Shown: piece by piece, positions 1-64,000 of the stretch
Layout: the number at the start of each line of letters is the position of its first letter
Position numbering within the stretch: position 1 is the first letter of the stretch
From: Streptomyces umbrinus
GTDB taxonomy: Bacteria > Actinomycetota > Actinomycetes > Streptomycetales > Streptomycetaceae
NCBI RefSeq assembly: GCF_030817415.1
Contig: NZ_JAUSZI010000002.1
Span: forward strand, 3,348,001-3,412,000
Direction of reading: 5' to 3'
DNA: 64,000 nucleotides
Notes under the pieces: model-generated
The model's database searches: none
Told to the model about the DNA's origin: nothing
The model's input: the letters and a program-made list of their open reading frames with translations, nothing else
Made by a program: the position numbers and the translations under genes

Positions 1-1
1 G

Positions 2-341
2 CCGGCTTCGGCGTTCGCTTCCGCGCACGCGGTACCTGTCACGGGCCCCAAGAGCAAGGCCGAGTTCGTCACCTGTGGCGAGGCCCTGCACCCGGGCAGC
101 CCGACGGGCCCCCTGCGGACCCGTGACCGGATCCGCGTCGCGGACCACGTCCCCCAGTCGCCCGCGCGTCCGCTGCTCTGCAAGGACCCCGCGACCTACC
201 ACGACGACCCGTCGCACATCGCCGCTCCCGCGGCGCACCACCGTACGACGAGATCGTCGACAGCCCATTCCGCGGCGGCACTTCAAGTGTTCCGCTGCTG
301 AACCCGACCCCCACCGGGCACGAAGCGACTCCGACCTGACC
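2..341 (+). pseudogene. 3' end of an unidentified gene, probably frameshifted
   Basis: An open frame enters from the left edge and shows strong Streptomyces codon bias (G/C in the third position) up to about position 235. It then continues with rare codons to a TGA at 299-301. The neighbouring frame takes over the bias from position 244, where it reads YDEIVDSPFRGG, and runs to a TGA near 341. The simplest reading is one gene whose last 35 codons have been shifted by a small indel near 225-243, or a sequencing error there. The encoded tail contains a CGEALHPG stretch that I do not recognise. The first visible residues (PASAFASAHA) could be the end of a signal peptide, which is inference only. 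Confidence 0.35.
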
Positions 342-456
342 CACCCTCACACGCCACGTCCGCCGAGCGCGTCGACGTGGGGTCATGTCGCCGTACCCGC
401 ATGCGCTCCGTTTTGTACACCGACGCGCTCTGTGGCGCGCCAGGAGGAACTGACAC

Positions 457-1047
457 ATGCAGCCCCTCATCGATCACGCACGCTCCTTCCGCAAGCAGTC
501 CGAGGACCGCCCGGAGGAGTTCGCCCGTCTCGCCGAAGGCCAGTCCCCGCAGGTCCTGTTCATCACCTGCTCCGACTCCCGGGTCGTCCCGGCCCTGATC
601 ACCGGAGCCCGGCCCGGTGAACTCTTCGAACTGCGCACGGCGGGCAACATCGTCCCCCCGCACACCTCCTCGCAGCCCACCAGCGAGGCGGCCACCATCG
701 AGTACGCCGTCGAGGTGCTCGGCGTCGCGGACATCGTCGTCTGCGGCCACTCCCACTGCGGTGCCGTCGGCGCGCTGGTACGCGGCGACGACCTGACCGC
801 CGTACCCGCCGTACGCGACTGGCTCGCGCACTCGACTCCCCGACCCGAAGGCGCCGTCGAGGACCCGACCGTCACCGAGGCCGTGCAGAGCCACATACTC
901 ACCCAGCTCCTGCGACTGCGCTCCTACCCGTGCGTGGCACGGCGTCTGACGAGTGGTCAACTCCGGCTGCACGGCTGGTTCTACGAGGTGCACACCGGCT
1001 CCGTCCTGGCGCACGACGTGCACGCCGACTCCTTCGAGGAGCTGTGA
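457..1047 (+). CDS. beta-class carbonic anhydrase
   Basis: This 196-residue enzyme interconverts CO2 and bicarbonate in the cytoplasm. The beta-class zinc site is complete: CSDSR at residues 38-42 supplies Cys38 and Asp40, and CGHSHCG at 96-102 supplies His98 and Cys101. Length is normal for the family. The ATG at 457 follows an AGGAGGAA ribosome site at a good distance. The stop codon lies just before the start of the SulP transporter gene, so the two are almost certainly cotranscribed. Carbonic anhydrase next to a SulP carrier is a recurring bacterial pair, and the likely joint role is bicarbonate supply or pH balance. Confidence 0.93.
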   Translation: MQPLIDHARSFRKQSEDRPEEFARLAEGQSPQVLFITCSDSRVVPALITGARPGELFELRTAGNIVPPHTSSQPTSEAATIEYAVEVLGVADIVVCGHSHCGAVGALVRGDDLTAVPAVRDWLAHSTPRPEGAVEDPTVTEAVQSHILTQLLRLRSYPCVARRLTSGQLRLHGWFYEVHTGSVLAHDVHADSFEEL

Positions 1048-1055
1048 GCAACGCG

Positions 1056-2549
1056 ATGGACACCCCCACAAGCAACCGAATGAGCACAAGCAACCGAATG
1101 AAGTTCCCTCATCTGCGGCAGGACTTCGCCGCCTCGCTCGTCGTCTTCCTCGTCGCCCTGCCGTTGTGCGTGGGCGTGGCGGTGGCGTCGGGCGTGCCCG
1201 CCGAAGTCGGCCTGGTCACCGGCATCGTGGGCGGCCTGGTCACCGGTCTGCTGCCCGGCAGCAGCCTGCAGGTCTCGGGTCCGGCCGCGGGTCTGACCGT
1301 GCTGGTCTTCGAGGCGGTGCAGGAGTACGGACTGCCCGTGCTCGGAGTCATCGTGCTGGCCACGGGTCTGATCCAAGTCGCCATGGGCGCCCTGAAGTTG
1401 GGGCGCTACTTCCGGGCCATCTCGGTGGCCGTCGTCGAGGGCATGCTGGCCGGGATCGGGCTCGTCCTGATCGCCGGGCAGCTCTACTCGGTGGCGGGCG
1501 CACAGGCACCCTCCTCGGGTCTGGGCAAGCTGGCCGGACTGCCGGGACTGATCGCCGACTCCGCCGGGTCCACCGAGGCACTGGCCTCGTTCGGACTCGG
1601 GGCCGGCACCATCGCCGTACTGGTGCTGTGGAAGCACCTGCCGAAGAAGGTGCGTACGGTGCCGGGGGCGCTCGGCGCGGTCGCGCTGGCCACGCTCGTG
1701 ACACTGGCGTTCAGCCTGCCCGTGGCGACCGTCGAGGTGAAGGGCCTGCTCGACTCGATCCAGCTGCCGGGCTTCGAGACCGTCGGCGAGCTGGCGAGTC
1801 TCGGCGTGCTCGGCACGGTGGTGGCCTTCGTGCTGATCGCCTCGGCGGAGTCGCTGTTCAGCGCCGCCGCCGTGGACCGGCTGCACGACGGACCGCGTAC
1901 CGAGTACGACAAGGAACTGATGGCGCAGGGCGCGGGCAACACGGTCTGCGGGCTGCTCGGCGCGCTGCCGATGACCGCGGTCATCGTGCGCAGCGCGGCG
2001 AACGTGCAGGCGGGCGCGCGGACGAAGGCGTCCCGGGTCATGCACGGTGTGTGGCTGCTGCTGTTCGCGGCGCTGCTGCCCGCCGTGCTCGCCTACATTC
2101 CGCTGCCGGCCCTCGCGGGCATCCTGGTGCACGCGGGCTGGAAGCTGATTCCGCTGCGCGGGATCGTGTCGCTGTGGCGCGAGCACCGGGGTGAGGCGCT
2201 GATCCTGATCGTCACGGCCGTGTCGATCGTCGCGATCAGCATGTTCGAGGGTGTCCTGATCGGGCTCGCCCTCGCGGTCGCCAAGACGGCCTGGGAAGCC
2301 TCGCACCTCAAGCTGGAGGTCATCGACAAGGGAGCGGGCCCCGTGCAGGCCTACCTGTCCGGCAACGCCACCTTCCTGCGGCTGCCGAAGATCCTCGACA
2401 ACCTGGAGGCACTGCCCCAGGACCGGCCGGTCGAGCTGGACCTGTCGGGGCTGCACCACCTGGACCACGCGTGCCGGACGGCCCTGGAGAACTGGGCCGA
2501 GCGGCACAGCGCGACGGGCACGGAGCCGGTGAAGGTCACCACGCCGTAG
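1056..2549 (+). CDS. SulP-family anion (probably bicarbonate) transporter
   Basis: This is a membrane transporter of about 497 residues. The N-terminal membrane block opens with DFAASLVVFLVALPLC, which is the SulP signature region, and about 10-12 hydrophobic segments follow. A short, incomplete STAS-like tail with a LDLSGLHHLDHAC stretch closes the protein. The partner carbonic anhydrase immediately upstream suggests bicarbonate rather than sulfate as substrate (inference). The start is uncertain. GAGGAG at 1036-1041 is best placed for the ATG at 1056, but in-frame ATGs also occur at 1080 and 1098 because an 18-bp unit is duplicated there. The last ATG would give the N-terminus most typical of the family. 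Confidence 0.88.
   Translation: MDTPTSNRMSTSNRMKFPHLRQDFAASLVVFLVALPLCVGVAVASGVPAEVGLVTGIVGGLVTGLLPGSSLQVSGPAAGLTVLVFEAVQEYGLPVLGVIVLATGLIQVAMGALKLGRYFRAISVAVVEGMLAGIGLVLIAGQLYSVAGAQAPSSGLGKLAGLPGLIADSAGSTEALASFGLGAGTIAVLVLWKHLPKKVRTVPGALGAVALATLVTLAFSLPVATVEVKGLLDSIQLPGFETVGELASLGVLGTVVAFVLIASAESLFSAAAVDRLHDGPRTEYDKELMAQGAGNTVCGLLGALPMTAVIVRSAANVQAGARTKASRVMHGVWLLLFAALLPAVLAYIPLPALAGILVHAGWKLIPLRGIVSLWREHRGEALILIVTAVSIVAISMFEGVLIGLALAVAKTAWEASHLKLEVIDKGAGPVQAYLSGNATFLRLPKILDNLEALPQDRPVELDLSGLHHLDHACRTALENWAERHSATGTEPVKVTTP
1068..1101 (+). repeat. 18-bp tandem duplication in the SulP start region
   Basis: ACAAGCAACCGAATGA occurs at 1068-1083 and again at 1086-1101 with an 18-nt period, so it is in frame with the transporter. 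It duplicates six codons including an ATG (TSNRM repeated), giving the gene two equivalent internal start codons. Confidence 0.9.
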
Positions 2550-2567
2550 ACCCCCCGTGAGCAGGCA

Positions 2568-2605
2568 GGAACGGCCCGGGGCTCGACAGAGCCCCGGGCC
2601 GTTCC
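2568..2605 (+). terminator. strong hairpin terminator after the SulP gene
   Basis: A perfect 17-bp inverted repeat (2568-2584 with 2589-2605) encloses a 4-nt loop (GACA), 18 nt after the transporter stop codon. There is no long T tract, as is usual in Streptomyces. It closes the carbonic anhydrase-SulP operon. Confidence 0.8.
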
Positions 2606-2688
2606 GTTGCCGGAACCCGGGCGTATCGTTGAATTAGCCACATAAGCGGCGGCTCGATCGGCACAAGGTGCGGAGGGCAGGGGTCGTC

Positions 2689-3558
2689 ATGGTCGAGGAA
2701 CTCCTGGTCGCGGCGGCGACGGTCGCGTCCGTCGGAGTCGTGTACGTCGCGGCGGCGGCACGGATCGTGAAGCAGTACGAACGCGGAGTGGTCCTGCGGC
2801 TCGGGCGGCTGCGCGGAGAGCCGCGCACTCCGGGGTTCACGATGGTGGTCCCCGCGGTCGACCGGCTGCACAAGGTGAACATGCAGATCGTGACGATGCC
2901 CGTGCCCGCGCAGGAGGGCATCACCCGGGACAACGTCACGGTGCGCGTGGACGCGGTCGTCTACTTCAAGGTGGTCGACGCGGCGCACGCGATCATCAGG
3001 GTCGAGGACTACCGCTTCGCGGTCTCGCAGATGGCGCAGACGTCACTGCGCTCGATCATCGGCAAGAGCGATCTCGACGACCTCCTGTCGAACCGCGAGA
3101 AGCTCAACCAGGGCCTGGAGCTGATGATCGACAGCCCGGCGGTGGACTGGGGCGTGTCCATCGACCGCGTCGAGATCAAGGACGTGTCGCTGCCGGAGAC
3201 GATGAAACGGTCCATGGCCCGGCAGGCCGAGGCCGACCGTGAACGCCGGGCGCGGATCATCAACGCCGACGCGGAACTCCAGGCGTCGAAGAAGCTGGCG
3301 GAGGCCGCCGGAGTGATGTCCGAGCAGCCCGCCGCGCTCCAACTCCGGCTGCTGCAGACCGTGGTGGCGGTCGCCGCCGAGAAGAACTCGACGCTCGTGC
3401 TGCCCTTCCCGGTGGAGCTGCTGCGGTTCCTGGAGCGGGCACAGCAACCGAACGAGGCGCACGGGACGGACGTTCCGCAGGTGGCGTCGGCACCCGACGA
3501 ACCAACTGAGGGCCGGGGCCCAACTCCCCCGCCATCCGGGTCATCTGACGCTGCGTGA
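2689..3558 (+). CDS. SPFH/band-7 (slipin-type) membrane protein
   Basis: The protein has 289 residues. A single N-terminal hydrophobic segment of about 20 residues is followed by the band-7 domain, recognisable by KQYERGVVLRLGR, the PGFTMVVP stretch and the ARQAEADRERRARIINA helix that ends prohibitin-like domains. The C-terminal 40 residues are Pro/Gly/Ser rich and probably disordered. Slipins form membrane scaffolds; the partner is often an NfeD protein, which is not next to it here. The ATG at 2689 follows GGAGGG and GGCAGGGG. A GTG at 2668 would add seven residues but has no ribosome site. Confidence 0.87.
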   Translation: MVEELLVAAATVASVGVVYVAAAARIVKQYERGVVLRLGRLRGEPRTPGFTMVVPAVDRLHKVNMQIVTMPVPAQEGITRDNVTVRVDAVVYFKVVDAAHAIIRVEDYRFAVSQMAQTSLRSIIGKSDLDDLLSNREKLNQGLELMIDSPAVDWGVSIDRVEIKDVSLPETMKRSMARQAEADRERRARIINADAELQASKKLAEAAGVMSEQPAALQLRLLQTVVAVAAEKNSTLVLPFPVELLRFLERAQQPNEAHGTDVPQVASAPDEPTEGRGPTPPPSGSSDAA

Positions 3559-3653
3559 GAACGCCACGCTACGCGCGTGGTTCACGTGTCCGGTGCTGCG
3601 TGATACACACAGGCGGGTCACGTTCTCCTGTCCGCCAACAGGAAGGTTGCCCC

Positions 3654-5036
3654 ATGTCCGCAACACGACGCGAGGTGCTCGCCCGCTCCGGTGCCCTGGG
3701 AGTGGGCATCGCGTTCACGGGAGCCATGTCGGAGCTCTTCACCGGCACGGCCACCGCCCTGGGCCACACCGGATACGGCCCCCTGGTCCCCGACCCGGAC
3801 GGCCTGCTGGACCTGCCCGAAGGCTTCCGCTACCGGGTGCTCTCCCGCGAGGGCGACCAACTGCGCTCCGGCGAGGGCCGAGTGCCGAGCAACCACGACG
3901 GCATGGCCGCGTTCGCCGGGCGGTCCGGCTCCGGCGACAGACACGGCCGGGTCGTCCACCTGGTCCGCAACCACGAGAACCGCAACACCGGCCGTATCCC
4001 GGTCCCGACGATCGAGGGCCTCACCTACGACCCGATGGGCAAGGGCGGCTGTACGTCGCTGACGGTCGACTCGCGTGGGAACGTGCTCGACGAGCGGGTC
4101 GCGATCGCCGGTACGGCGGTCAACTGCGCGGGCGGGCCCACCCCTTGGGGCACGTGGCTCACCTGCGAGGAGACCGAGGACAAGGCCGGCACGAACGGCT
4201 ACACCAAGGACCACGGCTTCATCTTCGAGGTCGACCCGGCGCATCCGCACCGCACGGGCGCGGTGCCCCTCACCGCGATGGGCCGCTTCCAGCACGAGGC
4301 GATCGCCGTCGACCCGAAGCGCGGCATCGTCTACGAGACCGAGGACGCCTTCGAGAGGCCCTTCGGTCTCTTCTACCGCTTCCTGCCCAACAAGCCCGAG
4401 GGCGGCCGCGGTTCGCTCCGCGCGGGCGGCCGGCTCCAGGCGATGCGCGTGCCGGGCGTACCGGACCTCTCCTCGATCCAGGAGACGGGCGCGAGCTTCG
4501 ACCGTGTCGAGTGGGTGGATGTCCCGGACCCGCTCGCCGCCCAAACCGCCATCCGCTTCCAGGACTTCGGCCCCAAGGGCATCACCCATGCCCAGAAACT
4601 GGAGGGCTGCTACTGGGGCGGCAAGTCCGTCTACTTCGTCTCGTCCTTCGCGCACAGCAGCCAGGGTTCGGCCGCCGACCACTTCGGCCAGATCTGGCGG
4701 TACGACCCCGACGCCCGCCGGCTCACCCTGGTGATCGTCTTCGGACCCGACACCGACGTACAGCTGCCCGGCGAGTCCCCCGACAACATCTGCCTCGCCC
4801 CCAGCGGCGGCCTGATGGTCTGCGAGGACGGCGGGGGCGTACAGCACGTGTACGGCGTGACGCGGCGCGGCGAGGTGTACGCGATGGCCCGCAACCGGCA
4901 GAACATCGGCACGCCGGAGGAGCCCGAGTGGGGCGAGTTCGCGGGCGTCACCTTCTCGCCCGACGGCAGAACGATGTACGTGAACTGCTACACCCCCGGG
5001 ACGACGTTCGCGGTGACGGGACCCTGGCGGAGGTAA
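3654..5036 (+). CDS. DUF839 / PhoX-like secreted protein
   Basis: The protein has 460 residues. The N-terminus begins MSATRREVLARSGALG and continues into a hydrophobic stretch ending near TALG, which resembles a Tat signal peptide built on a twin arginine at residues 5-6. The mature part carries beta-propeller features of the DUF839/PhoX family: VRNHENRN, GGPTPWGTWLTCEET, FQHEAIAVDPKRG, and ESPDNICLAPSGGLMVCEDG near the end. PhoX proteins are calcium/iron alkaline phosphatases, but many DUF839 members are untested, so phosphatase activity is not claimed. Start choice: AGGAAGG sits 7 nt before the ATG. Confidence 0.85.
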   Translation: MSATRREVLARSGALGVGIAFTGAMSELFTGTATALGHTGYGPLVPDPDGLLDLPEGFRYRVLSREGDQLRSGEGRVPSNHDGMAAFAGRSGSGDRHGRVVHLVRNHENRNTGRIPVPTIEGLTYDPMGKGGCTSLTVDSRGNVLDERVAIAGTAVNCAGGPTPWGTWLTCEETEDKAGTNGYTKDHGFIFEVDPAHPHRTGAVPLTAMGRFQHEAIAVDPKRGIVYETEDAFERPFGLFYRFLPNKPEGGRGSLRAGGRLQAMRVPGVPDLSSIQETGASFDRVEWVDVPDPLAAQTAIRFQDFGPKGITHAQKLEGCYWGGKSVYFVSSFAHSSQGSAADHFGQIWRYDPDARRLTLVIVFGPDTDVQLPGESPDNICLAPSGGLMVCEDGGGVQHVYGVTRRGEVYAMARNRQNIGTPEEPEWGEFAGVTFSPDGRTMYVNCYTPGTTFAVTGPWRR

Positions 5037-5072
5037 TTCCGCGCTCGCCGGGCAGGAGCCTCGGCCGAGGGG

Positions 5073-5105
5073 AGGGGTGGGACGCTGACAACGGGTCCCA
5101 CCCCT
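5073..5105 (+). terminator. hairpin terminator after the PhoX-like gene
   Basis: An 11-bp perfect inverted repeat (5073-5083 with 5095-5105, AGGGGTGGGAC and its complement) has an 11-nt loop and lies 36 nt beyond the stop codon. Confidence 0.65.
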
Positions 5106-5226
5106 GCGGGTCCGGCTCCGGATTCATCACCGCCACCGCTGAAAGCGATCGGATTCTCTTGTTGGACGGCTAAAAGGTCACGGTGGAGGCTGGGGCGTAC
5201 CGAATGAATCCCCAGGAGGAACCTCC

Positions 5227-6087
5227 ATGCAGACACGCACCGTCGGTGACGTCCAGGTCGGAGCGATCGGTCTGGGCGGTATGCCGATGTCCATCGAGGG
5301 ACGCCCCGACGAGCAGCGTTCGGTCGCGACCGTCCACGCCGCGCTGGAGGCCGGCGTCACGCTGATCGACACCGCGGACGCCTACCACCGGGACGCCGAC
5401 GAGGTCGGTCACAACGAGTCCCTGATCGCCCGCGCGGTGGCCGAGTACGGCGGCGACACCTCGGACGTGCTGATCGCGACGAAGGGCGGTCATCTGCGCC
5501 CGGGCGACGGCTCGTGGACGCTGAACGGCTCGCCGGAGTACCTGAAGAAGGCCTGCGACGCGTCGCTGGAACGGCTCGGGGTCGAGGCCATCGGGCTCTA
5601 CCAGTTCCACCGGCCCGACCCGCGCGTCCCCTACGAGGAGTCGGTCGGGGCGATCCGCGATCTGCTCGACGCGGGCAAGATCCGCTTCGCGGGCATCTCC
5701 AACGCCAGTCCCGACCGGATCCGGCTGGCCAACGAGATCCTCGGCGGCCGGCTGGTGAGCGTGCAGAACCAGTTCTCACCCTCCTTCCGTGCCAGCGAGC
5801 CCGAGTTGGAGCTCTGCGCGGAACTCGGCATCGCGTTCCTGCCGTGGAGCCCGCTGGGCGGCATCTCGAACGCCGGCGAGCTGGGTTCGCGGTACGCCGC
5901 GTTCGCGGACGTGGCCCGGACCCACGGCGTGAGCCCCCAGCAGGTCTGCCTGGCCTGGATGCTCGCGAAGGCACCGGTGGTGATCCCGATCCCGGGCTCC
6001 TCCCGCCCCGAAACCATCCGCGACTCGGTGGCTGCTGCGGAACTGAAGTTGTCCGCGGAGGAACAGGCACGCCTGGACGCGGCGTGA
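5227..6087 (+). CDS. aldo/keto reductase
   Basis: This 286-residue NADPH-dependent oxidoreductase has a TIM-barrel fold. The catalytic tetrad of the family is visible: Asp48 and Tyr53 in LIDTADAY, Lys86 in IATKGG and His128 in LYQFHRPDP. The late IPGSSRPE stretch at the cofactor 2'-phosphate site is also typical. The substrate cannot be deduced. The ATG at 5227 follows AGGAGGAACCTCC. It lies alone between a terminator and a small zinc-ribbon gene, so it is probably monocistronic. Confidence 0.9.
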   Translation: MQTRTVGDVQVGAIGLGGMPMSIEGRPDEQRSVATVHAALEAGVTLIDTADAYHRDADEVGHNESLIARAVAEYGGDTSDVLIATKGGHLRPGDGSWTLNGSPEYLKKACDASLERLGVEAIGLYQFHRPDPRVPYEESVGAIRDLLDAGKIRFAGISNASPDRIRLANEILGGRLVSVQNQFSPSFRASEPELELCAELGIAFLPWSPLGGISNAGELGSRYAAFADVARTHGVSPQQVCLAWMLAKAPVVIPIPGSSRPETIRDSVAAAELKLSAEEQARLDAA

Positions 6088-6112
6088 CGGGGCCCGACCT
6101 ACCCTGGGACCA

Positions 6113-6364
6113 ATGAGCAACGATTACGACTCCGAGCACCCCGCGCCCCTTCAGGGGCGCGGGGCTGTGACATCATGCGGCTCCGCCGCGGGGCGCGACC
6201 AGCCCACGACGGCCGACACGTCACCCACCGGCCTCCCCCCGGAGGGCTTCGCCGAGTGCGTCCTCTGCCAGAAGCCCACCGAGTACCCGGAGTCGCACAG
6301 GGGCATCACCCTGTGCCCCGTCTGCGAGTGGCAGGAGGCACAGCGCACGGCCTGCTCCGGATGA
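6113..6364 (+). CDS. small zinc-ribbon protein interrupted by a repeat element
   Basis: The protein has 83 residues. The C-terminal half (GLPPEGFAECVLCQ onwards) holds two CxxC pairs, ECVLC and LCPVC, which should bind one zinc ion; function unknown. The N-terminal half is odd: residues from about 9 to 31 are encoded by a dispersed GC-rich palindromic repeat (6139-6210) that happens to keep the frame open. I infer that the repeat was inserted near the 5' end and lengthened an originally shorter protein. The ATG at 6113 has no clear Shine-Dalgarno; the preceding gene ends 25 nt upstream. Confidence 0.6.
   Translation: MSNDYDSEHPAPLQGRGAVTSCGSAAGRDQPTTADTSPTGLPPEGFAECVLCQKPTEYPESHRGITLCPVCEWQEAQRTACSG
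6139..6210 (+). repeat. GC-rich palindromic repeat (long form) inside a gene
   Basis: There are two hairpins. The first is a 12-bp stem, CCCCGCGCCCCT (6139-6150) with its complement at 6153-6164. The second, GCGGC-TCC-GCCGC, is at 6177-6189. They are followed by GGGCGCGACCAGCCC, the tail shared with the other copies in this window. It lies entirely within the zinc-ribbon reading frame. Confidence 0.85.
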
Positions 6365-6387
6365 GGCCGAGCGATCCGGCCGGTTGA

Positions 6388-7101
6388 TCAACCCCGGCGG
6401 GCGGTGAGCGCGCAAGCCACCGCGACGGCCGCCGCTGCCATCGCCCCGGCGACGAACAGCGGCAGCACCGGCGCCGGTACGACCCCCGCCTGCGACCCCG
6501 TCACCAGGTCGGTGACCGCCACGCGGGCCGGTGACCCCGTCACCACCAGCGCCAGCACCGCCGCGAGCAGCATCGCCGGGACCGCCCGGCCGGTCGACCG
6601 CAGCAGCGGCCGGGTCGTGAGCGCTCCGACCGCCGTGCCGAGCAGGGCGCAGGCGAGCGCGGCGAGCAGCCCGGCGCCGCCCGCCGGTACGACGGGCACC
6701 GGCGTCCGGTGGTCGGTGCTCGCCGGATCGCTGACCACGGTCACGACCACCGTCGCCACCACCCCGAGCAGCGCCGCCGCCCCGAACGCGACGAGCAGAC
6801 AGGCGAGATGCGCCCGCGCGGGCCCGGCCGCCGCACCCACACAACTCCGGGCGGCGGGCGGCTCGTTGGTGGCACAGATGCGTACGAGCCAGGCCGCGAC
6901 GGGGAGCACCGCGGCAGCCGCGTAACCGAGCGAGTCCAGCACCGGCTGGCCCGTCTGGACGCCGATCCCCAGAACGGCCGCGTACAGGATGACCGGCGGC
7001 AGCCAGCGCTGGGAGCGCAGCAGGAGCGCGGCTGATTGCGGAGGAGCGCGATCATGAGCGGACCTCGGCGTCGACATCTGCACCGGCGTCGGCGTCGGCA
7101 T
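6388..7101 (-). CDS. membrane protein, probable ABC transporter permease partner
   Basis: This hydrophobic protein of about 237 residues has roughly six membrane segments of Ala/Val/Leu-rich sequence and no recognisable motif. Its start lies within the end of the ATPase gene transcribed just ahead of it (overlap of about 25-50 nt depending on the start), which indicates translational coupling. I infer that the two form a small ABC exporter. The first ATG is at 7101, a TTG precedes it at 7104, and another ATG lies at 7077. None has a good ribosome site, as expected for a coupled gene. Confidence 0.7.
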   Translation of the reverse strand: MPTPTPVQMSTPRSAHDRAPPQSAALLLRSQRWLPPVILYAAVLGIGVQTGQPVLDSLGYAAAAVLPVAAWLVRICATNEPPAARSCVGAAAGPARAHLACLLVAFGAAALLGVVATVVVTVVSDPASTDHRTPVPVVPAGGAGLLAALACALLGTAVGALTTRPLLRSTGRAVPAMLLAAVLALVVTGSPARVAVTDLVTGSQAGVVPAPVLPLFVAGAMAAAAVAVACALTARRG

Positions 7102-8023
7102 CAACAGCCGCTGCGGCAGGGGCTCGTGGCAGTACGCCGGCCACGGAAGTCCCCTCCCCCACGCTCACCACATGCCACGGCGGGCGGGCCGTCAGCAGGG
7201 TCCTGAGCAGGGTGTCCGAATGCGTCGCGGGGACGGCGAGGCGGAGCCTTCCGGGCACGGGCGCGGGCACGGGCGCGGGCACGGGGCCGGGCTCCTCGAT
7301 GGAGACGGCCAGGCGCGTCGCCTCGGCGGGCGGCTCGGCGCCCGGCGGCCCCTCGACCTCGACAACCACGTACGACTCCTCCGCCGGCACCGAACTGCCC
7401 GTCACCGTACGGACGTTGCCGTCCACGACCGCGTACGTGAAGTCCGGTGCCCCCGCCAGCCGTCGCGGGTCGTGGTCGACGAACACCACCGTGCCGCCCG
7501 CGGCCCTGCGTTCCAGCACCGCCCGCTCCAGTTCCGTACGGGCGGCCGTGTCGAGGCCGGTCCAGGCCTCGTCGAGGACGAGCAGTTCCGGTTCGGCGAG
7601 CAGTGCCTGGGCGACCGCGACCTTCTGGCTGCTGCCCTTGGAGAGTTCCGGCATCGGCGTACGGGCATACTCGGCGGCGCCCAGGCGTTCCAGCCACTCG
7701 ACGGCGGCCCCGGCGGCCTCCCCGCGGGACAGGCCGTGGACGCTGCCGAGGTGGATCAGATAGCCGGCCGCGGTGAACGGGAGGGCGGCCGGGAAGCGTT
7801 CGGGAACGTACGCGGTGCGGGGGCGGCCCGTGATGCGGCCCTCGGTGGGCGCGTCGATCCCGGCGAGCAGGCGCAACAGGGTCGACTTGCCGGTGCCGTT
7901 GGCGCCCTCGATCCGCGTCAGGGTGCCCGGGGCCAGCGTGAGGTCGACGCCGCGCAGCACCCATGGGGCGCCGCCGAGACCGTACCGCCGCCCGACGCCC
8001 TCCAGCAGCAACGCGCGATTCAT
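7052..8023 (-). CDS. ABC transporter ATP-binding protein
   Basis: The protein has 323 residues. The ATPase domain occupies the first 210: Walker A GANGTGKST, the signature region LSKGSSQKVAVAQAL (LSKGS instead of LSGGQ), and Walker B LLVLDEAWTGLD, followed by FVDHDPRRL as the switch histidine. The remaining C-terminal 110 residues are Pro/Ala/Val rich with Asp/Ala repeats near the end and are not part of the usual domain. The start at 8023 was preferred because a purine-rich GGATGGGG lies upstream. Substrate unknown; it pairs with the downstream membrane protein. Confidence 0.85.
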   Translation of the reverse strand: MNRALLLEGVGRRYGLGGAPWVLRGVDLTLAPGTLTRIEGANGTGKSTLLRLLAGIDAPTEGRITGRPRTAYVPERFPAALPFTAAGYLIHLGSVHGLSRGEAAGAAVEWLERLGAAEYARTPMPELSKGSSQKVAVAQALLAEPELLVLDEAWTGLDTAARTELERAVLERRAAGGTVVFVDHDPRRLAGAPDFTYAVVDGNVRTVTGSSVPAEESYVVVEVEGPPGAEPPAEATRLAVSIEEPGPVPAPVPAPVPGRLRLAVPATHSDTLLRTLLTARPPWHVVSVGEGTSVAGVLPRAPAAAAVDADADAGADVDAEVRS

Positions 8024-8120
8024 GCGCCCCATCCTCGCGCGGACGTTCGCGTGGGCCCAGAGGAACTGGTCAGAGGAACTGGTCGAAGGAACCGATCTTC
8101 CGCCTGGCAGACTGGAGAGC

Positions 8121-8924
8121 GTGAGCAGCGACCAGACGACCGCCTCCGGCGCCGACGCAGGGGACGCCCCGCAGGACTCCCCGGACGGCACCCCGCAGGA
8201 CAGCCCCTTCCGGGACGAGCGGACCGCCCGCGACGAGGCGCCGCAGTACGTGCTGCCCCTGGTCGTCCGCATCGAGCGGAACGAACCTCCGGGGCGTACG
8301 GACGCGCTGGAGACCGCGGCCCGTGCCGTCCTGGTGATGCTCAGCGACGAACGGTCGCTGGGTGACGGGGAGTGGGCGCAGGCGATGCGGGACTGGCAGG
8401 ACGCCCGGATCCGCAAGGTCGTCCGGCGGGCGCGCGGCGCCGAGTGGCGGCGGGCCGAGGCGCTGCCCGGCATCACCGTCACCGGGAAGTCGGCCGAGGT
8501 CCGGGTCTTCCCGCCGGTCCCGCTCGACGGCTGGCCCAAGGACCTGGCACGTCTCCAGGTCTCCGGCACCGACCTGGACGACCCGGAGCCGCCGGCAGAC
8601 GCCGACCCGGCGGCGCCCGTGCTCTGGATGAACCCGGACCTGGACATGTCGGCCGGCAAGTCGATGGCCCAGGCGGGCCACGGCGCCCAACTGGCCTGGT
8701 GGGAGCTGTCGGACGAGGACCGCACGGCCTGGCGCGAGGCGGGCTTCCCCCTCACGGTCCGTACTGCCGCCCCCGCCCGCTGGGCCGAACTCACCACGAG
8801 CGGGCTGCCGCTGGTGCGCGACGCTGGCTTCACGGAGATCGCGCCGGGGACAACGGTCGCCGTCGAGGGATACGACCGCGTCGGCGCCCTCCGGCCGGAC
8901 CACGTGCGTCGGTCGGCCGACTAG
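8121..8924 (+). CDS. PTH2-type peptidyl-tRNA hydrolase domain protein
   Basis: The protein has 267 residues. The C-terminal 100 residues read as a peptidyl-tRNA hydrolase II domain: LDMSAGKSMAQAGHGAQL contains the GK, Q and H positions of the family active site, and LPLVRDAGFTEIAPGT corresponds to its last strand-helix. The N-terminal 150 residues are acidic, contain AVLVMLSDERS and QDARIRKV, and resemble no domain I know. The GTG start at 8121 has GGAG four bases upstream, which is tight. Whether it acts on peptidyl-tRNA is not established, since Streptomyces also has the classical Pth. Confidence 0.72.
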   Translation: MSSDQTTASGADAGDAPQDSPDGTPQDSPFRDERTARDEAPQYVLPLVVRIERNEPPGRTDALETAARAVLVMLSDERSLGDGEWAQAMRDWQDARIRKVVRRARGAEWRRAEALPGITVTGKSAEVRVFPPVPLDGWPKDLARLQVSGTDLDDPEPPADADPAAPVLWMNPDLDMSAGKSMAQAGHGAQLAWWELSDEDRTAWREAGFPLTVRTAAPARWAELTTSGLPLVRDAGFTEIAPGTTVAVEGYDRVGALRPDHVRRSAD

Positions 8925-8953
8925 AACACTCGCGTCCCCACGGACAGTAAGGG

Positions 8954-9841
8954 TCAGGTGCGGCGCGCGGCCCACACCGTGCGCTCGGTACGCACGCTGA
9001 GGTCGGTGCGGCGCAGGACGCTGTGCGGGCTGTCGGTGTCGAGGAGTCGGTCGAGAGCGGTCAGGTCCTCGGCCGTCAGGGCCGATGCGGCGCTGCCGTG
9101 CAGGCGGCGCAGACTGCTGAGCGCGTAGCGGCCCACTGCGTCGGTGTGGGGCGGGCCGATGTCGACCGTGATGGTGCGTTCGCCCTCGACCGTGAAACCG
9201 GCTTCCGTCAGCTTGGTTCCCCAGTCGGCGCCGCGGTGGGGTACCTGCTCGGCGTGGTGGTGGTCGAGTGCGGAGTGGCAGCGCTCCTCAAGGCCGGGAG
9301 CCTCTTCCGGGGCCCCGGCGGGCAGGAACCGTGGGAAACCGGCCAGCTCGACGACGGCGAACAGCCCGCCCGGTGCCAGCAGGTCGTGGACCTGGCGGAG
9401 GGTGCGGTCGGGGTCGGACATGTGGTGCATGGAGGCCGATGCCCAGACCAGCTCCGGCGCGCCCAGGTCGGGCCACGCCGACGCGTCGAGGTCGGCCCTC
9501 ACGATGCGCAGACGGTCGGCCGCGCCTGCCTCCTCCTGCGCCCCCTCCGGCGCCCTCCCTCGTGCTTTCTCTTGGAGGCGGTGCAGGTGGGCGGCCGAGG
9601 AATCGACCGCCGTCAGCTCCGCATCGGGAAAGCGCTCCAGCAGAGCCAACGTGCCGGCTCCGGTCCCGCAGCCCAGATCCACCATGCGGCGGAGGCCGGC
9701 CCTCACGGGCAGCCAGGCGGTGATGGACTCGATGTGTTCGGCGAGTACTTCCGCGTCCAGGTCGAGCATCTCCGAGTGGTCGCCTGCGTCGTGCTCGTGC
9801 TCGTGAACATGGCTCGCTGTGTGCGGGGAGGCGTGGTTCAT
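8954..9841 (-). CDS. SAM-dependent methyltransferase with a His-rich N-terminus
   Basis: The protein has 295 residues and a class I Rossmann methyltransferase core: motif I VDLGCGTGAGTLALL, then LTAVDSS for the acidic ribose contact and APELVWASASMHHMSD for motifs II/III. The first 22 residues hold eight histidines (HASPH, HVHEHEHDAGDH), unusual for this family and suggestive of metal binding. No ribosome site precedes the ATG, but TAGCTT lies six bases before it, fitting a -10 hexamer for a leaderless transcript. Substrate unknown. Confidence 0.85.
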   Translation of the reverse strand: MNHASPHTASHVHEHEHDAGDHSEMLDLDAEVLAEHIESITAWLPVRAGLRRMVDLGCGTGAGTLALLERFPDAELTAVDSSAAHLHRLQEKARGRAPEGAQEEAGAADRLRIVRADLDASAWPDLGAPELVWASASMHHMSDPDRTLRQVHDLLAPGGLFAVVELAGFPRFLPAGAPEEAPGLEERCHSALDHHHAEQVPHRGADWGTKLTEAGFTVEGERTITVDIGPPHTDAVGRYALSSLRRLHGSAASALTAEDLTALDRLLDTDSPHSVLRRTDLSVRTERTVWAARRT

Positions 9842-9933
9842 GCGCCCAAGCTAGGCGGGCCGTTCGCGTCCGACCTGGTGGCTTCCGGAATGCGCAAGAC
9901 GATGACCGGCTGAGCTGCGGGACACGCAAGCGG

Positions 9934-10554
9934 TCACGGCGACGCAGACGGTGGCTGAGACGGGCGGTCCGCCTTCTCCGCATCGTCGCGGCGCTGGTGG
10001 CCGCGGCGGGCGTCGCGGTCGAAGATGCCGAGGATCTCGCACGGTCCGCCCTCGGCACCGATGGCGTGCGGAAGCATCGTGGTGAACTCCGCCGCCTGGT
10101 TGGTCTCGATCCGCAGGCGCCGGTTGCCCAGGAGCAGGATCGCGGTGCCGGAGAGGACGACGAGCCATTCGCGGCCCGGGTGGGCGCGCATCCGCGCGGG
10201 ATTGTCGGGCGGCGGGTCTGTCATGCGCTGGCGTACGACGGTCATGCCGGGCTCCGCCTTGATGGGCCAGCGCATCAGCCCGTGGGTCGCGTCGATCATC
10301 GGGTTGGAGATGACGTCGTCCGTGGCGGTCTCGACCAGTTGGTCCAGGGAGGTGTCGAGGGCACGGGCCAGGGTGACGAGCTGGTCCAGGGCCAGGCGGC
10401 GCTGACCGGTCTCGATGCGGCTGAGCGTGGACTGGCTGACCTGGGCGCGGGTGGCCAGCTCCTCCAGGGACCAGCCCTGGGCCACGCGCAGGGCACGGAT
10501 GCGTTTGCGTACCAGGCTGTCCAGCTCGCCATTGTCTTGCGTCATAGGCAACAT
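9934..10554 (-). CDS. XRE-family regulator with C-terminal cupin domain
   Basis: The protein has about 206 residues. Residues 12-70 form a Cro/C1 helix-turn-helix (GWSLEELATRAQVSQSTLSR), and the rest is a small cupin sensor (HPGREWLVVLSGTAILLLG). This architecture usually senses a small ligand and controls a neighbouring gene. It diverges from an MFS transporter 148 nt away, which is the likely target. Two ATGs (10554 and 10545) are possible and neither has a ribosome site, so it may be leaderless. The last 25 residues are charged and low in complexity. Confidence 0.85.
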   Translation of the reverse strand: MLPMTQDNGELDSLVRKRIRALRVAQGWSLEELATRAQVSQSTLSRIETGQRRLALDQLVTLARALDTSLDQLVETATDDVISNPMIDATHGLMRWPIKAEPGMTVVRQRMTDPPPDNPARMRAHPGREWLVVLSGTAILLLGNRRLRIETNQAAEFTTMLPHAIGAEGGPCEILGIFDRDARRGHQRRDDAEKADRPSQPPSASP

Positions 10555-10701
10555 CGTATGCCCGCGCGGCAAGAAGCGCTTAGCGTCGTTCCTGTCCGGC
10601 CCCGCAGTCCGCAAGGACTGGGCCCACCCCTGTCACCCATCACCCTTGGCGCTCCGGCGCCGATGTCCGCATGCCCTCCTGAGAGGAATCCCGAGGAATC
10701 C

Positions 10702-12312
10702 ATGAGTACGAACCAGGCTCCAGAAGAGAGCCCCGAGCCGAGCGGCGTCGGCGCCCCGGGCGAAGGCGTCCCGGACGCGCGCCAGCGTCGCACGATCCTG
10801 ATCGCCGTCTGTGTCGCGCTGATGGCCGTCATCGCGTCGGTGTCCGGGCTCAACGTGGCCCAGCCCGACCTCGCCGTCGCCTTCGACGCCTCCCAGAGCA
10901 CGGTCCTGTGGATCATCAACATCTACACGCTGAGCCTGGCCGCGCTCCTGTTGCCGCTGGGCGCGATCGGCGACCGCTTCGGCCGCAAGCCCATGCTGCT
11001 CACCGGCCTGACCGTCTTCGGCGTCGCCAGTGCGGTGGCGGGTCTGGCCCCGTCGACCGAGGTCATGCTCGCCGCTCGGCTGCTGAGCGGAGTGGGCGCG
11101 GCGATGATCATGCCCATCACCCTCGCCGTCATCACCTCGACCTTTCCCAAGGAGGAACGGGGACGGGCGATCGGGGTGTGGACCGGTGTGGCCGGCGGTG
11201 GCGGCGTCCTGGGCATGTTCCTCTCGGCCGCCCTGGTCGACGCGGTGAGCTGGCGGTGGCTGTTCGTCCTGCCCATCGCACTCGTCGTGGTCGCCCTCGC
11301 CATGACACTGCGGTCCGTCCCCAACTCCCGCGAGAGGTCCGGGCACGCCTTCGACACCGTCGGCGCGCTGACGTCCGTCGTCGCGGTGGTCGGGCTCATC
11401 TTCGTCCTCCAGGAAGGTCCCGAACGTGGCTGGACCGCCCTGGCGACCCTGATCGGCCTGGTCGTCGGCGTCATCGCCGCCATCGGCTTCGTAACCTGGG
11501 AACTGCGCCGTCGGGACGCCGCGCTTCTGGACGTACGTCTGTTCCGTGAGCGTGGTCTGGCCGGGGGCTCGGTCACGCTTCTGGTGGTCTTCGGGGTCCA
11601 GGCGGGCATCTTCGTGGTCCTCTTCCCGTTCTTCCAGGCCGTCCTCGGCTGGTCGGGGCTGCTGTCCACCCTGGCGCTGATGCCCATGGCCGTCATGATG
11701 ATGATGGCCTCCGGGCTCGCCCCGCGGCTGGCCGCGCGTGTCGGCCCCCGGGCGACCATGGCCACCGGCATCCTCCTGGCCGGTGCGGGTCTGGCGCTCA
11801 TGGCCGCCGTCGTCTCCGTCGACGGCGGTTACCTGTCCGTCCTACCCGGGATGCTCGCCATGGGCATCGGCATGGGGCTGTCGATGACGCCCTCCACCGA
11901 GGCCATCACCAGTGCCCTCCCGCGGGAACGCCAGGGCGTCGCGTCCGCGCTCAACGACGTCACCCGCGAGTTCGGCACCGCGCTCGGCGTCGCCCTGCTC
12001 GGAGCTCTCCTGTCCGCCGGCTACCGGGGCGCCATCGACTCCCGGCTCGCCGGCGTTCCCGAGGGCCCGGCCGACACCGCGCGCGAAGGTGTCGCCAACG
12101 CGCTCGACGCCGCGCCCCAGGCCGGCGCCCATGCGCGGTCGCTGGTGCGCGCCGCCCAGGAGTCGTTCGTCGACGGCTGGCAGAACGCCATGTGGGCAGG
12201 CGTCGCCGTCATGGCCGCCCTCTTCGTCTACGTCCTCGCCCGAGGGCCTCAGCAGCCCACGGGCGCACCGGCGAGCCGGCCGGAACCGGCGGCCGACGCG
12301 ATCGCTCCGTAA
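10702..12312 (+). CDS. MFS drug-efflux transporter (EmrB/QacA, 14-TM type)
   Basis: The protein has 536 residues. A 35-residue hydrophilic N-terminus is followed by about 14 membrane segments. Family landmarks are GLNVAQPDLAVAF in TM1, IINIYTLSLAALLLPLGAIG then DRFGRKP (motif A) after TM2, and LLSGVGAAMIMPITLAVI (motif C-like). It should export a cationic or amphipathic compound by proton antiport; the substrate is not predictable. It is divergent from the XRE-cupin regulator, its probable controller. The ATG at 10702 was chosen after the GAGGAATCC ribosome site. Confidence 0.88.
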   Translation: MSTNQAPEESPEPSGVGAPGEGVPDARQRRTILIAVCVALMAVIASVSGLNVAQPDLAVAFDASQSTVLWIINIYTLSLAALLLPLGAIGDRFGRKPMLLTGLTVFGVASAVAGLAPSTEVMLAARLLSGVGAAMIMPITLAVITSTFPKEERGRAIGVWTGVAGGGGVLGMFLSAALVDAVSWRWLFVLPIALVVVALAMTLRSVPNSRERSGHAFDTVGALTSVVAVVGLIFVLQEGPERGWTALATLIGLVVGVIAAIGFVTWELRRRDAALLDVRLFRERGLAGGSVTLLVVFGVQAGIFVVLFPFFQAVLGWSGLLSTLALMPMAVMMMMASGLAPRLAARVGPRATMATGILLAGAGLALMAAVVSVDGGYLSVLPGMLAMGIGMGLSMTPSTEAITSALPRERQGVASALNDVTREFGTALGVALLGALLSAGYRGAIDSRLAGVPEGPADTAREGVANALDAAPQAGAHARSLVRAAQESFVDGWQNAMWAGVAVMAALFVYVLARGPQQPTGAPASRPEPAADAIAP

Positions 12313-12337
12313 CCCCCGACCACCACGAGAAGCCCGC

Positions 12338-13177
12338 TCACGGTGCCGACTGGATGTCCCCCCGCGTCGAGGAAGCGATGGTGTCGCGGTGCGCGAAGTC
12401 GCCCGGGGGGATGCCCGGGTGGTGTCCGAGCCGGGCCGGCTGCGCGGTGGCCGAGGGGTCGAGGGTGAGCCGGGAGACGATGCGGTAGCGGTCGCCGCGG
12501 TAGATCGAGTGGACGTATTCGACGGGCTGCCCCGTGGTGTCCGAGGTGAGCCGCTCGAAGAGCAGCGCCGGGGACAGCTCGGGAACGTCGAGCAGTTCGG
12601 CCTCGGCCCGGGTGACGACGGTCGGCTCGATCGCCTGCACGGCCTCCTGGACGTACACGCCGTGCTGTTCGCGCAGGTGCTCGTACAGGTCGCCGGCCTC
12701 CAGTTCCTCGGCGGAGAGGGTGGGGACCAGGTCGGCCCTGATGTGCAGATGCTCGATGGCCATCGGGGCGCCGTCGACCAGGCGCAGCCGTGCCACGTAC
12801 ACGATCTCGGCGGCGGGTGAGATGCGCAGTTTGCGGCCCACGCGGGCGCCTGCCGCGAAGGTGGTGAACTCCAGGAGGCGGCTCGACCAGGCCCCGGACG
12901 CCTGGGGCGCCGTCATGGTCTGCTGGCCGGAGACGAGTTCCTGGGTGATCTTCTCGGGCGCCACGAACATGCCGCGGCCGTGTTCCCGCACCAGGAGTCC
13001 CGCGGCGACGAGCTCGTCGACCGCCGCGCGCAGGGTCGGACGGGACACGCCGAGGCGGGCACAGAGGGCTCGCTCGGAGGGGATCGCGTCACCCGGGCTG
13101 CGCGACTCGACGAGATCGAGGATGAAGTCGCGGACCCGCTCCCGCTTGAGCACCGCGCCTGGTGCGTCTTCCTTCAT
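12338..13177 (-). CDS. GntR-family (HutC/DasR subfamily) regulator
   Basis: The protein has 279 residues. The N-terminal winged helix has the GntR pattern GDAIPSERALCARLGVSRPT followed by LRAAVDELVAAG. The C-terminal UTRA ligand domain ends with VEYVHSIYRGDRYR, the hallmark of the HutC/DasR group. It faces a DasABC-like sugar transporter and hexosaminidase, so it most likely senses an amino-sugar phosphate or oligosaccharide and represses them. It is not DasR itself: its helix-turn-helix differs clearly from the DasR sequence I remember. A GAGGGGG site sits six bases before the ATG at 13177. It converges with the MFS gene, leaving only 25 nt. Confidence 0.88.
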   Translation of the reverse strand: MKEDAPGAVLKRERVRDFILDLVESRSPGDAIPSERALCARLGVSRPTLRAAVDELVAAGLLVREHGRGMFVAPEKITQELVSGQQTMTAPQASGAWSSRLLEFTTFAAGARVGRKLRISPAAEIVYVARLRLVDGAPMAIEHLHIRADLVPTLSAEELEAGDLYEHLREQHGVYVQEAVQAIEPTVVTRAEAELLDVPELSPALLFERLTSDTTGQPVEYVHSIYRGDRYRIVSRLTLDPSATAQPARLGHHPGIPPGDFAHRDTIASSTRGDIQSAP

Positions 13178-13215
13178 GCCGTGCCCCCTCATGCGCGCCA
13201 GCCGCTTTACCAGTT

Positions 13216-13226
13216 GACCAGTGGTC
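13216..13226. promoter_or_regulatory. GACCAGTGGTC palindrome, candidate GntR operator
   Basis: An 11-bp perfect palindrome lies between the GntR gene and the transporter, about 40 nt upstream of the GntR start. It contains the TGGTC half site shared with the other candidate sites in this intergenic region (13344-13358, and CCAGTG-5 nt-CACTGG at 13387-13403). Confidence 0.5.
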
Positions 13227-13343
13227 GCGCGCAACTGCCCTCCTGGTGGGGCGAAGTGTAACCGCTGCCGAACGGTGATCGCCCAGGCCCTGACCGGCTC
13301 AGGTGTCAAAAACCCAGCGGGCGCGGGGGGTTGACGCCACTGA

Positions 13344-13358
13344 TTGGTCTATGCCAGT
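13344..13358. promoter_or_regulatory. dre-like operator upstream of the sugar-binding protein gene
   Basis: TGGTCTATGCCA here matches 10 of 12 positions of the DasR-responsive element TGGTCTAGACCA (consensus from memory). It lies 80 nt upstream of the transporter start and just downstream of a TTGACG that could be a -35 box, so binding would block transcription. It may bind the adjacent GntR protein, DasR, or both. Confidence 0.5.
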
Positions 13359-13438
13359 TTCATCCCCGCATCAAGAGGTGAGCTGTCCAGTGGGCTTCAC
13401 TGGTCAGGTGGTTGGGTCATGTCCTCCAGAGGTGAACC

Positions 13439-14707
13439 GTGAAGCTCCGCTTGTTTGCCGGTGTGTCCGTGCTTGTGATGACCGCCGGGCTGAGTGCCTG
13501 CAGCAGTTCCTCCGACGACTCCGACGGCAGTTCCGGCGGGAGCACCACCATCGACGTCTGGCTGATGCGCGACAGCGTCTCGGCCGAGTTCCAGAGGGAC
13601 TTCGTCAAGGGCTTCGAGGCCGCTCACCCGGACATCAAGGCCAAGGTGCAGATCCAGGAGTGGGACGGGATCGGCGAGAAGGTCACGGCGGCCCTCGCCA
13701 GCGGTGACGCACCGGACGTGATCGAGACCGGCAACACCCAGGTCGCCCAGTTCGCGCAGAGCGGTGGCCTGCTCGACCTCAGCGACAAGGTCGACGAACT
13801 CGGGGGCAAGGACTGGCTCAAGGGTCTCGCCGAGCCCGGCGCCTACGAGGGCAAGCAGTACGGCATCCCGTACTACGCCGCCAACCGCGTCGTCATCCAC
13901 CGCACCGACCTCTTCAAGGAGGCGGGCGTCGACCCGGCCGCGATCAAGACCCGCGACCAGTGGATCGCCGCCACCAGGAAGCTCAACTCCGGTGACACAC
14001 AGGGCATCTATCTGCCCGGTCAGATGTGGTACGCCCTCGCGGGCTTCGTCTGGGACGAGGGCGGCGACCTCGCCACCGAGTCGGGCGGCAAGTGGCAGGG
14101 CGACCTCGACACCCCCGAGGCGATCCGCGGCATGGAGTTCTACGAGAAGCTCCAGGCACTCGGCAAGGGCCCCAAGGACTCCGACGAGGACAGCCCTCCG
14201 CAGGCGGACGTCATGGCCAAGGGGAAGGTCGCCCAGGTCATCTCGACTCCCGGCGGCGCCAACGTCATCATCGAGAACAACCCCCGGCTGAAGGGCAAGC
14301 TCGGCTTCTTCCCGATCCCGGGCAAGACCGCCGACACACCAGGCGCAGTGTTCACCGGCGGCTCCGACCTCGTCATCCCGACGGCCTCCGCCAAGCAGGA
14401 CGCGGCCTACACGTTCATCAAGGAACTCACCGGCGACGCCTGGCAGAAGAAGCTCGCCGTCGCCATGAGCTACGTCCCGAACAAGACCACCCTGGCCTCC
14501 GCGGTCGCCTCCGACCCGGGCGCCTCGGCCATGGCGGTCGGCGCCGCCGAAGGCCATGCCACACCCAACACACCGGGCTGGGCCGCCGTCGAGGCCAAGA
14601 ACCCGATCAAGGACTACATGACGGCCGTTCTCACCGGCGGCGACGCCAGGAAGGAAGCCGCCACCGCGTCCGACGCCATCACCACGGCGATGAACTCCGG
14701 CTCCTGA
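13439..14707 (+). CDS. sugar ABC transporter substrate-binding lipoprotein (DasA/NgcE-like)
   Basis: The protein has 422 residues. The N-terminus is a lipoprotein signal ending in LSAC, with Cys21 as the lipidated residue, followed by a Ser/Asp-rich tether. The body belongs to the family-1 solute-binding proteins. IQEWDGIGEKVTAALASG, DVIETGNTQVAQFA and IYLPGQMWYALAG resemble the chitobiose/GlcNAc binding proteins DasA and NgcE of Streptomyces as I remember them. The downstream hexosaminidase supports an N-acetylglucosamine-containing ligand (inference). The GTG start has AGAGGTGA upstream. It is the first gene of a five-gene same-strand run. Confidence 0.87.
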   Translation: MKLRLFAGVSVLVMTAGLSACSSSSDDSDGSSGGSTTIDVWLMRDSVSAEFQRDFVKGFEAAHPDIKAKVQIQEWDGIGEKVTAALASGDAPDVIETGNTQVAQFAQSGGLLDLSDKVDELGGKDWLKGLAEPGAYEGKQYGIPYYAANRVVIHRTDLFKEAGVDPAAIKTRDQWIAATRKLNSGDTQGIYLPGQMWYALAGFVWDEGGDLATESGGKWQGDLDTPEAIRGMEFYEKLQALGKGPKDSDEDSPPQADVMAKGKVAQVISTPGGANVIIENNPRLKGKLGFFPIPGKTADTPGAVFTGGSDLVIPTASAKQDAAYTFIKELTGDAWQKKLAVAMSYVPNKTTLASAVASDPGASAMAVGAAEGHATPNTPGWAAVEAKNPIKDYMTAVLTGGDARKEAATASDAITTAMNSGS

Positions 14708-14751
14708 CCGCCAACGCGGCGGAACCGCCAACGCACCGGAGGAAGAGTGCC

Positions 14752-15741
14752 GTGTCGGCCGTCCGAGAGCAGACCGCGCCCCACCCCCCACCGAGCACCC
14801 CCCGGCCCCGGCGCACCACCGGCCCAGGACGGCGCGGCCCGTCGCAGGACGGCGGCCGCGGGATCTGGCCGTACGTCCTGATCGCACCCGCCGTCCTCGG
14901 CACGCTCTACCTGCTCGTCTATCCCCTGGTCCGCGCCGTCGTGATCTCGCTGCAGGACTTCGGGCTGCGTCAACTCATCCTGGGCGACGCGCGTTTCGTC
15001 GGGCTCAAGAACTACGAGACGCTGCTCGGCGACAGCCGCTTCTGGGAGGTCGTGCGCCGCACGTTCCTCTTCATGGCGGTCAACGTCGTACTGATCATGG
15101 TGCTGTCCACGCTGGTGGCGCTGATGATCGAGCGGCTCGGCCGGTTCGGCCGGATCGCGGTCCTCAGCGCGCTGGTGCTGACCTGGGCGATGCCCGTCAT
15201 CGCGGCGACCACCGTCTTCCAGTGGCTGTTCCACTCGGAGTTCGGCATCGTCAACGCGGTCCTGACGGACCTGGGGTTCGAGTCCTTCGACCGTTACCCC
15301 TGGTTCGCGCACGGACCTGCCGCCTTCGCCATCCTCGTCGCCCTCATCGTGTGGCAGTCCGTGCCGTTCGCGGCGATCACCCTCTACTCGGCCCTCACCA
15401 CCGTCCCCACCGAGCTGTACGAGTCGGCGCGGCTCGACGGGGCGTCGGGGCCGCGGATCTTCCGCTCCATCACTTTTCCGATCGTCCGGCCGATCTTCAT
15501 GCTCGTGCTCTCGCTCGAAGTGATCTGGACCTTCAAGGCGTTCGTCCAGATCTGGGTGATGACCAACGGCGGGCCCGGCGACGCGACCACGATCCTGCCC
15601 GTGTACGCGGTGCAGACCGCCCTGTCGAGCCAGCGCTACGACCTCGGATCGGCGGCCTCCATGGTCACCGTCGTGCTGATGTCGGGCGTCCTCGTCCTCT
15701 ACTTCCGCCAGATGTTCCGCCAGGAGGACGAGCTCTCATGA
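14752..15741 (+). CDS. sugar ABC transporter permease (MalF/DasB type)
   Basis: The protein has 329 residues. A Pro/Arg-rich cytoplasmic N-terminus of about 45 residues is followed by six membrane segments. The EAA loop reads YESARLDGASGPRIFRSITF and contacts the ATPase. No ATPase gene is present in the cluster, as is normal in Streptomyces, where the shared ATPase MsiK serves many sugar importers (established for Das and cellobiose systems). The GTG at 14752 follows GGAGGAAG by nine bases. The stop overlaps the next start as ATGA. Confidence 0.88.
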   Translation: MSAVREQTAPHPPPSTPRPRRTTGPGRRGPSQDGGRGIWPYVLIAPAVLGTLYLLVYPLVRAVVISLQDFGLRQLILGDARFVGLKNYETLLGDSRFWEVVRRTFLFMAVNVVLIMVLSTLVALMIERLGRFGRIAVLSALVLTWAMPVIAATTVFQWLFHSEFGIVNAVLTDLGFESFDRYPWFAHGPAAFAILVALIVWQSVPFAAITLYSALTTVPTELYESARLDGASGPRIFRSITFPIVRPIFMLVLSLEVIWTFKAFVQIWVMTNGGPGDATTILPVYAVQTALSSQRYDLGSAASMVTVVLMSGVLVLYFRQMFRQEDELS

Positions 15742-16580
15742 GCACCACCACCCGGCTCCGCCTCCGCCGACTGCCCCTGAACGCCGCCGCCGTGGTCACG
15801 GTCGTGGTGTGCCTGTTCCCGGTCTACTGGATGGTCGTCACCGCGTTCACCCCGAGCCGCGACATCCAGTCCGACAACCCCCGGCTCCTGCCGGAGAGTT
15901 GGACGCTCGACCACTTCCGCACGGCCGTCGGCGCCGACGGCTTCGGTCTGTTCTGGCGCAACAGCATCCTCGTCACACTGAGCGCCGTCGCGCTCGCCCT
16001 CGTCATCGCGCTCGGCGCCGCCTACGCGGTCGCCCGGATGAGGTGGAGGGGGCGCCGGCAGTTCGTTCTCATGGTCTTCATCGCCCAGATGGCGCCCTGG
16101 GAGTCGCTGATCATCCCGGTCTACATCATCTCCCGGGACACCGACATGCTCGACCGGCTGCCGACCCTGACCCTCGTCTACTTCATGATGACGCTGCCGT
16201 TCACCCTCATCGTCCTGCGCGGCTTCATCGACACCATCCCCCCGGAGCTGGAGGAGTCGGCCCAGGTCGACGGCTGCACCCGGCTCGGCGCCTTCCGGCA
16301 CATCGCGTTCCCGCTCCTCGCCCCGGGCCTGATGGCCACCTCGCTGTTCGGCTACATCACCGCCTGGAACGAGTTCACGTACGCCAACTTCCTGATCATC
16401 AAGCAGCAGGACAACCGCACGCTGCCCGTGTGGCTGTCCTCGTTCCAGAACGTGTTCGGCACCGACTGGGGCGCCACCATGGCCGCCTCGACCCTCTTCG
16501 CCGCCCCGGCACTCGTGGTGTTCCTGGTGCTCCAGCGCCATGTCACCTCGGGCTTCGCCGCCGGCGCGGTCAAGGGCTGA
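15738..16580 (+). CDS. sugar ABC transporter permease (MalG/DasC type)
   Basis: The protein has 280 residues and six membrane segments. The EAA loop is EESAQVDGCTRLGAFRHIAF, followed by FGYITAWNEFTYANF, characteristic of MalG-type subunits, which end in a short cytoplasmic tail (here GFAAGAVKG). It overlaps the preceding permease by four bases, so the two are translated together. Together with the upstream lipoprotein it forms a complete importer except for the shared ATPase. Confidence 0.9.
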   Translation: MSTTTRLRLRRLPLNAAAVVTVVVCLFPVYWMVVTAFTPSRDIQSDNPRLLPESWTLDHFRTAVGADGFGLFWRNSILVTLSAVALALVIALGAAYAVARMRWRGRRQFVLMVFIAQMAPWESLIIPVYIISRDTDMLDRLPTLTLVYFMMTLPFTLIVLRGFIDTIPPELEESAQVDGCTRLGAFRHIAFPLLAPGLMATSLFGYITAWNEFTYANFLIIKQQDNRTLPVWLSSFQNVFGTDWGATMAASTLFAAPALVVFLVLQRHVTSGFAAGAVKG

Positions 16581-16645
16581 CCCCGCGCACTCCCCCAGCA
16601 CACTCCCCCCGCAGTCCCCCGCGAGCTTCGTTCCGGAGGCGATCC

Positions 16646-18181
16646 GTGCCCGCACAGCCGTCCGCAATCACCCTCGTCCCCCGCCCCACCGAGACCGTGC
16701 TGCGGCCGGGGTACTTCACGCTGGACGACGACACCGCCCTGAACATCGGCGCAGGCACCGAACCGGCCGCGGAACTGCTGCGCACCCTGCTCGCCCCCGC
16801 CACCGGACTGGCCCTGCCACCGTCCCCGACCGGGCAGTTGAAGCTGGCCATCGACTCCGGCCTCGGCGGCAGCCTGGGCGACGAGGGATACGTCCTCACG
16901 ATCGCCCCGGACGCAGTACTGCTGCGCGCCGCGCACCTCACCGGGCTGCTGCGCGGTATCCAGACGATCCGTCAACTCCTGCCCCCACAGGCCCTGTCGG
17001 GGACTCCGCAGGGCGACACTCCGTGGCTGCTGCCGTGCTCCGAGATCACCGACCACCCCCGGCACCCCTGGCGCGGCGCGATGCTGGACGTGGCACGCCA
17101 CTTCCAGCCCGTCTCCTATCTGCGCCAGTACGTCGACGTGCTGGCCCTGCACAAGATCAACGTGTTCCATCTGCATCTCACCGACGACCAGGGCTGGCGC
17201 ATGCCGGTCGCCGCCCGCCCCAAGCTCACCGAGATCGGCGGCCATCGCGCCGAGTCCCAGACGGGCCCGGCCGGCAGCGGCACGTACGACGGCGTCCCGC
17301 ACGGCGGTGCGTACACGCGGGCCGAACTCGCCGGTCTGGTGCGGTACGCGGCCGCTCGCGGCGTCACTGTCATGCCGGAGATCGAGATGCCGGGGCACGT
17401 ACGCGCCGCCCTCGCCGCCTATCCCTCACTGGGCAACCACCCGGAGCGCACCCTCGACGTCTGGACGCGCTGGGGTGTGTGCGACACCGTCCTCGGTGTC
17501 CACGACGAGGTCCTCGACTTCTGCCGCACGGTCCTCGAAGAGGTCATGGACGTGTTCCCGTCGCCGTACATCCACCTCGGCGGCGAGGAGTGCCCCACCG
17601 CCGAGTGGACGCACAGCGTCGCCGCACGCGAACGAGCGGTGGCGGAGGGCCTGCCGAACGCCGAGGCGCTGCACGGGTGGTTCCTCGGACAGATCGGCGA
17701 CTTCCTCGTCCGCCGCGGACGCCGACCGGTCGGCTGGGCCGAGACCGGGGCCGAACTGCCCCTGGACTTCACCGTGATGACCTGGCGCGACCCGTCCCAC
17801 ACCCTGACGGCGGCCCGCCGCGGCCACCCCGTGATCAACGCGTACCACCGGGCCACGTACCTCGACTACGTCCAGTCCGACGACCCCCACGAGCCGCCGG
17901 CCCAGCCCGGCACCGTCGTCGATCTGCGCGCGGTGCACTCCCACGACCCCGTCCCCGAGGACGCGGACGCCGAGGCGGCCGGACGGGTGCTCGGCACCCA
18001 GACCCAGCTGTGGACCGAGTTCGTCACGACGCCCGCCCACATCGAATACCTCACCTATCCGCGGCTGTGCGCCCTCGCCGACCGCGGCTGGAGCGGCGCG
18101 ACCGACTGGGCCGACTTCCGTGCCCGGCTCGGCGAGCACACCGCCCGGCTCGACGCGCTCGGCATCCACCGCCACCCCTGA
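16646..18181 (+). CDS. GH20 beta-N-acetylhexosaminidase
   Basis: The protein has 511 residues. A small N-terminal GH20b domain (about 1-125) is followed by the catalytic barrel, with HPWRGAMLDVARHF, INVFHLHLTDDQGWRM and VMPEIEMPGHVRAALAAYP. There is no signal peptide, so it probably hydrolyses imported chitobiose inside the cell, like DasD in the chitin system. The catalytic pair is unusual: the motif reads HLGGEECP, Glu314-Glu315, where the family normally has Asp-Glu. The GTG start has GGAGGC six bases upstream. It is the fourth gene of the transporter operon. Confidence 0.88.
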   Translation: MPAQPSAITLVPRPTETVLRPGYFTLDDDTALNIGAGTEPAAELLRTLLAPATGLALPPSPTGQLKLAIDSGLGGSLGDEGYVLTIAPDAVLLRAAHLTGLLRGIQTIRQLLPPQALSGTPQGDTPWLLPCSEITDHPRHPWRGAMLDVARHFQPVSYLRQYVDVLALHKINVFHLHLTDDQGWRMPVAARPKLTEIGGHRAESQTGPAGSGTYDGVPHGGAYTRAELAGLVRYAAARGVTVMPEIEMPGHVRAALAAYPSLGNHPERTLDVWTRWGVCDTVLGVHDEVLDFCRTVLEEVMDVFPSPYIHLGGEECPTAEWTHSVAARERAVAEGLPNAEALHGWFLGQIGDFLVRRGRRPVGWAETGAELPLDFTVMTWRDPSHTLTAARRGHPVINAYHRATYLDYVQSDDPHEPPAQPGTVVDLRAVHSHDPVPEDADAEAAGRVLGTQTQLWTEFVTTPAHIEYLTYPRLCALADRGWSGATDWADFRARLGEHTARLDALGIHRHP

Positions 18182-18228
18182 CCTGTCCGTTCCGGGAATC
18201 ACCCCCACCTTTCTGGAGAGGAACAACG

Positions 18229-19656
18229 ATGAGATTCGCGAAGAAGAGGCTGCGCGCCACCGCACACACCGCCGTCGCCGTGGCCATGGGCGCCGCCGCG
18301 CTCACGGCACTCCCCACCACCGCGAGCGCGGCCGCCGACGGGCTGAGCGTCCAGTACCGTACGAGCGCCACCGGAGCCGGCGCCGACCAGGCCGAACCCT
18401 GGTTCAAGGTGAAGAACACCGGTACCACCAGCGTGCCGTTGAGCGGCGTCAAGGTCCGCTACTACTTCAAGGCCGACTCGCCGGACGCGACCTACCGCTT
18501 CGCCTGTTCCTGGGCGGTCAAGGGCTGTGCCAACGTCACGGGCACCTTCGGCACACTCGCCAACCCGACCGCCACGGCCGACCGCTACCTGGAGGTCGGC
18601 TTCACCTCCGGTGCCGGTTCGCTGGCCCCGGGCGCCGACACCGGCGACCTGCAACTGCGCTTCTTCCAGTCGAACTGGGCGTCGCTGAACCAGAGCGACG
18701 ACTACTCCTTCGGCGCCTCCCGGACGTCGTACGGCGACTGGACCAAGGTCACGGCCCAGCTGGCCGGCACGCTCCTGTGGGGCCAGGCCCCGGCGGGCAA
18801 CGGGCCGACGGATCCGCCCACCGACCCGCCGACAGATCCTCCGGCCGAGGGCGCCGCGCTGTTCGACGACTTCAACTACAGCGGCCACACCGACCCGAGG
18901 ATCTCGGCGAACGGCTGGAACGTGCGCTCCAACTCCGGTGGCCCCGGCGTGCCCGGCGCCACCTGGGCGCCCGAGAACGTCACCTTCGCCACCACGGGCG
19001 GCAACTCCATCATGAACCTGGAGACCTCGACCGCAGGCACCGCGGCGAGCACCGAGCAGACCGAGATCCTCACCAGGTCGACGAAGTTCAAGAACGGCAC
19101 CTACGCGGCCCGCGTCAGGTTCAACGACGCGCCCAAGTACGGCCCGGACGGCGACCGACTCGTCCAGACGTTCTTCACGATCAACGACCTCAAGGCGCCG
19201 ATGGCGGACGACTACGCCGAGTACGACTTCGAGTACCTGCCCAACGGCGGCTGGGGCGAGCCGGCCAACATCCTCTACACGACGTCCTGGGAGACCTACC
19301 AGGCCGACCCGTGGGTGGCGGTCAACCAGCACACCGAGGCCCGCCAGAGCTTCAGCGGCTGGCACGACCTGGTGCTGACCATCGACAACAGCACCATCAA
19401 GTACTACGTCGACGGACAGCTCTTCGGCACCCACGGCGCCCAGTACCTGCCGGAGCGGCCGATGTCGATCAACTTCAACCAGTGGCTGATCGACCTCGCG
19501 GGCCAGACCAGCACCACCGCGCGGGCGTACGACCAGCAGGTCGACTACGTCATGCACGTCAAGGACCAGGTCCTCACGCCGGCCCAGGTCAGCGCCAAGC
19601 TGAACGCGTACCGCAGCGCGGGCACCAGGTTCGAGGACACCGTCCCCGGCGCCTGA
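18229..19656 (+). CDS. secreted CBM3 - GH16 glycoside hydrolase
   Basis: The protein has 475 residues. A signal peptide of about 35 residues ends TTASAAA. Residues 38-185 form a family-3 carbohydrate-binding module (LSVQYRTSATGAG, KVKNTGTTSVPLSGV, YYFKAD), which usually binds crystalline cellulose or chitin. A threonine/proline linker repeats TDPP. The C-terminal 260 residues are a GH16 jelly roll whose active site EYDFE gives Glu331, Asp333 and Glu335, the nucleophile/helper/acid-base set. GH16 enzymes cut beta-1,3 or beta-1,4 glucans and related polymers; the exact polymer is unknown. GGAGAGGAA precedes the ATG. It probably releases oligosaccharides for the importer upstream. Confidence 0.85.
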   Translation: MRFAKKRLRATAHTAVAVAMGAAALTALPTTASAAADGLSVQYRTSATGAGADQAEPWFKVKNTGTTSVPLSGVKVRYYFKADSPDATYRFACSWAVKGCANVTGTFGTLANPTATADRYLEVGFTSGAGSLAPGADTGDLQLRFFQSNWASLNQSDDYSFGASRTSYGDWTKVTAQLAGTLLWGQAPAGNGPTDPPTDPPTDPPAEGAALFDDFNYSGHTDPRISANGWNVRSNSGGPGVPGATWAPENVTFATTGGNSIMNLETSTAGTAASTEQTEILTRSTKFKNGTYAARVRFNDAPKYGPDGDRLVQTFFTINDLKAPMADDYAEYDFEYLPNGGWGEPANILYTTSWETYQADPWVAVNQHTEARQSFSGWHDLVLTIDNSTIKYYVDGQLFGTHGAQYLPERPMSINFNQWLIDLAGQTSTTARAYDQQVDYVMHVKDQVLTPAQVSAKLNAYRSAGTRFEDTVPGA

Positions 19657-19665
19657 CGGGCCCCT

Positions 19666-19695
19666 GACCGGCCCGGGGCCCGCCCCGGACCGGTC
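19666..19695. terminator. hairpin between convergent genes
   Basis: A 13-bp inverted repeat with one mismatch (19666-19678 with 19683-19695, CCCG loop) begins ten bases after the GH16 stop. It overlaps the end of the convergent transposase-like gene, so it can act in both directions. Confidence 0.6.
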
Positions 19696-20368
19696 ACCCT
19701 CCGCTGCCGGGCCGGCGGCTCGCGGCCGACTTGACGATCGTCGAGCACCAGGCGAGGTCCGCGGCGTCCACGGGCGCCGCGGACAGGGTGTCGAGCCAGC
19801 GCCGCCAGAGGTCCGCCCTGCTCCACGCGGTGAAGCGGCGGTGCGCGGTGGAGTGCGAGATCCCGAACTGTGCCGGGAGCTGCTGCCAGCTGCAGCCCGA
19901 GGTGAGCACGTAGACCACGGCGGTGAACGCCGCGCGTTCGTTCGCGGATTCTGAGGCCAGCAGCGGTTCGGCGGCGGCCCACAGCGCGTCCGGTACGAGA
20001 TGCCGTGCCAGGACGGGGCTCAGCGTTGCGGAGAGGTGCTCGCGGATCTCCTCGTCGTCGTCCGTCGGCGCGGGCGTCGACGACGGTTCCCCGGCCGCCG
20101 GGCCGCCCTTCTCCCGGAGCCCGGCGGCCGGGGCCACGGTCTCCTCCGTGGGCCGGTCCGTCTGCCGGTCAGTCGTCTGGTCGGCGGCCTGGGACCGGTA
20201 AGTCCGCCACTGGGTCAGCAGGTCGTGGTGGCTGCCCCGGACCCAGCGCATGTAGTCGCGCATGTTGCCCAGGCGGCGGCGAGGCGCCTCCTCCTCCGGG
20301 CCGAGCAGTTCGATGGCCCGCTCGGCGAGCTGTTCCTGCCGGTCCAGATAGCACACCGACGACCTCAC
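19694..20368 (-). CDS. transposase-derived (DUF4096-like) protein with unique N-terminus
   Basis: The protein has 224 residues. The C-terminal 90 residues match the N-terminal DNA-binding part of IS4/IS5-type transposases ([53 protein letters not shown]). They end just where the first catalytic Asp would lie: TIVKSAASR replaces the usual VVDSA-type motif, so a Lys occupies the Asp position and no DDE core follows. The first 110 residues are unrelated, charged and partly disordered. This looks like a domesticated or decayed transposase fragment. Its GTG starts (20368, or 20356 with GAGG upstream) lie inside the antisense of the dppD remnant. Confidence 0.6.
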
Positions 20369-20552
20369 TCCGATCCCGGGCAGCCCGCCGGGCCCCGGCC
20401 TGCTGCCCGCCGGCTGCGCCTTCCATCCGCGCTGCCCTGACGTCGGTGAACGCTGCGCGACGCAGGAGCCGATGCTGCTCCCGGCCCTCCCCGACCCGCC
20501 CGCGCGCCTCGTCGCCTGCCACTATCCGCTGGAGGTCTCCGGTGCCCGATGA
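20352..20552 (+). pseudogene. C-terminal remnant of an oligopeptide ABC ATPase (DppD-like)
   Basis: The frame from 20352 to the TGA at 20550-20552 reads [37 protein letters not shown] and ends CHYPLEV. This is the Cys-rich tail found at the C-terminus of DppD/OppD ATPases. Just upstream is a TAG (20349-20351) and no ATPase homology, so the Walker motifs and all the rest of the gene are missing. The remnant overlaps the start of the intact DppF-like gene by 11 nt, as in a normal dppD-dppF junction. The 5' part of the operon has therefore been lost, apparently replaced by the transposase-derived segment. Confidence 0.8.
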
Positions 20553-21549
20553 CGTCCCGACCTGTGCCCCGCTCCTTGAGGCGCGCGGCCTGGTCAAGCA
20601 CTACCGGTCCGGCGGACTGCCCCTCGGCGGCAGGCGCCGGGCCACGGTCAAGGCCGTCGACGGCGTCGACCTGACCCTGCGGCGGGGCTCGACCCTCGGT
20701 CTCGTGGGCGAGTCCGGCTGCGGCAAGTCGACCCTCACCCGCCTGCTGATGGCACTGGACCGGCCCACCTCCGGCACCGTCCTCGTCGAGGGCCGGGACC
20801 TGCTCACCCTGCCGTCGGCCGAGCTGCGCCGCCGCAGGCGGGACATCCAACTGGTCATGCAGGACCCGTACGCCTCCCTCGATCCCCGGATGACGGCCCT
20901 GGAGATCGTCCGTGAACCGCTCGACATCCACCGCGACCTGATGCCGACGAAGGAACGCGCGTCCTGGGCGCACGAGTTGCTCCACATGGTCGGGCTCGAC
21001 CCCGGGCACGCGCACCGCCACCCCCACCAGTTCTCCGGCGGGCAGCGCCAGCGCCTCGGCATCGCCCGCGCACTCGCGCTCCGCCCGAAGATCCTGGTCT
21101 GCGACGAGCCGGTGTCGGCGCTCGACGTGTCCGTGCAGGCCCAGGTGATCAACCTGTTCAAGGAGCTGCAGCGGGAGTTCGGGCTCAGTTACGTGTTCAT
21201 CGCGCACGATCTGGCCGTGGTCCGGCACGTCGCCGACGAGGTCGCCGTCATGTATCTGGGGCGGATCGTCGAGCACGGCGACCGCGACACCGTCTACTCT
21301 CGCCCCGCGCATCCGTACACCCGGGCGCTGCTCTCGGCCGTCCCGGATCCGAACCCGCGCGGGCGGGGCGCCACCGGCCGCATAGTGCTGCAGGGCGACC
21401 CTCCCAGCCCGACCCGGCCACCCACCGGCTGCGCCTTCCACACGCGCTGCTGGAAGAGCGAGGAGATCTGCGTGGATCAACAGCCTGTTCCGACCCCTGA
21501 GTTGGCCGTCGGACGGCGGCAGGTCTCCTGCCACTTCCCCGAGAACTGA
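20542..21549 (+). CDS. oligopeptide ABC transporter ATP-binding protein (DppF-like), orphan
   Basis: The protein has 335 residues and is complete: Walker [10 protein letters not shown], the Q-loop [13 protein letters not shown], signature [17 protein letters not shown], Walker [15 protein letters not shown]. The oligopeptide-specific C-terminal extension carries [14 protein letters not shown], in the position of the iron-sulfur or zinc cysteines of DppD/DppF proteins. The normal partners (binding protein, two permeases, DppD) are absent apart from a DppD tail just upstream. It could serve a transporter elsewhere or be on the way to loss. The GTG at 20542 follows GGAGG by six bases. Confidence 0.88.
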
Positions 21550-21566
21550 CAGGACGGAACAGCCGC

Positions 21567-22211
21567 ATGCTGGAGCAGGAGATCTTCCGGGTCGACGACC
21601 CCGGACGGATCCGTGATCTCGCGAGAGCCCACCCCTGGGCCACCCTGATCAGTCACACTCCCGACCGCGGACTGGTCGTCTCCCACCTGCCGGTCCTGGT
21701 CGACGACTCGAGCCAGGACACCGGTGACACCCGGGACGCCGGCTGCACGCTCCTCGGTCACCTCGCCAGGACCGACGCCAGGAAGCACGAACTCGGCTCC
21801 CACGAGGTCGTCGTCGTGCTCCAGGGGCCGCACGGCTACATCTCGCCGAGCTGGTACGGGGAGACACCCCACGTCCCGACCTGGAACTTCACCGTCCTGC
21901 ACGTCCACGGCCGCCCCGAGGTCCTCGACCCGGCGGACACGTACGACGTGCTGTCGGCCACCGTCGACCACTTCGAGGACCGCTTGCCCGAGCCATGGCG
22001 GCCGGCCCGCGTGGAGAGTTACGCCCACCGGATCGCCGCCGCCGTCACCGGATTCCGGCTGCCCGCCACGAAGGTGACCGCCAAGGCGAAGCTGAGCCAG
22101 GACGAGCGCGAGGAGATCGTCCTCCGCCTCGCCGGGGCCCTCGAATCCGGCGGGCCGTACGCCGTTCCCGAACTCGCCCGCGCCATGCGCGACATCCGGA
22201 GGAAGCCGTGA
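21567..22211 (+). CDS. PaiB-like FMN-binding protein
   Basis: The protein has 214 residues. Family landmarks are HGYISPSWYG, VPTWNFTVLHVHG and TKVTAKAKLSQD, which correspond to the flavin-binding split barrel and C-terminal motif of PaiB, a negative regulator of sporulation and protease genes in Bacillus. Many members are now regarded as flavin-binding proteins of unknown reaction. It follows the orphan DppF gene by 17 nt and overlaps the amidohydrolase by four bases, so the three form an operon, perhaps for a peptide or amide nutrient. Confidence 0.85.
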   Translation: MLEQEIFRVDDPGRIRDLARAHPWATLISHTPDRGLVVSHLPVLVDDSSQDTGDTRDAGCTLLGHLARTDARKHELGSHEVVVVLQGPHGYISPSWYGETPHVPTWNFTVLHVHGRPEVLDPADTYDVLSATVDHFEDRLPEPWRPARVESYAHRIAAAVTGFRLPATKVTAKAKLSQDEREEIVLRLAGALESGGPYAVPELARAMRDIRRKP

Positions 22212-23749
22212 CCAAGCCGAACAGCGTGACCGACCCGAACACCGCGGCGACCGGCGCCCCCTCGGCCACCGCCGAGCCGCTCACCCTGCACCGCGTCCAC
22301 CTCGGCGCGGGCGGACCGCTGAGCGACGTCCGTATCGAGTCCGGTCTCGTCAGGGCCGTCTTTCCGGCGGGCGAAGCACCGCGCGCGGACGGGCAGAGCC
22401 TCGACCTCGACGGCCGTACGCTGCTGCCGGGGCTGTGGGACTCACACGTACACATGGTCCAGTGGGCGGGCCTGCGCCGGCGGCTCGACGTGTCCGGCGC
22501 CCGCTCGGCGCGGGAGGCCGCGGACGCGGTCGGCAGGCAGGCCGCAGCCCTGCCGGCCGGTGAGCACATGATCGGCTACGGCTTCCGCGACGGACTGTGG
22601 CCGGACGCACCCCACAAGAACCTCCTCGACGCCCTCGTCCCGGACCGCCCCGCCCTGCTGATCAGCATGGATCTGCACTCCGCCTGGCTCAACTCGGCCG
22701 GACTCGCCCTGGTCGGACGCGGCGACCACCCCACCGGACTGCTGCGCGAGGACGAGTGCATCCAGGCCATGGCCCAACTCCCCACCGCCTCGGTGGAGTT
22801 GACGGACCAATGGGTGCAGGAGGCCTGCGTCGCCGCCGCCGCGCGAGGGATCACCGGCATCGTCGACTTCGAGTACGCGGACAACATCGCGGACTGGACC
22901 CGCCGGATGAACGGCGCCCCGGTGCCGCTCCGTGTGGCCGCCTCCATCTGGTCCCCGCAACTGGAGGCGGCGATCGGGCGCGGGCTCCGCACCGGCCAGA
23001 CCCTGGACACCCCCGGCGGGCTCCTGGAGGTCGGGCCGTTCAAGCTGCTCACCGACGGCTCGCTCAACACCCGTACCGCGCTGTGCCACGAGGCGTACCC
23101 GGGCGCGGTCCCCGGCGAGCCCGGCTCCCACGGACTGGAGCAACTGCCCCCGCAGGAGCTGGTGTCCCTGCTGCGCCACGCCTCCTCCCACGGGATCGAG
23201 CCCGCGGTCCACGCGATCGGGGACCGCGCGAACGAGATGACTCTCGACGCGTTCGAGGCGGTGCGCTGCCACGGCCGGATCGAGCACGGCCAGTTGCTCG
23301 CCCCCAAGGACATCCCGCGCTTCGCCGAACTGGGCGTCACCGTGAGCATCCAGCCCACCCACGCGGTGGACGACCGGGACGTCGCCGACCGGCACTGGGC
23401 GGGCCGGACCCACCGGGCGTACGCCTTCGCCGACCTGCTCGACGCCGGGGCCGTCCTGGCGCTGGGCTCCGACGCCCCCGTCGCCACGCTCGACCCCTGG
23501 CTGACCATGGCGTCCGCGGTGACCCGGACCGGCGACGAGCGCCCGCCGTGGCACCCGGAACAGCGGATACCGGTGGCGGCCGCCCTCGCCGGCTCGTCCC
23601 GGGGCCGGCGGCTGATCCGGGTCGGCGACCGGGCGGACCTGGTGGTGACCGACGCCGATCCGCTCACCGCGGACGCCCGGACCCTGCGCGAGATGCCGGT
23701 GCACGCCACGCTGCTCGCCGGCGCCTGGACCCACGGGCCGTCACTGTGA
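22208..23749 (+). CDS. amidohydrolase family protein (YtcJ-like)
   Basis: This 513-residue metal-dependent hydrolase belongs to the YtcJ/imidazolonepropionase superfamily. Metal-binding features are WDSHVHM near residue 78, HAIGDRANE and RIEHGQLL in the middle, and LALGSDAPVATLDPW near the end. No signal peptide is seen, so it is cytoplasmic. The substrate, probably an amide, cannot be told from sequence. Its GTG start overlaps the PaiB stop codon (GTGA), which implies translational coupling. Confidence 0.85.
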   Translation: MTKPNSVTDPNTAATGAPSATAEPLTLHRVHLGAGGPLSDVRIESGLVRAVFPAGEAPRADGQSLDLDGRTLLPGLWDSHVHMVQWAGLRRRLDVSGARSAREAADAVGRQAAALPAGEHMIGYGFRDGLWPDAPHKNLLDALVPDRPALLISMDLHSAWLNSAGLALVGRGDHPTGLLREDECIQAMAQLPTASVELTDQWVQEACVAAAARGITGIVDFEYADNIADWTRRMNGAPVPLRVAASIWSPQLEAAIGRGLRTGQTLDTPGGLLEVGPFKLLTDGSLNTRTALCHEAYPGAVPGEPGSHGLEQLPPQELVSLLRHASSHGIEPAVHAIGDRANEMTLDAFEAVRCHGRIEHGQLLAPKDIPRFAELGVTVSIQPTHAVDDRDVADRHWAGRTHRAYAFADLLDAGAVLALGSDAPVATLDPWLTMASAVTRTGDERPPWHPEQRIPVAAALAGSSRGRRLIRVGDRADLVVTDADPLTADARTLREMPVHATLLAGAWTHGPSL

Positions 23750-23802
23750 CCGGCTCGCCGTACCCGGTGCGCTGTGACCTGTTCCGGCCCGACGATGACC
23801 AT

Positions 23803-23818
23803 CTTGGTCTAGACCTTG
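23803..23818. promoter_or_regulatory. dre-type operator upstream of the beta-1,3-glucanase
   Basis: The core TGGTCTAGACCT matches 11 of 12 positions of the remembered DasR-responsive element TGGTCTAGACCA and contains a perfect 10-bp palindrome (GGTCTAGACC). It lies about 160 nt before the GTG of the GH64 gene and 27 nt before a second palindrome. Confidence 0.65.
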
Positions 23819-23844
23819 ACGTGTCCCACTCATGAGGACCACTC

Positions 23845-23858
23845 TGAGAGCGCTCTCA
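23845..23858. promoter_or_regulatory. LacI-type operator TGAGAGCGCTCTCA
   Basis: This 14-bp perfect palindrome has the GAGCGCTC centre seen in Streptomyces LacI-family sites such as the CebR box (TGGGAGCGCTCCCA, from memory). It lies in the GH64 leader. With the dre-type site just upstream it suggests control by two different sugar regulators. Confidence 0.7.
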
Positions 23859-23975
23859 AAACGACCGGAGGGGGCCGCGCCGCCCTTGCCTCCCCATCAC
23901 GGGACGCGGCCCCCGACCATCCGTCCGTCGCATTTCGACTCCGGTGGGAGAAGCCCACCTGGCAGGAGGACGAGC

Positions 23976-25172
23976 GTGCTTGCCCTACGGAAAGCGCTGG
24001 TGGCCCTGGTCGCCGCGGCAACCGTCACCGCGGGACTCACGACGGTGGGCCCCGCATCCCGCGCCGAAGCCGCGGTGCCCACGACCATCCCGCTCGAGAT
24101 CAAGAACACCTCCGGGCGCAGCGATCAGGTGTACATCTACAACATCGGGACCCTGCTCTCGACCGGCCAGCAGGGCTGGGCCGACGCGAACGGCACGTTC
24201 CACGCCTGGCCCGCCGGCGGCAACCCGCCGACCCCCGCCCCCGACGCGTCGATCGCCGGACCGGCCAACGGCCAGACCAAGACGATCCGGATGCCCAAGT
24301 TCTCCGGCCGGGTCTACTTCTCCTACGGCCAGAAGCTCGTCTTCAAGCTGACCACCGGCGGTCTCGTACAGCCCGCGGTGCAGAACCCGTCCGACCCGAA
24401 CGTGAACATCCTCTTCAACTGGACCGAGTACACGCTCAACGACGCCGGACTGTGGATCAACAGCACACAGGTCGACATGTTCTCGGCCCCGTACGCGGTC
24501 GGCGTCAAGAACACCGCCGGCGCCGTCAAGAACACCGGTCACCTGAAGCCGGGCGGCTACAACGGGTTCTTCAACGCCCTCAGGGGCCAGCCCGGCGGCT
24601 GGGCCAACCTCATCAGGACCCGCTCCGACGGGACCGTCCTGCGGGCCCTCGCACCCGGCCACGGCATCGAGGCAGGCGCCCTGCCCGCCACCGTCATGAA
24701 CGACTACATCAACCGGGTGTGGTCCAAGTACTCCACCTCCACACTGACGGTGACACCGTTCGCCGACCAGCCGGGCACCAAGTACTACGGCAGGGTCTCC
24801 GGCAACGTCATGAACTTCACCAACGGCTCCGGCGCCGTCGTCACCAGCTTCCAGAAGCCCGACTCCGACAGCATCTTCGGCTGCTACAAGCTGCTGGACG
24901 CGCCGAACGACCTGGTACGCGGCCCGATCTCCCGCACCCTGTGCGCGGGCTTCAACCGCTCCACGCTCCTGACCAACCCCAACCAGCCCGACACGAGTTC
25001 CGCGGGCTTCTACCAGGACACCGTGACCAACCACTACTCGCGGAAGATCCACGCCCAGATGGTCGACGGCAAGGCGTACGGCTTCGCCTTCGACGACGTC
25101 GGCAACCACGAGTCGCTCGTCAACGACAACAACCCGCAGACGGCGTACATCACGCTGGACCCGTTCAGCTGA
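23976..25172 (+). CDS. secreted GH64 beta-1,3-glucanase
   Basis: The protein has 398 residues. A signal peptide of about 30 residues (RKALVALVAAATVTAGL, ending SRAEA) precedes a GH64 domain that fills the protein: IPLEIKNTSGRSDQVYIYNI, FSGRVYFSYGQKLVFKL, and NWTEYTLNDAGLWINSTQVD, which contains the Glu and Asp of the active site known from Streptomyces laminaripentaose-producing enzyme. It cuts beta-1,3-glucan such as laminarin or fungal walls. No extra binding module is present. The GTG at 23976 follows AGGAGGA. Upstream in-frame ATG 23832 lies within the operator region and was rejected. Confidence 0.9.
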   Translation: MLALRKALVALVAAATVTAGLTTVGPASRAEAAVPTTIPLEIKNTSGRSDQVYIYNIGTLLSTGQQGWADANGTFHAWPAGGNPPTPAPDASIAGPANGQTKTIRMPKFSGRVYFSYGQKLVFKLTTGGLVQPAVQNPSDPNVNILFNWTEYTLNDAGLWINSTQVDMFSAPYAVGVKNTAGAVKNTGHLKPGGYNGFFNALRGQPGGWANLIRTRSDGTVLRALAPGHGIEAGALPATVMNDYINRVWSKYSTSTLTVTPFADQPGTKYYGRVSGNVMNFTNGSGAVVTSFQKPDSDSIFGCYKLLDAPNDLVRGPISRTLCAGFNRSTLLTNPNQPDTSSAGFYQDTVTNHYSRKIHAQMVDGKAYGFAFDDVGNHESLVNDNNPQTAYITLDPFS

Positions 25173-25189
25173 GCGAGCCGATCCGACAG

Positions 25190-25233
25190 CGTGTCGCGAG
25201 GACCCGGCAGGTCTGCCCGGTCCTCGCGACACG
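25190..25233 (+). terminator. long hairpin terminator after the GH64 gene
   Basis: A perfect 15-bp stem (25190-25204 with 25219-25233) is extended inside by GGCAG/CTGCC. It begins 18 nt after the stop codon. Confidence 0.85.
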
Positions 25234-25358
25234 CCCGAACAACAAAAGTGACTCAGCAAACATCAACTGTTGAACACACCGACCGCCCCGCACGTATCTC
25301 CCTGCGCTGGCCAAGTACAGATTCCCAACGACCAGTTGGCATATCCCGGGAGGCACCT

Positions 25359-26168
25359 TTGCGGCGTATCAACGGCACGGCCCTCGTCATCGTGGCACTC
25401 GTCGGCACACTCGGCGCGCTCGCGTTCCCCGTGTGGTCGTACGCCGACCGCGCCGGTACGGGGCAGGCGAACCTCGCCTCCGGAACCGTACCGACTCGCT
25501 GGGGTCCGCTGACCGCCAACGACCGCGACCTGATCGTCCGCGTGCGACTGGCGGGTCTGTGGGAGCTGCCGGCGGGGCAGCAGGCTGCCGAGCGCTTCCC
25601 GAACGGTCCGGTACGGGAGGCGGCCGACCACCTGATCGTCGGTCACACCGACCTCGACAAGCGCGCACGCAGCGTCGCCCGGGATCTCGGTGTCGAACTG
25701 CCGAACCAGCCCAACGAGCAGCAGCAGGGCTGGCTGAACCAGATGTCCGCGGCGTCGGACGAGGACTACGTGAAGGTGTGGGCGAACCTGCTCCGGTCCG
25801 CGCACGGCAAGATCTTTCCGGTGATCGGCACGGTCCGGAACCAGACGCGCAACACGCTGGTGCGTCAGCTCGCCTCGGACACCAACCAGACCGTGCTGGA
25901 TCACATCACGGTCCTTGAGAAGACCGGCGCGATCGACTTCGACGCGATCGCCAACGACTCGGTGGCCGGATCGACGGCCAGCCCGAGTGGTCCGCCGCCG
26001 CCGGTCTCGGGCGTGGCTCCGCCCGCGGCGCCGCCCGCGGAGGCCACAGGCGACATCCAGACCACCTCACGGCCTTCACCGGGTGCGCCGGGCACGGTCA
26101 ACACGAACCGGCCGGAGGCCGAGGACCCGGACAACCCGGTCTCGACTCAAACCTCGTCCGCGCCGTAG
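25359..26168 (+). CDS. DUF4142-family protein, TTG start (paralogue 1)
   Basis: The protein has 269 residues. An N-terminal membrane segment (VIVALVGTLGALAFPVWSYA) could be an uncleaved anchor or signal. A helical DUF4142 region follows (DLIVRVRLAGLWELPAG, LPNQPNEQQQGWL, HITVLEKTGAIDFDAIA), then a Pro/Ala/Ser-rich tail. Function is unknown; DUF4142 proteins are envelope proteins with a ferritin-like helical bundle. No ATG or GTG fits. A TTG preceded by GGGAGGCACC matches exactly the position of the ATG of the paralogue at 28146, which also has GGAGGCACC, so TTG is the start. It lies upstream of the DUF692 gene on the same strand. Confidence 0.85.
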   Translation: MRRINGTALVIVALVGTLGALAFPVWSYADRAGTGQANLASGTVPTRWGPLTANDRDLIVRVRLAGLWELPAGQQAAERFPNGPVREAADHLIVGHTDLDKRARSVARDLGVELPNQPNEQQQGWLNQMSAASDEDYVKVWANLLRSAHGKIFPVIGTVRNQTRNTLVRQLASDTNQTVLDHITVLEKTGAIDFDAIANDSVAGSTASPSGPPPPVSGVAPPAAPPAEATGDIQTTSRPSPGAPGTVNTNRPEAEDPDNPVSTQTSSAP

Positions 26169-26339
26169 CGGGGCATGACCGCCGCCCGCGTCCCGAAGCT
26201 CAAATGTTGCTCTGAACGTCCCCGCCGATGGGTTCGGCCCCGCTTCCCGGGGCCATGACCCCGTCACGCCGGAACACAGGTCCGTCGAAGGAGACGACGC
26301 ACAGGTCCTGGTGAAGCCGTGGTGAAGGAGGGGGACGAG

Positions 26340-27722
26340 ATGAAGCACTTGGGTACGGGAATCGGGTGGCGGCCGGAGATCGCGGAGGCCGTGGAGGGCA
26401 TGCCCGGCATCGACTGGGTCGAGGCCGTCGCGGAGAACGTGTGCCCGGGGCATCTCCCCGAGTCGCTGGTGCGGCTGCGCGAGCGCGGCGTCACGGTGGT
26501 TCCGCACGGGGTGTCGCTCGGCCTCGGCGGCGCCGACCGCCCCGACGAGGGAAAGCTCGCCGATCTCGCGGCGGCCGCCGAGGCCCTCGGCTCCCCTCTC
26601 GTCACCGAGCACATCGCGTTCGTCCGCGCGGGCGGGGCGCTCACCGCCTCGCCCCTCCTGGAGGCCGGGCACCTGCTGCCAGTCCCCCGCACCAGGGACG
26701 CCCTCGACGTCCTCTGCGAGAACATCCGCATCGCCCAGGACGCGCTGCCCGTGCCGCTAGCGGTGGAGAACATCGCGGCGCTGATCTCCTGGCCGGGCGA
26801 GGAGATGACCGAGGGGCAGTTCCTGTACGACCTGGCCGACCGCACCGGCGTACGCCTCCTCATCGACGTGGCCAACCTCCACACCAACCACGTCAACCGC
26901 GGTGAGGACCCCGCCAAGGCCCTCGACGAGCTGCCCGTCGAGGCGATCGCGTACGTCCACGTCGCCGGCGGTTTCGAACGCGACGGCGTGTGGCACGACA
27001 GCCACGCCCACGCCGTGCCGCCCGCCGTCCTCGCGATCCTCGCCGACCTGTCCTCCCGGGTCCGCCCGCCGGGCGTACTCCTGGAGCGCGACGAGAACTT
27101 CCCCGCACCGGCCGAGCTGGAGCGAGAGCTGACGGCGATCCGGGAGACGGTGGAGAAGGGGGCTCTCTCGGTGGTTCCGACGGTGTCCGCCGAGGCCGCA
27201 TCCGAGACCGCCGCCTCCGAGACCTCCGACGCTTCCAAGGCCTCCGACGCTTCCGGAACCACCGACCCGGATTCCGGTGACGCACCGAAGGCGTCACCCT
27301 CCACCGACCCCTCCCGCCAGCGGCTCGCCCTCGCGCAGGCGGCCCTGTTGTCCGCGCTGGTCGCCGGGACGCCCGTGCCGGAGGGCTTCGACGGGACCCG
27401 GCTGTCCGTGCAGGCCCGGGCGCTGGCGGGCAAGCGGGCCGATGTCGTGGCCAAGGTCGCGCCTGAGCTGCCGGAGATTCTGGCGGCGGCGTACCGCACG
27501 TCGTTCGTCGCGTACGCGCACGGCCACCCGATGACCGGCGGCTACCGGCGGGACGCGCTGGACTTCGCCGAGCATCTGCTGCTGGGCGGCCGGCTGGAGG
27601 ACCCGGACGTACGGCGGCGGGTGAGCGACTGGTGGCTGGAGCGCTCGGGTCCCGCGCCGCTGTCGCAGCACCCGGCTGCCAGGCTGGCGCGCGCCACGCG
27701 GCGGGTACTGCTCAGGCGATGA
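26340..27722 (+). CDS. DUF692 (MNIO) enzyme with fused C-terminal domain
   Basis: The protein has 460 residues. Residues 1-265 form the DUF692 barrel of multinuclear non-heme iron oxidases (MbnB, TglH relatives): GIGWRPE at the start, [11 protein letters not shown] (His56), VTEHIAF (Glu90, His91), VENI (Glu143), [10 protein letters not shown] (Asp176, Asn179), VHVAGG (His207), HDSHAHAVP (Asp220, His222) and LERDENFP (Glu249, Asp251). These are the expected iron ligands. A 45-residue Ser/Ala/Thr/Asp linker (281-326) leads to a helical domain of about 130 residues ([30 protein letters not shown]) that resembles the separate partner proteins of MNIO systems. No obvious peptide substrate is adjacent. 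GGAGGGGGACGAG precedes the ATG. Confidence 0.88.
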
Positions 27723-28145
27723 GGCGCGTCCCGCTGAGGCGATGACGGGGTCCCGCCCGGGGCGTTGAGAACGAGTCGACACCGGGCGTAGAGGCCTTCG
27801 TCACCGCGTGACATCGCTCACCGGGCGACACGGGCGCCGGATCTGTACAGAACAGCGGGCCCCTTGCCTGCTCAGTGCCACTGCGCCGACGGCCGGGCGC
27901 GCGGGCTCGCATCCGGCCGGCGCCGGGCGCACCCCGCGTGTGCGCGTGGTGCACGAAAGCCCGCCCGCCGTGGGCCGCGCGCCGCCGCACCGCCCGCCAC
28001 CTGCGAAAACACCCTGCCTGCGGCCGTCTGTCCGGATTCGTACGGCAACCGTCCGAACCCGTACCTCAGTTGACGTACACCGCGCAGTAATATTCCACCT
28101 TCAACCCGAAGCGCACTAACGTGCGGTGCCGCAACAGGAGGCACC
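27723..28145 (+). other. 423-nt region with no clear gene; possible small Cys-containing frame
   Basis: No recognisable gene lies between the DUF692 and second DUF4142 genes. All three forward frames are open for 60-100 codons over GC-rich sequence, so openness is not evidence. One of them (TTG at 27864 to TGA at 28073, 69 codons, five Cys including QCHCADG and ATCEN) has fairly high GC in the third position but no ribosome site. The last 100 nt become less GC rich and include TAATAT (28088-28093), probably promoter sequence for the next gene. Confidence 0.4.
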
Positions 28146-29018
28146 ATGCGATCCATCAACAGCCGCAGACTGTTCAGCGGCACCGGGCTCATCGTCACGG
28201 GCCTGGCGGCGACCCTCGTGGCGCTGATCTTCCCGGTCTGGTCGTACTCGGACCGGTCGGGCACCGGTGTGGACACGCTCAACGCCCAGACCTTGTCGAC
28301 GAGGTACGGCCCGCTGTCCGCGCTGGACCGGGAGTTCGTCACCAAGGTGCGGCTCGCTGGCCTGTGGGAGCTGCCCGCCGGCCAGCAGGCCGAGGAACGC
28401 GGCACGACCCAGGCGGTCAAGACGGCGGGCGAGCACCTCGTGGAGGGGCACACGTTCCTGGACGAGCGGGTGCGCGACGTGGCCTCGCGGCTCGGGCTCC
28501 AGTTGCCCAACCAGCCCAACGAGCAGCAGCAGGCGTGGCTCGGCACGCTGAGCGCGGCACGGGGCGAGGAATACGACGTCCAGTTCGCGAACATCCTGCG
28601 CAAGGCGCACGGCAAGGTCTTCGGCCTGGTCGCCCAGGTCCGCGCGAGCACCCGCAACTCGCTCGTCCGCGGTCTCGCCGACGACGCGAACACCACGGTT
28701 CTGGACCACATCACGGTCCTGGAGGCCACCGGACTCGTCGACTTCGACGCCCTGGCCCGGGACGCGGCCACCGCGAGCCCGCCGCCGCTCACCAACTCCC
28801 CGGCCCCGCCCGGTCCGACGGACTCCCCGAGCGCGCCCGTCCCGGTCTCCCCGTCCCCGGCCTCCCCCTCCCCTTCGCCGACGTACACGCTGCCGCCGCC
28901 CGCGACGAGCCGCCCACCGGAGGACGACAAGCCGAAGGAATCCACGGAATCCAAGAAGTCCGCGGCCTCGAAGGGCGGGGACAAGGACGAGGGCAAGTCC
29001 GAGGACAAGAAGCCCTGA
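28146..29018 (+). CDS. DUF4142-family protein (paralogue 2)
   Basis: The protein has 290 residues and is a clear paralogue of the product at 25359: FPVWSY after the N-terminal membrane segment, KVRLAGLWELPAGQQA, LPNQPNEQQQAWLGTLSAA, and HITVLEATGLVDFDALA are all shared. The C-terminal 80 residues differ, being a Pro/Ser-rich region (TLPPPATSRPPEDD) ending in a Lys/Asp/Glu/Ser-rich stretch that may be flexible and surface exposed. AGGAGGCACC precedes the ATG. Two copies flanking one DUF692 gene suggest a tandem duplication and a shared envelope function. Confidence 0.87.
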   Translation: MRSINSRRLFSGTGLIVTGLAATLVALIFPVWSYSDRSGTGVDTLNAQTLSTRYGPLSALDREFVTKVRLAGLWELPAGQQAEERGTTQAVKTAGEHLVEGHTFLDERVRDVASRLGLQLPNQPNEQQQAWLGTLSAARGEEYDVQFANILRKAHGKVFGLVAQVRASTRNSLVRGLADDANTTVLDHITVLEATGLVDFDALARDAATASPPPLTNSPAPPGPTDSPSAPVPVSPSPASPSPSPTYTLPPPATSRPPEDDKPKESTESKKSAASKGGDKDEGKSEDKKP

Positions 29019-29121
29019 CAACCGGAACGCAGCGAAGCGAAACGTCACACTGTGGCGACGCTCCGTCCAAATTGTGAACAAGCCGTGGCGCGCCCGGGCC
29101 TCCTTCGCATAGAAATCCCGC

Positions 29122-29898
29122 ATGTTCTGGGTCCTCCTCCTGCTCCTGGCCTGGGTCGCGGCCGGCACCACGTGCACGCGTCTGTGCCTGGCCTCGGTCC
29201 GCGCCGCCGCCGTCGTCGACGAGACGGACCGGTTCCAGGGCCGCGGTCTCACGCTGTACGAGGCGGCGTTCCTGTCGGGCGGCCCCGCGCGGGTCGCCGA
29301 TCTGACACTGGTGTCGATGGCCCGCCAGCGCCGCCTGCTGCTCGCCCACACGGGCTGGGCGACCGTCGTGGACCCGCGCGGCCGGGACGAGATGGAGCGC
29401 TCGGTACTGGGCGCGATAGGCCCGTACGGACAGTCCCGGATCGCGCCGGTCCGTACGACCGCGGCCGCCGCGGAATCCGTACGTGTCCTCGCCGACCGCC
29501 TCGTCGCGGCGGGCCTCGCCGTGCCGGACGGCGCCCGCACCACCGTCGCGGGTGCGGTGCGCCAGGTGCGGGCCGCAGCGGCGGCCGTGCTGGTGCTGGG
29601 CGCGGTCGCCCTGTTGATGCCGTCTCAGGCGCAGGAGAACCGGGCCCTGGTGGCCATCTGGTTCACGCTCCCGCTCATCCTCACCCTGAGCTGCCTCGCC
29701 ATAGCCCGGATCGAGGTCCACCCCTACACGCGCTGGGCGTCCCCGGCCGGCCAGCACCTGCTGAGCGCCCTGGCCCGCCGCGCGGACACAGGCAGCGACG
29801 ACCGTACGTACCTCACCACCGTGGCCGTACGCGGCATCCGCGCGATCGGCGAACCGGGCCTCCGGGCTGCCTTCGCGCACCGCGAACCGCACGCCTAG
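29122..29898 (+). CDS. TIGR04222-type membrane protein
   Basis: The protein has 258 residues. The first 20 residues are a hydrophobic segment (WVLLLLLAWVAAGTT). The next 120 contain the family pattern LTLYEAAFLSGGPARVADL and TGWATVVDP. Two more membrane segments occur near residues 155-195. Function is unknown. Family members elsewhere often end in a Gly/Cys-rich tail, but this one ends plainly (REPHA). From memory this family often occurs beside DUF692 genes in actinobacteria, which makes the present neighbourhood meaningful. Confidence 0.8.
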   Translation: MFWVLLLLLAWVAAGTTCTRLCLASVRAAAVVDETDRFQGRGLTLYEAAFLSGGPARVADLTLVSMARQRRLLLAHTGWATVVDPRGRDEMERSVLGAIGPYGQSRIAPVRTTAAAAESVRVLADRLVAAGLAVPDGARTTVAGAVRQVRAAAAAVLVLGAVALLMPSQAQENRALVAIWFTLPLILTLSCLAIARIEVHPYTRWASPAGQHLLSALARRADTGSDDRTYLTTVAVRGIRAIGEPGLRAAFAHREPHA

Positions 29899-30027
29899 AG
29901 CGCGCCCTGGACGCGCGCCGGACGCGCATCGGGGTCATTGGGCCGACACCGGCGAGCCGGTGCTTTACTTCGCCAAGCACCAAACCAAATATCCCTTTTG
30001 CTGCTGCCGTGCACTGAAGGGAACGCG

Positions 30028-31602
30028 ATGCGAGCTGCCGCCCTCTACGGAACGGCCGGGTCCCTGGTTCTGACCGCCGTCGTCGCCGCCCCCGCGGGCA
30101 GCGCCCAGACCCCCCTCGGCCGGCCCGAACTGCACGGCACGGCGGTCGCCGCCCAGCGCGCCGCCGCCGACGGCATCCGGTTCGGCAACTGCTCTCAGGA
30201 GCAGGACACCCCGGGCAGCCTGCAGTGCGGCACGGTGGAGGTGCCGCTCGACTACGCGCACCCCGAGGGCAAGAAGATCAAGCTGACCGTCAGCCGGGTG
30301 AAGGCCACTGGCAAGGACGGCAAGCGGCAGGTGGCGCGGCAGGGCGCGCTGGTCTTCAACCCGGGCGGTCCCGGCGCCTCCGGCATGTACTTCCCACTGA
30401 TCGGCATGATCCCCGAGTGGAAGCGCATCGCCGGGGCGTACGACCTCGTCGGCTACGCCCCGCGCGGGGTCGGCCGCTCGGCGCCGCTCTCCTGCCAGGA
30501 CCCGAAGCGGCTCCTGAAGGGCCCCACGCAGTCGCCGACGTACCCCTCGGAGTCGTACAAGAAGGAGCGCGTCGCGCGGGCCAAGGCGTTCGCGCGCGGC
30601 TGCGTCGAGCGGTCGGGGCGCGAGATCCGGCACTTCTCCTCGCTCAACAACGCCCGCGACCTGGACGTCCTGCGCGCCGCCCTCGGCGAACGGAAGCTGA
30701 CCTTCATGGGGGCCTCGTACGGCACGTACTTCGCGTCGCTGTACGCGACGCTGTTCCCCTCGCACGTACGCCGGATGGTCTTCGACTCGGCCGTGAACCC
30801 GGACCCGGAGAAGGTCTGGTACCGGAACAACCTCGACCAGTCGGTCGCCTTCGAGGGCCGCTGGGCCGACTTCCGCACCTGGATCGCCAAACACCACAAG
30901 GTGTACGGGCTGGGCCGCACCCCGGAAGAAGTACTGCGCAGTTACGAGAAGGCCCGGGCGCGGCTCGCCGCCGAACCCGCGGGCGGCAAGGTCGGTCCCG
31001 GGCAGCTCCAGAGCACGTTCCTGCAGGCCGGGTACTACGACGACTACTGGCCGCAGCGCGCGCTGGCGCTCTCCGCCTATCTGAAGGGCGATCCGCAGCC
31101 GCTGATCCGGCAGGCGGGGCCGAACCCGGACGCGGTGGAGGAGCAGGAGAACAGCAAGGCGGTCTACATCGCCACCGAGTGCAACGACGCGCCCTGGCCT
31201 CGGGCCTGGCACACCTGGGACCGCGACAACACCCGGCTCGCACGCGTGGCCCCGTTCGAGACCTGGGACAACGTCTGGATGAACCTGCCCTGCGCGTACT
31301 GGCCCCTGCCGCGTCAACGGCCGATCGACGTCGGCACATCACCCGGCGAACTGCCGCCCACCCTGATCCTGGCCGCCGAACGGGACGCCGCGGCCCCGTA
31401 CACCGGCGCCCTTGAGACGCACCGCCGCCTGTCGGGTTCAGTACTGGTCACAGAGCTGGCATCGGGCACGCACGGGATCGGCGGCGGCTCCAACGAGTGC
31501 GTCAACGCCTACTTGGACGCGTACTTGCTGGAGGGCAAGCTCCCGGTGCGCCGCGCAACCTGCGCACCGCACAAGGAGCCAACCCCGGTCGCGCCCCTTT
31601 AG
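30028..31602 (+). CDS. secreted alpha/beta hydrolase, tripeptidyl-aminopeptidase type
   Basis: The protein has 524 residues. A signal peptide (to about residue 27, PAGSAQ) is followed by an alpha/beta-hydrolase of the Streptomyces Tap/SlpD group, which removes N-terminal tripeptides from extracellular proteins. Visible features are the oxyanion region LVFNPGGPGASG, the nucleophile elbow GASYGTYF, the acidic residue in AAERDAAAPY and the histidine in GTHGIGG. The lid region carries several Cys likely to form disulfides. The ATG follows AAGGGAA. Its stop codon lies within a dispersed palindromic repeat, which therefore encodes the last residues. Confidence 0.87.
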   Translation: MRAAALYGTAGSLVLTAVVAAPAGSAQTPLGRPELHGTAVAAQRAAADGIRFGNCSQEQDTPGSLQCGTVEVPLDYAHPEGKKIKLTVSRVKATGKDGKRQVARQGALVFNPGGPGASGMYFPLIGMIPEWKRIAGAYDLVGYAPRGVGRSAPLSCQDPKRLLKGPTQSPTYPSESYKKERVARAKAFARGCVERSGREIRHFSSLNNARDLDVLRAALGERKLTFMGASYGTYFASLYATLFPSHVRRMVFDSAVNPDPEKVWYRNNLDQSVAFEGRWADFRTWIAKHHKVYGLGRTPEEVLRSYEKARARLAAEPAGGKVGPGQLQSTFLQAGYYDDYWPQRALALSAYLKGDPQPLIRQAGPNPDAVEEQENSKAVYIATECNDAPWPRAWHTWDRDNTRLARVAPFETWDNVWMNLPCAYWPLPRQRPIDVGTSPGELPPTLILAAERDAAAPYTGALETHRRLSGSVLVTELASGTHGIGGGSNECVNAYLDAYLLEGKLPVRRATCAPHKEPTPVAPL

Positions 31603-31660
31603 GGGCGGCGCCCTTCAGGGGCGCGGGGAACTGCGCGACCAGCCCACACACACCCGCAGC
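31591..31660 (+). repeat. palindromic repeat at the hydrolase stop codon
   Basis: GCGCCCC-TTT-AGGGGC is followed directly by a second CGCCCTTCAGGGGCGCGGGG unit and the shared tail AACTGCGCGACCAGCCC. The TAG at 31600-31602 ends the hydrolase gene inside the first hairpin. It faces the convergent hemQ gene and may terminate both. Confidence 0.85.
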
Positions 31661-31687
31661 CGACGTACAAGCCCACCCGAGGAGCGA

Positions 31688-32425
31688 CTACGCGAGCCCG
31701 GCAACCAGCTCAGCAACCGACTTACGCCGCCCGGTATAGAACGGCACCTCTTCCCGGACATGCATCCGAGCCTCGGACGCACGAAGGTGACGCATGAGAT
31801 CCACAATGCGATACAACTCGTCCGCCTCGAACGCGAGCATCCACTCGTAGTCGCCGAGCGAGAACGAGGCAACCGTGTTGGCACGCACGTCCGGGTACCC
31901 CCGAGCCATCTTGCCGTGGTCGGCGAGCATCCGGCGACGGTCCTCGTCCGGCAGCAGGTACCAGTCGTAGGAGCGCACGAAGGGGTACACGCTGATGTAG
32001 TTGCGCGGCGTCTCGTCGGCGAGGAACGCCGGGATGTGCGAGCGGTTGAACTCCGCCGGCCGGTGCAGCGCCATGTTCGACCAGACCGGCTCCAGCGCGC
32101 GGCCCAGCTTCGTACGGCGGAAGAGGTTGTACGCCTCCTGGAGCTGGTCAGCCGTCTCGGCGTGCCACCAGATCATGAGGTCGGCGTCGGCGCGCAGCCC
32201 CGACACGTCGTACGTGCCGCGGATCGTGACGTCCTTGGCTTCGAGCTGGTCGAAGAGCTCCTGGACCTCGTTCGCGTACCCGGCGCGCGCAGCGTCATCG
32301 GGGAGGACGTCTCGAAGTCTGAACACGGACCAGAGGGTGTAGCGGATGACCTCGTTGAGGTCCTTGGCCTTCTTGCCGGCGTTCGGGATCCTGGCCTGGC
32401 CGGTGGTGGGGGCGTCGTCACTCAT
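31688..32425 (-). CDS. hemQ: coproheme decarboxylase HemQ (ChdC)
   Basis: The protein has 245 residues and belongs to the chlorite-dismutase superfamily. It performs the last step of the coproporphyrin-dependent heme route, the oxidative decarboxylation of coproheme to heme b. The catalytic tyrosine is in [12 protein letters not shown] (Tyr147), and the proximal heme histidine in [11 protein letters not shown] (His170), as expected for actinobacterial members. It follows hemG by four bases on the same strand, so the two enzymes of the same pathway are coexpressed. Confidence 0.93.
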
Positions 32426-32429
32426 GGGG

Positions 32430-33914
32430 CTATTCTCCCGCTCCGCCGTGCAGGCTCTGCACCGGGTTCGTGATCAGTGCGTCCGTGAGTCCGGCGCGGT
32501 CGCCGGTCAGCTTGTCCACGGCCGCGTTCGCGCTCGCGATGCAGGCCGGGATGCCGACGCCGTCGTACGCCGCTCCGCAGACGGCGAGGCCCGGCAGCTT
32601 GCCGACGTGCTCGCGGATGCGGGCCACGCGCGCGTGGTGCCCGACCGGGTACTGGGGCAGTCCGTCGGTCCAGCGGGTCACCCTGGTCTCGACGGGCTCG
32701 GCGTGCAGGCCGGTGGCCTCGCGCAGGTCGTGCCGTGACACGTCGACGAGGTCCGCGTCGTCCCGGCCGAGGATCTCCGTCTCGCCGTAGCGCCCGACGG
32801 ACGTGCGCAGGACCACGACGTCCGGGTCCTCCTCCGCGATCCACCCCCACTTCTGGGAGGCGAACGTCGAGGCCTTGATGGTGCGCCCGTCAACAGGCGG
32901 CACCAGAAAACCGCTCCCTTCGGGGAGGGCGATCTCGTCGCGGCGGTAGGCGAGGGTGATCAGCGCCATGGAGGCGTACTCGACGGTCGCGAGCTCGGCC
33001 GCGGCGGCCGGGGCCTCGGCGCCGAGCAGCCCGGCCGCGGCACCGGCGGGCACCGCCACCACGACGGCGTCGGCATGGAGGACGTCACCACCGGCGACGA
33101 CACGCCAGCGCCCGCCGCCGTCCGCCCCGGCCGCCTCGCCCTCGACCCGCCGCAGCTCCGTCACCGGTGCCCCCGTGACGATCTCGCCGCCCCGGGCGCG
33201 CACCGACTCCGCGACGGCGAGCGGGAGCCCGCCGACGCCGCCCTCGATGCCGGTGAAGACCGGCCCCGTCTGCTGGTTCTTCGCCGCCCTCGTCTGGATC
33301 TCGCGGACTGCCTCCGTCAACGACGTGTGGGTGCGGGCCGCCTCGAAGAGCTGGGGGACGGCCGAGCGCATCGAGATGCGGTACGCGTCGCCCGCGTAGA
33401 CACCGCCGAGGAGGGGCTCGATCAGGCGGTCGACGACCTCGCGGCCGAGGCGCGCGGCGACGAACTCCCCCACCGCCACGTCGTCGCCGACCTCCGTGCG
33501 CGGCAGGTCGCGGTCGCGGTCGATCCGGCGCAGGCCCTCCTCCGAGAGGACTCCGGAGAGGGCGGCCGCGTCTCCGGGTACGCCCATGACGTGCCCCTTG
33601 GGCATGGGCCGCAGCGCCCCGCGCGTCCAGATCGAGGCGCTCGCCGTCGCGGGTGGCTGGAGCCGGTCGGCGAGGCCCACCTCGCGGGCGAGCGCCACCG
33701 CCTCGGGCCGCCGGGCGAGCATCGACTCGGCACCGAGGTCGACCCGCACTCCGGCGATCTCACCGGGCAGCAGCTTTCCGCCGAGCCGCTCCGAGGCCTC
33801 AAGCACGGTCACGCGCGCCCCGTCGTCCAGCAGCCGGTGGGCGGCGGCCAGACCGGCGATACCGCCCCCGATGACGACGACATGACCCGTGCCCGTACGT
33901 GTGTCTGCGTGCAT
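32430..33914 (-). CDS. hemG: coproporphyrinogen/protoporphyrinogen III oxidase (HemY/CgoX type)
   Basis: This flavoprotein of 494 residues oxidises coproporphyrinogen III to coproporphyrin III in actinobacteria. The FAD-binding motif [15 protein letters not shown] lies near the N-terminus, followed by [14 protein letters not shown]; the late PAGAAAGLL and [18 protein letters not shown] stretches are typical of the family. The start at 33914 was chosen because it places the FAD motif close to the N-terminus and has GGAG upstream; an extended frame to 34040 has no support. Symbol hemG follows Streptomyces usage; hemY/cgoX are synonyms. Confidence 0.92.
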
Positions 33915-34097
33915 GTCTCCACTGTCCCAGACCCCACCGACAGTCCCGCGGGCCCCGGTGCCCGTGAACGTGCCGGTGAGAGTGTCCATGACGAGTCCGG
34001 ACCGTGACCTCTTCGGGACCGGATCCGGCCAACGTCTCACAAGGGCTCTGCGTCGTAGGAGCGTCAGTCATCACGACACCCTCGGGGGTAAGCCGAT

Positions 34098-35093
34098 ATG
34101 CAGACGCGTGGCAGTGGCACGACCAGGCACCGATCCGCACGACCTGTCCAGATCCTTTCGGCGCTGTGCCTCGCCGCGGCCCTCGCCCTGACGGGGTGCA
34201 CGGGCGCGGCCGACGGCGGGGCCTCGAGCTCGGATGCCGACAAGGCCGCCGGCGCCCCGGGCGCGAACGAGGCGGGCGCGGGCGCGGCCGACAGCGATGC
34301 AAGCGGCGGCAAGAACGAGCAGGCCGCCGCGCCACCGAAACTGACCGCCCACATCATCCACACCGCGTCCCTGACCGTGCAGGTCAAGGATGTGCCGAAG
34401 TCCCTCGACGAGACTCGCACGGTGGTCGAGAACGCGGGCGGCATGGTCGGCAACGAGACCACGGACCGCGACTCCGAGGGCCGCGAGCGCTCCCGTGTCG
34501 TCCTGCGGGTGCCCTCGGACAAGTACGAGGAGGTCCGCACGGAGCTGGAGGGCTCGGGCAAGCTCATTGACCGCAGGGCGAAGGCCGAGGACGTCACGGA
34601 GCAGGTCGTCGACGTGGAGAGCCGTATCAAGTCGCAGCGCGCCAGCGTGGTGCGGATCCGCGAGCTGATGGACCAGGCGACCAAGCTGAGCGATGTGGTC
34701 ACCCTTGAGGGCGAGTTGAGCACCCGTCAGGCCGACCTGGAGTCGCTGCTGGCCCAGCAGGCGTCCCTGAAGGACCGTACGAGCCTGGCGACGATCACGC
34801 TGTCGCTGTCCGAGACGCCGGTGAAGAAGGTCGCCAAGGACGACGACCCGGGGTTCGCGGACGCGCTCGGGGGCGGCTGGGACGCGTTCGTCACCATGTT
34901 CCGCTGGATCGCGCTGGCTCTCGGGGCGGTCCTGCCCTTCCTGGTGGGCGCGGCGCTGCTGCTGTTCCTGTGGGTGCGATTCCTGCGTGGCCGGACGCCG
35001 GTCCGGCCGGTCGCGGCGGCGCCGAGCGGCGCGGGCACGGGTTCGCTGCCGGTCGCCCCGCCGGTCCGGACAGAGGGCGACGACAAGGACTGA
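34098..35093 (+). CDS. DUF4349 lipoprotein
   Basis: The protein has 331 residues. A lipoprotein signal ends in LTGC (lipidated Cys about residue 34) and is followed by an Ala/Asp/Gly-rich tether. The DUF4349 region begins near HIIHTASLTVQVKDVPKSLD and includes GGMVGNETTDRDSEGRERS and a coiled-coil part (EDVTEQVVDVESRIKSQRAS). A single membrane segment lies near the C-terminus (ALGAVLPFLVGAALLLFLWV). The layout suggests a protein anchored at both ends across the cell wall side. Function unknown. It diverges from hemG. Confidence 0.87.
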   Translation: MQTRGSGTTRHRSARPVQILSALCLAAALALTGCTGAADGGASSSDADKAAGAPGANEAGAGAADSDASGGKNEQAAAPPKLTAHIIHTASLTVQVKDVPKSLDETRTVVENAGGMVGNETTDRDSEGRERSRVVLRVPSDKYEEVRTELEGSGKLIDRRAKAEDVTEQVVDVESRIKSQRASVVRIRELMDQATKLSDVVTLEGELSTRQADLESLLAQQASLKDRTSLATITLSLSETPVKKVAKDDDPGFADALGGGWDAFVTMFRWIALALGAVLPFLVGAALLLFLWVRFLRGRTPVRPVAAAPSGAGTGSLPVAPPVRTEGDDKD

Positions 35094-35148
35094 GCGGACC
35101 CGAGCGAATCGGCGCGATCTGGAGCGGGACCGAAATGCGGGACCCCCG

Positions 35149-35154
35149 TAGCGT
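35149..35154 (+). promoter_or_regulatory. -10 box (TAGCGT) for a leaderless transcript
   Basis: TAGCGT fits the TANNNT pattern of Streptomyces -10 boxes and ends seven bases before the ATG at 35161. No ribosome site precedes that ATG, so transcription would begin at or next to the start codon. No convincing -35 is visible. Confidence 0.45.
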
Positions 35155-35160
35155 GTTCGT

Positions 35161-36564
35161 ATGAGCATGAGCCGTGCGAGCCGTTCCCAAGAGCGCCTGG
35201 TGGTCGTCGGAGGGGACGCGGCGGGCATGTCCGCCGCGTCCCAGGCGCGCCGTCTGAAGGGCCCCGACGAGCTGGAGATCGTGGCGTTCGAGCGGGGCCA
35301 CTTCACCTCCTACTCGGCGTGCGGCATCCCCTACTGGGTGGGCGGTGACGTCGAGGACCGGGACCAGTTGATCGCGCGCTCTCCGGAGGAACACCGGGCG
35401 CGCGGGATCGACCTGCGGATGCGTACGGAGGTCACGGAACTCGACGTCGCGGGCGGCCGCGTACGCTCCCGGGACCTGGAGTCCGGGGCCGAGGCGTGGA
35501 CGTCGTACGACAAGCTCGTGCTCGCCACGGGCGCCCACCCGATGCGGCCGTCGCTCCCGGGCATCGACGCGCCCGGGGTGCACGGCGTGCAGACCCTCGA
35601 CGACGGGCAGGCCCTCCTCGACACGCTGGCCCGTACGGCGGGCCGCCGCGCGGTCGTGATCGGCGCGGGCTACATCGGCGTGGAGATGGCCGAGGCGCTG
35701 ATCAACCGCGGGTACGAGGTGACGGTCGTCAACCGTGGCCAGGAGCCCATGTCGACGCTCGACCCGGACATGGGCCGGCTGGTGCACGAGGCCATGGAGG
35801 GCCTCGGCATCACGATGGTGAACGACGCCGAGGTCACCAAGATCCTCACCGGTGAGGACGGCCGGGTCCGCGCGGTGGCCACGGAGGACGCCGAGTACCC
35901 GGCGGACGTGGTGGTCCTCGGCATCGGCGTACGTCCCGAGACCGCGCTCGCCGAGACCGCGGGGCTGCCGCTCGGCGACCACCGGGGTCTGCTCACCGAC
36001 CTGGCGATGCGGGTGCGCGGGCACGAGAACATCTGGGCGGGCGGCGACTGCGTCGAGGTCCTCGACCTGGTCTCGGGCCGCGAACGCCACATCGCCCTGG
36101 GCACCCACGCCAACAAGCACGGCCAGGTGATCGGCGCGAACGTCGGCGGCGGCTACGCCACGTTCCCGGGCGTCGTCGGCACGGCGGTCAGCAAGGTCTG
36201 CGATCTGGAGATCGCCCGTACCGGCCTGCGCGAGAAGGACGCCCGCCGGGCGGGCCTCCGGTTCGAGACGGTCACCATCGAGTCGACGAGCCGCGCGGGC
36301 TACTACCCGGGCGCCGATCCCATGAAGGTCAAGATGCTCGCCGAACGCCGCACCGGCCGCCTCCTGGGCGTCCAGATCGTCGGCCGGGAAGGCGCCGCCA
36401 AGCGCGTCGACATCGCCGCGGTCGCCCTCACCGCCTGCATGACGGTCGAACAGATGACAGCCCTGGACCTCGGCTACGCCCCACCGTTCTCCCCGGTCTG
36501 GGACCCCATCCTGGTAGCGGCCCGCAAGGCGGTGCTCGCGGTACGAGCAGGCAGCGCCCCTTGA
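35161..36564 (+). CDS. FAD-dependent CoA-disulfide reductase / NADH oxidase family protein
   Basis: The protein has 467 residues. The N-terminal FAD motif is LVVVGGDAAGMSAASQARR, and the NAD(P) motif is VVIGAGYIGVEMAEAL. The single redox cysteine lies in YSACGIPYWVGG, the SxCGIPY pattern of CoA-disulfide reductases and related persulfide reductases. A C-terminal dimerisation domain completes the protein (YYPGADPMKVKMLAERRTG). It probably keeps CoA or another low-molecular-weight thiol reduced. ATG 35161 and ATG 35167 are both possible. The TGA stop lies inside a palindromic repeat. Confidence 0.87.
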   Translation: MSMSRASRSQERLVVVGGDAAGMSAASQARRLKGPDELEIVAFERGHFTSYSACGIPYWVGGDVEDRDQLIARSPEEHRARGIDLRMRTEVTELDVAGGRVRSRDLESGAEAWTSYDKLVLATGAHPMRPSLPGIDAPGVHGVQTLDDGQALLDTLARTAGRRAVVIGAGYIGVEMAEALINRGYEVTVVNRGQEPMSTLDPDMGRLVHEAMEGLGITMVNDAEVTKILTGEDGRVRAVATEDAEYPADVVVLGIGVRPETALAETAGLPLGDHRGLLTDLAMRVRGHENIWAGGDCVEVLDLVSGRERHIALGTHANKHGQVIGANVGGGYATFPGVVGTAVSKVCDLEIARTGLREKDARRAGLRFETVTIESTSRAGYYPGADPMKVKMLAERRTGRLLGVQIVGREGAAKRVDIAAVALTACMTVEQMTALDLGYAPPFSPVWDPILVAARKAVLAVRAGSAP

Positions 36565-36750
36565 GGGGCGCGGGGAACTGCGCGCTCAGCCCTCACCGGG
36601 CCGGTGTTCGAGACGACACCTCAGCCCACTCAGGGGCGCGAGGAACGCGCGCGACAAGCCCCCACCGGACCGTCAGCCAACACACACAACCCCAGCCTAT
36701 TCAGGGGCGCGGGGAACTGCGCAACCAGCCACAGCAAACCCGCAGCCGAC
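36553..36750 (+). repeat. cluster of three palindromic repeat copies
   Basis: The copies start near 36553 (GCGCCCCTTGAGGGGCGCG with the AACTGCGCGCTCAGCC tail), near 36627 (a degenerate form with GGGGCGCGAGGAACGCGCG) and near 36697 (TATTCAGGGGCGCGGGGAAC with the ACTGCGCAACCAGCC tail). They are spaced about 70 nt apart with unrelated A/C-rich sequence between them. The first supplies the stop codon of the flavoprotein gene. Confidence 0.85.
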
Positions 36751-36758
36751 AACCCCGC

Positions 36759-37109
36759 TCAAGCCCCTTGAGCCGACCCGTTCCCGTTGATCTTCTCTAT
36801 GGCCTGCCGAGCCTGCTCACCGGGCGACCGAGGCAACGACGACACGGTCGACACCGCAGGCGCAGAAGACACCGCCGAAGGCGGCATCGGCGGCGCCTGC
36901 TGAGGCCGCGCATGCGACCCCGCCTGCCGGCTCCGCAGCCGGTGGCTCACCGCCTCGTCCAACGTCACGGGCCGCTGCATGCTGGCGGACAACCGACCTG
37001 CCTCCTGGCCGAGCGCGGCCACGTCCTCCCACGACAGCCTGACCACGAGGGAAAGCTCCGCCTCTCCGTCCGGCGTGGCGATCAGGGGCTGAGTGACTCG
37101 GTCGTTCAT
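36759..37109 (-). CDS. small conserved hypothetical protein
   Basis: The protein has 116 residues. The first 65 are a compact-looking region (ELSLVVRLSWEDVAALGQ, then RPVTLDEAVSHRLRSRQ); the rest is Pro/Ala/Ser rich and ends with an amphipathic stretch (PGEQARQAIEKIN). No function is recognised. The ATG at 37109 follows GAGGAACAGGTCA, a good ribosome site. It diverges from the rhomboid gene about 100 nt away, and its 3' end abuts the repeat cluster. Confidence 0.7.
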   Translation of the reverse strand: MNDRVTQPLIATPDGEAELSLVVRLSWEDVAALGQEAGRLSASMQRPVTLDEAVSHRLRSRQAGSHARPQQAPPMPPSAVSSAPAVSTVSSLPRSPGEQARQAIEKINGNGSAQGA

Positions 37110-37212
37110 TGACCTGTTCCTCACGTGTTGCTTGGATCACGACGGTTGCCGAAACATACGCACACGCCCGCGGTCCCGTTCAGAGTCCCCCGAACCCGGG
37201 CAGGATTTCCGC

Positions 37213-38034
37213 GTGGTCATACCCGTCCATGACGTGAACCCGGTCCGTCGCACGCCGTATGTGACGTACGCGCTGATCGCCGCCAACTTCGTGGTGTTCC
37301 TGGCCACTCCGGGTGTGGCGAGCTCGATCACCGGCGAGAGCGGCCTTGCCCAGCTGTGCCACCTCCAGGCGTTCCTGGACCACTGGGCGGCGGTGCCCCG
37401 GGAACTGATCCACGGACAGACCCCGACGACCGTCCCCACCGGTGACGTGGGGGTGGGCCCGCAGGGCGCCGGCTGCCTCGTCGGCCCGCCCGGCTACGAC
37501 AAGTCGCCCCCGGTGTCGGTCCTCACGGCGATGTTCCTGCACAGCAGCTGGCTGCACCTGCTCGGCAACATGCTGTTCCTGATGATCTTCGGCAACAACA
37601 TCGAGGACCGCCTCGGCCACATCCGCTACGTGCTGTTCTACGTGGTCTGCGGCTACGCGGCGGCGTACGGCTTCGCCCTCGTCAACGCCGACTCCGGCGA
37701 CCCGCTGATCGGCGCGTCGGGTGCGATCGCCGGCGTCCTGGGCGCGTATCTGGTGCTCTACCCGAAGGCCAGGGTCTGGGTCCTCGTCCCGTTCCTGATC
37801 TTCCTGCCGCTGCGCCTGCCCGCGTGGATCGTGCTGGGCTCCTGGTTCGTCCTCCAGGCGGTGTACTCGTCCGGCACCGGCGTCTCGACGGCCGGCACCG
37901 TGGCGTACGTGGCCCACGTCGTCGGCTTCCTGGCGGGCATGCTCCTCGCCTGGCCCCTGCGCCCGGGCACGACACCGCCACCCGAGCCCCGAGGCCTGCT
38001 GTGGGGAAGACGAGCACACCCCCGCGCCCCATAG
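37213..38034 (+). CDS. rhomboid-family intramembrane serine protease
   Basis: The protein has 273 residues with about six to seven membrane segments. It is a protease that cleaves other membrane proteins within the bilayer. The catalytic dyad is visible: Ser169 in GASGAIAGVLGAYL and His235 in AHVVGFLAG. The oxyanion Asn119 lies in HLLGNMLFL. The extended loop after the first segment contains a Cys pair that may be bridged. The GTG at 37213 has GGGCAGGA upstream and places the first membrane segment at residue 16. The TAG stop lies in the loop of a palindromic repeat. Confidence 0.88.
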   Translation: MVIPVHDVNPVRRTPYVTYALIAANFVVFLATPGVASSITGESGLAQLCHLQAFLDHWAAVPRELIHGQTPTTVPTGDVGVGPQGAGCLVGPPGYDKSPPVSVLTAMFLHSSWLHLLGNMLFLMIFGNNIEDRLGHIRYVLFYVVCGYAAAYGFALVNADSGDPLIGASGAIAGVLGAYLVLYPKARVWVLVPFLIFLPLRLPAWIVLGSWFVLQAVYSSGTGVSTAGTVAYVAHVVGFLAGMLLAWPLRPGTTPPPEPRGLLWGRRAHPRAP

Positions 38035-38062
38035 GGGCGCGGCCAGCCCCCACCGACCCGCA
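38023..38062 (+). repeat. palindromic repeat at the rhomboid stop codon
   Basis: CGCGCCCC-ATA-GGGGCGCG forms a short-loop hairpin; the loop ATAG holds the stop codon TAG (38032-38034). The tail is GCCAGCCCCCACCGACCCGC. It sits between the convergent rhomboid and hemE genes. Confidence 0.85.
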
Positions 38063-38089
38063 GACGAACCACTCGCTACCAGCGGAGCG

Positions 38090-39157
38090 TCATCGCGCGG
38101 TACGCACGTGCACGTACTCCACAAGCCGGGTCAACGCATCCGGATCCATCGACGGCAGGACACCGTGCCCGAGATTGAAGACGTGCCCCTCCAGACCGGC
38201 CGCGGCGTCGAGGACCTCCTGGGTCTTCTCCTCGACGGCCTCGGTCGGGGCGAAGAGGACCGCGGGATCGAGGTTGCCCTGGAGCGCCTTGCCGGGGCCG
38301 ACGCGACGGGCGGCCTCGTCGAGCGGCACCCGCCAGTCGACGCCGACGACATCCGCACCGGCCTCGCCCATGAGCCCGAGCAGCTCGCCCGTACCGACAC
38401 CGAAGTGAATGCGCGGGACGCCGTACTCCTCCACGGCCTTGAACACCTTCGTCGAGGCGGGCATCACGGAGCGCCGGTAGTCGGCGGGCGCGAGCGCGCC
38501 GACCCAGGAGTCGAAGAGCTGGACGGCGCTGGCCCCCGCCTCGATCTGCACCCGGAGGAAGGCGGCCGTGATGTCAGCGAGCCGGTCGAGCAGGTCGGCC
38601 CAGAGCTGCGGGTCGCCGTACATGAGCGCCTTGGTGTGCTCGTGGTTGCGGGACGGCCCGCCCTCCACGAGGTAGCTGGCGAGCGTGAAGGGCGCACCGG
38701 CGAAACCGATGAGGGGCTTCGGGCCGAGTTCGCTCGTGAGCATTCCGATCGCCTCGGTGACGTACGAGACGTCCTCGGGCGTCAGGTCGCGCAGCTGGGC
38801 GAGGTCGGCGCGGGAGCGGATCGGCTTCTCGACGACCGGACCCACACCGGGCTTGATGTCGAGGTCGACACCGATGGCCTTCAGGGGTACGACGATGTCG
38901 CTGAAGTAGATCGCCGCGTCCACGTTGTGCCGCCGTACCGGCTGGAGCGTGATCTCGGTGACCAGCTCGGGCCGCGTGCAGGACTCCAGCATGGGGATGC
39001 CCTCGCGCACCTTCAGGTACTCGGGCAGTGACCGCCCCGCCTGCCGCATGAACCACACGGGCGTGTGCGGCACGGGCTCGCGTCGGCACGCCTTGAGGAA
39101 GGTGGAGTCGTACGTCGCTGTCGGCTGCTGGCCCTTGGGGCGGTCAATGGCGCTCAC
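38090..39157 (-). CDS. hemE: uroporphyrinogen decarboxylase
   Basis: This 355-residue enzyme, the normal HemE length, removes four acetate carboxyls from uroporphyrinogen III to give coproporphyrinogen III, the substrate of the hemG product nearby. Signature sequences are [17 protein letters not shown] at the N-terminus with its active-site Arg, [18 protein letters not shown], and [14 protein letters not shown] near the C-terminus. The GTG start at 39157 has GGGAGA nine bases upstream; a longer frame would add an unrelated leader. Confidence 0.95.
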
Positions 39158-39254
39158 GCCGAAAAGTCTCCCACGGTCGACGCGGCCCCCGGTCCCGGGT
39201 ACTGCCGCGCCCGGACCCGCATGTGGGAGGGGGAGAGGGGCGCGGCGGTCCGGG

Positions 39255-39923
39255 TCAGCGGGACTGGGGGCCCCGGCGTTGCGGGAGGCTGACGATGGAG
39301 GCGTCGCCCGGGGCGGCCGGCGGGAGGCCGGCGATCTGGGCCAGGAGGTCGCACCAGGACGCCAGATGGGAGGCGGTGTCGGGCACACCGCCGAGGCCTT
39401 CGCGGGGTGTCCAGGAGGCGCGGATCTCGATCTGGGAGTTGGCCGGCCGGTCCGCGAGGCCGCCGAAGTAGTGGGAGCCGGCCCGGGTGACCGTGCCGCT
39501 GGGTTCGCCGTAGGAGAGGCCGCGGGCCTGGAGCGCGCCGGTCAGCCAGGACCAGCAGACCTCGGGGAGCAGCGGGTCGGTGGCCATCTCGGCCTCCAGC
39601 TCCGCGCGGACCAGGGTCACCAGGCGGAACGAGCCCTGCCAGGCGTCGTGTCCCGCCGGGTCGTGGAGCAGGACGAGCCGGCCGTCCGCCAGATCCTCGT
39701 CGCCGTCGACGACCGTGGCCTCCAATGCGTAGGTGAAGGGGGCGAGCCGCTGCGGCGGTTTCGTCGGGTCGATCTCGATCTGCGGCCGCAGCCGCGCGGC
39801 CCTCAACGCGTCGACAGCGGCCCGGAAAGGCAGCGGAGCCGCCTCCATCGCATCCCGCTCCCCCTCCTTCGGGTCGTCCATTCCGCCAGCGCCGTCCGAC
39901 AGTCGTCCCTGAGCCGCAGCCAT
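39255..39923 (-). CDS. DUF3000 protein
   Basis: The protein has 222 residues of a small actinobacterial family of unknown function. [30 protein letters not shown] and [17 protein letters not shown] are the conserved blocks I recognise. It lies about 100 nt upstream of hemE on the same strand, a neighbourhood that is conserved in Streptomyces from memory, so it may be coexpressed with hemE. There is no ribosome site before the ATG at 39923, but TTAATCT lies a few bases upstream, compatible with a leaderless transcript. Confidence 0.82.
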
Positions 39924-40315
39924 GCGGGGAAGATTAAGGGGAACAGAGCCTTCGCGCAGGGAGAGACACCCGTGCGTGGGACCACTGTCCGGATCACATC
40001 GCGCGAACACGGCACTTCTTCTTGGGGTTTTGAGGGCTCGGGCCGTCTCCGGAAGCCCCCCGGCCGGTGCACGAACGCTTCTGCCCTTTTGTCGATACGA
40101 CCACTTTCAGCCGCGTAACGAAGGGGAGCGAACTCGTTTCGATCTTCGGATGATCGATCGCCCGTCCGAATTGCACGCATTGTTACTCACCAAATCGTGA
40201 TCATTCTCTAAAGGCGGACGGGTTTGGTGCCGAAGACCTCTGTGACCTTGAAAGCACGGTTCGTCCCGGCTTCATCCCCACAGCCGGTCCCCCGTCCCGC
40301 ACCCCAGGAGGCCTG
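39924..40315 (+). other. 392-nt intergenic region between DUF3000 and the response regulator
   Basis: No gene is seen. From about 40080 to 40250 the sequence is clearly less GC rich than its surroundings. It contains an inverted repeat TTCGGA-14 nt-TCCGAA around 40145-40170 and TTGTTACTCACC, which look like promoter or regulator-binding sequence for the LuxR-type gene. Start sites cannot be fixed by eye. Confidence 0.5.
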
Positions 40316-40978
40316 GTGTCCGTTCTCCTCGAGCAGCCCGCAAGCCTGGTCGCCTACCGCCCGAACAAGCCGACCGCGATGGTGGTCGTGGCCGATCCCC
40401 GTGTGCGCTCCACCGTCACCCGCCACCTGTGGGCGCTCGGTGTTCGCGACGTGATCGAGGCCTCGTCCGTCGCGGAGGCTCGTCCCCGCATCGGCAACCC
40501 CCGCGACATCTGTGTCGCAGACGTCCATCTCCCCGACGGCTCCGGCCTCACCCTCCTGTCCGAAACCCGGGCCGCCGGCTGGCCGAACGGCCTGGCCCTG
40601 TCCGCCGCCGACGACATCGGCGCCGTACGCAACGCCCTCGCGGGCGGCGTCAAGGGCTACGTGGTCACCGGCACCCGCACGAACCTCGGGCTTCCCACCC
40701 GGCCGGGCGCCGTCCCGATCGGCTCGGCCGCCGCCCGTATGCACCGCCGTCCCCCGGGCTCCCCGAGCCACCCGGGCGGTTACCGCGAGCTGTCCGGCCG
40801 TGAGGTCGAGGTGCTCCGGCTGGTGGCGGAGGGCCAGTCGAACAAGGCCATCGGTGTCTCGATGGGCCTGTCCGCACTGACCGTGAAGAGCCACCTCGCC
40901 CGTATCGCCCGCAAGCTCGGCACGGGCGACCGCGCCGGAATGGTCGCGGTGGCGCTGCGGACGGGGATCATCCACTGA
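40316..40978 (+). CDS. orphan response regulator with LuxR-type helix-turn-helix
   Basis: The protein has 220 residues. The N-terminal 120 residues are a receiver-like domain: VVVADPR instead of the usual DD pair, a possible phospho-acceptor Asp in VADVHLPDGSG, and the conserved Lys in GGVKGYVV. The C-terminal domain is a NarL/LuxR helix-turn-helix: LSGREVEVLRLVAEG then SNKAIGVSMGLSALTVKSHL. No histidine kinase is nearby and the acidic pocket is reduced, so it may act without phosphorylation. The GTG at 40316 follows AGGAGG. The 18 bases at its stop codon are tandemly duplicated. Confidence 0.87.
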   Translation: MSVLLEQPASLVAYRPNKPTAMVVVADPRVRSTVTRHLWALGVRDVIEASSVAEARPRIGNPRDICVADVHLPDGSGLTLLSETRAAGWPNGLALSAADDIGAVRNALAGGVKGYVVTGTRTNLGLPTRPGAVPIGSAAARMHRRPPGSPSHPGGYRELSGREVEVLRLVAEGQSNKAIGVSMGLSALTVKSHLARIARKLGTGDRAGMVAVALRTGIIH

Positions 40979-41011
40979 TTCAGGATTCACTGATGATTCA
41001 GGATTCACTGA
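40976..41011 (+). repeat. 18-bp tandem duplication at the stop codon
   Basis: TGATTCAGGATTCACTGA occurs at 40976-40993 and again, identical, at 40994-41011. The first TGA is the stop codon of the response regulator. The unit has no effect on the protein. Confidence 0.9.
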
Positions 41012-41033
41012 CCTGACTGGTTTACGACCCTCA

Positions 41034-41069
41034 GACGCCCGTCGACGGAACGTTCCGTCGACGGGCGTC
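41034..41069. terminator. 36-bp perfect palindrome
   Basis: GACGCCCGTCGACGGAAC (41034-41051) is followed at once by its exact complement (41052-41069), with no loop. It lies between the response regulator and the RNase D gene and should fold as a hairpin with a small strained loop or as a cruciform. A bidirectional terminator is the most likely role. Confidence 0.75.
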
Positions 41070-41094
41070 GTCCATACACGGATACCCTTGACAG

Positions 41095-42381
41095 GTGACC
41101 GACGCCCAAGAGACCGCAGCAGACAGTTCACTGCGAACCACCGGAGGCGCTCCTCCGGACGACGTCGAACCGGCGCCGATCCCCTTGCTGGAGCCCCGCG
41201 ACGGAATTCCGCCCGTCATCGCCGACGAGGCCTCGCTCGCCGAGGTGATCGCCGCGTTCGAAGCCGGCAGCGGCCCCGTCGCCGTGGACGCCGAGCGGGC
41301 GTCCGGCTATCGCTACGGCCAGCGCGCGTATCTGGTGCAGCTGCGCCGCGAGGGCGCGGGCACCGCACTGATCGATCCCGTCGCCTGCCCCGACCTGTCG
41401 GGCCTCGGCGAGGCGCTCTCCGGGGTGGAGTGGGTGCTGCACGCGGCCACCCAGGATCTGCCGTGTCTGCGCGAGATAGGCATGGTCCCCAGCCTCCTGT
41501 TCGACACCGAGCTGGCCGGACGGCTCGCCGGGTTCCCGCGGGTCGGCCTCGGTGCGATGGTCGAGGGCGTCCTGGGCTTCGTACTGGAGAAGGGACACTC
41601 CGCGGTCGACTGGTCGACGCGTCCGCTGCCCGAGCCGTGGCTGCGCTACGCCGCGCTCGACGTGGAACTGCTCGTCGACCTGCGGGACGCGCTGGAGAAG
41701 GAGCTCGACCGGCAGGGCAAGCTGGAGTGGGCCCGCCAGGAGTTCGACGCGATCGCCTCGGCGCCCCCGCCGGAGCCCCGCAAGGACCCGTGGCGCCGTA
41801 CGTCCGGCATGCACAAGGTGCGCCGCCGCCGGCAGATGGCGGTCGTACGGGAGCTGTGGGAGACCCGGGACCGGGTCGCGCAGCGCCGGGACATCTCGCC
41901 CGGCAAGGTGCTCGGGGACGCGGCCATCGTGGAAGCCGCCCTCTCACTTCCGGCCAACGTGCACGCGCTCGCCGCGCTGAACGGATTCGGGCACCGGATG
42001 GGGCGACGTCAGCTGGAGCAGTGGCAGGCCGCCGTCGACCGTGCGAAGGAGCTGCCGGACGCCGAGCTGCCGCAGCCCGGACAGCCGGTGACCGGGCCTC
42101 CGCCGCCGCGGGCCTGGGCGGAGAAGGACCCGGTGGCCGCGGCTCGGCTGTCCGCGGCGCGGGCCGCCGTCTCCGCGCTGGCGGAGACGCTGAACATGCC
42201 TCAGGAGAACCTGATCACCCCTGACACGGTTCGGCGGGTTTGCTGGGAGCCGCCTGCTTCCGCGGACGCGGAGTCGGTCGCGGCCGCGCTCGCCGGGTAC
42301 GGGGCTCGGCCCTGGCAGGTGGAGCAGGTCACGCCGGTGTTGGTGGTGGCGTTGGCCGCCAAGGCCAAGACCAAGGAGTAG
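41095..42381 (+). CDS. rnd: ribonuclease D-like 3'-5' exonuclease
   Basis: The protein has 428 residues. The DEDDy exonuclease domain is complete: VAVDAERA (first Asp and Glu), HAATQDLPCL (second Asp) and YAALDVELLVDL (Tyr and last Asp). An HRDC domain follows (about 235-300), then a C-terminal helical region of about 100 residues seen in actinobacterial members. It trims RNA 3' ends, probably including tRNA. The GTG start at 41095 has no ribosome site, and TACCCT lies a few bases upstream, so the mRNA may be leaderless. Confidence 0.9.
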   Translation: MTDAQETAADSSLRTTGGAPPDDVEPAPIPLLEPRDGIPPVIADEASLAEVIAAFEAGSGPVAVDAERASGYRYGQRAYLVQLRREGAGTALIDPVACPDLSGLGEALSGVEWVLHAATQDLPCLREIGMVPSLLFDTELAGRLAGFPRVGLGAMVEGVLGFVLEKGHSAVDWSTRPLPEPWLRYAALDVELLVDLRDALEKELDRQGKLEWARQEFDAIASAPPPEPRKDPWRRTSGMHKVRRRRQMAVVRELWETRDRVAQRRDISPGKVLGDAAIVEAALSLPANVHALAALNGFGHRMGRRQLEQWQAAVDRAKELPDAELPQPGQPVTGPPPPRAWAEKDPVAAARLSAARAAVSALAETLNMPQENLITPDTVRRVCWEPPASADAESVAAALAGYGARPWQVEQVTPVLVVALAAKAKTKE

Positions 42382-42406
42382 GCGAGGTTCGCCGGATCGC
42401 CCCTGA

Positions 42407-42439
42407 ACGGCCCGCGCCCCTGACGGGGCGGCGGGCCGT
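42407..42439. terminator. hairpin between rnd and the mannoside transporter
   Basis: ACGGCCCGC-GCCCC pairs with GGGGC-GCGGGCCGT, with one bulged G and loop TGAC. It lies between convergent genes and can terminate both. Confidence 0.75.
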
Positions 42440-42441
42440 CC

Positions 42442-43281
42442 TTACTTCGTCGCGCCCCTCGTGAAGCCGTTGTAGATGTAGCGCTGCAGGAACAGGAAGA
42501 CGAGCAGGGTCGGCAGGATCACGAGGATCGCTCCTGCCGCGATCGTCTCCCAGTGGGCTCCGAAGGGGCCCTTGAAGCGGAACAGGGACGTTGAGATCAC
42601 GCCAAGATCCTCGGACGGCATGTAGAGGAACGGGATGTAGAAGTCGTTGTAGACCGTGATCCCCTTGACGATGACCACCGTCGCGATCGCGGGCTTCAGC
42701 AGCGGAAGGATGATCTTCCGGTAGATCGTGAAGGCGCTCGCGCCGTCGAGCCGGGCGGACTCGTCCAGGGAGACCGGGATCGACCGGACGAACTGCAGGA
42801 AGATGTAGATCGAGACGATGTCCGTGCCCATGTAGAGCACGATCGGTGCCCAGCGGCTGTCGAACATGCCGAAGCTGTCGACGATCTGGAAGGTCGCCAC
42901 CTGGGTGGTCACGCCGGGTACGAGCGTGGCGACCAGGAAGAGCGCGACGACCAGCTTTCTGAAGCGGAAGGTGTAGCGGTCGATCGCGTACGCCGCCATC
43001 GACCCGATGATCACCGTGGCGGTGACGGAGAACAGCAGGATGAACGCGGTGTTCCCGAACGCGGAGAGCATCCGGCCGTCCTGGAACGCCGTCACGTAGT
43101 TGTCGAAGTTCAGCAGGTCGTCCGGGAGTTGGAGCGCCCCGCTGTCGTTCGCCATCTCCTTCTCGGACTTGAGGGAGGTGAGCTGGACTACGAGGAGCGG
43201 GAGCAGGACGACCACGCTCGCGACGACCAGTGACAGGTAGGTGAGGGTCCGGGCGATCCCGCTGCGGGACATGCGGCTCAT
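42442..43281 (-). CDS. sugar ABC transporter permease (MalG type), mannoside cluster
   Basis: The protein has 279 residues and six membrane segments. The EAA loop is DESARLDGASAFTIYRKIIL. FLQRYIYNGFTRGATK at the C-terminus is typical of MalG-type subunits. The ATG at 43281 overlaps the stop of the preceding permease (ATGA), so the two are coupled. The divergent beta-mannosidase indicates that the transporter imports beta-mannosides or a related oligosaccharide (inference). Confidence 0.9.
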   Translation of the reverse strand: MSRMSRSGIARTLTYLSLVVASVVVLLPLLVVQLTSLKSEKEMANDSGALQLPDDLLNFDNYVTAFQDGRMLSAFGNTAFILLFSVTATVIIGSMAAYAIDRYTFRFRKLVVALFLVATLVPGVTTQVATFQIVDSFGMFDSRWAPIVLYMGTDIVSIYIFLQFVRSIPVSLDESARLDGASAFTIYRKIILPLLKPAIATVVIVKGITVYNDFYIPFLYMPSEDLGVISTSLFRFKGPFGAHWETIAAGAILVILPTLLVFLFLQRYIYNGFTRGATK

Positions 43282-44222
43282 ACGAGATCCACCTTGTCGT
43301 CCGGGACGAGGCGTCGCTGCACCCACGTCACCGCCAGGATGATCAGCAGGAGCACGACCGCGGCCGCCGAGGCGAGCCCCGTCTTGTTGAACTGGAAGGC
43401 CAGCTTCACCGTCTGGATCACGAAGGTCTCGGTGCCTGTCGCGCCGCCGGTCATGATGAACGGCACCTCGAAGGCCGACAGCGAGCCGGAGATGGAGAGG
43501 ATGACGGTCAGGCTGAGTACGGGCCTGATGCCGGGCGCGATGATGTACCGGAACTGGTGCCAGCGGTTCGCCCCGTCCAGCTCGGCGGCCTCGTACAGCT
43601 CCCCCGGGATGGACTGGATGGCGCCGAGGAACAGGACGAAGTTCAGGCCCATGTAGCGCCAGACGGAGACGCCGGCCAGCGAGACGTTCGCGGAGACCGG
43701 GGTACCCAGCCAGGCGCGGTCGGAGTGGACGCCGAAGAGGCTCAGCACCGAGTCGAGCGTGCCGCCGTCCTGGAAGAAGTAGAGGAAGACGAAGCCGATC
43801 GCGACCCCGTTGATCAGGTACGGGAAGAAGAGGATGCCCTTGAAGAAGTTCCGGAAGCGGACGTTGAAGCTCAGGACCGTCGCGAAGTAGAGCGCGGCGA
43901 CTATCTGGATCACCGATGCGGCCAGGTAGTAGCCGCTGACGAAGAAGACCTCGAACAGCTCGGGGCGGGTGAAGAGTTCGACGTAGTTCTCGGCGCCCGT
44001 GTAGCTCAGCTCGGGGCTGACGCCGTCCCAGTCGGTGAAGCTGTACGCGACCATGTTGGCGACCGGCGCGTAGGTGAACGTGATCAGCAGGACCAGCGGG
44101 GCGGCGAGGAAGAGCCACGGGGTCAGGCCCCTCCTCAGGCGCAGACGGCGTGGGGCGCGGGCCGGGCGGGCGGCGGGCGCGGCCTCCTTCGGCCGCGCCG
44201 CCTTCTCGGTGGTGTCCGTCAT
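43278..44222 (-). CDS. sugar ABC transporter permease (MalF type), mannoside cluster
   Basis: The protein has 314 residues. A 35-residue Ala/Arg/Pro-rich cytoplasmic N-terminus is followed by six membrane segments (PWLFLAAPLVLLITFTYAPV is the first). The EAA loop is YEAAELDGANRWHQFRYII. The start codon overlaps the binding-protein stop (TGATG at 44220-44224). It forms the membrane channel with the MalG-type subunit; no ATPase is encoded locally, consistent with the shared MsiK ATPase of Streptomyces. Confidence 0.9.
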   Translation of the reverse strand: MTDTTEKAARPKEAAPAARPARAPRRLRLRRGLTPWLFLAAPLVLLITFTYAPVANMVAYSFTDWDGVSPELSYTGAENYVELFTRPELFEVFFVSGYYLAASVIQIVAALYFATVLSFNVRFRNFFKGILFFPYLINGVAIGFVFLYFFQDGGTLDSVLSLFGVHSDRAWLGTPVSANVSLAGVSVWRYMGLNFVLFLGAIQSIPGELYEAAELDGANRWHQFRYIIAPGIRPVLSLTVILSISGSLSAFEVPFIMTGGATGTETFVIQTVKLAFQFNKTGLASAAAVVLLLIILAVTWVQRRLVPDDKVDLV

Positions 44223-45538
44223 CAGGACCCCGAGGACTTCCGCGCCTCTTCCCAGCGCTTGCCCAGGTCGCCCAGGAAGTCGTCGAGGCTGCCCTTCCTG
44301 GCGCCGCGGGCCAGGTCGACGAGGTCCTGGCGGTAGTCGGGCTTGTAGATGCCGACCTCGGACTGGTTGTCGATCTCCTTGACCGCAGCGCCCTTGGCGT
44401 CGTCGAGCTCGATGAGCTTCACGCCCGCGTCCTCGTACGGCTGCAGCACCTCGGGCAGCGGGGCGCCCTTGACGGGCGAGAGGGTCAGGTTGTCGGCCGC
44501 GTAGCCGGACTTGTCGGTGAACCAGTCGATCCAGGCACGGGCCGCCTCCTTGTGGTCCGAGTTGACGTTGACGGCCTGGTTGTAGTCCGGCGACATGGTC
44601 GCGCAGAACTTCCCGTCCTGCTGGGCGGGGAAGGGCATGAAGCCGATGTCGTCCGGGTTCGCGTCCGCCTGCTTCGCCGCCGCCCGGAACTGGGTGACCG
44701 CCCAGGAGCCGAGCCACATCGTGGCGATGTCTCCGTTGGCCAACTTGGGCTTGGAGGCTTCCCAGTTGGTGGTCGTCGGGTGCTTCTCGATCAGCCCGCC
44801 GCGCACGATGTCGTACAGCATGGTGTCGCCGATACGCAGGTCCTCGCCCTCGGCCCATGGGTCGCCCTCGGCTAGCCTGCTCGTCGCCTTCGGGTCACAA
44901 CTGACAGCGCCGTCGACGTACGTCCAGTTCGTCAGCGGCCACATGTCCTTGAAGTTCGTGTAGTACGGGATCGCGTCGGTCTTGGACTTGATGGCCTTCA
45001 GACCGTCGATGAACTGGGCCGGTGAGGTGGGCCAGTCGGTGATCCCGGCCTCCTTCCAGACCCGCTTGTTGTAGAGGAAGCCGGGGAGCGCTCCCATCGG
45101 GCTCTGCCCGTAGACCTTGCCGTCGACCGTGGTGAAGTCGGTGAACAGGTACTTCTTCGCGCGCTCGGTCTCGGTGCCGAGGGACGCGAAGAACCTGGGG
45201 TAGTCGCTCTTCTTGATCACGGCGGGGATCATCAGCACATCGCCGTAGTTCTCGGTGTTCATCCGGATCTTGACCTCGCCCTCGTAGTCCGTGAGGGCGT
45301 CGAACTCGACCTTGACCTTGGGATAGTCCTTGTTGAACTCGGCGGCGTACTTCTTCATCGTGCCGTCCTGCACCAGGTCGGTGCGGTGCGTGAGGACCGT
45401 GATCGTGCCGGTCACCTTGTCCGGGTCGACGGGGGCCTTGGCGTCCGCGCCCTTCGACGTGCCTCCGCTTCCGGTACAGCCCGCGGCCAGCAGTGCGGCG
45501 GCGAGGAGACTTCCGGCGAGTTTCGTGCGGCGGTTCAT
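44222..45538 (-). CDS. sugar ABC transporter substrate-binding lipoprotein, mannoside cluster
   Basis: The protein has 438 residues. The lipoprotein signal (KLAGSLLAAALLAAGC) places the lipidated Cys near residue 21, followed by a Gly/Ser/Thr tether. The rest is a family-1 solute-binding protein with ITVLTHRTDLV at the first strand and Trp-rich segments (MWPLTNWTYVDGA) likely to stack on sugars. The ATG at 45538 has GGAG nine bases upstream. It is the first gene of a three-gene operon that diverges from the mannosidase and has an operator 70 nt upstream. Confidence 0.88.
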   Translation of the reverse strand: MNRRTKLAGSLLAAALLAAGCTGSGGTSKGADAKAPVDPDKVTGTITVLTHRTDLVQDGTMKKYAAEFNKDYPKVKVEFDALTDYEGEVKIRMNTENYGDVLMIPAVIKKSDYPRFFASLGTETERAKKYLFTDFTTVDGKVYGQSPMGALPGFLYNKRVWKEAGITDWPTSPAQFIDGLKAIKSKTDAIPYYTNFKDMWPLTNWTYVDGAVSCDPKATSRLAEGDPWAEGEDLRIGDTMLYDIVRGGLIEKHPTTTNWEASKPKLANGDIATMWLGSWAVTQFRAAAKQADANPDDIGFMPFPAQQDGKFCATMSPDYNQAVNVNSDHKEAARAWIDWFTDKSGYAADNLTLSPVKGAPLPEVLQPYEDAGVKLIELDDAKGAAVKEIDNQSEVGIYKPDYRQDLVDLARGARKGSLDDFLGDLGKRWEEARKSSGS

Positions 45539-45609
45539 TTGCACCAGCTCCGTTCAGGGACGGATGAGCACGAGTGGGGATGGCTGGTTCCGCACTCTGG
45601 CAGTCGCCA

Positions 45610-45623
45610 CTAAACCGGTAAAG
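45610..45623. promoter_or_regulatory. candidate LacI operator 1 (CTAAACCGGTA)
   Basis: CTAAACCGGTAAAG lies 72 nt upstream of the binding-protein start. Its core ACCGGT is palindromic and the longer CTAAACCGGTA recurs in inverted orientation at 45681-45691. One copy serves each divergent operon. Confidence 0.75.
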
Positions 45624-45678
45624 TCCTTATTTCGGCCAACGATTCAAGAGTGTGTACCAGCCCTGGTCAGCAATGTCC

Positions 45679-45692
45679 TATACCGGTTTAGG
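45679..45692. promoter_or_regulatory. candidate LacI operator 2 (TACCGGTTTAG)
   Basis: This is an inverted copy of the site at 45610 (TACCGGTTTAG is the complement of CTAAACCGGTA), about 70 nt away centre to centre. Its right end touches the GGAG ribosome site of the mannosidase gene, so binding could block transcription start or elongation. Confidence 0.75.
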
Positions 45693-45699
45693 AGTGCGC

Positions 45700-48123
45700 A
45701 TGCTGGACGTCACACCGATCGACGAGGGATGGATCCTGCGGCACGACGGGGCCGCGCTCCCCGCCACGGTGCCGGGCTGTGTGCACACGGATCTGCTGGC
45801 GGCTGGGGTCATCCCGGACCCGTTCCTCGGGCGGAACGAGACCGACGTGGCGTGGGTGGGGCGGCGCGACTGGACGTACGAGACGACGCTCACCCCGATC
45901 CCGGGCGGGCACGAGCAGACGGACCTCGTCCTCGACGGTCTCGACACCGCGGCGGAGATCCGGCTCGACGGTCGACTCCTGGGCTCCGTACGGAACATGC
46001 ACCGCTCGCACCGCTTCGACATCACGGGGCTCGGCGGCCGGCTCTCGGTGAACTTCCGCTCGGCCTACGGTGAGGCGGAGGCGGTGCGCGGGCGGCTCGG
46101 CGAGCGGCCGAACGCCTATCCCGAGCCCTTCCAGTACATCCGCAAGATGGCCTGCTCCTTCGGCTGGGACTGGGGGCCGACACTGGTGACGGCCGGCATC
46201 TGGAAGCGGGTGCGCCTGGAGCACTGGTCGACGGCACGGATCGCCCGGGTGCGTCCGGTCGTGACGGTCGAACAGGGCGTGGGGCGCGTCGAGTTGTACG
46301 TCGACGTCGAACGGACCAGGGTCGAGGCGGGGCTCACCCTGGGCGCGAGGATCGGCGGCATCCGGGCGGAGGCGACGGTCGACGGCACCAGCGGGGTCGT
46401 CCGCCTCGAAGTGCCGGAGGTCGATCTGTGGTGGCCACGCGGGTACGGCGAACAGCCGCTGTACGACGTCGAGTTGTGGCTCGGCCACGAGGGGCTGCTG
46501 GACATCTGGCGGCGCCGGATCGGCTTCAGGACCGTCGAGCTGGACCGCGGGTCCGACGAGCACGGGTCGGGCTTCACCCTCGTCGTGAACGGCGAGCGGC
46601 TCTTCGCCCGGGGCGTCAACTGGATCCCGGACGACGTCCTCCCGTCCCGGATCACCCGCGAGCTGTACCGCACCCGGCTGACCCAGGCGGCCGACGCGGG
46701 CGTGGATCTCGTACGCGTCTGGGGGGGCGGCATCTACGAGAGCGAGGACTTCTACGACGCCTGCGACGAGTTGGGCCTGCTGGTCTGGCAGGACTTCCCC
46801 TTCGCCTGCGCCGCCTACCCCGAGGAACAGCCGCTGCGGGGCGAGGTGGAGGCCGAGGCGCGCGAGAACGTCGTACGGCTGATGCCGCACCCCTCGCTCG
46901 TGCTGTGGAACGGCAACAACGAGAACCTGTGGGGCTTCAAGGACTGGGGCTGGGAGCAGCGGCTGGCCGGGGACTCGTGGGGCGAGGGCTACTACCTCGG
47001 TCTACTGCCGCGTGTCGTCGCCGAGTTGGACCCGACACGGCCGTACACGCCGGGCAGCCCCTGGTCCGGTTCCTGGGACCGCCACCCGAACGATCCGGCG
47101 CACGGCACGCACCACTCCTGGGAGGTGTGGAACCGGGAGGACTACGCGGACTACCGGCTCCATGTCCCTCGATTCGTGGCCGAGTTCGGCTGGCAGGCAC
47201 CGCCCGCGTACGCCACGCTGCGGCGCGCCCTGCCCGACGAGCAACTCGCGCCCGACTCCCCCGGCATGCTGCACCACCAGAAGGCCGACGACGGCAACGG
47301 CAAGCTGATGCGCGGGCTCGCCCGGCACTTCCCCGTGCCCGAACAGGGCTTCTTCGAGGGCGACTTCGACCGGTGGCACTACCTCACCCAGGTCAACCAG
47401 GCACGGGCCGTAGCCGCCGGGATCGAGCACTGGCGCTCCCACTGGCCGGTGTGCGCGGGCACGATCGTCTGGCAGCTCAACGACTGCTGGCCGGTGACCT
47501 CCTGGGCGGCGATCGACGGCGACGGCCGCGAGAAGCCGCTCTACCACGAGCTGAAGAGGCTGTACGCGGACCGGCTGCTCACGCTTCAACCGCGGGGTGA
47601 GGGGCTGGTGTTGGCGGTGATCAACCAGGCCGCTGATCCCTGGAAGGGCCGCCTGACGTTGCGCCGGATGTCGGTGGAGGGGGATGTCGTGGCCGAGGCA
47701 AGTGTGGGGTTCGACGCCGGGGCGCGGGCCGTCGCCGATGTGCGTGTGCCGAGGGAGCTGGAGCCTGTCGGGCCCAAGGAGTTCCTGGTGGCGGACGGGG
47801 ACGCGGGCTCGGACGGGGGCGGGGACGTTCTGCGGGCGCTGCACTTTCCGGTGCCGGACCGTGAAGTCCCGTACCCCCGGCCGCGGTTCGACATCTCGGT
47901 CTCTCCGGGCGGCGATCAGGTGACCGTCACGGCCCATACGCTCGTACGGGATCTGCTGCTGCAGGCCGACCGGCTGGCGCCCTCGGCGTCGGCCGACCGG
48001 GGGCTCGTGACGCTGCTTCCCGGAGAACAGGTGACCTTCGGCGTGCGCGGCTGGGAGACTCTGGACGATCTGGACGCGGAGACCGCACGATCCGCCCTGT
48101 ACTGCGTGGAGCCCGCCCGATGA
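45700..48123 (+). CDS. GH2 beta-mannosidase
   Basis: The protein has 807 residues, the usual size for family-2 beta-mannosidases, and no signal peptide. It removes terminal beta-mannose residues from imported oligosaccharides. The N-terminal sugar-binding domain starts GCVHTDLLAAGVIPDPF and NETDVAWVGRRDW, typical of the mannosidase branch. The acid/base is Glu408 in LWNGNNENLWG and the nucleophile is probably Glu495 in RFVAEFGWQ. The ATG at 45700 has GGAG five bases upstream. Its stop overlaps the LacI start (ATGA). Confidence 0.93.
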   Translation: MLDVTPIDEGWILRHDGAALPATVPGCVHTDLLAAGVIPDPFLGRNETDVAWVGRRDWTYETTLTPIPGGHEQTDLVLDGLDTAAEIRLDGRLLGSVRNMHRSHRFDITGLGGRLSVNFRSAYGEAEAVRGRLGERPNAYPEPFQYIRKMACSFGWDWGPTLVTAGIWKRVRLEHWSTARIARVRPVVTVEQGVGRVELYVDVERTRVEAGLTLGARIGGIRAEATVDGTSGVVRLEVPEVDLWWPRGYGEQPLYDVELWLGHEGLLDIWRRRIGFRTVELDRGSDEHGSGFTLVVNGERLFARGVNWIPDDVLPSRITRELYRTRLTQAADAGVDLVRVWGGGIYESEDFYDACDELGLLVWQDFPFACAAYPEEQPLRGEVEAEARENVVRLMPHPSLVLWNGNNENLWGFKDWGWEQRLAGDSWGEGYYLGLLPRVVAELDPTRPYTPGSPWSGSWDRHPNDPAHGTHHSWEVWNREDYADYRLHVPRFVAEFGWQAPPAYATLRRALPDEQLAPDSPGMLHHQKADDGNGKLMRGLARHFPVPEQGFFEGDFDRWHYLTQVNQARAVAAGIEHWRSHWPVCAGTIVWQLNDCWPVTSWAAIDGDGREKPLYHELKRLYADRLLTLQPRGEGLVLAVINQAADPWKGRLTLRRMSVEGDVVAEASVGFDAGARAVADVRVPRELEPVGPKEFLVADGDAGSDGGGDVLRALHFPVPDREVPYPRPRFDISVSPGGDQVTVTAHTLVRDLLLQADRLAPSASADRGLVTLLPGEQVTFGVRGWETLDDLDAETARSALYCVEPAR

Positions 48124-49151
48124 CGACACCACCCCGCGTCACGATCAAGGACGTCGCGGCCCGCGCCGGGGTGTCCAAGGGGGCCGTGTCGCTCGCCTTC
48201 AACCACAAGCCGGGGCTCGCCGACGCGACCCGGGACCGGATCTTCGAGGCGGCGCGCGAGTTGGGCTGGGCGCCCAACCTCGCCGCCCGGTCGCTCTCCA
48301 ATCGGCGCGTGGATGTGATCGGCCTCGCCATCTGCCGGCCGGCGAAGCTGCTCGGGCTCGAACCGTTCTACATGGAGTTCATCTCGGGTGTGGAGAGCGT
48401 GCTGACCGAGCACTCGTGCTCCCTGCTGCTGCGGCTCGTGCGCACGGTGGAGGAGGAGGTCGGGCTCCAGGACTCCTGGTGGCGGGGCAAGCAGATCAGC
48501 GGGTCGATCCTGGTCGACTTCCGGGCCGACGATCCGCGCGTGCCCGCCGTCGAGCGGCTCGGCATGCCCGTCGTGGCCGTCGGACACCCCTCGCTCACCG
48601 GCGGCCTCACCTCCGTGTGGACCGACGACGCGACCGCCGTCACCGAGGCCGTGCGGTATCTCGCGGCGCTCGGGCATCGGCGGGTCGCCCGGGTCGGCGG
48701 TGCGGCCGCGCTCGGCCACACGGCGATCCGTACCGCCGCGTTCGACGAGGCGGCGCGGGTCCTTGAGCTGGCCGGGGCCCAGCAGGTGGCCACGGATTTC
48801 TCGGGGGACGCGGGGGCGAGGGCGACGCGGTGGCTGCTGACCGCCGCAGCGGGTGATCGGCCTACGGCGATCGTGTACGACAACGACATCATGGCGGTGG
48901 CTGGTCTTTCGGTGGCCGCGGAGATGGGGCTGTCGGTGCCGGGCGATGTGTCGCTGCTCGCCTGGGACGACTCCCAGCTGTGCCGGCTGACGCATCCGAC
49001 GCTGTCCGCGATGAGCCATGACGTGCATGGGTTCGGGGCCGACGTTGCTCGAACGTTGTTCGGCGTCGTCACGGGGGAAGGGGGTGGGGGGTCGCATCCG
49101 GTGCCTACGCCCGTGCTGACCCCCCGGGGGTCCACGGCGCCGCCGCGGTAG
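48120..49151 (+). CDS. LacI-family regulator of the mannoside cluster
   Basis: The protein has 343 residues. The N-terminal headpiece is canonical (TIKDVAARAGVSKGAVSLAF, hinge NLAARSLSNRRVDVIGLA), followed by the periplasmic-binding-protein-like ligand domain (VYDNDIMAVAGLSVAAEM, LLAWDDSQLCRL). It is translationally coupled to the beta-mannosidase. The obvious targets are the two inverted CTAAACCGGTA sites in the divergent promoter region, giving repression relieved by a mannoside (inference). Confidence 0.92.
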   Translation: MTTPPRVTIKDVAARAGVSKGAVSLAFNHKPGLADATRDRIFEAARELGWAPNLAARSLSNRRVDVIGLAICRPAKLLGLEPFYMEFISGVESVLTEHSCSLLLRLVRTVEEEVGLQDSWWRGKQISGSILVDFRADDPRVPAVERLGMPVVAVGHPSLTGGLTSVWTDDATAVTEAVRYLAALGHRRVARVGGAAALGHTAIRTAAFDEAARVLELAGAQQVATDFSGDAGARATRWLLTAAAGDRPTAIVYDNDIMAVAGLSVAAEMGLSVPGDVSLLAWDDSQLCRLTHPTLSAMSHDVHGFGADVARTLFGVVTGEGGGGSHPVPTPVLTPRGSTAPPR

Positions 49152-49166
49152 GGGCTAGTACGGGGG

Positions 49167-49284
49167 TGCGGGTGCGTCGTGGCTTGTCGCGCAGTTCCCC
49201 GCGCCCCTGAAAGCGGGGCTGCGCCCCTGCTTCTGTCTATTGAGGGGCGCGGGGAACTGCGCGATCAGCCACGACGCACCCGCA
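49167..49284. repeat. two palindromic repeats in inverted orientation (118-bp hairpin)
   Basis: Arms at 49167-49208 and 49242-49284 are exact complements over about 39 bp (for example GCGCAGTTCCCCGCGCCCCT and AGGGGCGCGGGGAACTGCGC), interrupted only by a 3-nt mismatch (TGT opposite ATC). The 33-nt loop contains a smaller AGCGGGGCTGCGCCCCTGCT palindrome. It follows the LacI gene by 15 nt and probably acts as its terminator. Confidence 0.9.
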
Positions 49285-49387
49285 GATGTCACTCAGCCGG
49301 CCTCTGAAGGCACGGAAAGACATGTGACCTTCGCCGCTCCCCCTTGTGGGACTGTGCAGGGTGGTTACCCGCAAGTAGCATGGGAGG

Positions 49388-49401
49388 TGAGCGCGCGCTC
49401 A
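49388..49401. promoter_or_regulatory. TGAGCGCGCGCTCA palindrome upstream of fadA
   Basis: A 14-bp perfect palindrome lies 51 nt upstream of the thiolase start, in a stretch that also holds GTTACCCGCAAGTAGC. Position and symmetry suggest a repressor site for the fatty-acid operon; the protein is unknown. Confidence 0.45.
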
Positions 49402-49452
49402 GGGCGTGTGTGTCGCGCAGTAGTGCAATCCCGCATCTGGAGGAGAGCCATC

Positions 49453-50679
49453 GTGCCTCGTACCGTCAGGGACGTCGTCTTCGTCGACGGCGTCCGCACC
49501 CCGTTCGGCAAGGCGGGCCCGAAGGGCATCTACCACGAGACCCGTGCCGACGACCTCGTCGTGAAGGCGATCCGGGAGCTGCTGCGCCGCAACCCCGGTC
49601 TCGACCCGAAGAAGATCGACGAGGTCGCCATCGCCGCGACCACGCAGATCGGCGACCAGGGCCTGACGCTGGGCCGCACGGCCGGAATCCTGGCCGGGCT
49701 GCCGCAGTCCGTGCCGGGTTACTCGATCGACCGCATGTGTGCCGGTGCGCTGACCGCGGTCACCTCGACCGCCGGCTCCATCGCGTTCGGCGCGTACGAC
49801 GCCGTCATCGCCGGTGGTGTCGAGCACATGGGCCGCCACCCCATGGGCGAGGGCGTGGACCCGAACCCGCGGTTCGTCAGCGAGAAGCTGGTCGACGAGT
49901 CCGCCCTGTTCATGGGCATGACCGCCGAGAACCTGCACGACCGCTACCCGCACATCACCAAGCAGCGCACCGACGAGTACGCCGTGCGCTCGCAGGAGAA
50001 GGCGGCCAAGGCCTACGCGAACGGCAAGATCCAGGCCGACCTGGTCCCGATCTCCGTACGCCGTACGAACGCCGAGGCGGGCGAGACGGGCTGGGGCCTG
50101 GTCACCGCCGACGAGCCGATGCGTCCGGGCACGACGCTGGAGAACCTCGCCGGGCTGAAGACGCCGTTCCGTGTGCACGGGCGGGTCACCGCGGGTAACG
50201 CGGCCGGCCTGAACGACGGCGCCACCGCGTCGATCATCGCGTCCGAGGACTTCGCCCGCGAGAACAACCTGCCGGTCAAGATGCGCCTGGTCTCGTACGC
50301 CTTCGTGGGCGTCGAGCCCGAGGTGATGGGCTACGGCCCGATCCCGGCCACGGAGAAGGCGCTGGCGAAGGCCGGTCTCTCCATCGAGGACATCAACCTC
50401 TTCGAGATCAACGAGGCCTTCGCCATCCAGGTCCTCGCGTTCCTCGACCACTACGGCATCGCCGACGACGACGCGCGCGTCAACCAGTACGGCGGCGCCA
50501 TCGCGTACGGCCACCCGCTGGCCTCCTCCGGCGTCCGGCTGATGACGCAGCTGGCCCGCCAGTTCGAGGAGCAGCCGGAGGTCCGTTACGGCCTCACCAC
50601 CATGTGCGTCGGCTTCGGCATGGGCGCCACGGTGATCTGGGAGAACCCGCACCACAAGGACGCCGGAGGCGACAAGTGA
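49453..50679 (+). CDS. fadA: acetyl-CoA acyltransferase (thiolase), FadA type
   Basis: This 408-residue enzyme cleaves 3-ketoacyl-CoA with CoA in the last step of beta-oxidation. The catalytic set is present: Cys96 in DRMCAGALTAV, His354 in AYGHPLASSG and Cys385 in TTMCVGFGMG, with NEAFA before the histidine. The GTG start follows GGAGGAGAGCC. Its stop overlaps the start of the multifunctional gene, matching a two-subunit FadA-FadB complex. Confidence 0.93.
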   Translation: MPRTVRDVVFVDGVRTPFGKAGPKGIYHETRADDLVVKAIRELLRRNPGLDPKKIDEVAIAATTQIGDQGLTLGRTAGILAGLPQSVPGYSIDRMCAGALTAVTSTAGSIAFGAYDAVIAGGVEHMGRHPMGEGVDPNPRFVSEKLVDESALFMGMTAENLHDRYPHITKQRTDEYAVRSQEKAAKAYANGKIQADLVPISVRRTNAEAGETGWGLVTADEPMRPGTTLENLAGLKTPFRVHGRVTAGNAAGLNDGATASIIASEDFARENNLPVKMRLVSYAFVGVEPEVMGYGPIPATEKALAKAGLSIEDINLFEINEAFAIQVLAFLDHYGIADDDARVNQYGGAIAYGHPLASSGVRLMTQLARQFEEQPEVRYGLTTMCVGFGMGATVIWENPHHKDAGGDK

Positions 50680-52802
50680 GCACCACTGAACTCCTGAAGG
50701 GCGCGGCCGAGCTGTTCCCCGACGAGGTCGTGACGTCGGCGCACGTACGCCACCTCGACCTGCCGTTCGGCGCCGGGCGCTTCGCGCTCATCACGCTGGA
50801 CAACGGCCTCGACCACACCAAGCCGACCACCTTCGGCCCGGCCTCGCTGGCGAACCTCGACGCCGCGATCGACCAGGTCGAGAAGGAGGCCGCGGCCGGC
50901 GAGATCATCGGCGCCGGTGTCACCGGCAAGCCGTTCATCTTCGCGGTCGGCGCGGACCTCAAGGGCGTCGAGCTCCTGAAGGACCACAAGGACGCGCTGG
51001 CCATCGGCAAGGGCGGCCACGAGGTCTTCAAGCGACTCGCGGCCCTCTCGGTCCCGACCTTCGCGTACTACAACGGCGCGGCCATGGGCGGCGGCGTCGA
51101 GGTCGGTCTGCACTGCACCTACCGGACCGTCTCGAAGGCCCTGCCGGCCTTCTCGCTGCCCGAGGTGTTCCTGGGCCTGGTCCCGGGCTGGGGCGGCTGC
51201 ACGCTGCTCCCGAACCTCATCGGCGCCGAGCGTGCCGTGAGCGTGATCATCGAGAACTCGCTCAACCAGAACAAGCAGCTCAAGGGCCAGCAGGTCTTCG
51301 ACCTCGGGATCGCCGACGCCCTCTTCGAGGGTGCGGACTTCCTGGAACAGTCGCTGATCTGGACCGCCCAGGTCCTGAAGGGTGACGTCAAGGTCGAGCG
51401 TCCGGCCGTCGACCGCGGCGAGGCCTGGGACCAGGCCGTCGCCAAGGGCCGCTTCGTCGCGGACAGCAAGGTGCACGGGGCGGCCCCGGCCGCGTACCGC
51501 GCGCTGGACATCATCGCCGCGGCGAAGAACGGTGACCTGCAGCAGGGTTACGACGCCGAGGACGTGGCCCTCGCCGACCTGATCATGGGTGGCGAACTGC
51601 GCGCCGGCATCTACGCGTTCAACCTCGTACAGAAGCGCGGCAAGCGCCCCGCGGGTGCCCCGGACAAGAACCTGGCCCGCCCGGTCACCAAGGTCGGTGT
51701 CGTGGGCGCCGGTCTGATGGCCTCGCAGCTCGCCCTGCTCTTCCTGCGCCGCCTGGAGGTGCCGGTCGTGCTGACCGACATCGACCAGGAGCGCGTCGAC
51801 AAGGGTGTGGGCTACGTCCACGCCGAGATCGACAAGCTGCTGCTGAAGTCCCGTATCAACCAGGACAAGGCCAACCGCCTGAAGGCCCTGGTCACCGGTG
51901 TGCTGGACAAGGCCGAGGGCTTCTCCGACGCCGACTTCATCATCGAGGCCGTCTTCGAGGAGATCGGCGTCAAGCAGCAGGTGTTCGCGGAGGTCGAGGC
52001 GGTCGCCCCGGCGCACGCGATCCTCGCCACCAACACCTCGTCCCTCTCCGTGACGGAGATGGCGTCGAAGCTGAAGAACCCCGAGCGGGTCGTGGGCTTC
52101 CACTTCTTCAACCCGGTCGCGATCCTGCCGCTCCTGGAGATTGTGCGGGGCGAGGCGACGGACGACGCCTCGCTGGCCACGGCCTTCGCCGTCGCCAAGA
52201 AGCTGAAGAAGACCGCGGTTCTGGTGAAGGACGCCCCGGCGTTCGTCGTGAACCGCATCCTCACGCGCTTCATGGGCGAGATCCAGAACGTCATCGACGA
52301 GGGCACGTCCGTCGAGGTCGCGGAGAAGGCGGTGGAGCCGCTGGGTCTGCCGATGTCTCCGCTGGTGCTCCTCGAACTGGTCGGTCCGGCGATCGGTCTG
52401 CACGTCTCCGAGACGCTGAACCGGGCCTTCCCGGAGCGCTTCACGGTCTCCTCGAACCTCGCGGCCGTCGTCAAGGCGGGCAAGCGTGGCTTCTACGTGT
52501 ACGACTCCGGGAAGCCGGAGCTGGACCCGGAGGTCGCCGCGCTGCTGAAGCAGGGCGATGTCGTGCTGACCGAGGAGCAGGTGCGCGAGCGCGTCCTCGA
52601 CGCCGTTGCCCAGGAGATCGGGCTCATGCTCGACGAGGGTGTCGTGGCCGAGGCCCAGGATGTCGACCTGTGCCTGATCACCGGCGCCGGCTGGCCCTTC
52701 CACCTGGGTGGGATCACGCCCTACCTGGACCGTGAGGGTGTCTCCGAGCGGGTCAACGGGAAGCCGTTCCTGGCGCGGGGTGTGGCGAGCGTCCCCGCGT
52801 AA
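50676..52802 (+). CDS. fadB: fatty-acid oxidation multifunctional protein (enoyl-CoA hydratase / 3-hydroxyacyl-CoA dehydrogenase)
   Basis: The protein has 708 residues. The N-terminal crotonase domain (about 1-260) has IFAVGADLKGVE and YNGAAMGGGVEVGLHC for the oxyanion hole. The dehydrogenase domain starts near residue 340 with KVGVVGAGLMASQLALL (third Gly of the nucleotide motif replaced by Ala) and continues with the catalytic HFFNPV segment and two C-terminal helical domains. It hydrates enoyl-CoA and oxidises the product, feeding the upstream thiolase. The GTG overlaps the thiolase stop; GGAGGC precedes it. Confidence 0.93.
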   Translation: MSTTELLKGAAELFPDEVVTSAHVRHLDLPFGAGRFALITLDNGLDHTKPTTFGPASLANLDAAIDQVEKEAAAGEIIGAGVTGKPFIFAVGADLKGVELLKDHKDALAIGKGGHEVFKRLAALSVPTFAYYNGAAMGGGVEVGLHCTYRTVSKALPAFSLPEVFLGLVPGWGGCTLLPNLIGAERAVSVIIENSLNQNKQLKGQQVFDLGIADALFEGADFLEQSLIWTAQVLKGDVKVERPAVDRGEAWDQAVAKGRFVADSKVHGAAPAAYRALDIIAAAKNGDLQQGYDAEDVALADLIMGGELRAGIYAFNLVQKRGKRPAGAPDKNLARPVTKVGVVGAGLMASQLALLFLRRLEVPVVLTDIDQERVDKGVGYVHAEIDKLLLKSRINQDKANRLKALVTGVLDKAEGFSDADFIIEAVFEEIGVKQQVFAEVEAVAPAHAILATNTSSLSVTEMASKLKNPERVVGFHFFNPVAILPLLEIVRGEATDDASLATAFAVAKKLKKTAVLVKDAPAFVVNRILTRFMGEIQNVIDEGTSVEVAEKAVEPLGLPMSPLVLLELVGPAIGLHVSETLNRAFPERFTVSSNLAAVVKAGKRGFYVYDSGKPELDPEVAALLKQGDVVLTEEQVRERVLDAVAQEIGLMLDEGVVAEAQDVDLCLITGAGWPFHLGGITPYLDREGVSERVNGKPFLARGVASVPA

Positions 52803-52822
52803 CCGCCGCGCTGTGCTTTTGA

Positions 52823-52857
52823 GTGCCCCGCCCGCCTCCCCGGCGTGCGGGGCACTT
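52823..52857 (+). terminator. hairpin terminator after fadB
   Basis: AGTGCCCCGC (52823-52832) pairs with GCGGGGCACT (52848-52857) around a 15-nt loop, 20 nt after the fadB stop codon. Confidence 0.75.
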
Positions 52858-52883
52858 GACGTTCTTCGCCCCCGCCGCCCCTA

Positions 52884-52926
52884 CCCTCCCCCACTCTCGG
52901 CTTCGCTCGAGCGGGGGGACCCCCAC
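52884..52926. repeat. 42-bp dispersed repeat, copy 1
   Basis: The block contains CTCTCGGCTTCGCTCGAGCG flanked by C-rich and G-rich runs. Its reverse complement recurs with a single base change at 57588-57629 inside dxs. It includes GGGGGGACCCCC, a short palindrome. Confidence 0.85.
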
Positions 52927-52972
52927 CGTCCCTGCCTCAGGGGCTCCGCCCCCGAACCCCCGCCAAAAGATT

Positions 52973-53015
52973 GCGCAGTTCCCCGCGCCCCTTTCAGGGG
53001 CGCGGGGAACTGCGC
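52973..53015. repeat. palindromic repeat, perfect 20-bp hairpin
   Basis: GCGCAGTTCCCCGCGCCCCT (52973-52992) pairs perfectly with 52996-53015 around a TTC loop. The shared tail GACCAGCCACAACGAGCCC follows. It sits between fadB and the convergent hypothetical gene. Confidence 0.9.
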
Positions 53016-53048
53016 GACCAGCCACAACGAGCCCGCACCCGCACCCGG

Positions 53049-54080
53049 CTAAATGGTGTGCCAGGCCTCCAGCGCCAGGCCCGGTTCCTCCTTGCGGCGG
53101 GTCAGGAGGAGTTGGCCTGTGGACGGCTGGAGGGTGGCGGCCGTGACGCGGTCCTCGTGGTCGTGGGCCAGCGACAGCTGGACGTCCGAGGGGAGCTGGG
53201 GGCCCGACTCGGTCCACCACGCACCCGCCGACTCCTGCTCGGTCGGATAGGCGGCGAAGGCGACCCGGCCACTCAAGGAACGCTGGGCGAGCAACGTGCA
53301 GTCGACACCGTCGAGCGTGCACCGGATCGCGGACACCGGCCCGGGCCCGGCACAGGTGAGGAGCGCCACGGGCTCACTGCCGGCCCGCCACGCGCACAGC
53401 GTGTCCGTCTCGTCCGTGAAGAAGAGCGTCACGTGCTCTTCGGAGGTGGTGAGGGCCCGCAACGTGCCGGGCCGCGCCGCCACCTTGAGCGGCTCCTCGT
53501 CGAGCGCTGGGATGTGGCCCGGGCCGAGCTGGGTCCAGCGCAGGATGCCCGCAGGCGAGGCCGCGTACAGCTCGACGACCCCGGACTCCCGGGTCACGGC
53601 GGCCAGTTCGCCCTCGACCTCACGGCCCTTGAGGTCGCGCCACGGACCCCACCCGCCGCGTTCCTTCTGGCCGCGCATGCTGACGCCGCCGCCCCTGTTG
53701 GGTACGAAGACATGGGCGCGGCCCTGCGCGTCGACCGTGACGGCCGGTACGCCGGTCGCCTCGCCCTTCTTGTTGGGATGCCCGAGGGGGTTCCAGTCGA
53801 GGGCCGCGAGATGCGGCCGGAAGTGCGTGGCGTGGACGAGCCCCGACTCCCGCCCGCCGGTGGGACGCCAGGACACCAGATGGGCGTAACCGTCGCTTCC
53901 CTGCCCCACGGCGAGCGCGGGATGGACACGCTGGTCGCCGCCGACCGTACGGGGCGCCGACCAGGGGCCGCCCGGGTGCTGCTCGGCCCAGCACCACACC
54001 GCTTCCTCGCGCGGAGCGTAGGCGCCGAGTCTGCCGTCCCGGCCGCGTATGAGCCAGTCGCCGTTCACTGTGCGGACCAT
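53049..54080 (-). CDS. conserved hypothetical protein, beta-propeller-like
   Basis: The protein has 343 residues, no signal peptide and no membrane segment. The sequence is built from repeating short strands with Trp and Asp-Gly turns (WLIRGRDGRLGAYAP, GWGPWRDLKGREVEG, VTVDAQGRAHVFVPN), which suggests a beta-propeller like those of sialidase or lectin-type proteins; this is a guess from periodicity. GGGGGA lies six bases before the ATG at 54080. It diverges from the small NYN-like gene. Confidence 0.7.
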   Translation of the reverse strand: MVRTVNGDWLIRGRDGRLGAYAPREEAVWCWAEQHPGGPWSAPRTVGGDQRVHPALAVGQGSDGYAHLVSWRPTGGRESGLVHATHFRPHLAALDWNPLGHPNKKGEATGVPAVTVDAQGRAHVFVPNRGGGVSMRGQKERGGWGPWRDLKGREVEGELAAVTRESGVVELYAASPAGILRWTQLGPGHIPALDEEPLKVAARPGTLRALTTSEEHVTLFFTDETDTLCAWRAGSEPVALLTCAGPGPVSAIRCTLDGVDCTLLAQRSLSGRVAFAAYPTEQESAGAWWTESGPQLPSDVQLSLAHDHEDRVTAATLQPSTGQLLLTRRKEEPGLALEAWHTI

Positions 54081-54137
54081 TGACACTCCCCCACTCTAAT
54101 CGGGTCGTGTGATCCCCCTCCGTGCGACCCTGGCCAC

Positions 54138-54512
54138 ATGGACGCCCCGCTGCTCGTGATCGTCGACGCCGCCAATGTGGTCGGGTCCGTACCCGACGGC
54201 TGGTGGCGCGACCGCCGGGGCGCCGCGGAGCGCCTGCGGGACCTGCTCGTCCCGTACGCCACCGACGGGCTGCCGGGGCACCCGGGCCCCCTGGAGCTGG
54301 TCCTCGTGGTCGAGGGAGGCGCTCGCGGCATCGCCTCCGTTCCGGGCGTACGGGTCGACGAGGCGCCCGGCAGCGGCGACGACCGCATCGTGGAAGTGAC
54401 CGCCGAAGCCGCGGACCGTCCGCGCCTGGTGGTCACGGCCGACCGTGAACTGCGCCGCCGGGTGAGCGAGTTGGGCGCGGAGGTCACGGGCCCTCGCACG
54501 GTCCGCCCCTAG
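54138..54512 (+). CDS. small NYN/PIN-like domain protein
   Basis: The protein has 124 residues. IVDAANVVGSVPDGWWRDR at the N-terminus, LVLVVEGGARG, SGDDRIVEVT and LVVTADRELRRRV form the spaced acidic pattern of a PIN/NYN nuclease fold, with Asp residues that could bind metal. A ribonuclease role is plausible but unproven; some databases label such proteins NTP pyrophosphohydrolase. An IS element is inserted immediately behind it. Its stop codon TAG straddles the TA target duplication and is unchanged by the insertion. Confidence 0.72.
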   Translation: MDAPLLVIVDAANVVGSVPDGWWRDRRGAAERLRDLLVPYATDGLPGHPGPLELVLVVEGGARGIASVPGVRVDEAPGSGDDRIVEVTAEAADRPRLVVTADRELRRRVSELGAEVTGPRTVRP

Positions 54513-54538
54513 GGCCTGTGCGGAGTTGTGATCTCGTG

Positions 54539-54566
54539 GGCCCCCGACCTGGGAAAGTCGGGGGCC
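54539..54566 (+). terminator. insulating hairpin at the IS left end
   Basis: GGCCCCCGAC pairs with GTCGGGGGCC around CTGGGAAA, 19 nt before the transposase start. It would stop read-through from the NYN gene into the transposase. Confidence 0.6.
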
Positions 54567-54584
54567 TTGGAGTAAAACGGTGGG

Positions 54585-55025
54585 GTGTCTCGACCTCAAC
54601 TTTCGGATGCCGATTGGGAGTTCATCTCCCCGTTTCTGCCGGTCGGTGAGTACGGGCCGTACCCGGAGAACCTGCGGGCGCACTTCGAGGGCGTCGTGTG
54701 GCGGTTCAGGAACGGTGCGAAATGGCGGGAGTTGCCCGAACGGTTCGGGCACTGGTCCACCGTTTACGGCCGGTTTCGGCAGTGGCGGGATGCCGGGGTG
54801 TTCGCCGCGGTGTTCCAGGGTGCCATCGCCGAGGCGGCGAAGCGGGGCCTGGTGGACTTGTCGCTGGTCAGCGTGGACTCGACCACGGTCCGGGCCCATC
54901 ATGATGCTGCCGGGATGATCGTGGAGCCCGGGATCCTGGACGCGTTGGAGAAGGCCGCCGCGGAAAAAGGGGCGCCGGCCAAGACGGGCAACCGGACCCG
55001 GAGCGTGAAGAACGACGGCGCGTGA
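54585..55025 (+). CDS. IS transposase, first frame (OrfA)
   Basis: The protein has 146 residues: the DUF4096-type DNA-binding part (LSDADWEFISPFLP, VWRFRNGAKWRELPERFG) and the first catalytic Asp in SVDSTTVRAHHDAAG. It ends where the second frame begins. A run AAAAAGGGG at 54964-54972 lies where a -1 shift would join it to the second frame. Without the shift this product lacks the other two catalytic residues. Confidence 0.88.
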   Translation: MSRPQLSDADWEFISPFLPVGEYGPYPENLRAHFEGVVWRFRNGAKWRELPERFGHWSTVYGRFRQWRDAGVFAAVFQGAIAEAAKRGLVDLSLVSVDSTTVRAHHDAAGMIVEPGILDALEKAAAEKGAPAKTGNRTRSVKNDGA

Positions 55026-55552
55026 GGCGTCGCCGCAGGGCCCGGCTCGCCGTCGCCGACCTGGGACGTTCCCGCGGCGGACTGACCACCAAAGCGCATC
55101 TGTCCTGTGTGCCGCAGTGTCTGCCCCTCTCGCTCAAGATCACTGCGGGGCAAGCCGGAGACAGTCCGCAGTTCATCCCCGTCCTGAACAGGATCCGCGT
55201 CCCCGGCCCGGTCGGCCGGCCCCGCACCCGGCCCGACGCAGTCGCGGGCGATAAGGCGTACTCGTCCCGCCAGAACCGTTCTCACCTGCGCAAACGCGGG
55301 ATCAAAGCGGTCATCCCCGAGAAGAAGGATCAGGCCGCCCACCGCAAGAACCGTGGCTCACGCGGCGGACGGCCCGTCACCTGGGACAAGCAGCTGTACA
55401 AGCTCCGCAACAGCGTCGAACGCACCATCAACAAGATCAAGGACTGGCGCGGTCTCGCTGTCCGCTACGACAAAAAGCCTGAAAGCTACCAGGCCGGACT
55501 CGAATTATGCGCCGGCCTCCTCTGGATCCGACACCTCGGATCACAGCCTTGA
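55022..55552 (+). CDS. IS transposase, second frame (OrfB)
   Basis: The protein has 176 residues: the catalytic remainder, LGRSRGGLTTKAHLSC then VAGDKAYSS (second Asp) and RNSVERTINKIKDWRG (final Glu). A GTG at 55022 overlaps the first frame by four bases. The upstream reading in this frame stays open back to the AAAAAGG run, so a -1 ribosomal frameshift would give one complete DDE transposase of about 320 residues. Confidence 0.88.
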   Translation: MRRRRRARLAVADLGRSRGGLTTKAHLSCVPQCLPLSLKITAGQAGDSPQFIPVLNRIRVPGPVGRPRTRPDAVAGDKAYSSRQNRSHLRKRGIKAVIPEKKDQAAHRKNRGSRGGRPVTWDKQLYKLRNSVERTINKIKDWRGLAVRYDKKPESYQAGLELCAGLLWIRHLGSQP

Positions 55553-55864
55553 TCACAACTCCGCACAGGCCCTAGCACTGCAGCCCTCACCCGACATCCC
55601 GCATCCCGCGGACCCGTACACCGCGCCCGCCCGCTCTCACCCGCCGCGTCCGCACCCCGCCCCGGCCCCTGGGAGCCACCTCACACGCGCGTACGGCACC
55701 GCCCCGCCAACCACCCCCTGCCCACTTGCTCGTACCGGGCCGTCAGGAGCCGTCGCGGCGACGGCGGTCGGCGCGCCGGGCACGTGGGCCGGCCCCGCAG
55801 TCTCCGCCGAGGCGGGACGTACGGGGCCGGTTGATCGCAGGGGTCGGTGGACCGCGAGGATCGG

Positions 55865-57388
55865 CTACTGCGTGTCTCCGCGCTGCGGCTTGATGACCTC
55901 GCCGACCGTGGCCTCCTCGCCGCGTCCGAGGCGGCTGTGGGAGCGGCCGTACAGGAAGTACACGAGGAAACCGATCGCCATCCAGATGCCGAACCGCAGC
56001 CAGGTCTCGGCGGGCAGGTTGAGCATCAGCCACAGCGAGGCGAGGACGGAGACGATCGGCAGGAACGGCACCAGCGGGGTGCGGAAGGAGCGGTGCAGTT
56101 CGGGGCGGGTGCGGCGGAGGATGATCACGCCGATCGCGACGACGACGAACGCGAACAGCGTGCCGATGTTGACCAGTTCGGCAAGCTCGCTGAGGCTGGT
56201 GAAGCCCGCGAGGATCGCGATGATCACGCCGAGCAGGATGGTCGGCCGGTGCGGGGTCTTGAAGCGCGGGTGGACGTGCGAGAAGAAGCGCGGCAGCAGT
56301 CCGTCGCGGCTCATCGCGAAGAAGACCCGGGTCTGGCCGAGGAGCAGGATCATGCAGACCGTCGTGAGGCCGACGGCGGCGCCGAAGCTGATGAAGCCCG
56401 CGAACCAGGGGTGCCCGGTGGCCTTGAACGCGTCGGCGAGCGGGGCGTCCACGGAGAGCTCGGTGTAGTGCTGCATACCGGTCACGACGATCGCCACCGC
56501 GACGTACAGCGTGGTGCAGATGATCAGTGAGCCGAGGATGCCGCGCGGCATGTCCCGCTGTGGGTTGCGGGTCTCCTCGGCGGCCGTGGCCACGACGTCG
56601 AAGCCGATGAAGGCGAAGAAGACGACGGAGGCGGCCGTGAAGATGCCCATCACGCCGAAGTTGGAGGGGGCCCAGCCGAACATCAGCTGGATGAGCGGGG
56701 ACTGGAGATCGCCGCCCGCCGGCACCTCCTGCGCCTTCGGGATGAACGGGTCGTAGTTGTCGCCCACGATGAAGAAGGCACCGGCGATGATGACGACGAG
56801 GACGACGGTGACCTTGATGGCGACGACGACCGCGGTGATCCGGGCGGAGAGCTTCATGCCGATCACGAGGATGCCGGTGAGGACCAGCACGAGGGCGGCG
56901 GCGAGGATGTCGAAGCCGAAGCCGTCGGCCCCCTCTCTGCCGCTGAGGGAAGCCGGCAGGTGCCAGCCCGCGTTGTCCAGCAGCGAGGCGATGTAGCCCG
57001 ACCAGCCGACGGCGACCACCGCCGTGCCGAGCGCGAACTCCAGCACGAGGTCCCAGCCGATGATCCAGGCGGGCAGTTCCCCGAGCGAGGCGTACGAGAA
57101 CGTGTATGCCGAGCCGGCCACCGGGACGGTGGAGGCGAACTCGGCGTAGCAGAGCGCGGCGAGCGCGCAGACGACCCCGGCGACGACGAAGGCCAGGGCT
57201 ACGGCGGGACCGGCGTTGTTCTTGGCGACCGTGCCGGTCAGGACGAAGATGCCGGTGCCGATGATGACACCGACGCCGAAGACGGTCAGATCCAGCGCGG
57301 ACAAGGATTTCTTGAGCGCGTGCTCTGGCTCCTCGGTATCGAGGATGGACTGTTCGACCTTCTTCGTCCTGAAGAGGGTGCTGCTCAC
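55865..57388 (-). CDS. APC-family amino-acid permease
   Basis: The protein has 507 residues and about 12 membrane segments. The first segment carries VFGVGVIIGTGIFVLTG, the APC substrate-binding pattern; GFDVVATAAEETRNPQRDMP is the conserved loop of the cationic amino-acid transporter branch. It should import or exchange amino acids with a proton. The GTG at 57388 follows GGGAGGTACGCC. It stands alone between the IS element and dxs. Confidence 0.9.
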   Translation of the reverse strand: MSSTLFRTKKVEQSILDTEEPEHALKKSLSALDLTVFGVGVIIGTGIFVLTGTVAKNNAGPAVALAFVVAGVVCALAALCYAEFASTVPVAGSAYTFSYASLGELPAWIIGWDLVLEFALGTAVVAVGWSGYIASLLDNAGWHLPASLSGREGADGFGFDILAAALVLVLTGILVIGMKLSARITAVVVAIKVTVVLVVIIAGAFFIVGDNYDPFIPKAQEVPAGGDLQSPLIQLMFGWAPSNFGVMGIFTAASVVFFAFIGFDVVATAAEETRNPQRDMPRGILGSLIICTTLYVAVAIVVTGMQHYTELSVDAPLADAFKATGHPWFAGFISFGAAVGLTTVCMILLLGQTRVFFAMSRDGLLPRFFSHVHPRFKTPHRPTILLGVIIAILAGFTSLSELAELVNIGTLFAFVVVAIGVIILRRTRPELHRSFRTPLVPFLPIVSVLASLWLMLNLPAETWLRFGIWMAIGFLVYFLYGRSHSRLGRGEEATVGEVIKPQRGDTQ

Positions 57389-57547
57389 GGCGTACCTCCC
57401 ACGCTTGTCGTCCTCGACATGATCGAGAGGGGGCGTGGTCCGTATGCCCCGGCGCGGCAGGTTTCACGCTAATGGGCCGGTTTCACCACCGTAAAGGGTG
57501 TGGAAACCGGCCCACTCGGCCGTGTCGGTCGCGGGCGGCCGGGCGTG

Positions 57548-59503
57548 TCAGTCGCGGGCGGACTCCACCGTGGCGTGGGGCTGCTCGGTGGGGGTCCCCC
57601 CGCTCGAGCGGAGCCGAGAGTGGGGGAGGCCGTCGAGCTTGGAGACGAGGCCGGTGACCTGCCGGGCGATGTCCGGTGCGGTCAGTCCGATCTCGGCCAG
57701 CACCTCCTTGCGGGAGGCGTGGTCGAGGAAGCGCGGCGGAATGCCGAAGTCGCGCAGCGGTACGTCCACGCCCGCGTCGCGCAGGGCCTGGGCGACGGCC
57801 GAACCGACGCCGCCGACACGGGAGTTGTCCTCGACGGTGACGACCACGCGGTGCTGCTCGGCGAGCGGGGCCATGGCCTCGTCGACGGGCTTGACCCAGC
57901 GCGGGTCGACGACGGTCGTGGAGATGCCCTGCTTGTCGAGGAGCCCGGCGATCTCCAAGCACATCGGAGCGAGGGCGCCGACGGAGACGAGCAGCACGTC
58001 CGGGGCGTCGGTGCCCGGCGCGCGCAGGACGTCCATGCCGCCGATCCGGCCCACGGCGGGTACGGCGGGACCGACCGCGCCCTTGGAGAAGCGGACCACG
58101 GTCGGCGCGTCGGTGACCTCGACGGCCTCGCGGAGCTGGGCGCGGACCTGGTCGGCGTCGCGCGGGGCGGCCAGCCGCAGCCCGGGGACGACCTGGAGGA
58201 TCGACATGTCCCACATGCCGTTGTGGGACGCGCCGTCGGTGCCGGTGATGCCGGCCCGGTCGAGGACGAAGGTGACTCCGCACTTGTGCAGCGCCACGTC
58301 CATCAGGACCTGGTCGAAGGCGCGGTTGAGGAAGGTCGCGTACACGGCGAAGACGGGGTGCAGGCCACCGGTGGCGAGGCCGGCCGCCGAGACGGCCGCG
58401 TGCTGCTCGGCGATACCGACGTCGTAGACCCGGTCCGGGAATGCCTTGGCGAACTTGTCGAGGCCGACCGGCTGGAGCATGGCGGCCGTGATGGCGACGA
58501 CGTCCTCGCGCTCCTTGCCGAGCTTGACCATCTCCTCGCCGAAGACGGACGTCCAGTCGGCGCCGGAGGAGGCGATCGGCAGGCCCGTGTCGGGGTGGAT
58601 CTTGCCGACGGCGTGGAAGCGGTCCGCCTCGTCCTGGAGGGCGGGCTGGTAGCCGCGGCCCTTCTCGGTGAGGCAGTGCACGATGACCGGGCCGCCGAAG
58701 CGCTTGGCGCGGACGAGCGCGGACTCCAGTGCCTCGATGTCGTGGCCGTCGATGGGGCCGACGTACTTCAGGCCCAGGTCCTCGAACATGCCCTGCGGGG
58801 CGATGAAGTCCTTGAGGCCCTTCTTGGCGCCGTGCAGGGTCTCGTAGAGCGGCTTCCCGACGACGGGGGTGCGCTCCAGGATGTCCTTGCCCCGGGCCAG
58901 GAAACGCTCGTAGCCGTCGGTGGTGCGCAGAGTCGCCAGGTGGTTGGCGAGGCCGCCGATGGTGGGGGCGTACGACCGCTCGTTGTCGTTGACGACGATG
59001 ACGAGGGGGCGGTCCTTGGCGTCGGCGATGTTGTTGAGCGCCTCCCAGGCCATGCCGCCGGTGAGGGCTCCGTCGCCGATGACGGCGACGACGTGGTCCT
59101 CTTTTCGGAGGACCTCGTTGGCTTTCGCGAGGCCGTCGGCCCAGCCGAGGACCGTGGAGGCGTGCGAGTTCTCGATGACGTCGTGCTCGGACTCCGCCTG
59201 CGAGGGGTAGCCGGACAGGCCGCCCTTCATCTTCAGCTTCGAGAAGTCCTGGCGGCCCGTGAGCAGCTTGTGCACATAGGACTGGTGTCCCGTGTCCCAG
59301 AGGATTCTGTCCCTCGGGGACTCGAAGACGCGGTGCAGCGCGATGGTGAGCTCCACGACACCGAGGTTCGGGCCGAGGTGGCCGCCGGTCTTGGAGACCT
59401 CTTCGACGAGGAAGGTCCGGATCTCGCCTGCCAGCTGGTCCAGCTGCTCCAGGCTGAGCCGGTCCAGATCGCGCGGTCCCCTGATGCGGGTCAGCAGCGG
59501 CAC
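57548..59503 (-). CDS. dxs: 1-deoxy-D-xylulose-5-phosphate synthase
   Basis: This 651-residue enzyme condenses pyruvate and glyceraldehyde 3-phosphate in the first step of the MEP isoprenoid pathway using thiamine diphosphate. Motifs in order are [31 protein letters not shown] (cofactor binding), [28 protein letters not shown] and [13 protein letters not shown]. The C-terminal 30 residues are atypical: [13 protein letters not shown] is encoded by a dispersed 42-bp repeat that has altered or extended the end of the protein. The GTG start follows AAGGAGG. Confidence 0.95.
57588..57629. repeat. 42-bp dispersed repeat, copy 2, inside dxs
   Basis: This copy differs from the reverse complement of 52884-52926 at one base only. 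It encodes residues near the C-terminus of the dxs product in frame. Confidence 0.88.
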
Positions 59504-59664
59504 CCGTGCCTCCTTGCAGTAGAGCTGATCGAGCTTTCGCCGGGTCTGTCGAGTCTAATGTTCCGCCTTTCACGGCGGCGGCCGGGCTGTGCGTCGTACG
59601 TCACGCGTTCGGCCGTAAACATCTCGCCCACGGCCCCCGCCACCAAACGCACAAGCTCAAACGA

Positions 59665-59698
59665 AAGTGCCCGACACCGCCATTGGTGTCGGGCACTT
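59665..59698 (-). terminator. hairpin terminator behind xylH
   Basis: AAGTGCCCGACACC (59665-59678) pairs perfectly with 59685-59698 around a GCCATT loop. It lies between the 3' end of xylH and dxs, which are read in the same direction, and should separate the two transcripts. Confidence 0.85.
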
Positions 59699-59699
59699 G

Positions 59700-59750
59700 T
59701 GCCCCTTGAGGGGCGCGGGGAACTGCGCGACCAGCCACAGCCGGCCCGCA
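59700..59750 (-). repeat. palindromic repeat copy downstream of xylH
   Basis: TGCCCCTTGAGGGGCGCGGG followed by AACTGCGCGACCAGCCACAG is the standard form, placed directly next to the perfect 14-bp terminator hairpin. Confidence 0.88.
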
Positions 59751-59779
59751 GCTCTCCACAACCGTCAGGCCATGAACCG

Positions 59780-61072
59780 CTACGCGCGACCGGCGGTCTT
59801 CTGGGTCTTGCGGGTGATGGAGTCGATGACAACCGTGGCCAGAAGCACACCACCAGTGATCATGTACTGAACCGGCGTGGCGATGCCCTCAAGGGCCAGA
59901 CCGTACTGGATCGACGTGATCACCATGACACCGAGCAGCGCGTTCCACGTACGCCCGCGTCCGCCGAAGAGGCTGGTGCCACCGATGACCGCCGCCGCGA
60001 TGACGTTCATCAGAAGGTCACCCGCACCGGCGCTCTGGTTGGCCGCCGCGATCTTCGAGGACCAGAACAGACCGCCCACCGCGGCGAAGAAGCCCGCGAT
60101 GGCGAAGACCGAGACCCGTACCGCCGTGACGTTGATACCGGCACGACGGGACGCCTCGACGCTGCCGCCGAGCGCGAAGATCTTGCGGCCGTAGGTCGTG
60201 CGGCGCAGCACGAAGTCCGTGATCACCAGGACCAGGACGAACAGCAGCAGCGCCAGGGGCAGACCCTTGTACTGGTTGAACATGATCGCCGCGGCGAAGG
60301 CGACGACCGCGAGGATCGCGGTGCGCACCACGATGTCGATGAGCGGCCGGGCCGGGATGCCCGCCGCCTCGCGACGGCGGCTGTCCAGGAACGAGGTGAC
60401 GAAGAAGAGCGCCACCGCGACCACCGCGAGCCCGTAGGCGGCCGCGACGTCCGAGAAGTAGTACGTGGTCAGCTTGCCGACCACGCCGTCGCCGTCGAGG
60501 TTGATCGTGCCGTTCTCGCCCAGGATCTGGAGCATGAAGCCGAGCCAGAACAGCAGGCCGGCCAGCGTGACCGCGAAGGCGGGTGCGCCGATCCTGGCGA
60601 AGAAGAAGCCGTGGATCGCGCCGATGGCCGCACCGCTCGCGAGGGCGATGAGGACCGACAGCCACTCGTTCACGCCGTTCGTGACGCTGAGCACGGCGGT
60701 GATGGCACCCGCCACACCGCTGACCGAGCCGACCGACAGGTCGATCTCGCCGAGCAGCAGCACGAAGATGATGCCGACGGACATCATGCCGGTGGCGACC
60801 ATCGCGACGGCGATGTTGTTGAGGTTCTCGGCCGAGAGGAAGGCCGAGTTGAGGCTCTGGAAGATGACGCAGATGACGATCAGACCGACGACGACCGGGA
60901 TCGAGCCCAGGTCACCGGCGCGCATCTTGCGCTTGAACTCGTCGAGGTAACCGGCGAAGCCCCGCTCGCGCACCAGCAGCCGGGGGTCGACGGCGACATC
61001 GGCGCCCGCGGCGGCCTCGGGGTTCTCGACGACGTGGTCCTCGGGAGTGGCGGAGGTCTTGTCGATGCTCAC
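59780..61072 (-). CDS. xylH: xylose ABC transporter permease XylH
   Basis: The protein has 430 residues with about ten membrane segments, of the ribose/xylose (CUT2) permease type: MMSVGIIFVLLLGEIDLSVG and AAVIGGTSLFGGRGRTWNAL are the signature blocks. A 45-residue hydrophilic N-terminus is rich in Asp/Glu/Ala. Its GTG start overlaps the XylG stop (GTGA). With XylF and XylG it imports xylose; the same gene order next to a ROK regulator is known in S. coelicolor (SCO6009-6011 with rok7B7). Confidence 0.92.
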   Translation of the reverse strand: MSIDKTSATPEDHVVENPEAAAGADVAVDPRLLVRERGFAGYLDEFKRKMRAGDLGSIPVVVGLIVICVIFQSLNSAFLSAENLNNIAVAMVATGMMSVGIIFVLLLGEIDLSVGSVSGVAGAITAVLSVTNGVNEWLSVLIALASGAAIGAIHGFFFARIGAPAFAVTLAGLLFWLGFMLQILGENGTINLDGDGVVGKLTTYYFSDVAAAYGLAVVAVALFFVTSFLDSRRREAAGIPARPLIDIVVRTAILAVVAFAAAIMFNQYKGLPLALLLFVLVLVITDFVLRRTTYGRKIFALGGSVEASRRAGINVTAVRVSVFAIAGFFAAVGGLFWSSKIAAANQSAGAGDLLMNVIAAAVIGGTSLFGGRGRTWNALLGVMVITSIQYGLALEGIATPVQYMITGGVLLATVVIDSITRKTQKTAGRA

Positions 61073-61860
61073 TTCTGAGCCTCCCCGTTGCTGCGCGCCG
61101 CACGACGGGTCACGGCGTTGTCCGTGGCACCGGTGATGGCGGAGATGATCTCTTCCTGCGAGGTGGTCTTGACCTCGAACACACCGTTGTTGCGGCCGAG
61201 CCGGAGCACGGCCACCTTGTCGGCGACGGCCTTGACGTCGGCCATGTTGTGGCTGATGAGCAGGACCGCGTGGCCGCGCTCGCGCAGCCGCTCGACCAGG
61301 TCGAGGACCTGGGCGGTCTGCTCGACACCGAGGGCCGCGGTGGGCTCGTCGAGGATGACCAGCTTGGGCGCGCCGAGCATGGAGCGGGCGATGGCCACCG
61401 TCTGGCGCTGACCGCCGGAGAGCGAGGCGATCGGGATGCGCACGCTGGGGATGCGGATCGACAGCGTCTGGAGCAGCTCGCGGGAGCGGCGCTCCATCTC
61501 GACCTCGTCCAGGACGCCGCGCTTCTGCAGCTCACGGCCCAGATAGAGGTTCCCGACGACGTCGATGTTGTCGCACAGCGCGAGGTCCTGGTAGACGGTC
61601 GCGATGCCCAGGTTCTGGGCGTCGTGCGGCTTGTTGATCTGGACGGTCCTGCCGTCCCATTCGATGACGCCCTCATCGATGGGGTGCACGCCGGCGATCG
61701 TCTTCACCAGCGTGGATTTTCCGGCGCCGTTGTCGCCGACCAGGGCGACCACCTCGCCGGCGTGGACCTCGAGCTCTACGTCGGTGAGCGCCTGGACGGC
61801 ACCGAACCGCTTCGAGACCCCGCGCAACGCCAGGACAGGCGTAGCGGACACGTTAACCAT
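61069..61860 (-). CDS. xylG: xylose ABC transporter ATPase XylG (single-domain form)
   Basis: The protein has 260-263 residues and one ABC domain: Walker A GDNGAGKST, the Q-loop YQDLALCDN, signature SLSGGQRQTVAIARSML, Walker B KLVILDEPTAALG. E. coli XylG has two such domains in about 510 residues; the half-size form is normal for Streptomyces. The start is debatable: AAGGAG touches the ATG at 61860 with no spacing but lies nine bases from the GTG at 61851, which is therefore the better start. The ATG is given as the outer limit. Confidence 0.92.
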   Translation of the reverse strand: MVNVSATPVLALRGVSKRFGAVQALTDVELEVHAGEVVALVGDNGAGKSTLVKTIAGVHPIDEGVIEWDGRTVQINKPHDAQNLGIATVYQDLALCDNIDVVGNLYLGRELQKRGVLDEVEMERRSRELLQTLSIRIPSVRIPIASLSGGQRQTVAIARSMLGAPKLVILDEPTAALGVEQTAQVLDLVERLRERGHAVLLISHNMADVKAVADKVAVLRLGRNNGVFEVKTTSQEEIISAITGATDNAVTRRAARSNGEAQK

Positions 61861-62026
61861 CTCCTTCGCCGCCTGACCCGGCGGGAGGTTGTGCAGAAGA
61901 ATTGGGGGAGGGAGGAAGGATTCCGTCCGGCGCCCCGCCCTAGCTTGCGGGGCTGGTGGTTGCGGGGCGCCGGAGGAGCTTCTGGTGTGCGAGTCCCGGA
62001 ATCGATTCCCTGCGGGAATCAAGCCT

Positions 62027-62058
62027 CGTACGGGAATCCGATGGCGAATTCCCGTACG
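62027..62058 (-). promoter_or_regulatory. hairpins in the xylF-xylG gap
   Basis: CGTACGGGAAT (62027-62037) pairs with ATTCCCGTACG (62048-62058), and next to it GATTCCC-TGC-GGGAATC occupies 62004-62020. Both lie in the 220-nt gap after xylF. They probably stabilise xylF mRNA or partly terminate transcription, so that the binding protein is made in excess over XylG and XylH. Confidence 0.6.
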
Positions 62059-62079
62059 CGGTAAGGGACTTGCGTTTGC

Positions 62080-63195
62080 CTACTTGAGACCGATCTTGTC
62101 GCAGGCGGCCTTGAACTTCGCCGTGCAGATCTCGTCGACCGTGTAGATGCCGTCCTTGATGACGGTGTCGTTGATGTTGTCCTTGGTCAGCGACACGACG
62201 GGGACGAGCACCGACGGGACACCCTTGGTGGTCGGGCTGTCGACCGAGTCCTTGGCGATGGAGTCGAGCTTCTCGCCCTTGGCGAGGGCGACGGCCATCT
62301 CCGCGGCGACGTCCGCCTCCTGCGGGTAGGGCTTGTAGACGCTCATGTACTGCTCACCGGAGACGATGCGCTGCACACCCGCGAGCTCGGCGTCCTGGCC
62401 GGTGACCGGCGGCAGCGGGGTGACGCCCGCGGCCTTCAGGGCGGTGATGATGCCGCCCGCCATGCCGTCGTTGGCGGAGTAGACGCCGACGATGTTCTTC
62501 TTGCCGATCGCGGAGATCGCGCCTTCCATGTTGGCGTTGGCGTTCTCCGGCTTCCACTCCTTGGTGTCGTACGACTTCGCGATGGTGACCTTGCCCTCGA
62601 GCTCGGACAGCGCGCCCTTCTTGAAGAGGGCGGCGTTCGGGTCGGTGACCGCGCCGTTCATCATGACGATCTTCGCGGAGGGCTTCGCCTTGTCGCCCAG
62701 GGCCGTCAGAAGCGCCTTGCCCTGGACGCGGCCGACCTCTTCGTTGTCGAAGGAGGTGTAGGCGTCGATCGGGCCCTCGGCCAGACGGTCGTACGCGACG
62801 ACGGGGATGCCGGCGTCCTTGGCCTTCTTCACACCGTTGGCGATGGCCTTGGAGTCCACCGCGTCCACGATCAGCACGTCCACCTTGTTGGTGATCATCG
62901 TGTCGACCTGCTGGGACTGCGTGGTGGCGTCCTGCTTGGCGTTGGCGTAGACGATCTCGCCCTTGTTGTTCGTGAGCTCCTTGACCTTCTTCTCGATCAG
63001 GGGCTTGTCGAACTTCTCGTACCGAGCGGTCTGGTTCTCCGGAAGGAGGAGGCCGACCTTGATGGCGTCACCCTTGGCCGCGGACTTCGTGCTGTCACTG
63101 TCGCCGGCCTCGTCGGCACTGCCACAGGCAGCCAGCGAGACAGCCATCGCACCTGCGGCAACAGCAAAGGCGGCGCGACGCATACGCGTATTCAC
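62080..63195 (-). CDS. xylF: xylose-binding lipoprotein XylF
   Basis: The protein has 371 residues. The lipoprotein signal ends SLAAC, with the lipidated Cys near residue 24. The body is a CUT2-type periplasmic-binding fold: IKVGLLLPENQTARYEKFD, QQVDTMITNKVDVLIVDAVD, PVVAYDRLAEGP and VTGQDAELAGVQRI match D-xylose-binding proteins. The GTG at 63195 has GGGAGG eight bases upstream; an ATG at 63183 is less well placed. It is the first gene of xylFGH and lies next to the regulator gene. Confidence 0.92.
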   Translation of the reverse strand: MNTRMRRAAFAVAAGAMAVSLAACGSADEAGDSDSTKSAAKGDAIKVGLLLPENQTARYEKFDKPLIEKKVKELTNNKGEIVYANAKQDATTQSQQVDTMITNKVDVLIVDAVDSKAIANGVKKAKDAGIPVVAYDRLAEGPIDAYTSFDNEEVGRVQGKALLTALGDKAKPSAKIVMMNGAVTDPNAALFKKGALSELEGKVTIAKSYDTKEWKPENANANMEGAISAIGKKNIVGVYSANDGMAGGIITALKAAGVTPLPPVTGQDAELAGVQRIVSGEQYMSVYKPYPQEADVAAEMAVALAKGEKLDSIAKDSVDSPTTKGVPSVLVPVVSLTKDNINDTVIKDGIYTVDEICTAKFKAACDKIGLK

Positions 63196-63316
63196 TTCAG
63201 AAACCTCCCTGACGAGGCCGCGACGTTGCGGCCGAGGTGGCTGGAAGTCAACTCGGCCACAAGTGCGACGTCAAGAAGTAAATCCTTAACGAGATGGCAA
63301 CGGTGCCATCCGTTCT

Positions 63317-64000
63317 CTAAGTGAAGGCAGGCGTGGCCGTGGTGAGCGATCCGTCCAAAAGGGTTGAATCGCCCATCTCGCTGAGTGCGAGAGCGAGCGC
63401 CCCGAGGACCTCCGCCCGGCCGCCAAGTGCCCCTGGCAGAACGGATAGTTGACGTGCCGCACTGGGGATCGCATAGCGGCCGACGGACTCCCTTATGGGC
63501 CCGAGCACGAGCTCTCCGGCCTCGGCGAGATCACCGCCGAGAACCACCCGGCTCGGGTTGAGCAAGTTGCAGAGATTGGCGACTCCACTGCCGATGTGTC
63601 GGCCGACGTCGGCGATCACCCGACGACAGCCAGGGTCTCCGTCCCTCGCCAGTCGTACGACACCTTCCATGGTCAGGTCCGTGCCGTGGCTGGACTGCAG
63701 GAGCGGCAGCACATAGCGCGCCGCCGCAAAGGTCTCCAGGCAGCCCCGGTTGCCGCAGCGACAGACCGGGCCGGACTCGTCAAGAGTAATATGCCCGATT
63801 TCTCCCGCTGTGCCACCCGGGCCGCGATAGATCTTGCCGCTGATGACCAGTCCGGCGCCCACACCGCTCGCGACCTTGATGTACGCCAGGTCCCGTACGC
63901 CCCTGCCGCTCCCCCAGACGAGTTCGCCGAGGGCTCCCAGGTTGGCGTCGTTGTCGACGTGCACGGGCACGCCGAGCCGTCCGCCCAGCTCCTCGGCGGG
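63317..64000 (-). CDS. rok7B7: ROK-family regulator (Rok7B7 type), 5' end outside the window
   Basis: Only the C-terminal 227 residues are present; the N-terminal helix-turn-helix lies beyond the right edge. The ROK domain shows HVDNDANLGALGE, GTAGEIGHITL and the zinc site CRCGNRGCLETFA. In S. coelicolor the equivalent Rok7B7 (SCO6008) sits next to xylFGH and controls them together with N-acetylglucosamine uptake and carbon repression. The assignment rests on this position and the domain. The 120-nt gap to xylF should hold the xyl promoter. Confidence 0.88.
   Translation of the reverse strand, partial: PAEELGGRLGVPVHVDNDANLGALGELVWGSGRGVRDLAYIKVASGVGAGLVISGKIYRGPGGTAGEIGHITLDESGPVCRCGNRGCLETFAAARYVLPLLQSSHGTDLTMEGVVRLARDGDPGCRRVIADVGRHIGSGVANLCNLLNPSRVVLGGDLAEAGELVLGPIRESVGRYAIPSAARQLSVLPGALGGRAEVLGALALALSEMGDSTLLDGSLTTATPAFT

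Follow-up and report, generated by a model that had tools for sequence, protein, structure and literature searches.

A Streptomyces MNIO with a fused partner domain at a locus without a cysteine-tailed TIGR04222 gene

What does a multinuclear iron oxidase (MNIO, DUF692) modify at a locus where no cysteine-rich precursor is seen, and with which partner? The question is raised by a locus in a 64,000-nucleotide stretch of the Streptomyces umbrinus genome (the window), where profile searches gave the plus-strand order DUF4142, DUF692/MNIO, DUF4142, TIGR04222 at 25359..29898 (Table 1). The four genes, their order and their common strand had been named in an initial annotation and were confirmed, all open reading frames being in place with profile matches above cut-off: PF13628 scored 58.7 and 78.5 bits on DUF4142 proteins 1 and 2 (cut-off 27) and PF05114 scored 254 bits on the MNIO (cut-off 25). 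DUF4142 protein 1 starts at a TTG codon with GGGAGG upstream. Given intergenic gaps of 171, 423 and 103 bp, a single operon is putative only. The genome holds one MNIO, one TIGR04222 and six DUF4142 genes, and the locus was found again in other Streptomyces, so the arrangement is not due to chance.

Table 1 Features of the locus and its surroundings, in window positions
Feature	Position	Strand	Evidence and remarks
DUF4142 protein 1	25359..26168	+	PF13628 E 1e-15; no Cys; hydrophobic anchor at the N-terminus, a helical domain containing an invariant His, and a tail rich in Pro
MNIO/partner fusion gene	26340-27722	+	PF05114 E 1.4e-75
MNIO (DUF692) catalytic domain	26355..27149	+	Residues 6-270 of the 26340-27722 product; PF05114
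Variable linker, MNIO domain to partner domain	27150..27302	+	Residue conservation about 0.1 among 81 sequences
Fused MNIO-partner domain, DUF2063-like	27303..27719	+	PF26136, 'SCO6045-like C-terminal domain'
Gap, site of the Cys-tailed TIGR04222 gene in other Streptomyces	27723..28145	+	No remnant detected in the window
DUF4142 protein 2	28146..29018	+	PF13628 E 7.6e-22; no Cys; hydrophobic anchor at the N-terminus, a helical domain, and a tail rich in Pro, Ser and Lys
Tail-less TIGR04222 membrane protein	29122..29898	+	E 9.3e-41; 139.9 bits (cut-off 43); Cys only at 18, 22 and 191
HemQ (chlorite dismutase family)	31688..32425	-	PF06778 E 5.5e-79; synteny marker, outside the system

Relation to described MNIO systems

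The combination had been thought to match no described pathway. For MNIO with TIGR04222 this does not stand: such Actinomycetota loci are presented by Antoine et al. 2025 (PMC12452194), with a C-terminal Ser/Gly/Cys tail, assigned to the periplasm, as the substrate proposed across the wider family. According to that paper, PME-type 2 partners occur in at least 10% of MNIO-TIGR04222 clusters, many clusters seem to have no partner gene, and how TIGR04222-linked MNIOs work without one is unexplained; DUF4142 did not come up when the main text was searched for that term. The window locus shares with these clusters an MNIO adjoining a TIGR04222 membrane protein but differs in its fused partner, in a TIGR04222 protein after the MNIO that has no Cys tail, and in two added DUF4142 genes (PMC12452194). 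We also read Cys tails, from hydropathy and charge, as cytoplasmic rather than periplasmic. The locus is hence a variation on the described clusters.

Bufferins and captophorins (BufB/HvfB/FonB with a DUF2063-RRE partner) have an enzyme of the same superfamily (BufB model E 1.6e-51) and a partner related to the window domain through DUF2063. However, the window MNIO scores 175 bits against BufB (NF050167), below the curated cut-off of 310, no Cys-rich precursor was found at the window locus, and the fused domain has about 140 residues compared with 250-260 in DUF2063-RRE partners (PMC12452194). Enzyme and partner are also common to TglHI and MbnBC, and the predicted model of the fused domain has a fold similar to theirs, TglI and MbnC being the partners. 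In those systems enzyme and partner are separate chains and the precursors are small peptides; membrane proteins of the window-locus kind are not known from them. MovX, a second MNIO in methanobactin-like clusters of Vibrio, likewise carries an extra domain, possibly a built-in partner, although this is a winged helix-turn-helix and not DUF2063-like helices (PMC12452194).

The enzyme and its fused partner domain

The window MNIO has H56, H91, E143, D176, N179, H207, D220, H222 and E249 at nine positions that we take to be metal ligands, also from alignment with 8hci and 3bww. None varied in 163/163 Streptomyces loci (counted with any duplicates across collections; L073 and L305 are seemingly one strain), which bears out at residue level the earlier statement that all metal ligands are present. 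PF05114 matches 187 of 199 Streptomyces. The MNIO dN/dS was 0.123 where the Cys-tailed TIGR04222 gene is absent, in a set that omits L200, L264, L287, L292, L302 and loci with less than 3.6 kb downstream, compared with 0.20 where it is present. Judged by these sequences, the enzyme has not decayed and appears functional, as initially supposed, with strong purifying selection kept after loss of the likely substrate gene.

The C-terminal third of the MNIO protein is a partner domain with homologues elsewhere encoded as separate genes beside the MNIO. Among partner homologues above 60 bits, 87 are fused to the MNIO and 29 are separate adjoining genes; outside Streptomyces the partner is mostly a gene of its own next to the MNIO. 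The best PDB matches of the predicted model (pLDDT 89.4) are TglI and MbnC, both MNIO partners, so that the model has the fold of known partners. Profile similarity to DUF2063 is present at a score below cut-off (best among 68 members, E 1.2e-4). By the definition of PME-type 1 partners (PF09836 above cut-off plus an RRE domain), Pfam gave 0 families for the window domain, and the partner profile matched PDB sequences at chance level only. The remark that no separate partner gene is visible is literally true but fails in substance: by fold and homology, the partner is not missing but built into the MNIO protein.

Cysteine-tailed and tail-less TIGR04222 genes

The fullest Streptomyces form of the locus is DUF4142 - MNIO/partner - TIGR04222(Cys tail) - DUF4142 - TIGR04222(tail-less), and the Cys-tailed gene follows the MNIO in 43/83 Streptomyces loci. 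The window's lineage has lost this gene and retained the tail-less paralogue, a loss that, like the parts of the locus, the fusion and the constraint, is read from sequence. No remnant was detected by tblastn in 99 of 102 corresponding gaps, window included; the three gaps omitted are each shorter than 60 bases. Plus-strand frames with at least 5 Cys came to 16, spread over 10 loci, and one lies in the window. As a shared Cys-rich precursor in the 423-bp gap, such frames were rejected by eye, none being alike save L062/L181, which have the same sequence. The window holds no other Gly/Ser/Cys tail (final 45 residues with at least 4 Cys and 45% Gly+Ser), and its TIGR04222 protein has no C-proximal Cys-rich segment and no Cys beyond residue 191, in line with the initial observation that no Cys-rich precursor is visible.

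Over their final 60 residues, the 111 tail-less Streptomyces proteins included in the count contain 0-2 Cys; one Cys-tailed protein (L296) has fewer than 3 there. Second TIGR04222 copies in four genomes (G211, G238, G260, G270) were considered as displaced substrates and set aside, each having a single Cys in its tail. Some Streptomyces have an MNIO with no TIGR04222 found: 21 loci without it were listed and 19 remained after removal of L021 (gene about 5 kb further) and L044 (opposite strand).

The 59 genus loci were hand-picked among the matches listed, skipping bufferin-type second MNIOs, and one set of 80 loci, the window's nearest relatives, favours the window's own type. Of 36 non-Streptomyces regions, 35 were kept, L236 having no MNIO. 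The TIGR04222 profile built here called 11/35 of these empty and missed genes: L202 and L214 have a TIGR04222 protein with 3 tail Cys, and a Cys-tailed reading frame is present in L211, L214, L223, L233, L234 and L235. After correction, five loci were left without TIGR04222 (L209, L212, L213, L221, L226).

Candidate substrates and the place of DUF4142

We think it rather likely that the MNIO/partner protein has outlived its ancestral Cys-tailed substrate gene and now acts on substrates encoded elsewhere. The ancestral actinobacterial unit would have combined an MNIO, a partner and a membrane protein of TIGR04222 type whose tail carries Gly/Ser/Cys repeats. At its core would be a cytoplasmic MNIO, here fused to its own partner domain, which would present the substrate while the iron centre oxidises cysteines. 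The products would probably be groups that bind metal, like those of bufferins and captophorins; we infer this chemistry, as we do the metal role and the action in trans. In the window's lineage the Cys-tailed gene has been lost and the rest retained, the enzyme then most likely modifying one or more substrates encoded elsewhere. Strong purifying selection without the Cys-tailed gene points to such a substrate, as does the retention of an MNIO with invariant ligand positions where no TIGR04222 was found. More tentatively, the near-core Streptomyces MNIO/partner could be a housekeeping modifier of ordinary proteins in trans, tied to metal or redox stress, that needs no neighbouring precursor and possibly acts on non-Cys residues, and not a RiPP maturase.

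The DUF4142 genes call for a separate answer. Within 6.5 kb and on the MNIO strand, DUF4142 is found at 43/83 Streptomyces and 0/35 non-Streptomyces loci, and all 151/151 DUF4142 genes this near share the MNIO's strand. HemQ lies in the same fetched stretch as the MNIO in 130/136 Streptomyces loci with enough flank compared with 1/30 non-Streptomyces loci. Co-occurrence beyond shared synteny with heme genes, which the initial annotation had named as a test, is therefore seen for MNIO, TIGR04222 and partner, because their link holds outside Streptomyces mostly without HemQ, and heme-gene linkage was rejected as its cause; DUF4142 cannot fully pass the same comparison because in our sample it is restricted to Streptomyces, where HemQ synteny is conserved. 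DUF4142 may be a mere syntenic passenger that duplicates at a conserved Streptomyces locus and does no joint work with the MNIO, a possibility short of probable. HemQ is even more conserved nearby, DUF4142 presence needs 15 changes on the tree (from which L226, with a weak MNIO, was omitted), and further copies lie elsewhere in the genome, whereas strict co-orientation, on-site duplication and the rarity of DUF4142 in MNIO-less genomes argue against a passenger. Among 14 MNIO-less Streptomyces, a homologue of the window's second DUF4142 is absent genome-wide in 10; the others have two contig-end homologues, one weak and one close but off-locus. DUF4142 in G440 and G619 was discarded as proof of outliving the MNIO, each gene being at a contig end where an MNIO could follow; in G516 the fetched stretch has a DUF4142 homologue and no HemQ, MNIO or TIGR04222. 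Fisher's test gave p 0.03 for 43/83 loci (nearby) against 1/9 chosen genomes (anywhere), which are unlike counts with kinship ignored, so the value is given no weight. A functional tie to the MNIO locus is plausible. In a metallophore locus DUF4142 is termed ferritin-like (PMC11317620), and these proteins are probably exported, ferritin-like, metal-related accessories.

It is unlikely that the tail-less TIGR04222 protein is itself the substrate, at a juxtamembrane pair, C18-x3-C22, whose predicted position is close to the cytoplasmic face. A near-N-terminal CxxxC occurs in 100/111 tail-less and 0/45 Cys-tailed Streptomyces proteins, conservation of C18 and C22 is 94-95% in loci without the Cys-tailed gene, and G478, in which a search found no MNIO, retains at its HemQ locus (L282) a protein that has no C22. 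That protein nevertheless survives without an MNIO, MNIOs persist in genomes without a detected TIGR04222, and the pair is conserved with the Cys-tailed gene present too (97 and 86%). The 11/111 tail-less proteins that have no CxxxC beside a ligand-intact MNIO (one of them, L076, seemingly truncated) further weaken the motif as a strict MNIO mark.

Quite unlikely is the envelope system first suggested, in which the MNIO acts on or with the DUF4142 proteins in one pathway. Their proximity and co-orientation, the absence of the second DUF4142 from 10/14 MNIO-less Streptomyces and the ferritin-like label (PMC11317620) are consistent with it, but DUF4142 is missing from 40/83 Streptomyces and all 35 sampled non-Streptomyces loci, the gaps are 171 and 423 bp, and the window pair has no Cys and as a substrate would need modification at another residue. 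Of the two options originally left open, a substrate encoded elsewhere is hence favoured and an envelope-protein target is rated low. A vestigial MNIO, drifting in lineages without the Cys-tailed gene now that its likely substrate gene is gone, is very improbable with a dN/dS of 0.123, below the value with that gene, invariant ligand positions and PF05114 in 187/199 Streptomyces.

The fused partner is, for Streptomyces, a likely answer to how TIGR04222-linked MNIOs manage without a partner gene. Because some lineages have the Cys-tailed gene and others do not, they provide a natural experiment on the true MNIO target in well-studied laboratory Streptomyces. If the proposed reading is true, a genus-wide MNIO acting in trans would carry the family beyond RiPP precursors.

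Locus forms in Streptomyces

The window locus is a form of the MNIO-TIGR04222 kind in which the partner domain (PF26136) is fused to the enzyme, the likely substrate gene is gone and the MNIO (DUF692, PF05114) is conserved. The four-gene arrangement described in the initial annotation is correct, with four plus-strand genes that match it. The 12.4-Mb S. umbrinus genome holds six DUF4142 genes, with MNIO and TIGR04222 each present once, and the best 80 relatives of the window MNIO in named genomes are all from Streptomyces (80/80).

Genes of the window locus and their cysteines
Gene	Positions	Strand	Cys
DUF4142 protein 1	25359-26168	+	none
MNIO/DUF692	26340-27722	+	
DUF4142 protein 2	28146-29018	+	none
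TIGR04222	29122-29898	+	18, 22 and 191 only

Among 83 Streptomyces MNIO loci (24 belong to the class sample; the other 59 were selected out of the genus sample), a TIGR04222 gene with a C-terminal Gly/Ser/Cys-repeat tail (Cys-tailed) lies downstream of MNIO in 43, only a tail-less paralogue in 32 and neither in 8, some of which sit at contig edges. The fullest arrangement, DUF4142 - MNIO/partner - TIGR04222(Cys) - DUF4142 - TIGR04222(tail-less), occurs in L268, L304 and L305 (L and G handles denote compared loci and genomes), and the window locus differs from it in lacking the Cys-tailed gene. Over the 88 rows of the MNIO tree, this gene requires at least seven changes; within a 45-row clade (SH-aLRT 94) only L304 and L305 carry it, and within a nested 38-row clade (SH-aLRT 89) no row does. 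No remnant of it was found in any of the 99 gaps searched. In S. afghaniensis L021, about 5 kb inserted between 9437 and 14348 separates MNIO from the downstream DUF4142 and TIGR04222, and L044 has the sole TIGR04222 found opposite in strand to its own MNIO (5754-7352, minus strand). MNIO-partner fusions are also seen beyond Streptomyces (L204, L206, L212, L216, L219, L221, L225, L231, L234 and L237), where they are spread over at least two branches of the MNIO tree.

Cys-tailed TIGR04222 as proposed ancestral substrate

At 35 non-Streptomyces MNIO loci, our own TIGR04222 profile found 23 with a Cys-tailed protein, 1 with a tail-less protein and 11 with none. Seven of these 11 (L202, L211, L214, L223, L233, L234 and L235) contain a Cys-tailed ORF that the profile missed, giving a corrected count of 30/35 with the gene beside MNIO (example tails: GSSCGGGGCGGG). 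At least three cysteines lie within the last 60 residues of 25 of the 26 profile-matched proteins at these loci, compared with 3 of 20 loci in 19 MNIO-less genomes. Among those three, L330 alone has a clear Cys repeat, a Gly/Ser/Cys tail on TIGR04222, in a genome (G217) where MNIO was not found.

Hydropathy and charge place three helices above threshold in 7/9 TIGR04222 proteins inspected and suggest a single membrane helix, a cytoplasmic domain and a helical hairpin, with the tail in the cytoplasm, where it would be within reach of a cytoplasmic MNIO. In contrast, Antoine et al. (PMC12452194), in the part covered here, place the tail in the periplasm. TIGR04222 is apparently related to the C-terminal membrane domain of DUF2207, because sub-threshold matches in other actinobacteria (L102-L120) were DUF2207_C in all three tested (L103, L105 and L108).

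Association of DUF4142 with MNIO

The initial annotation had set co-occurrence against synteny with heme genes, and the outcome is divided. A same-strand DUF4142 lies within 6.5 kb of MNIO at 43/83 Streptomyces loci versus 0/35 others. Synteny of HemQ with Streptomyces MNIO is conserved at 130/136 loci with enough flank, so DUF4142 may stand near MNIO merely through shared synteny with HemQ, an explanation that we consider possible while leaning against it. Across 163 loci, all 151 DUF4142 genes counted share the MNIO strand. The window's second DUF4142, searched in 14 MNIO-less Streptomyces (counting G422, whose PF05114 match is only weak and off-type), was not matched in 10; close matches lie at a contig end in G440 and G619 and away from HemQ, MNIO and TIGR04222 in G516, and the match in G528 is weak. 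The HemQ locus of G478 (L282) retains a tail-less TIGR04222; MNIO and DUF4142 were not found.

An alignment of 19 DUF4142 proteins shows no variation at H97, H102 and H155 and almost none at H188 (positions in the 28146 protein), and these conserved histidines suggest a metal site in window-type DUF4142. The part covered of a lanthanide metallophore study terms its DUF4142 ferritin-like (PMC11317620). Co-occurrence, co-orientation, rarity in MNIO-less genomes, the histidines and this wording together fit a metal-related accessory. The portions of literature searched, which include parts of PMC12452194, PMC13097082, PMC11317620 and PMC4991794, yielded no description of the fused partner and no DUF4142-MNIO tie; one paper, PMC12828279, which presents a Cys database for DUF proteins, contains both terms, DUF4142 and DUF692.

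MNIO kept without its likely substrate gene

The nine residues at MNIO ligand positions are invariant in 163/163 Streptomyces loci. At 19 of these loci, each covered for more than 6 kb downstream, the fetched sequence contains no TIGR04222 (11 with DUF4142, 8 with neither). For the MNIO domain, pairwise dN/dS has a median of 0.123 in the 96 sequences from loci that lack the Cys-tailed gene and 0.204 in the 44 from loci that have it; the corresponding values are 0.286 versus 0.365 for the partner domain and 0.325 versus 0.448 for tail-less TIGR04222, and the Cys-tailed protein itself has 0.80. The genus sample of 199 genomes has PF05114 in 187 and TIGR04222 in 173 (E ≤1e-12). MNIO is present and TIGR04222 not found in 20 genomes, of which seven are assemblies of at most three contigs (G023, G249, G454, G509, G517, G535 and G581) and the others are more fragmented, so that absence there may be a gap. 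Further MNIOs in the Streptomyces genomes G389, G462, G517, G525, G577 and G613 have a far higher PF05114 score (E <1e-105) and are, by score only, bufferin-like.

PF26136 takes its name from SCO6045, which by that Pfam name is the putative orthologue of the window MNIO. According to PMC4991794, SCO6045 is among S. coelicolor genes that oxidative stress raises about 3-fold, an induction that disappears in the HbpS-SenS-SenR mutant.

The interpretation in the initial annotation is partly right: the partner, for which it saw no separate gene, is fused to the enzyme, whereas its option of a substrate encoded elsewhere gains from a conserved MNIO whose likely substrate gene was lost. Given the invariant ligand positions, the low dN/dS and the MNIO genes without TIGR04222, the simplest reading of the sequences is that the MNIO substrate would be encoded elsewhere.
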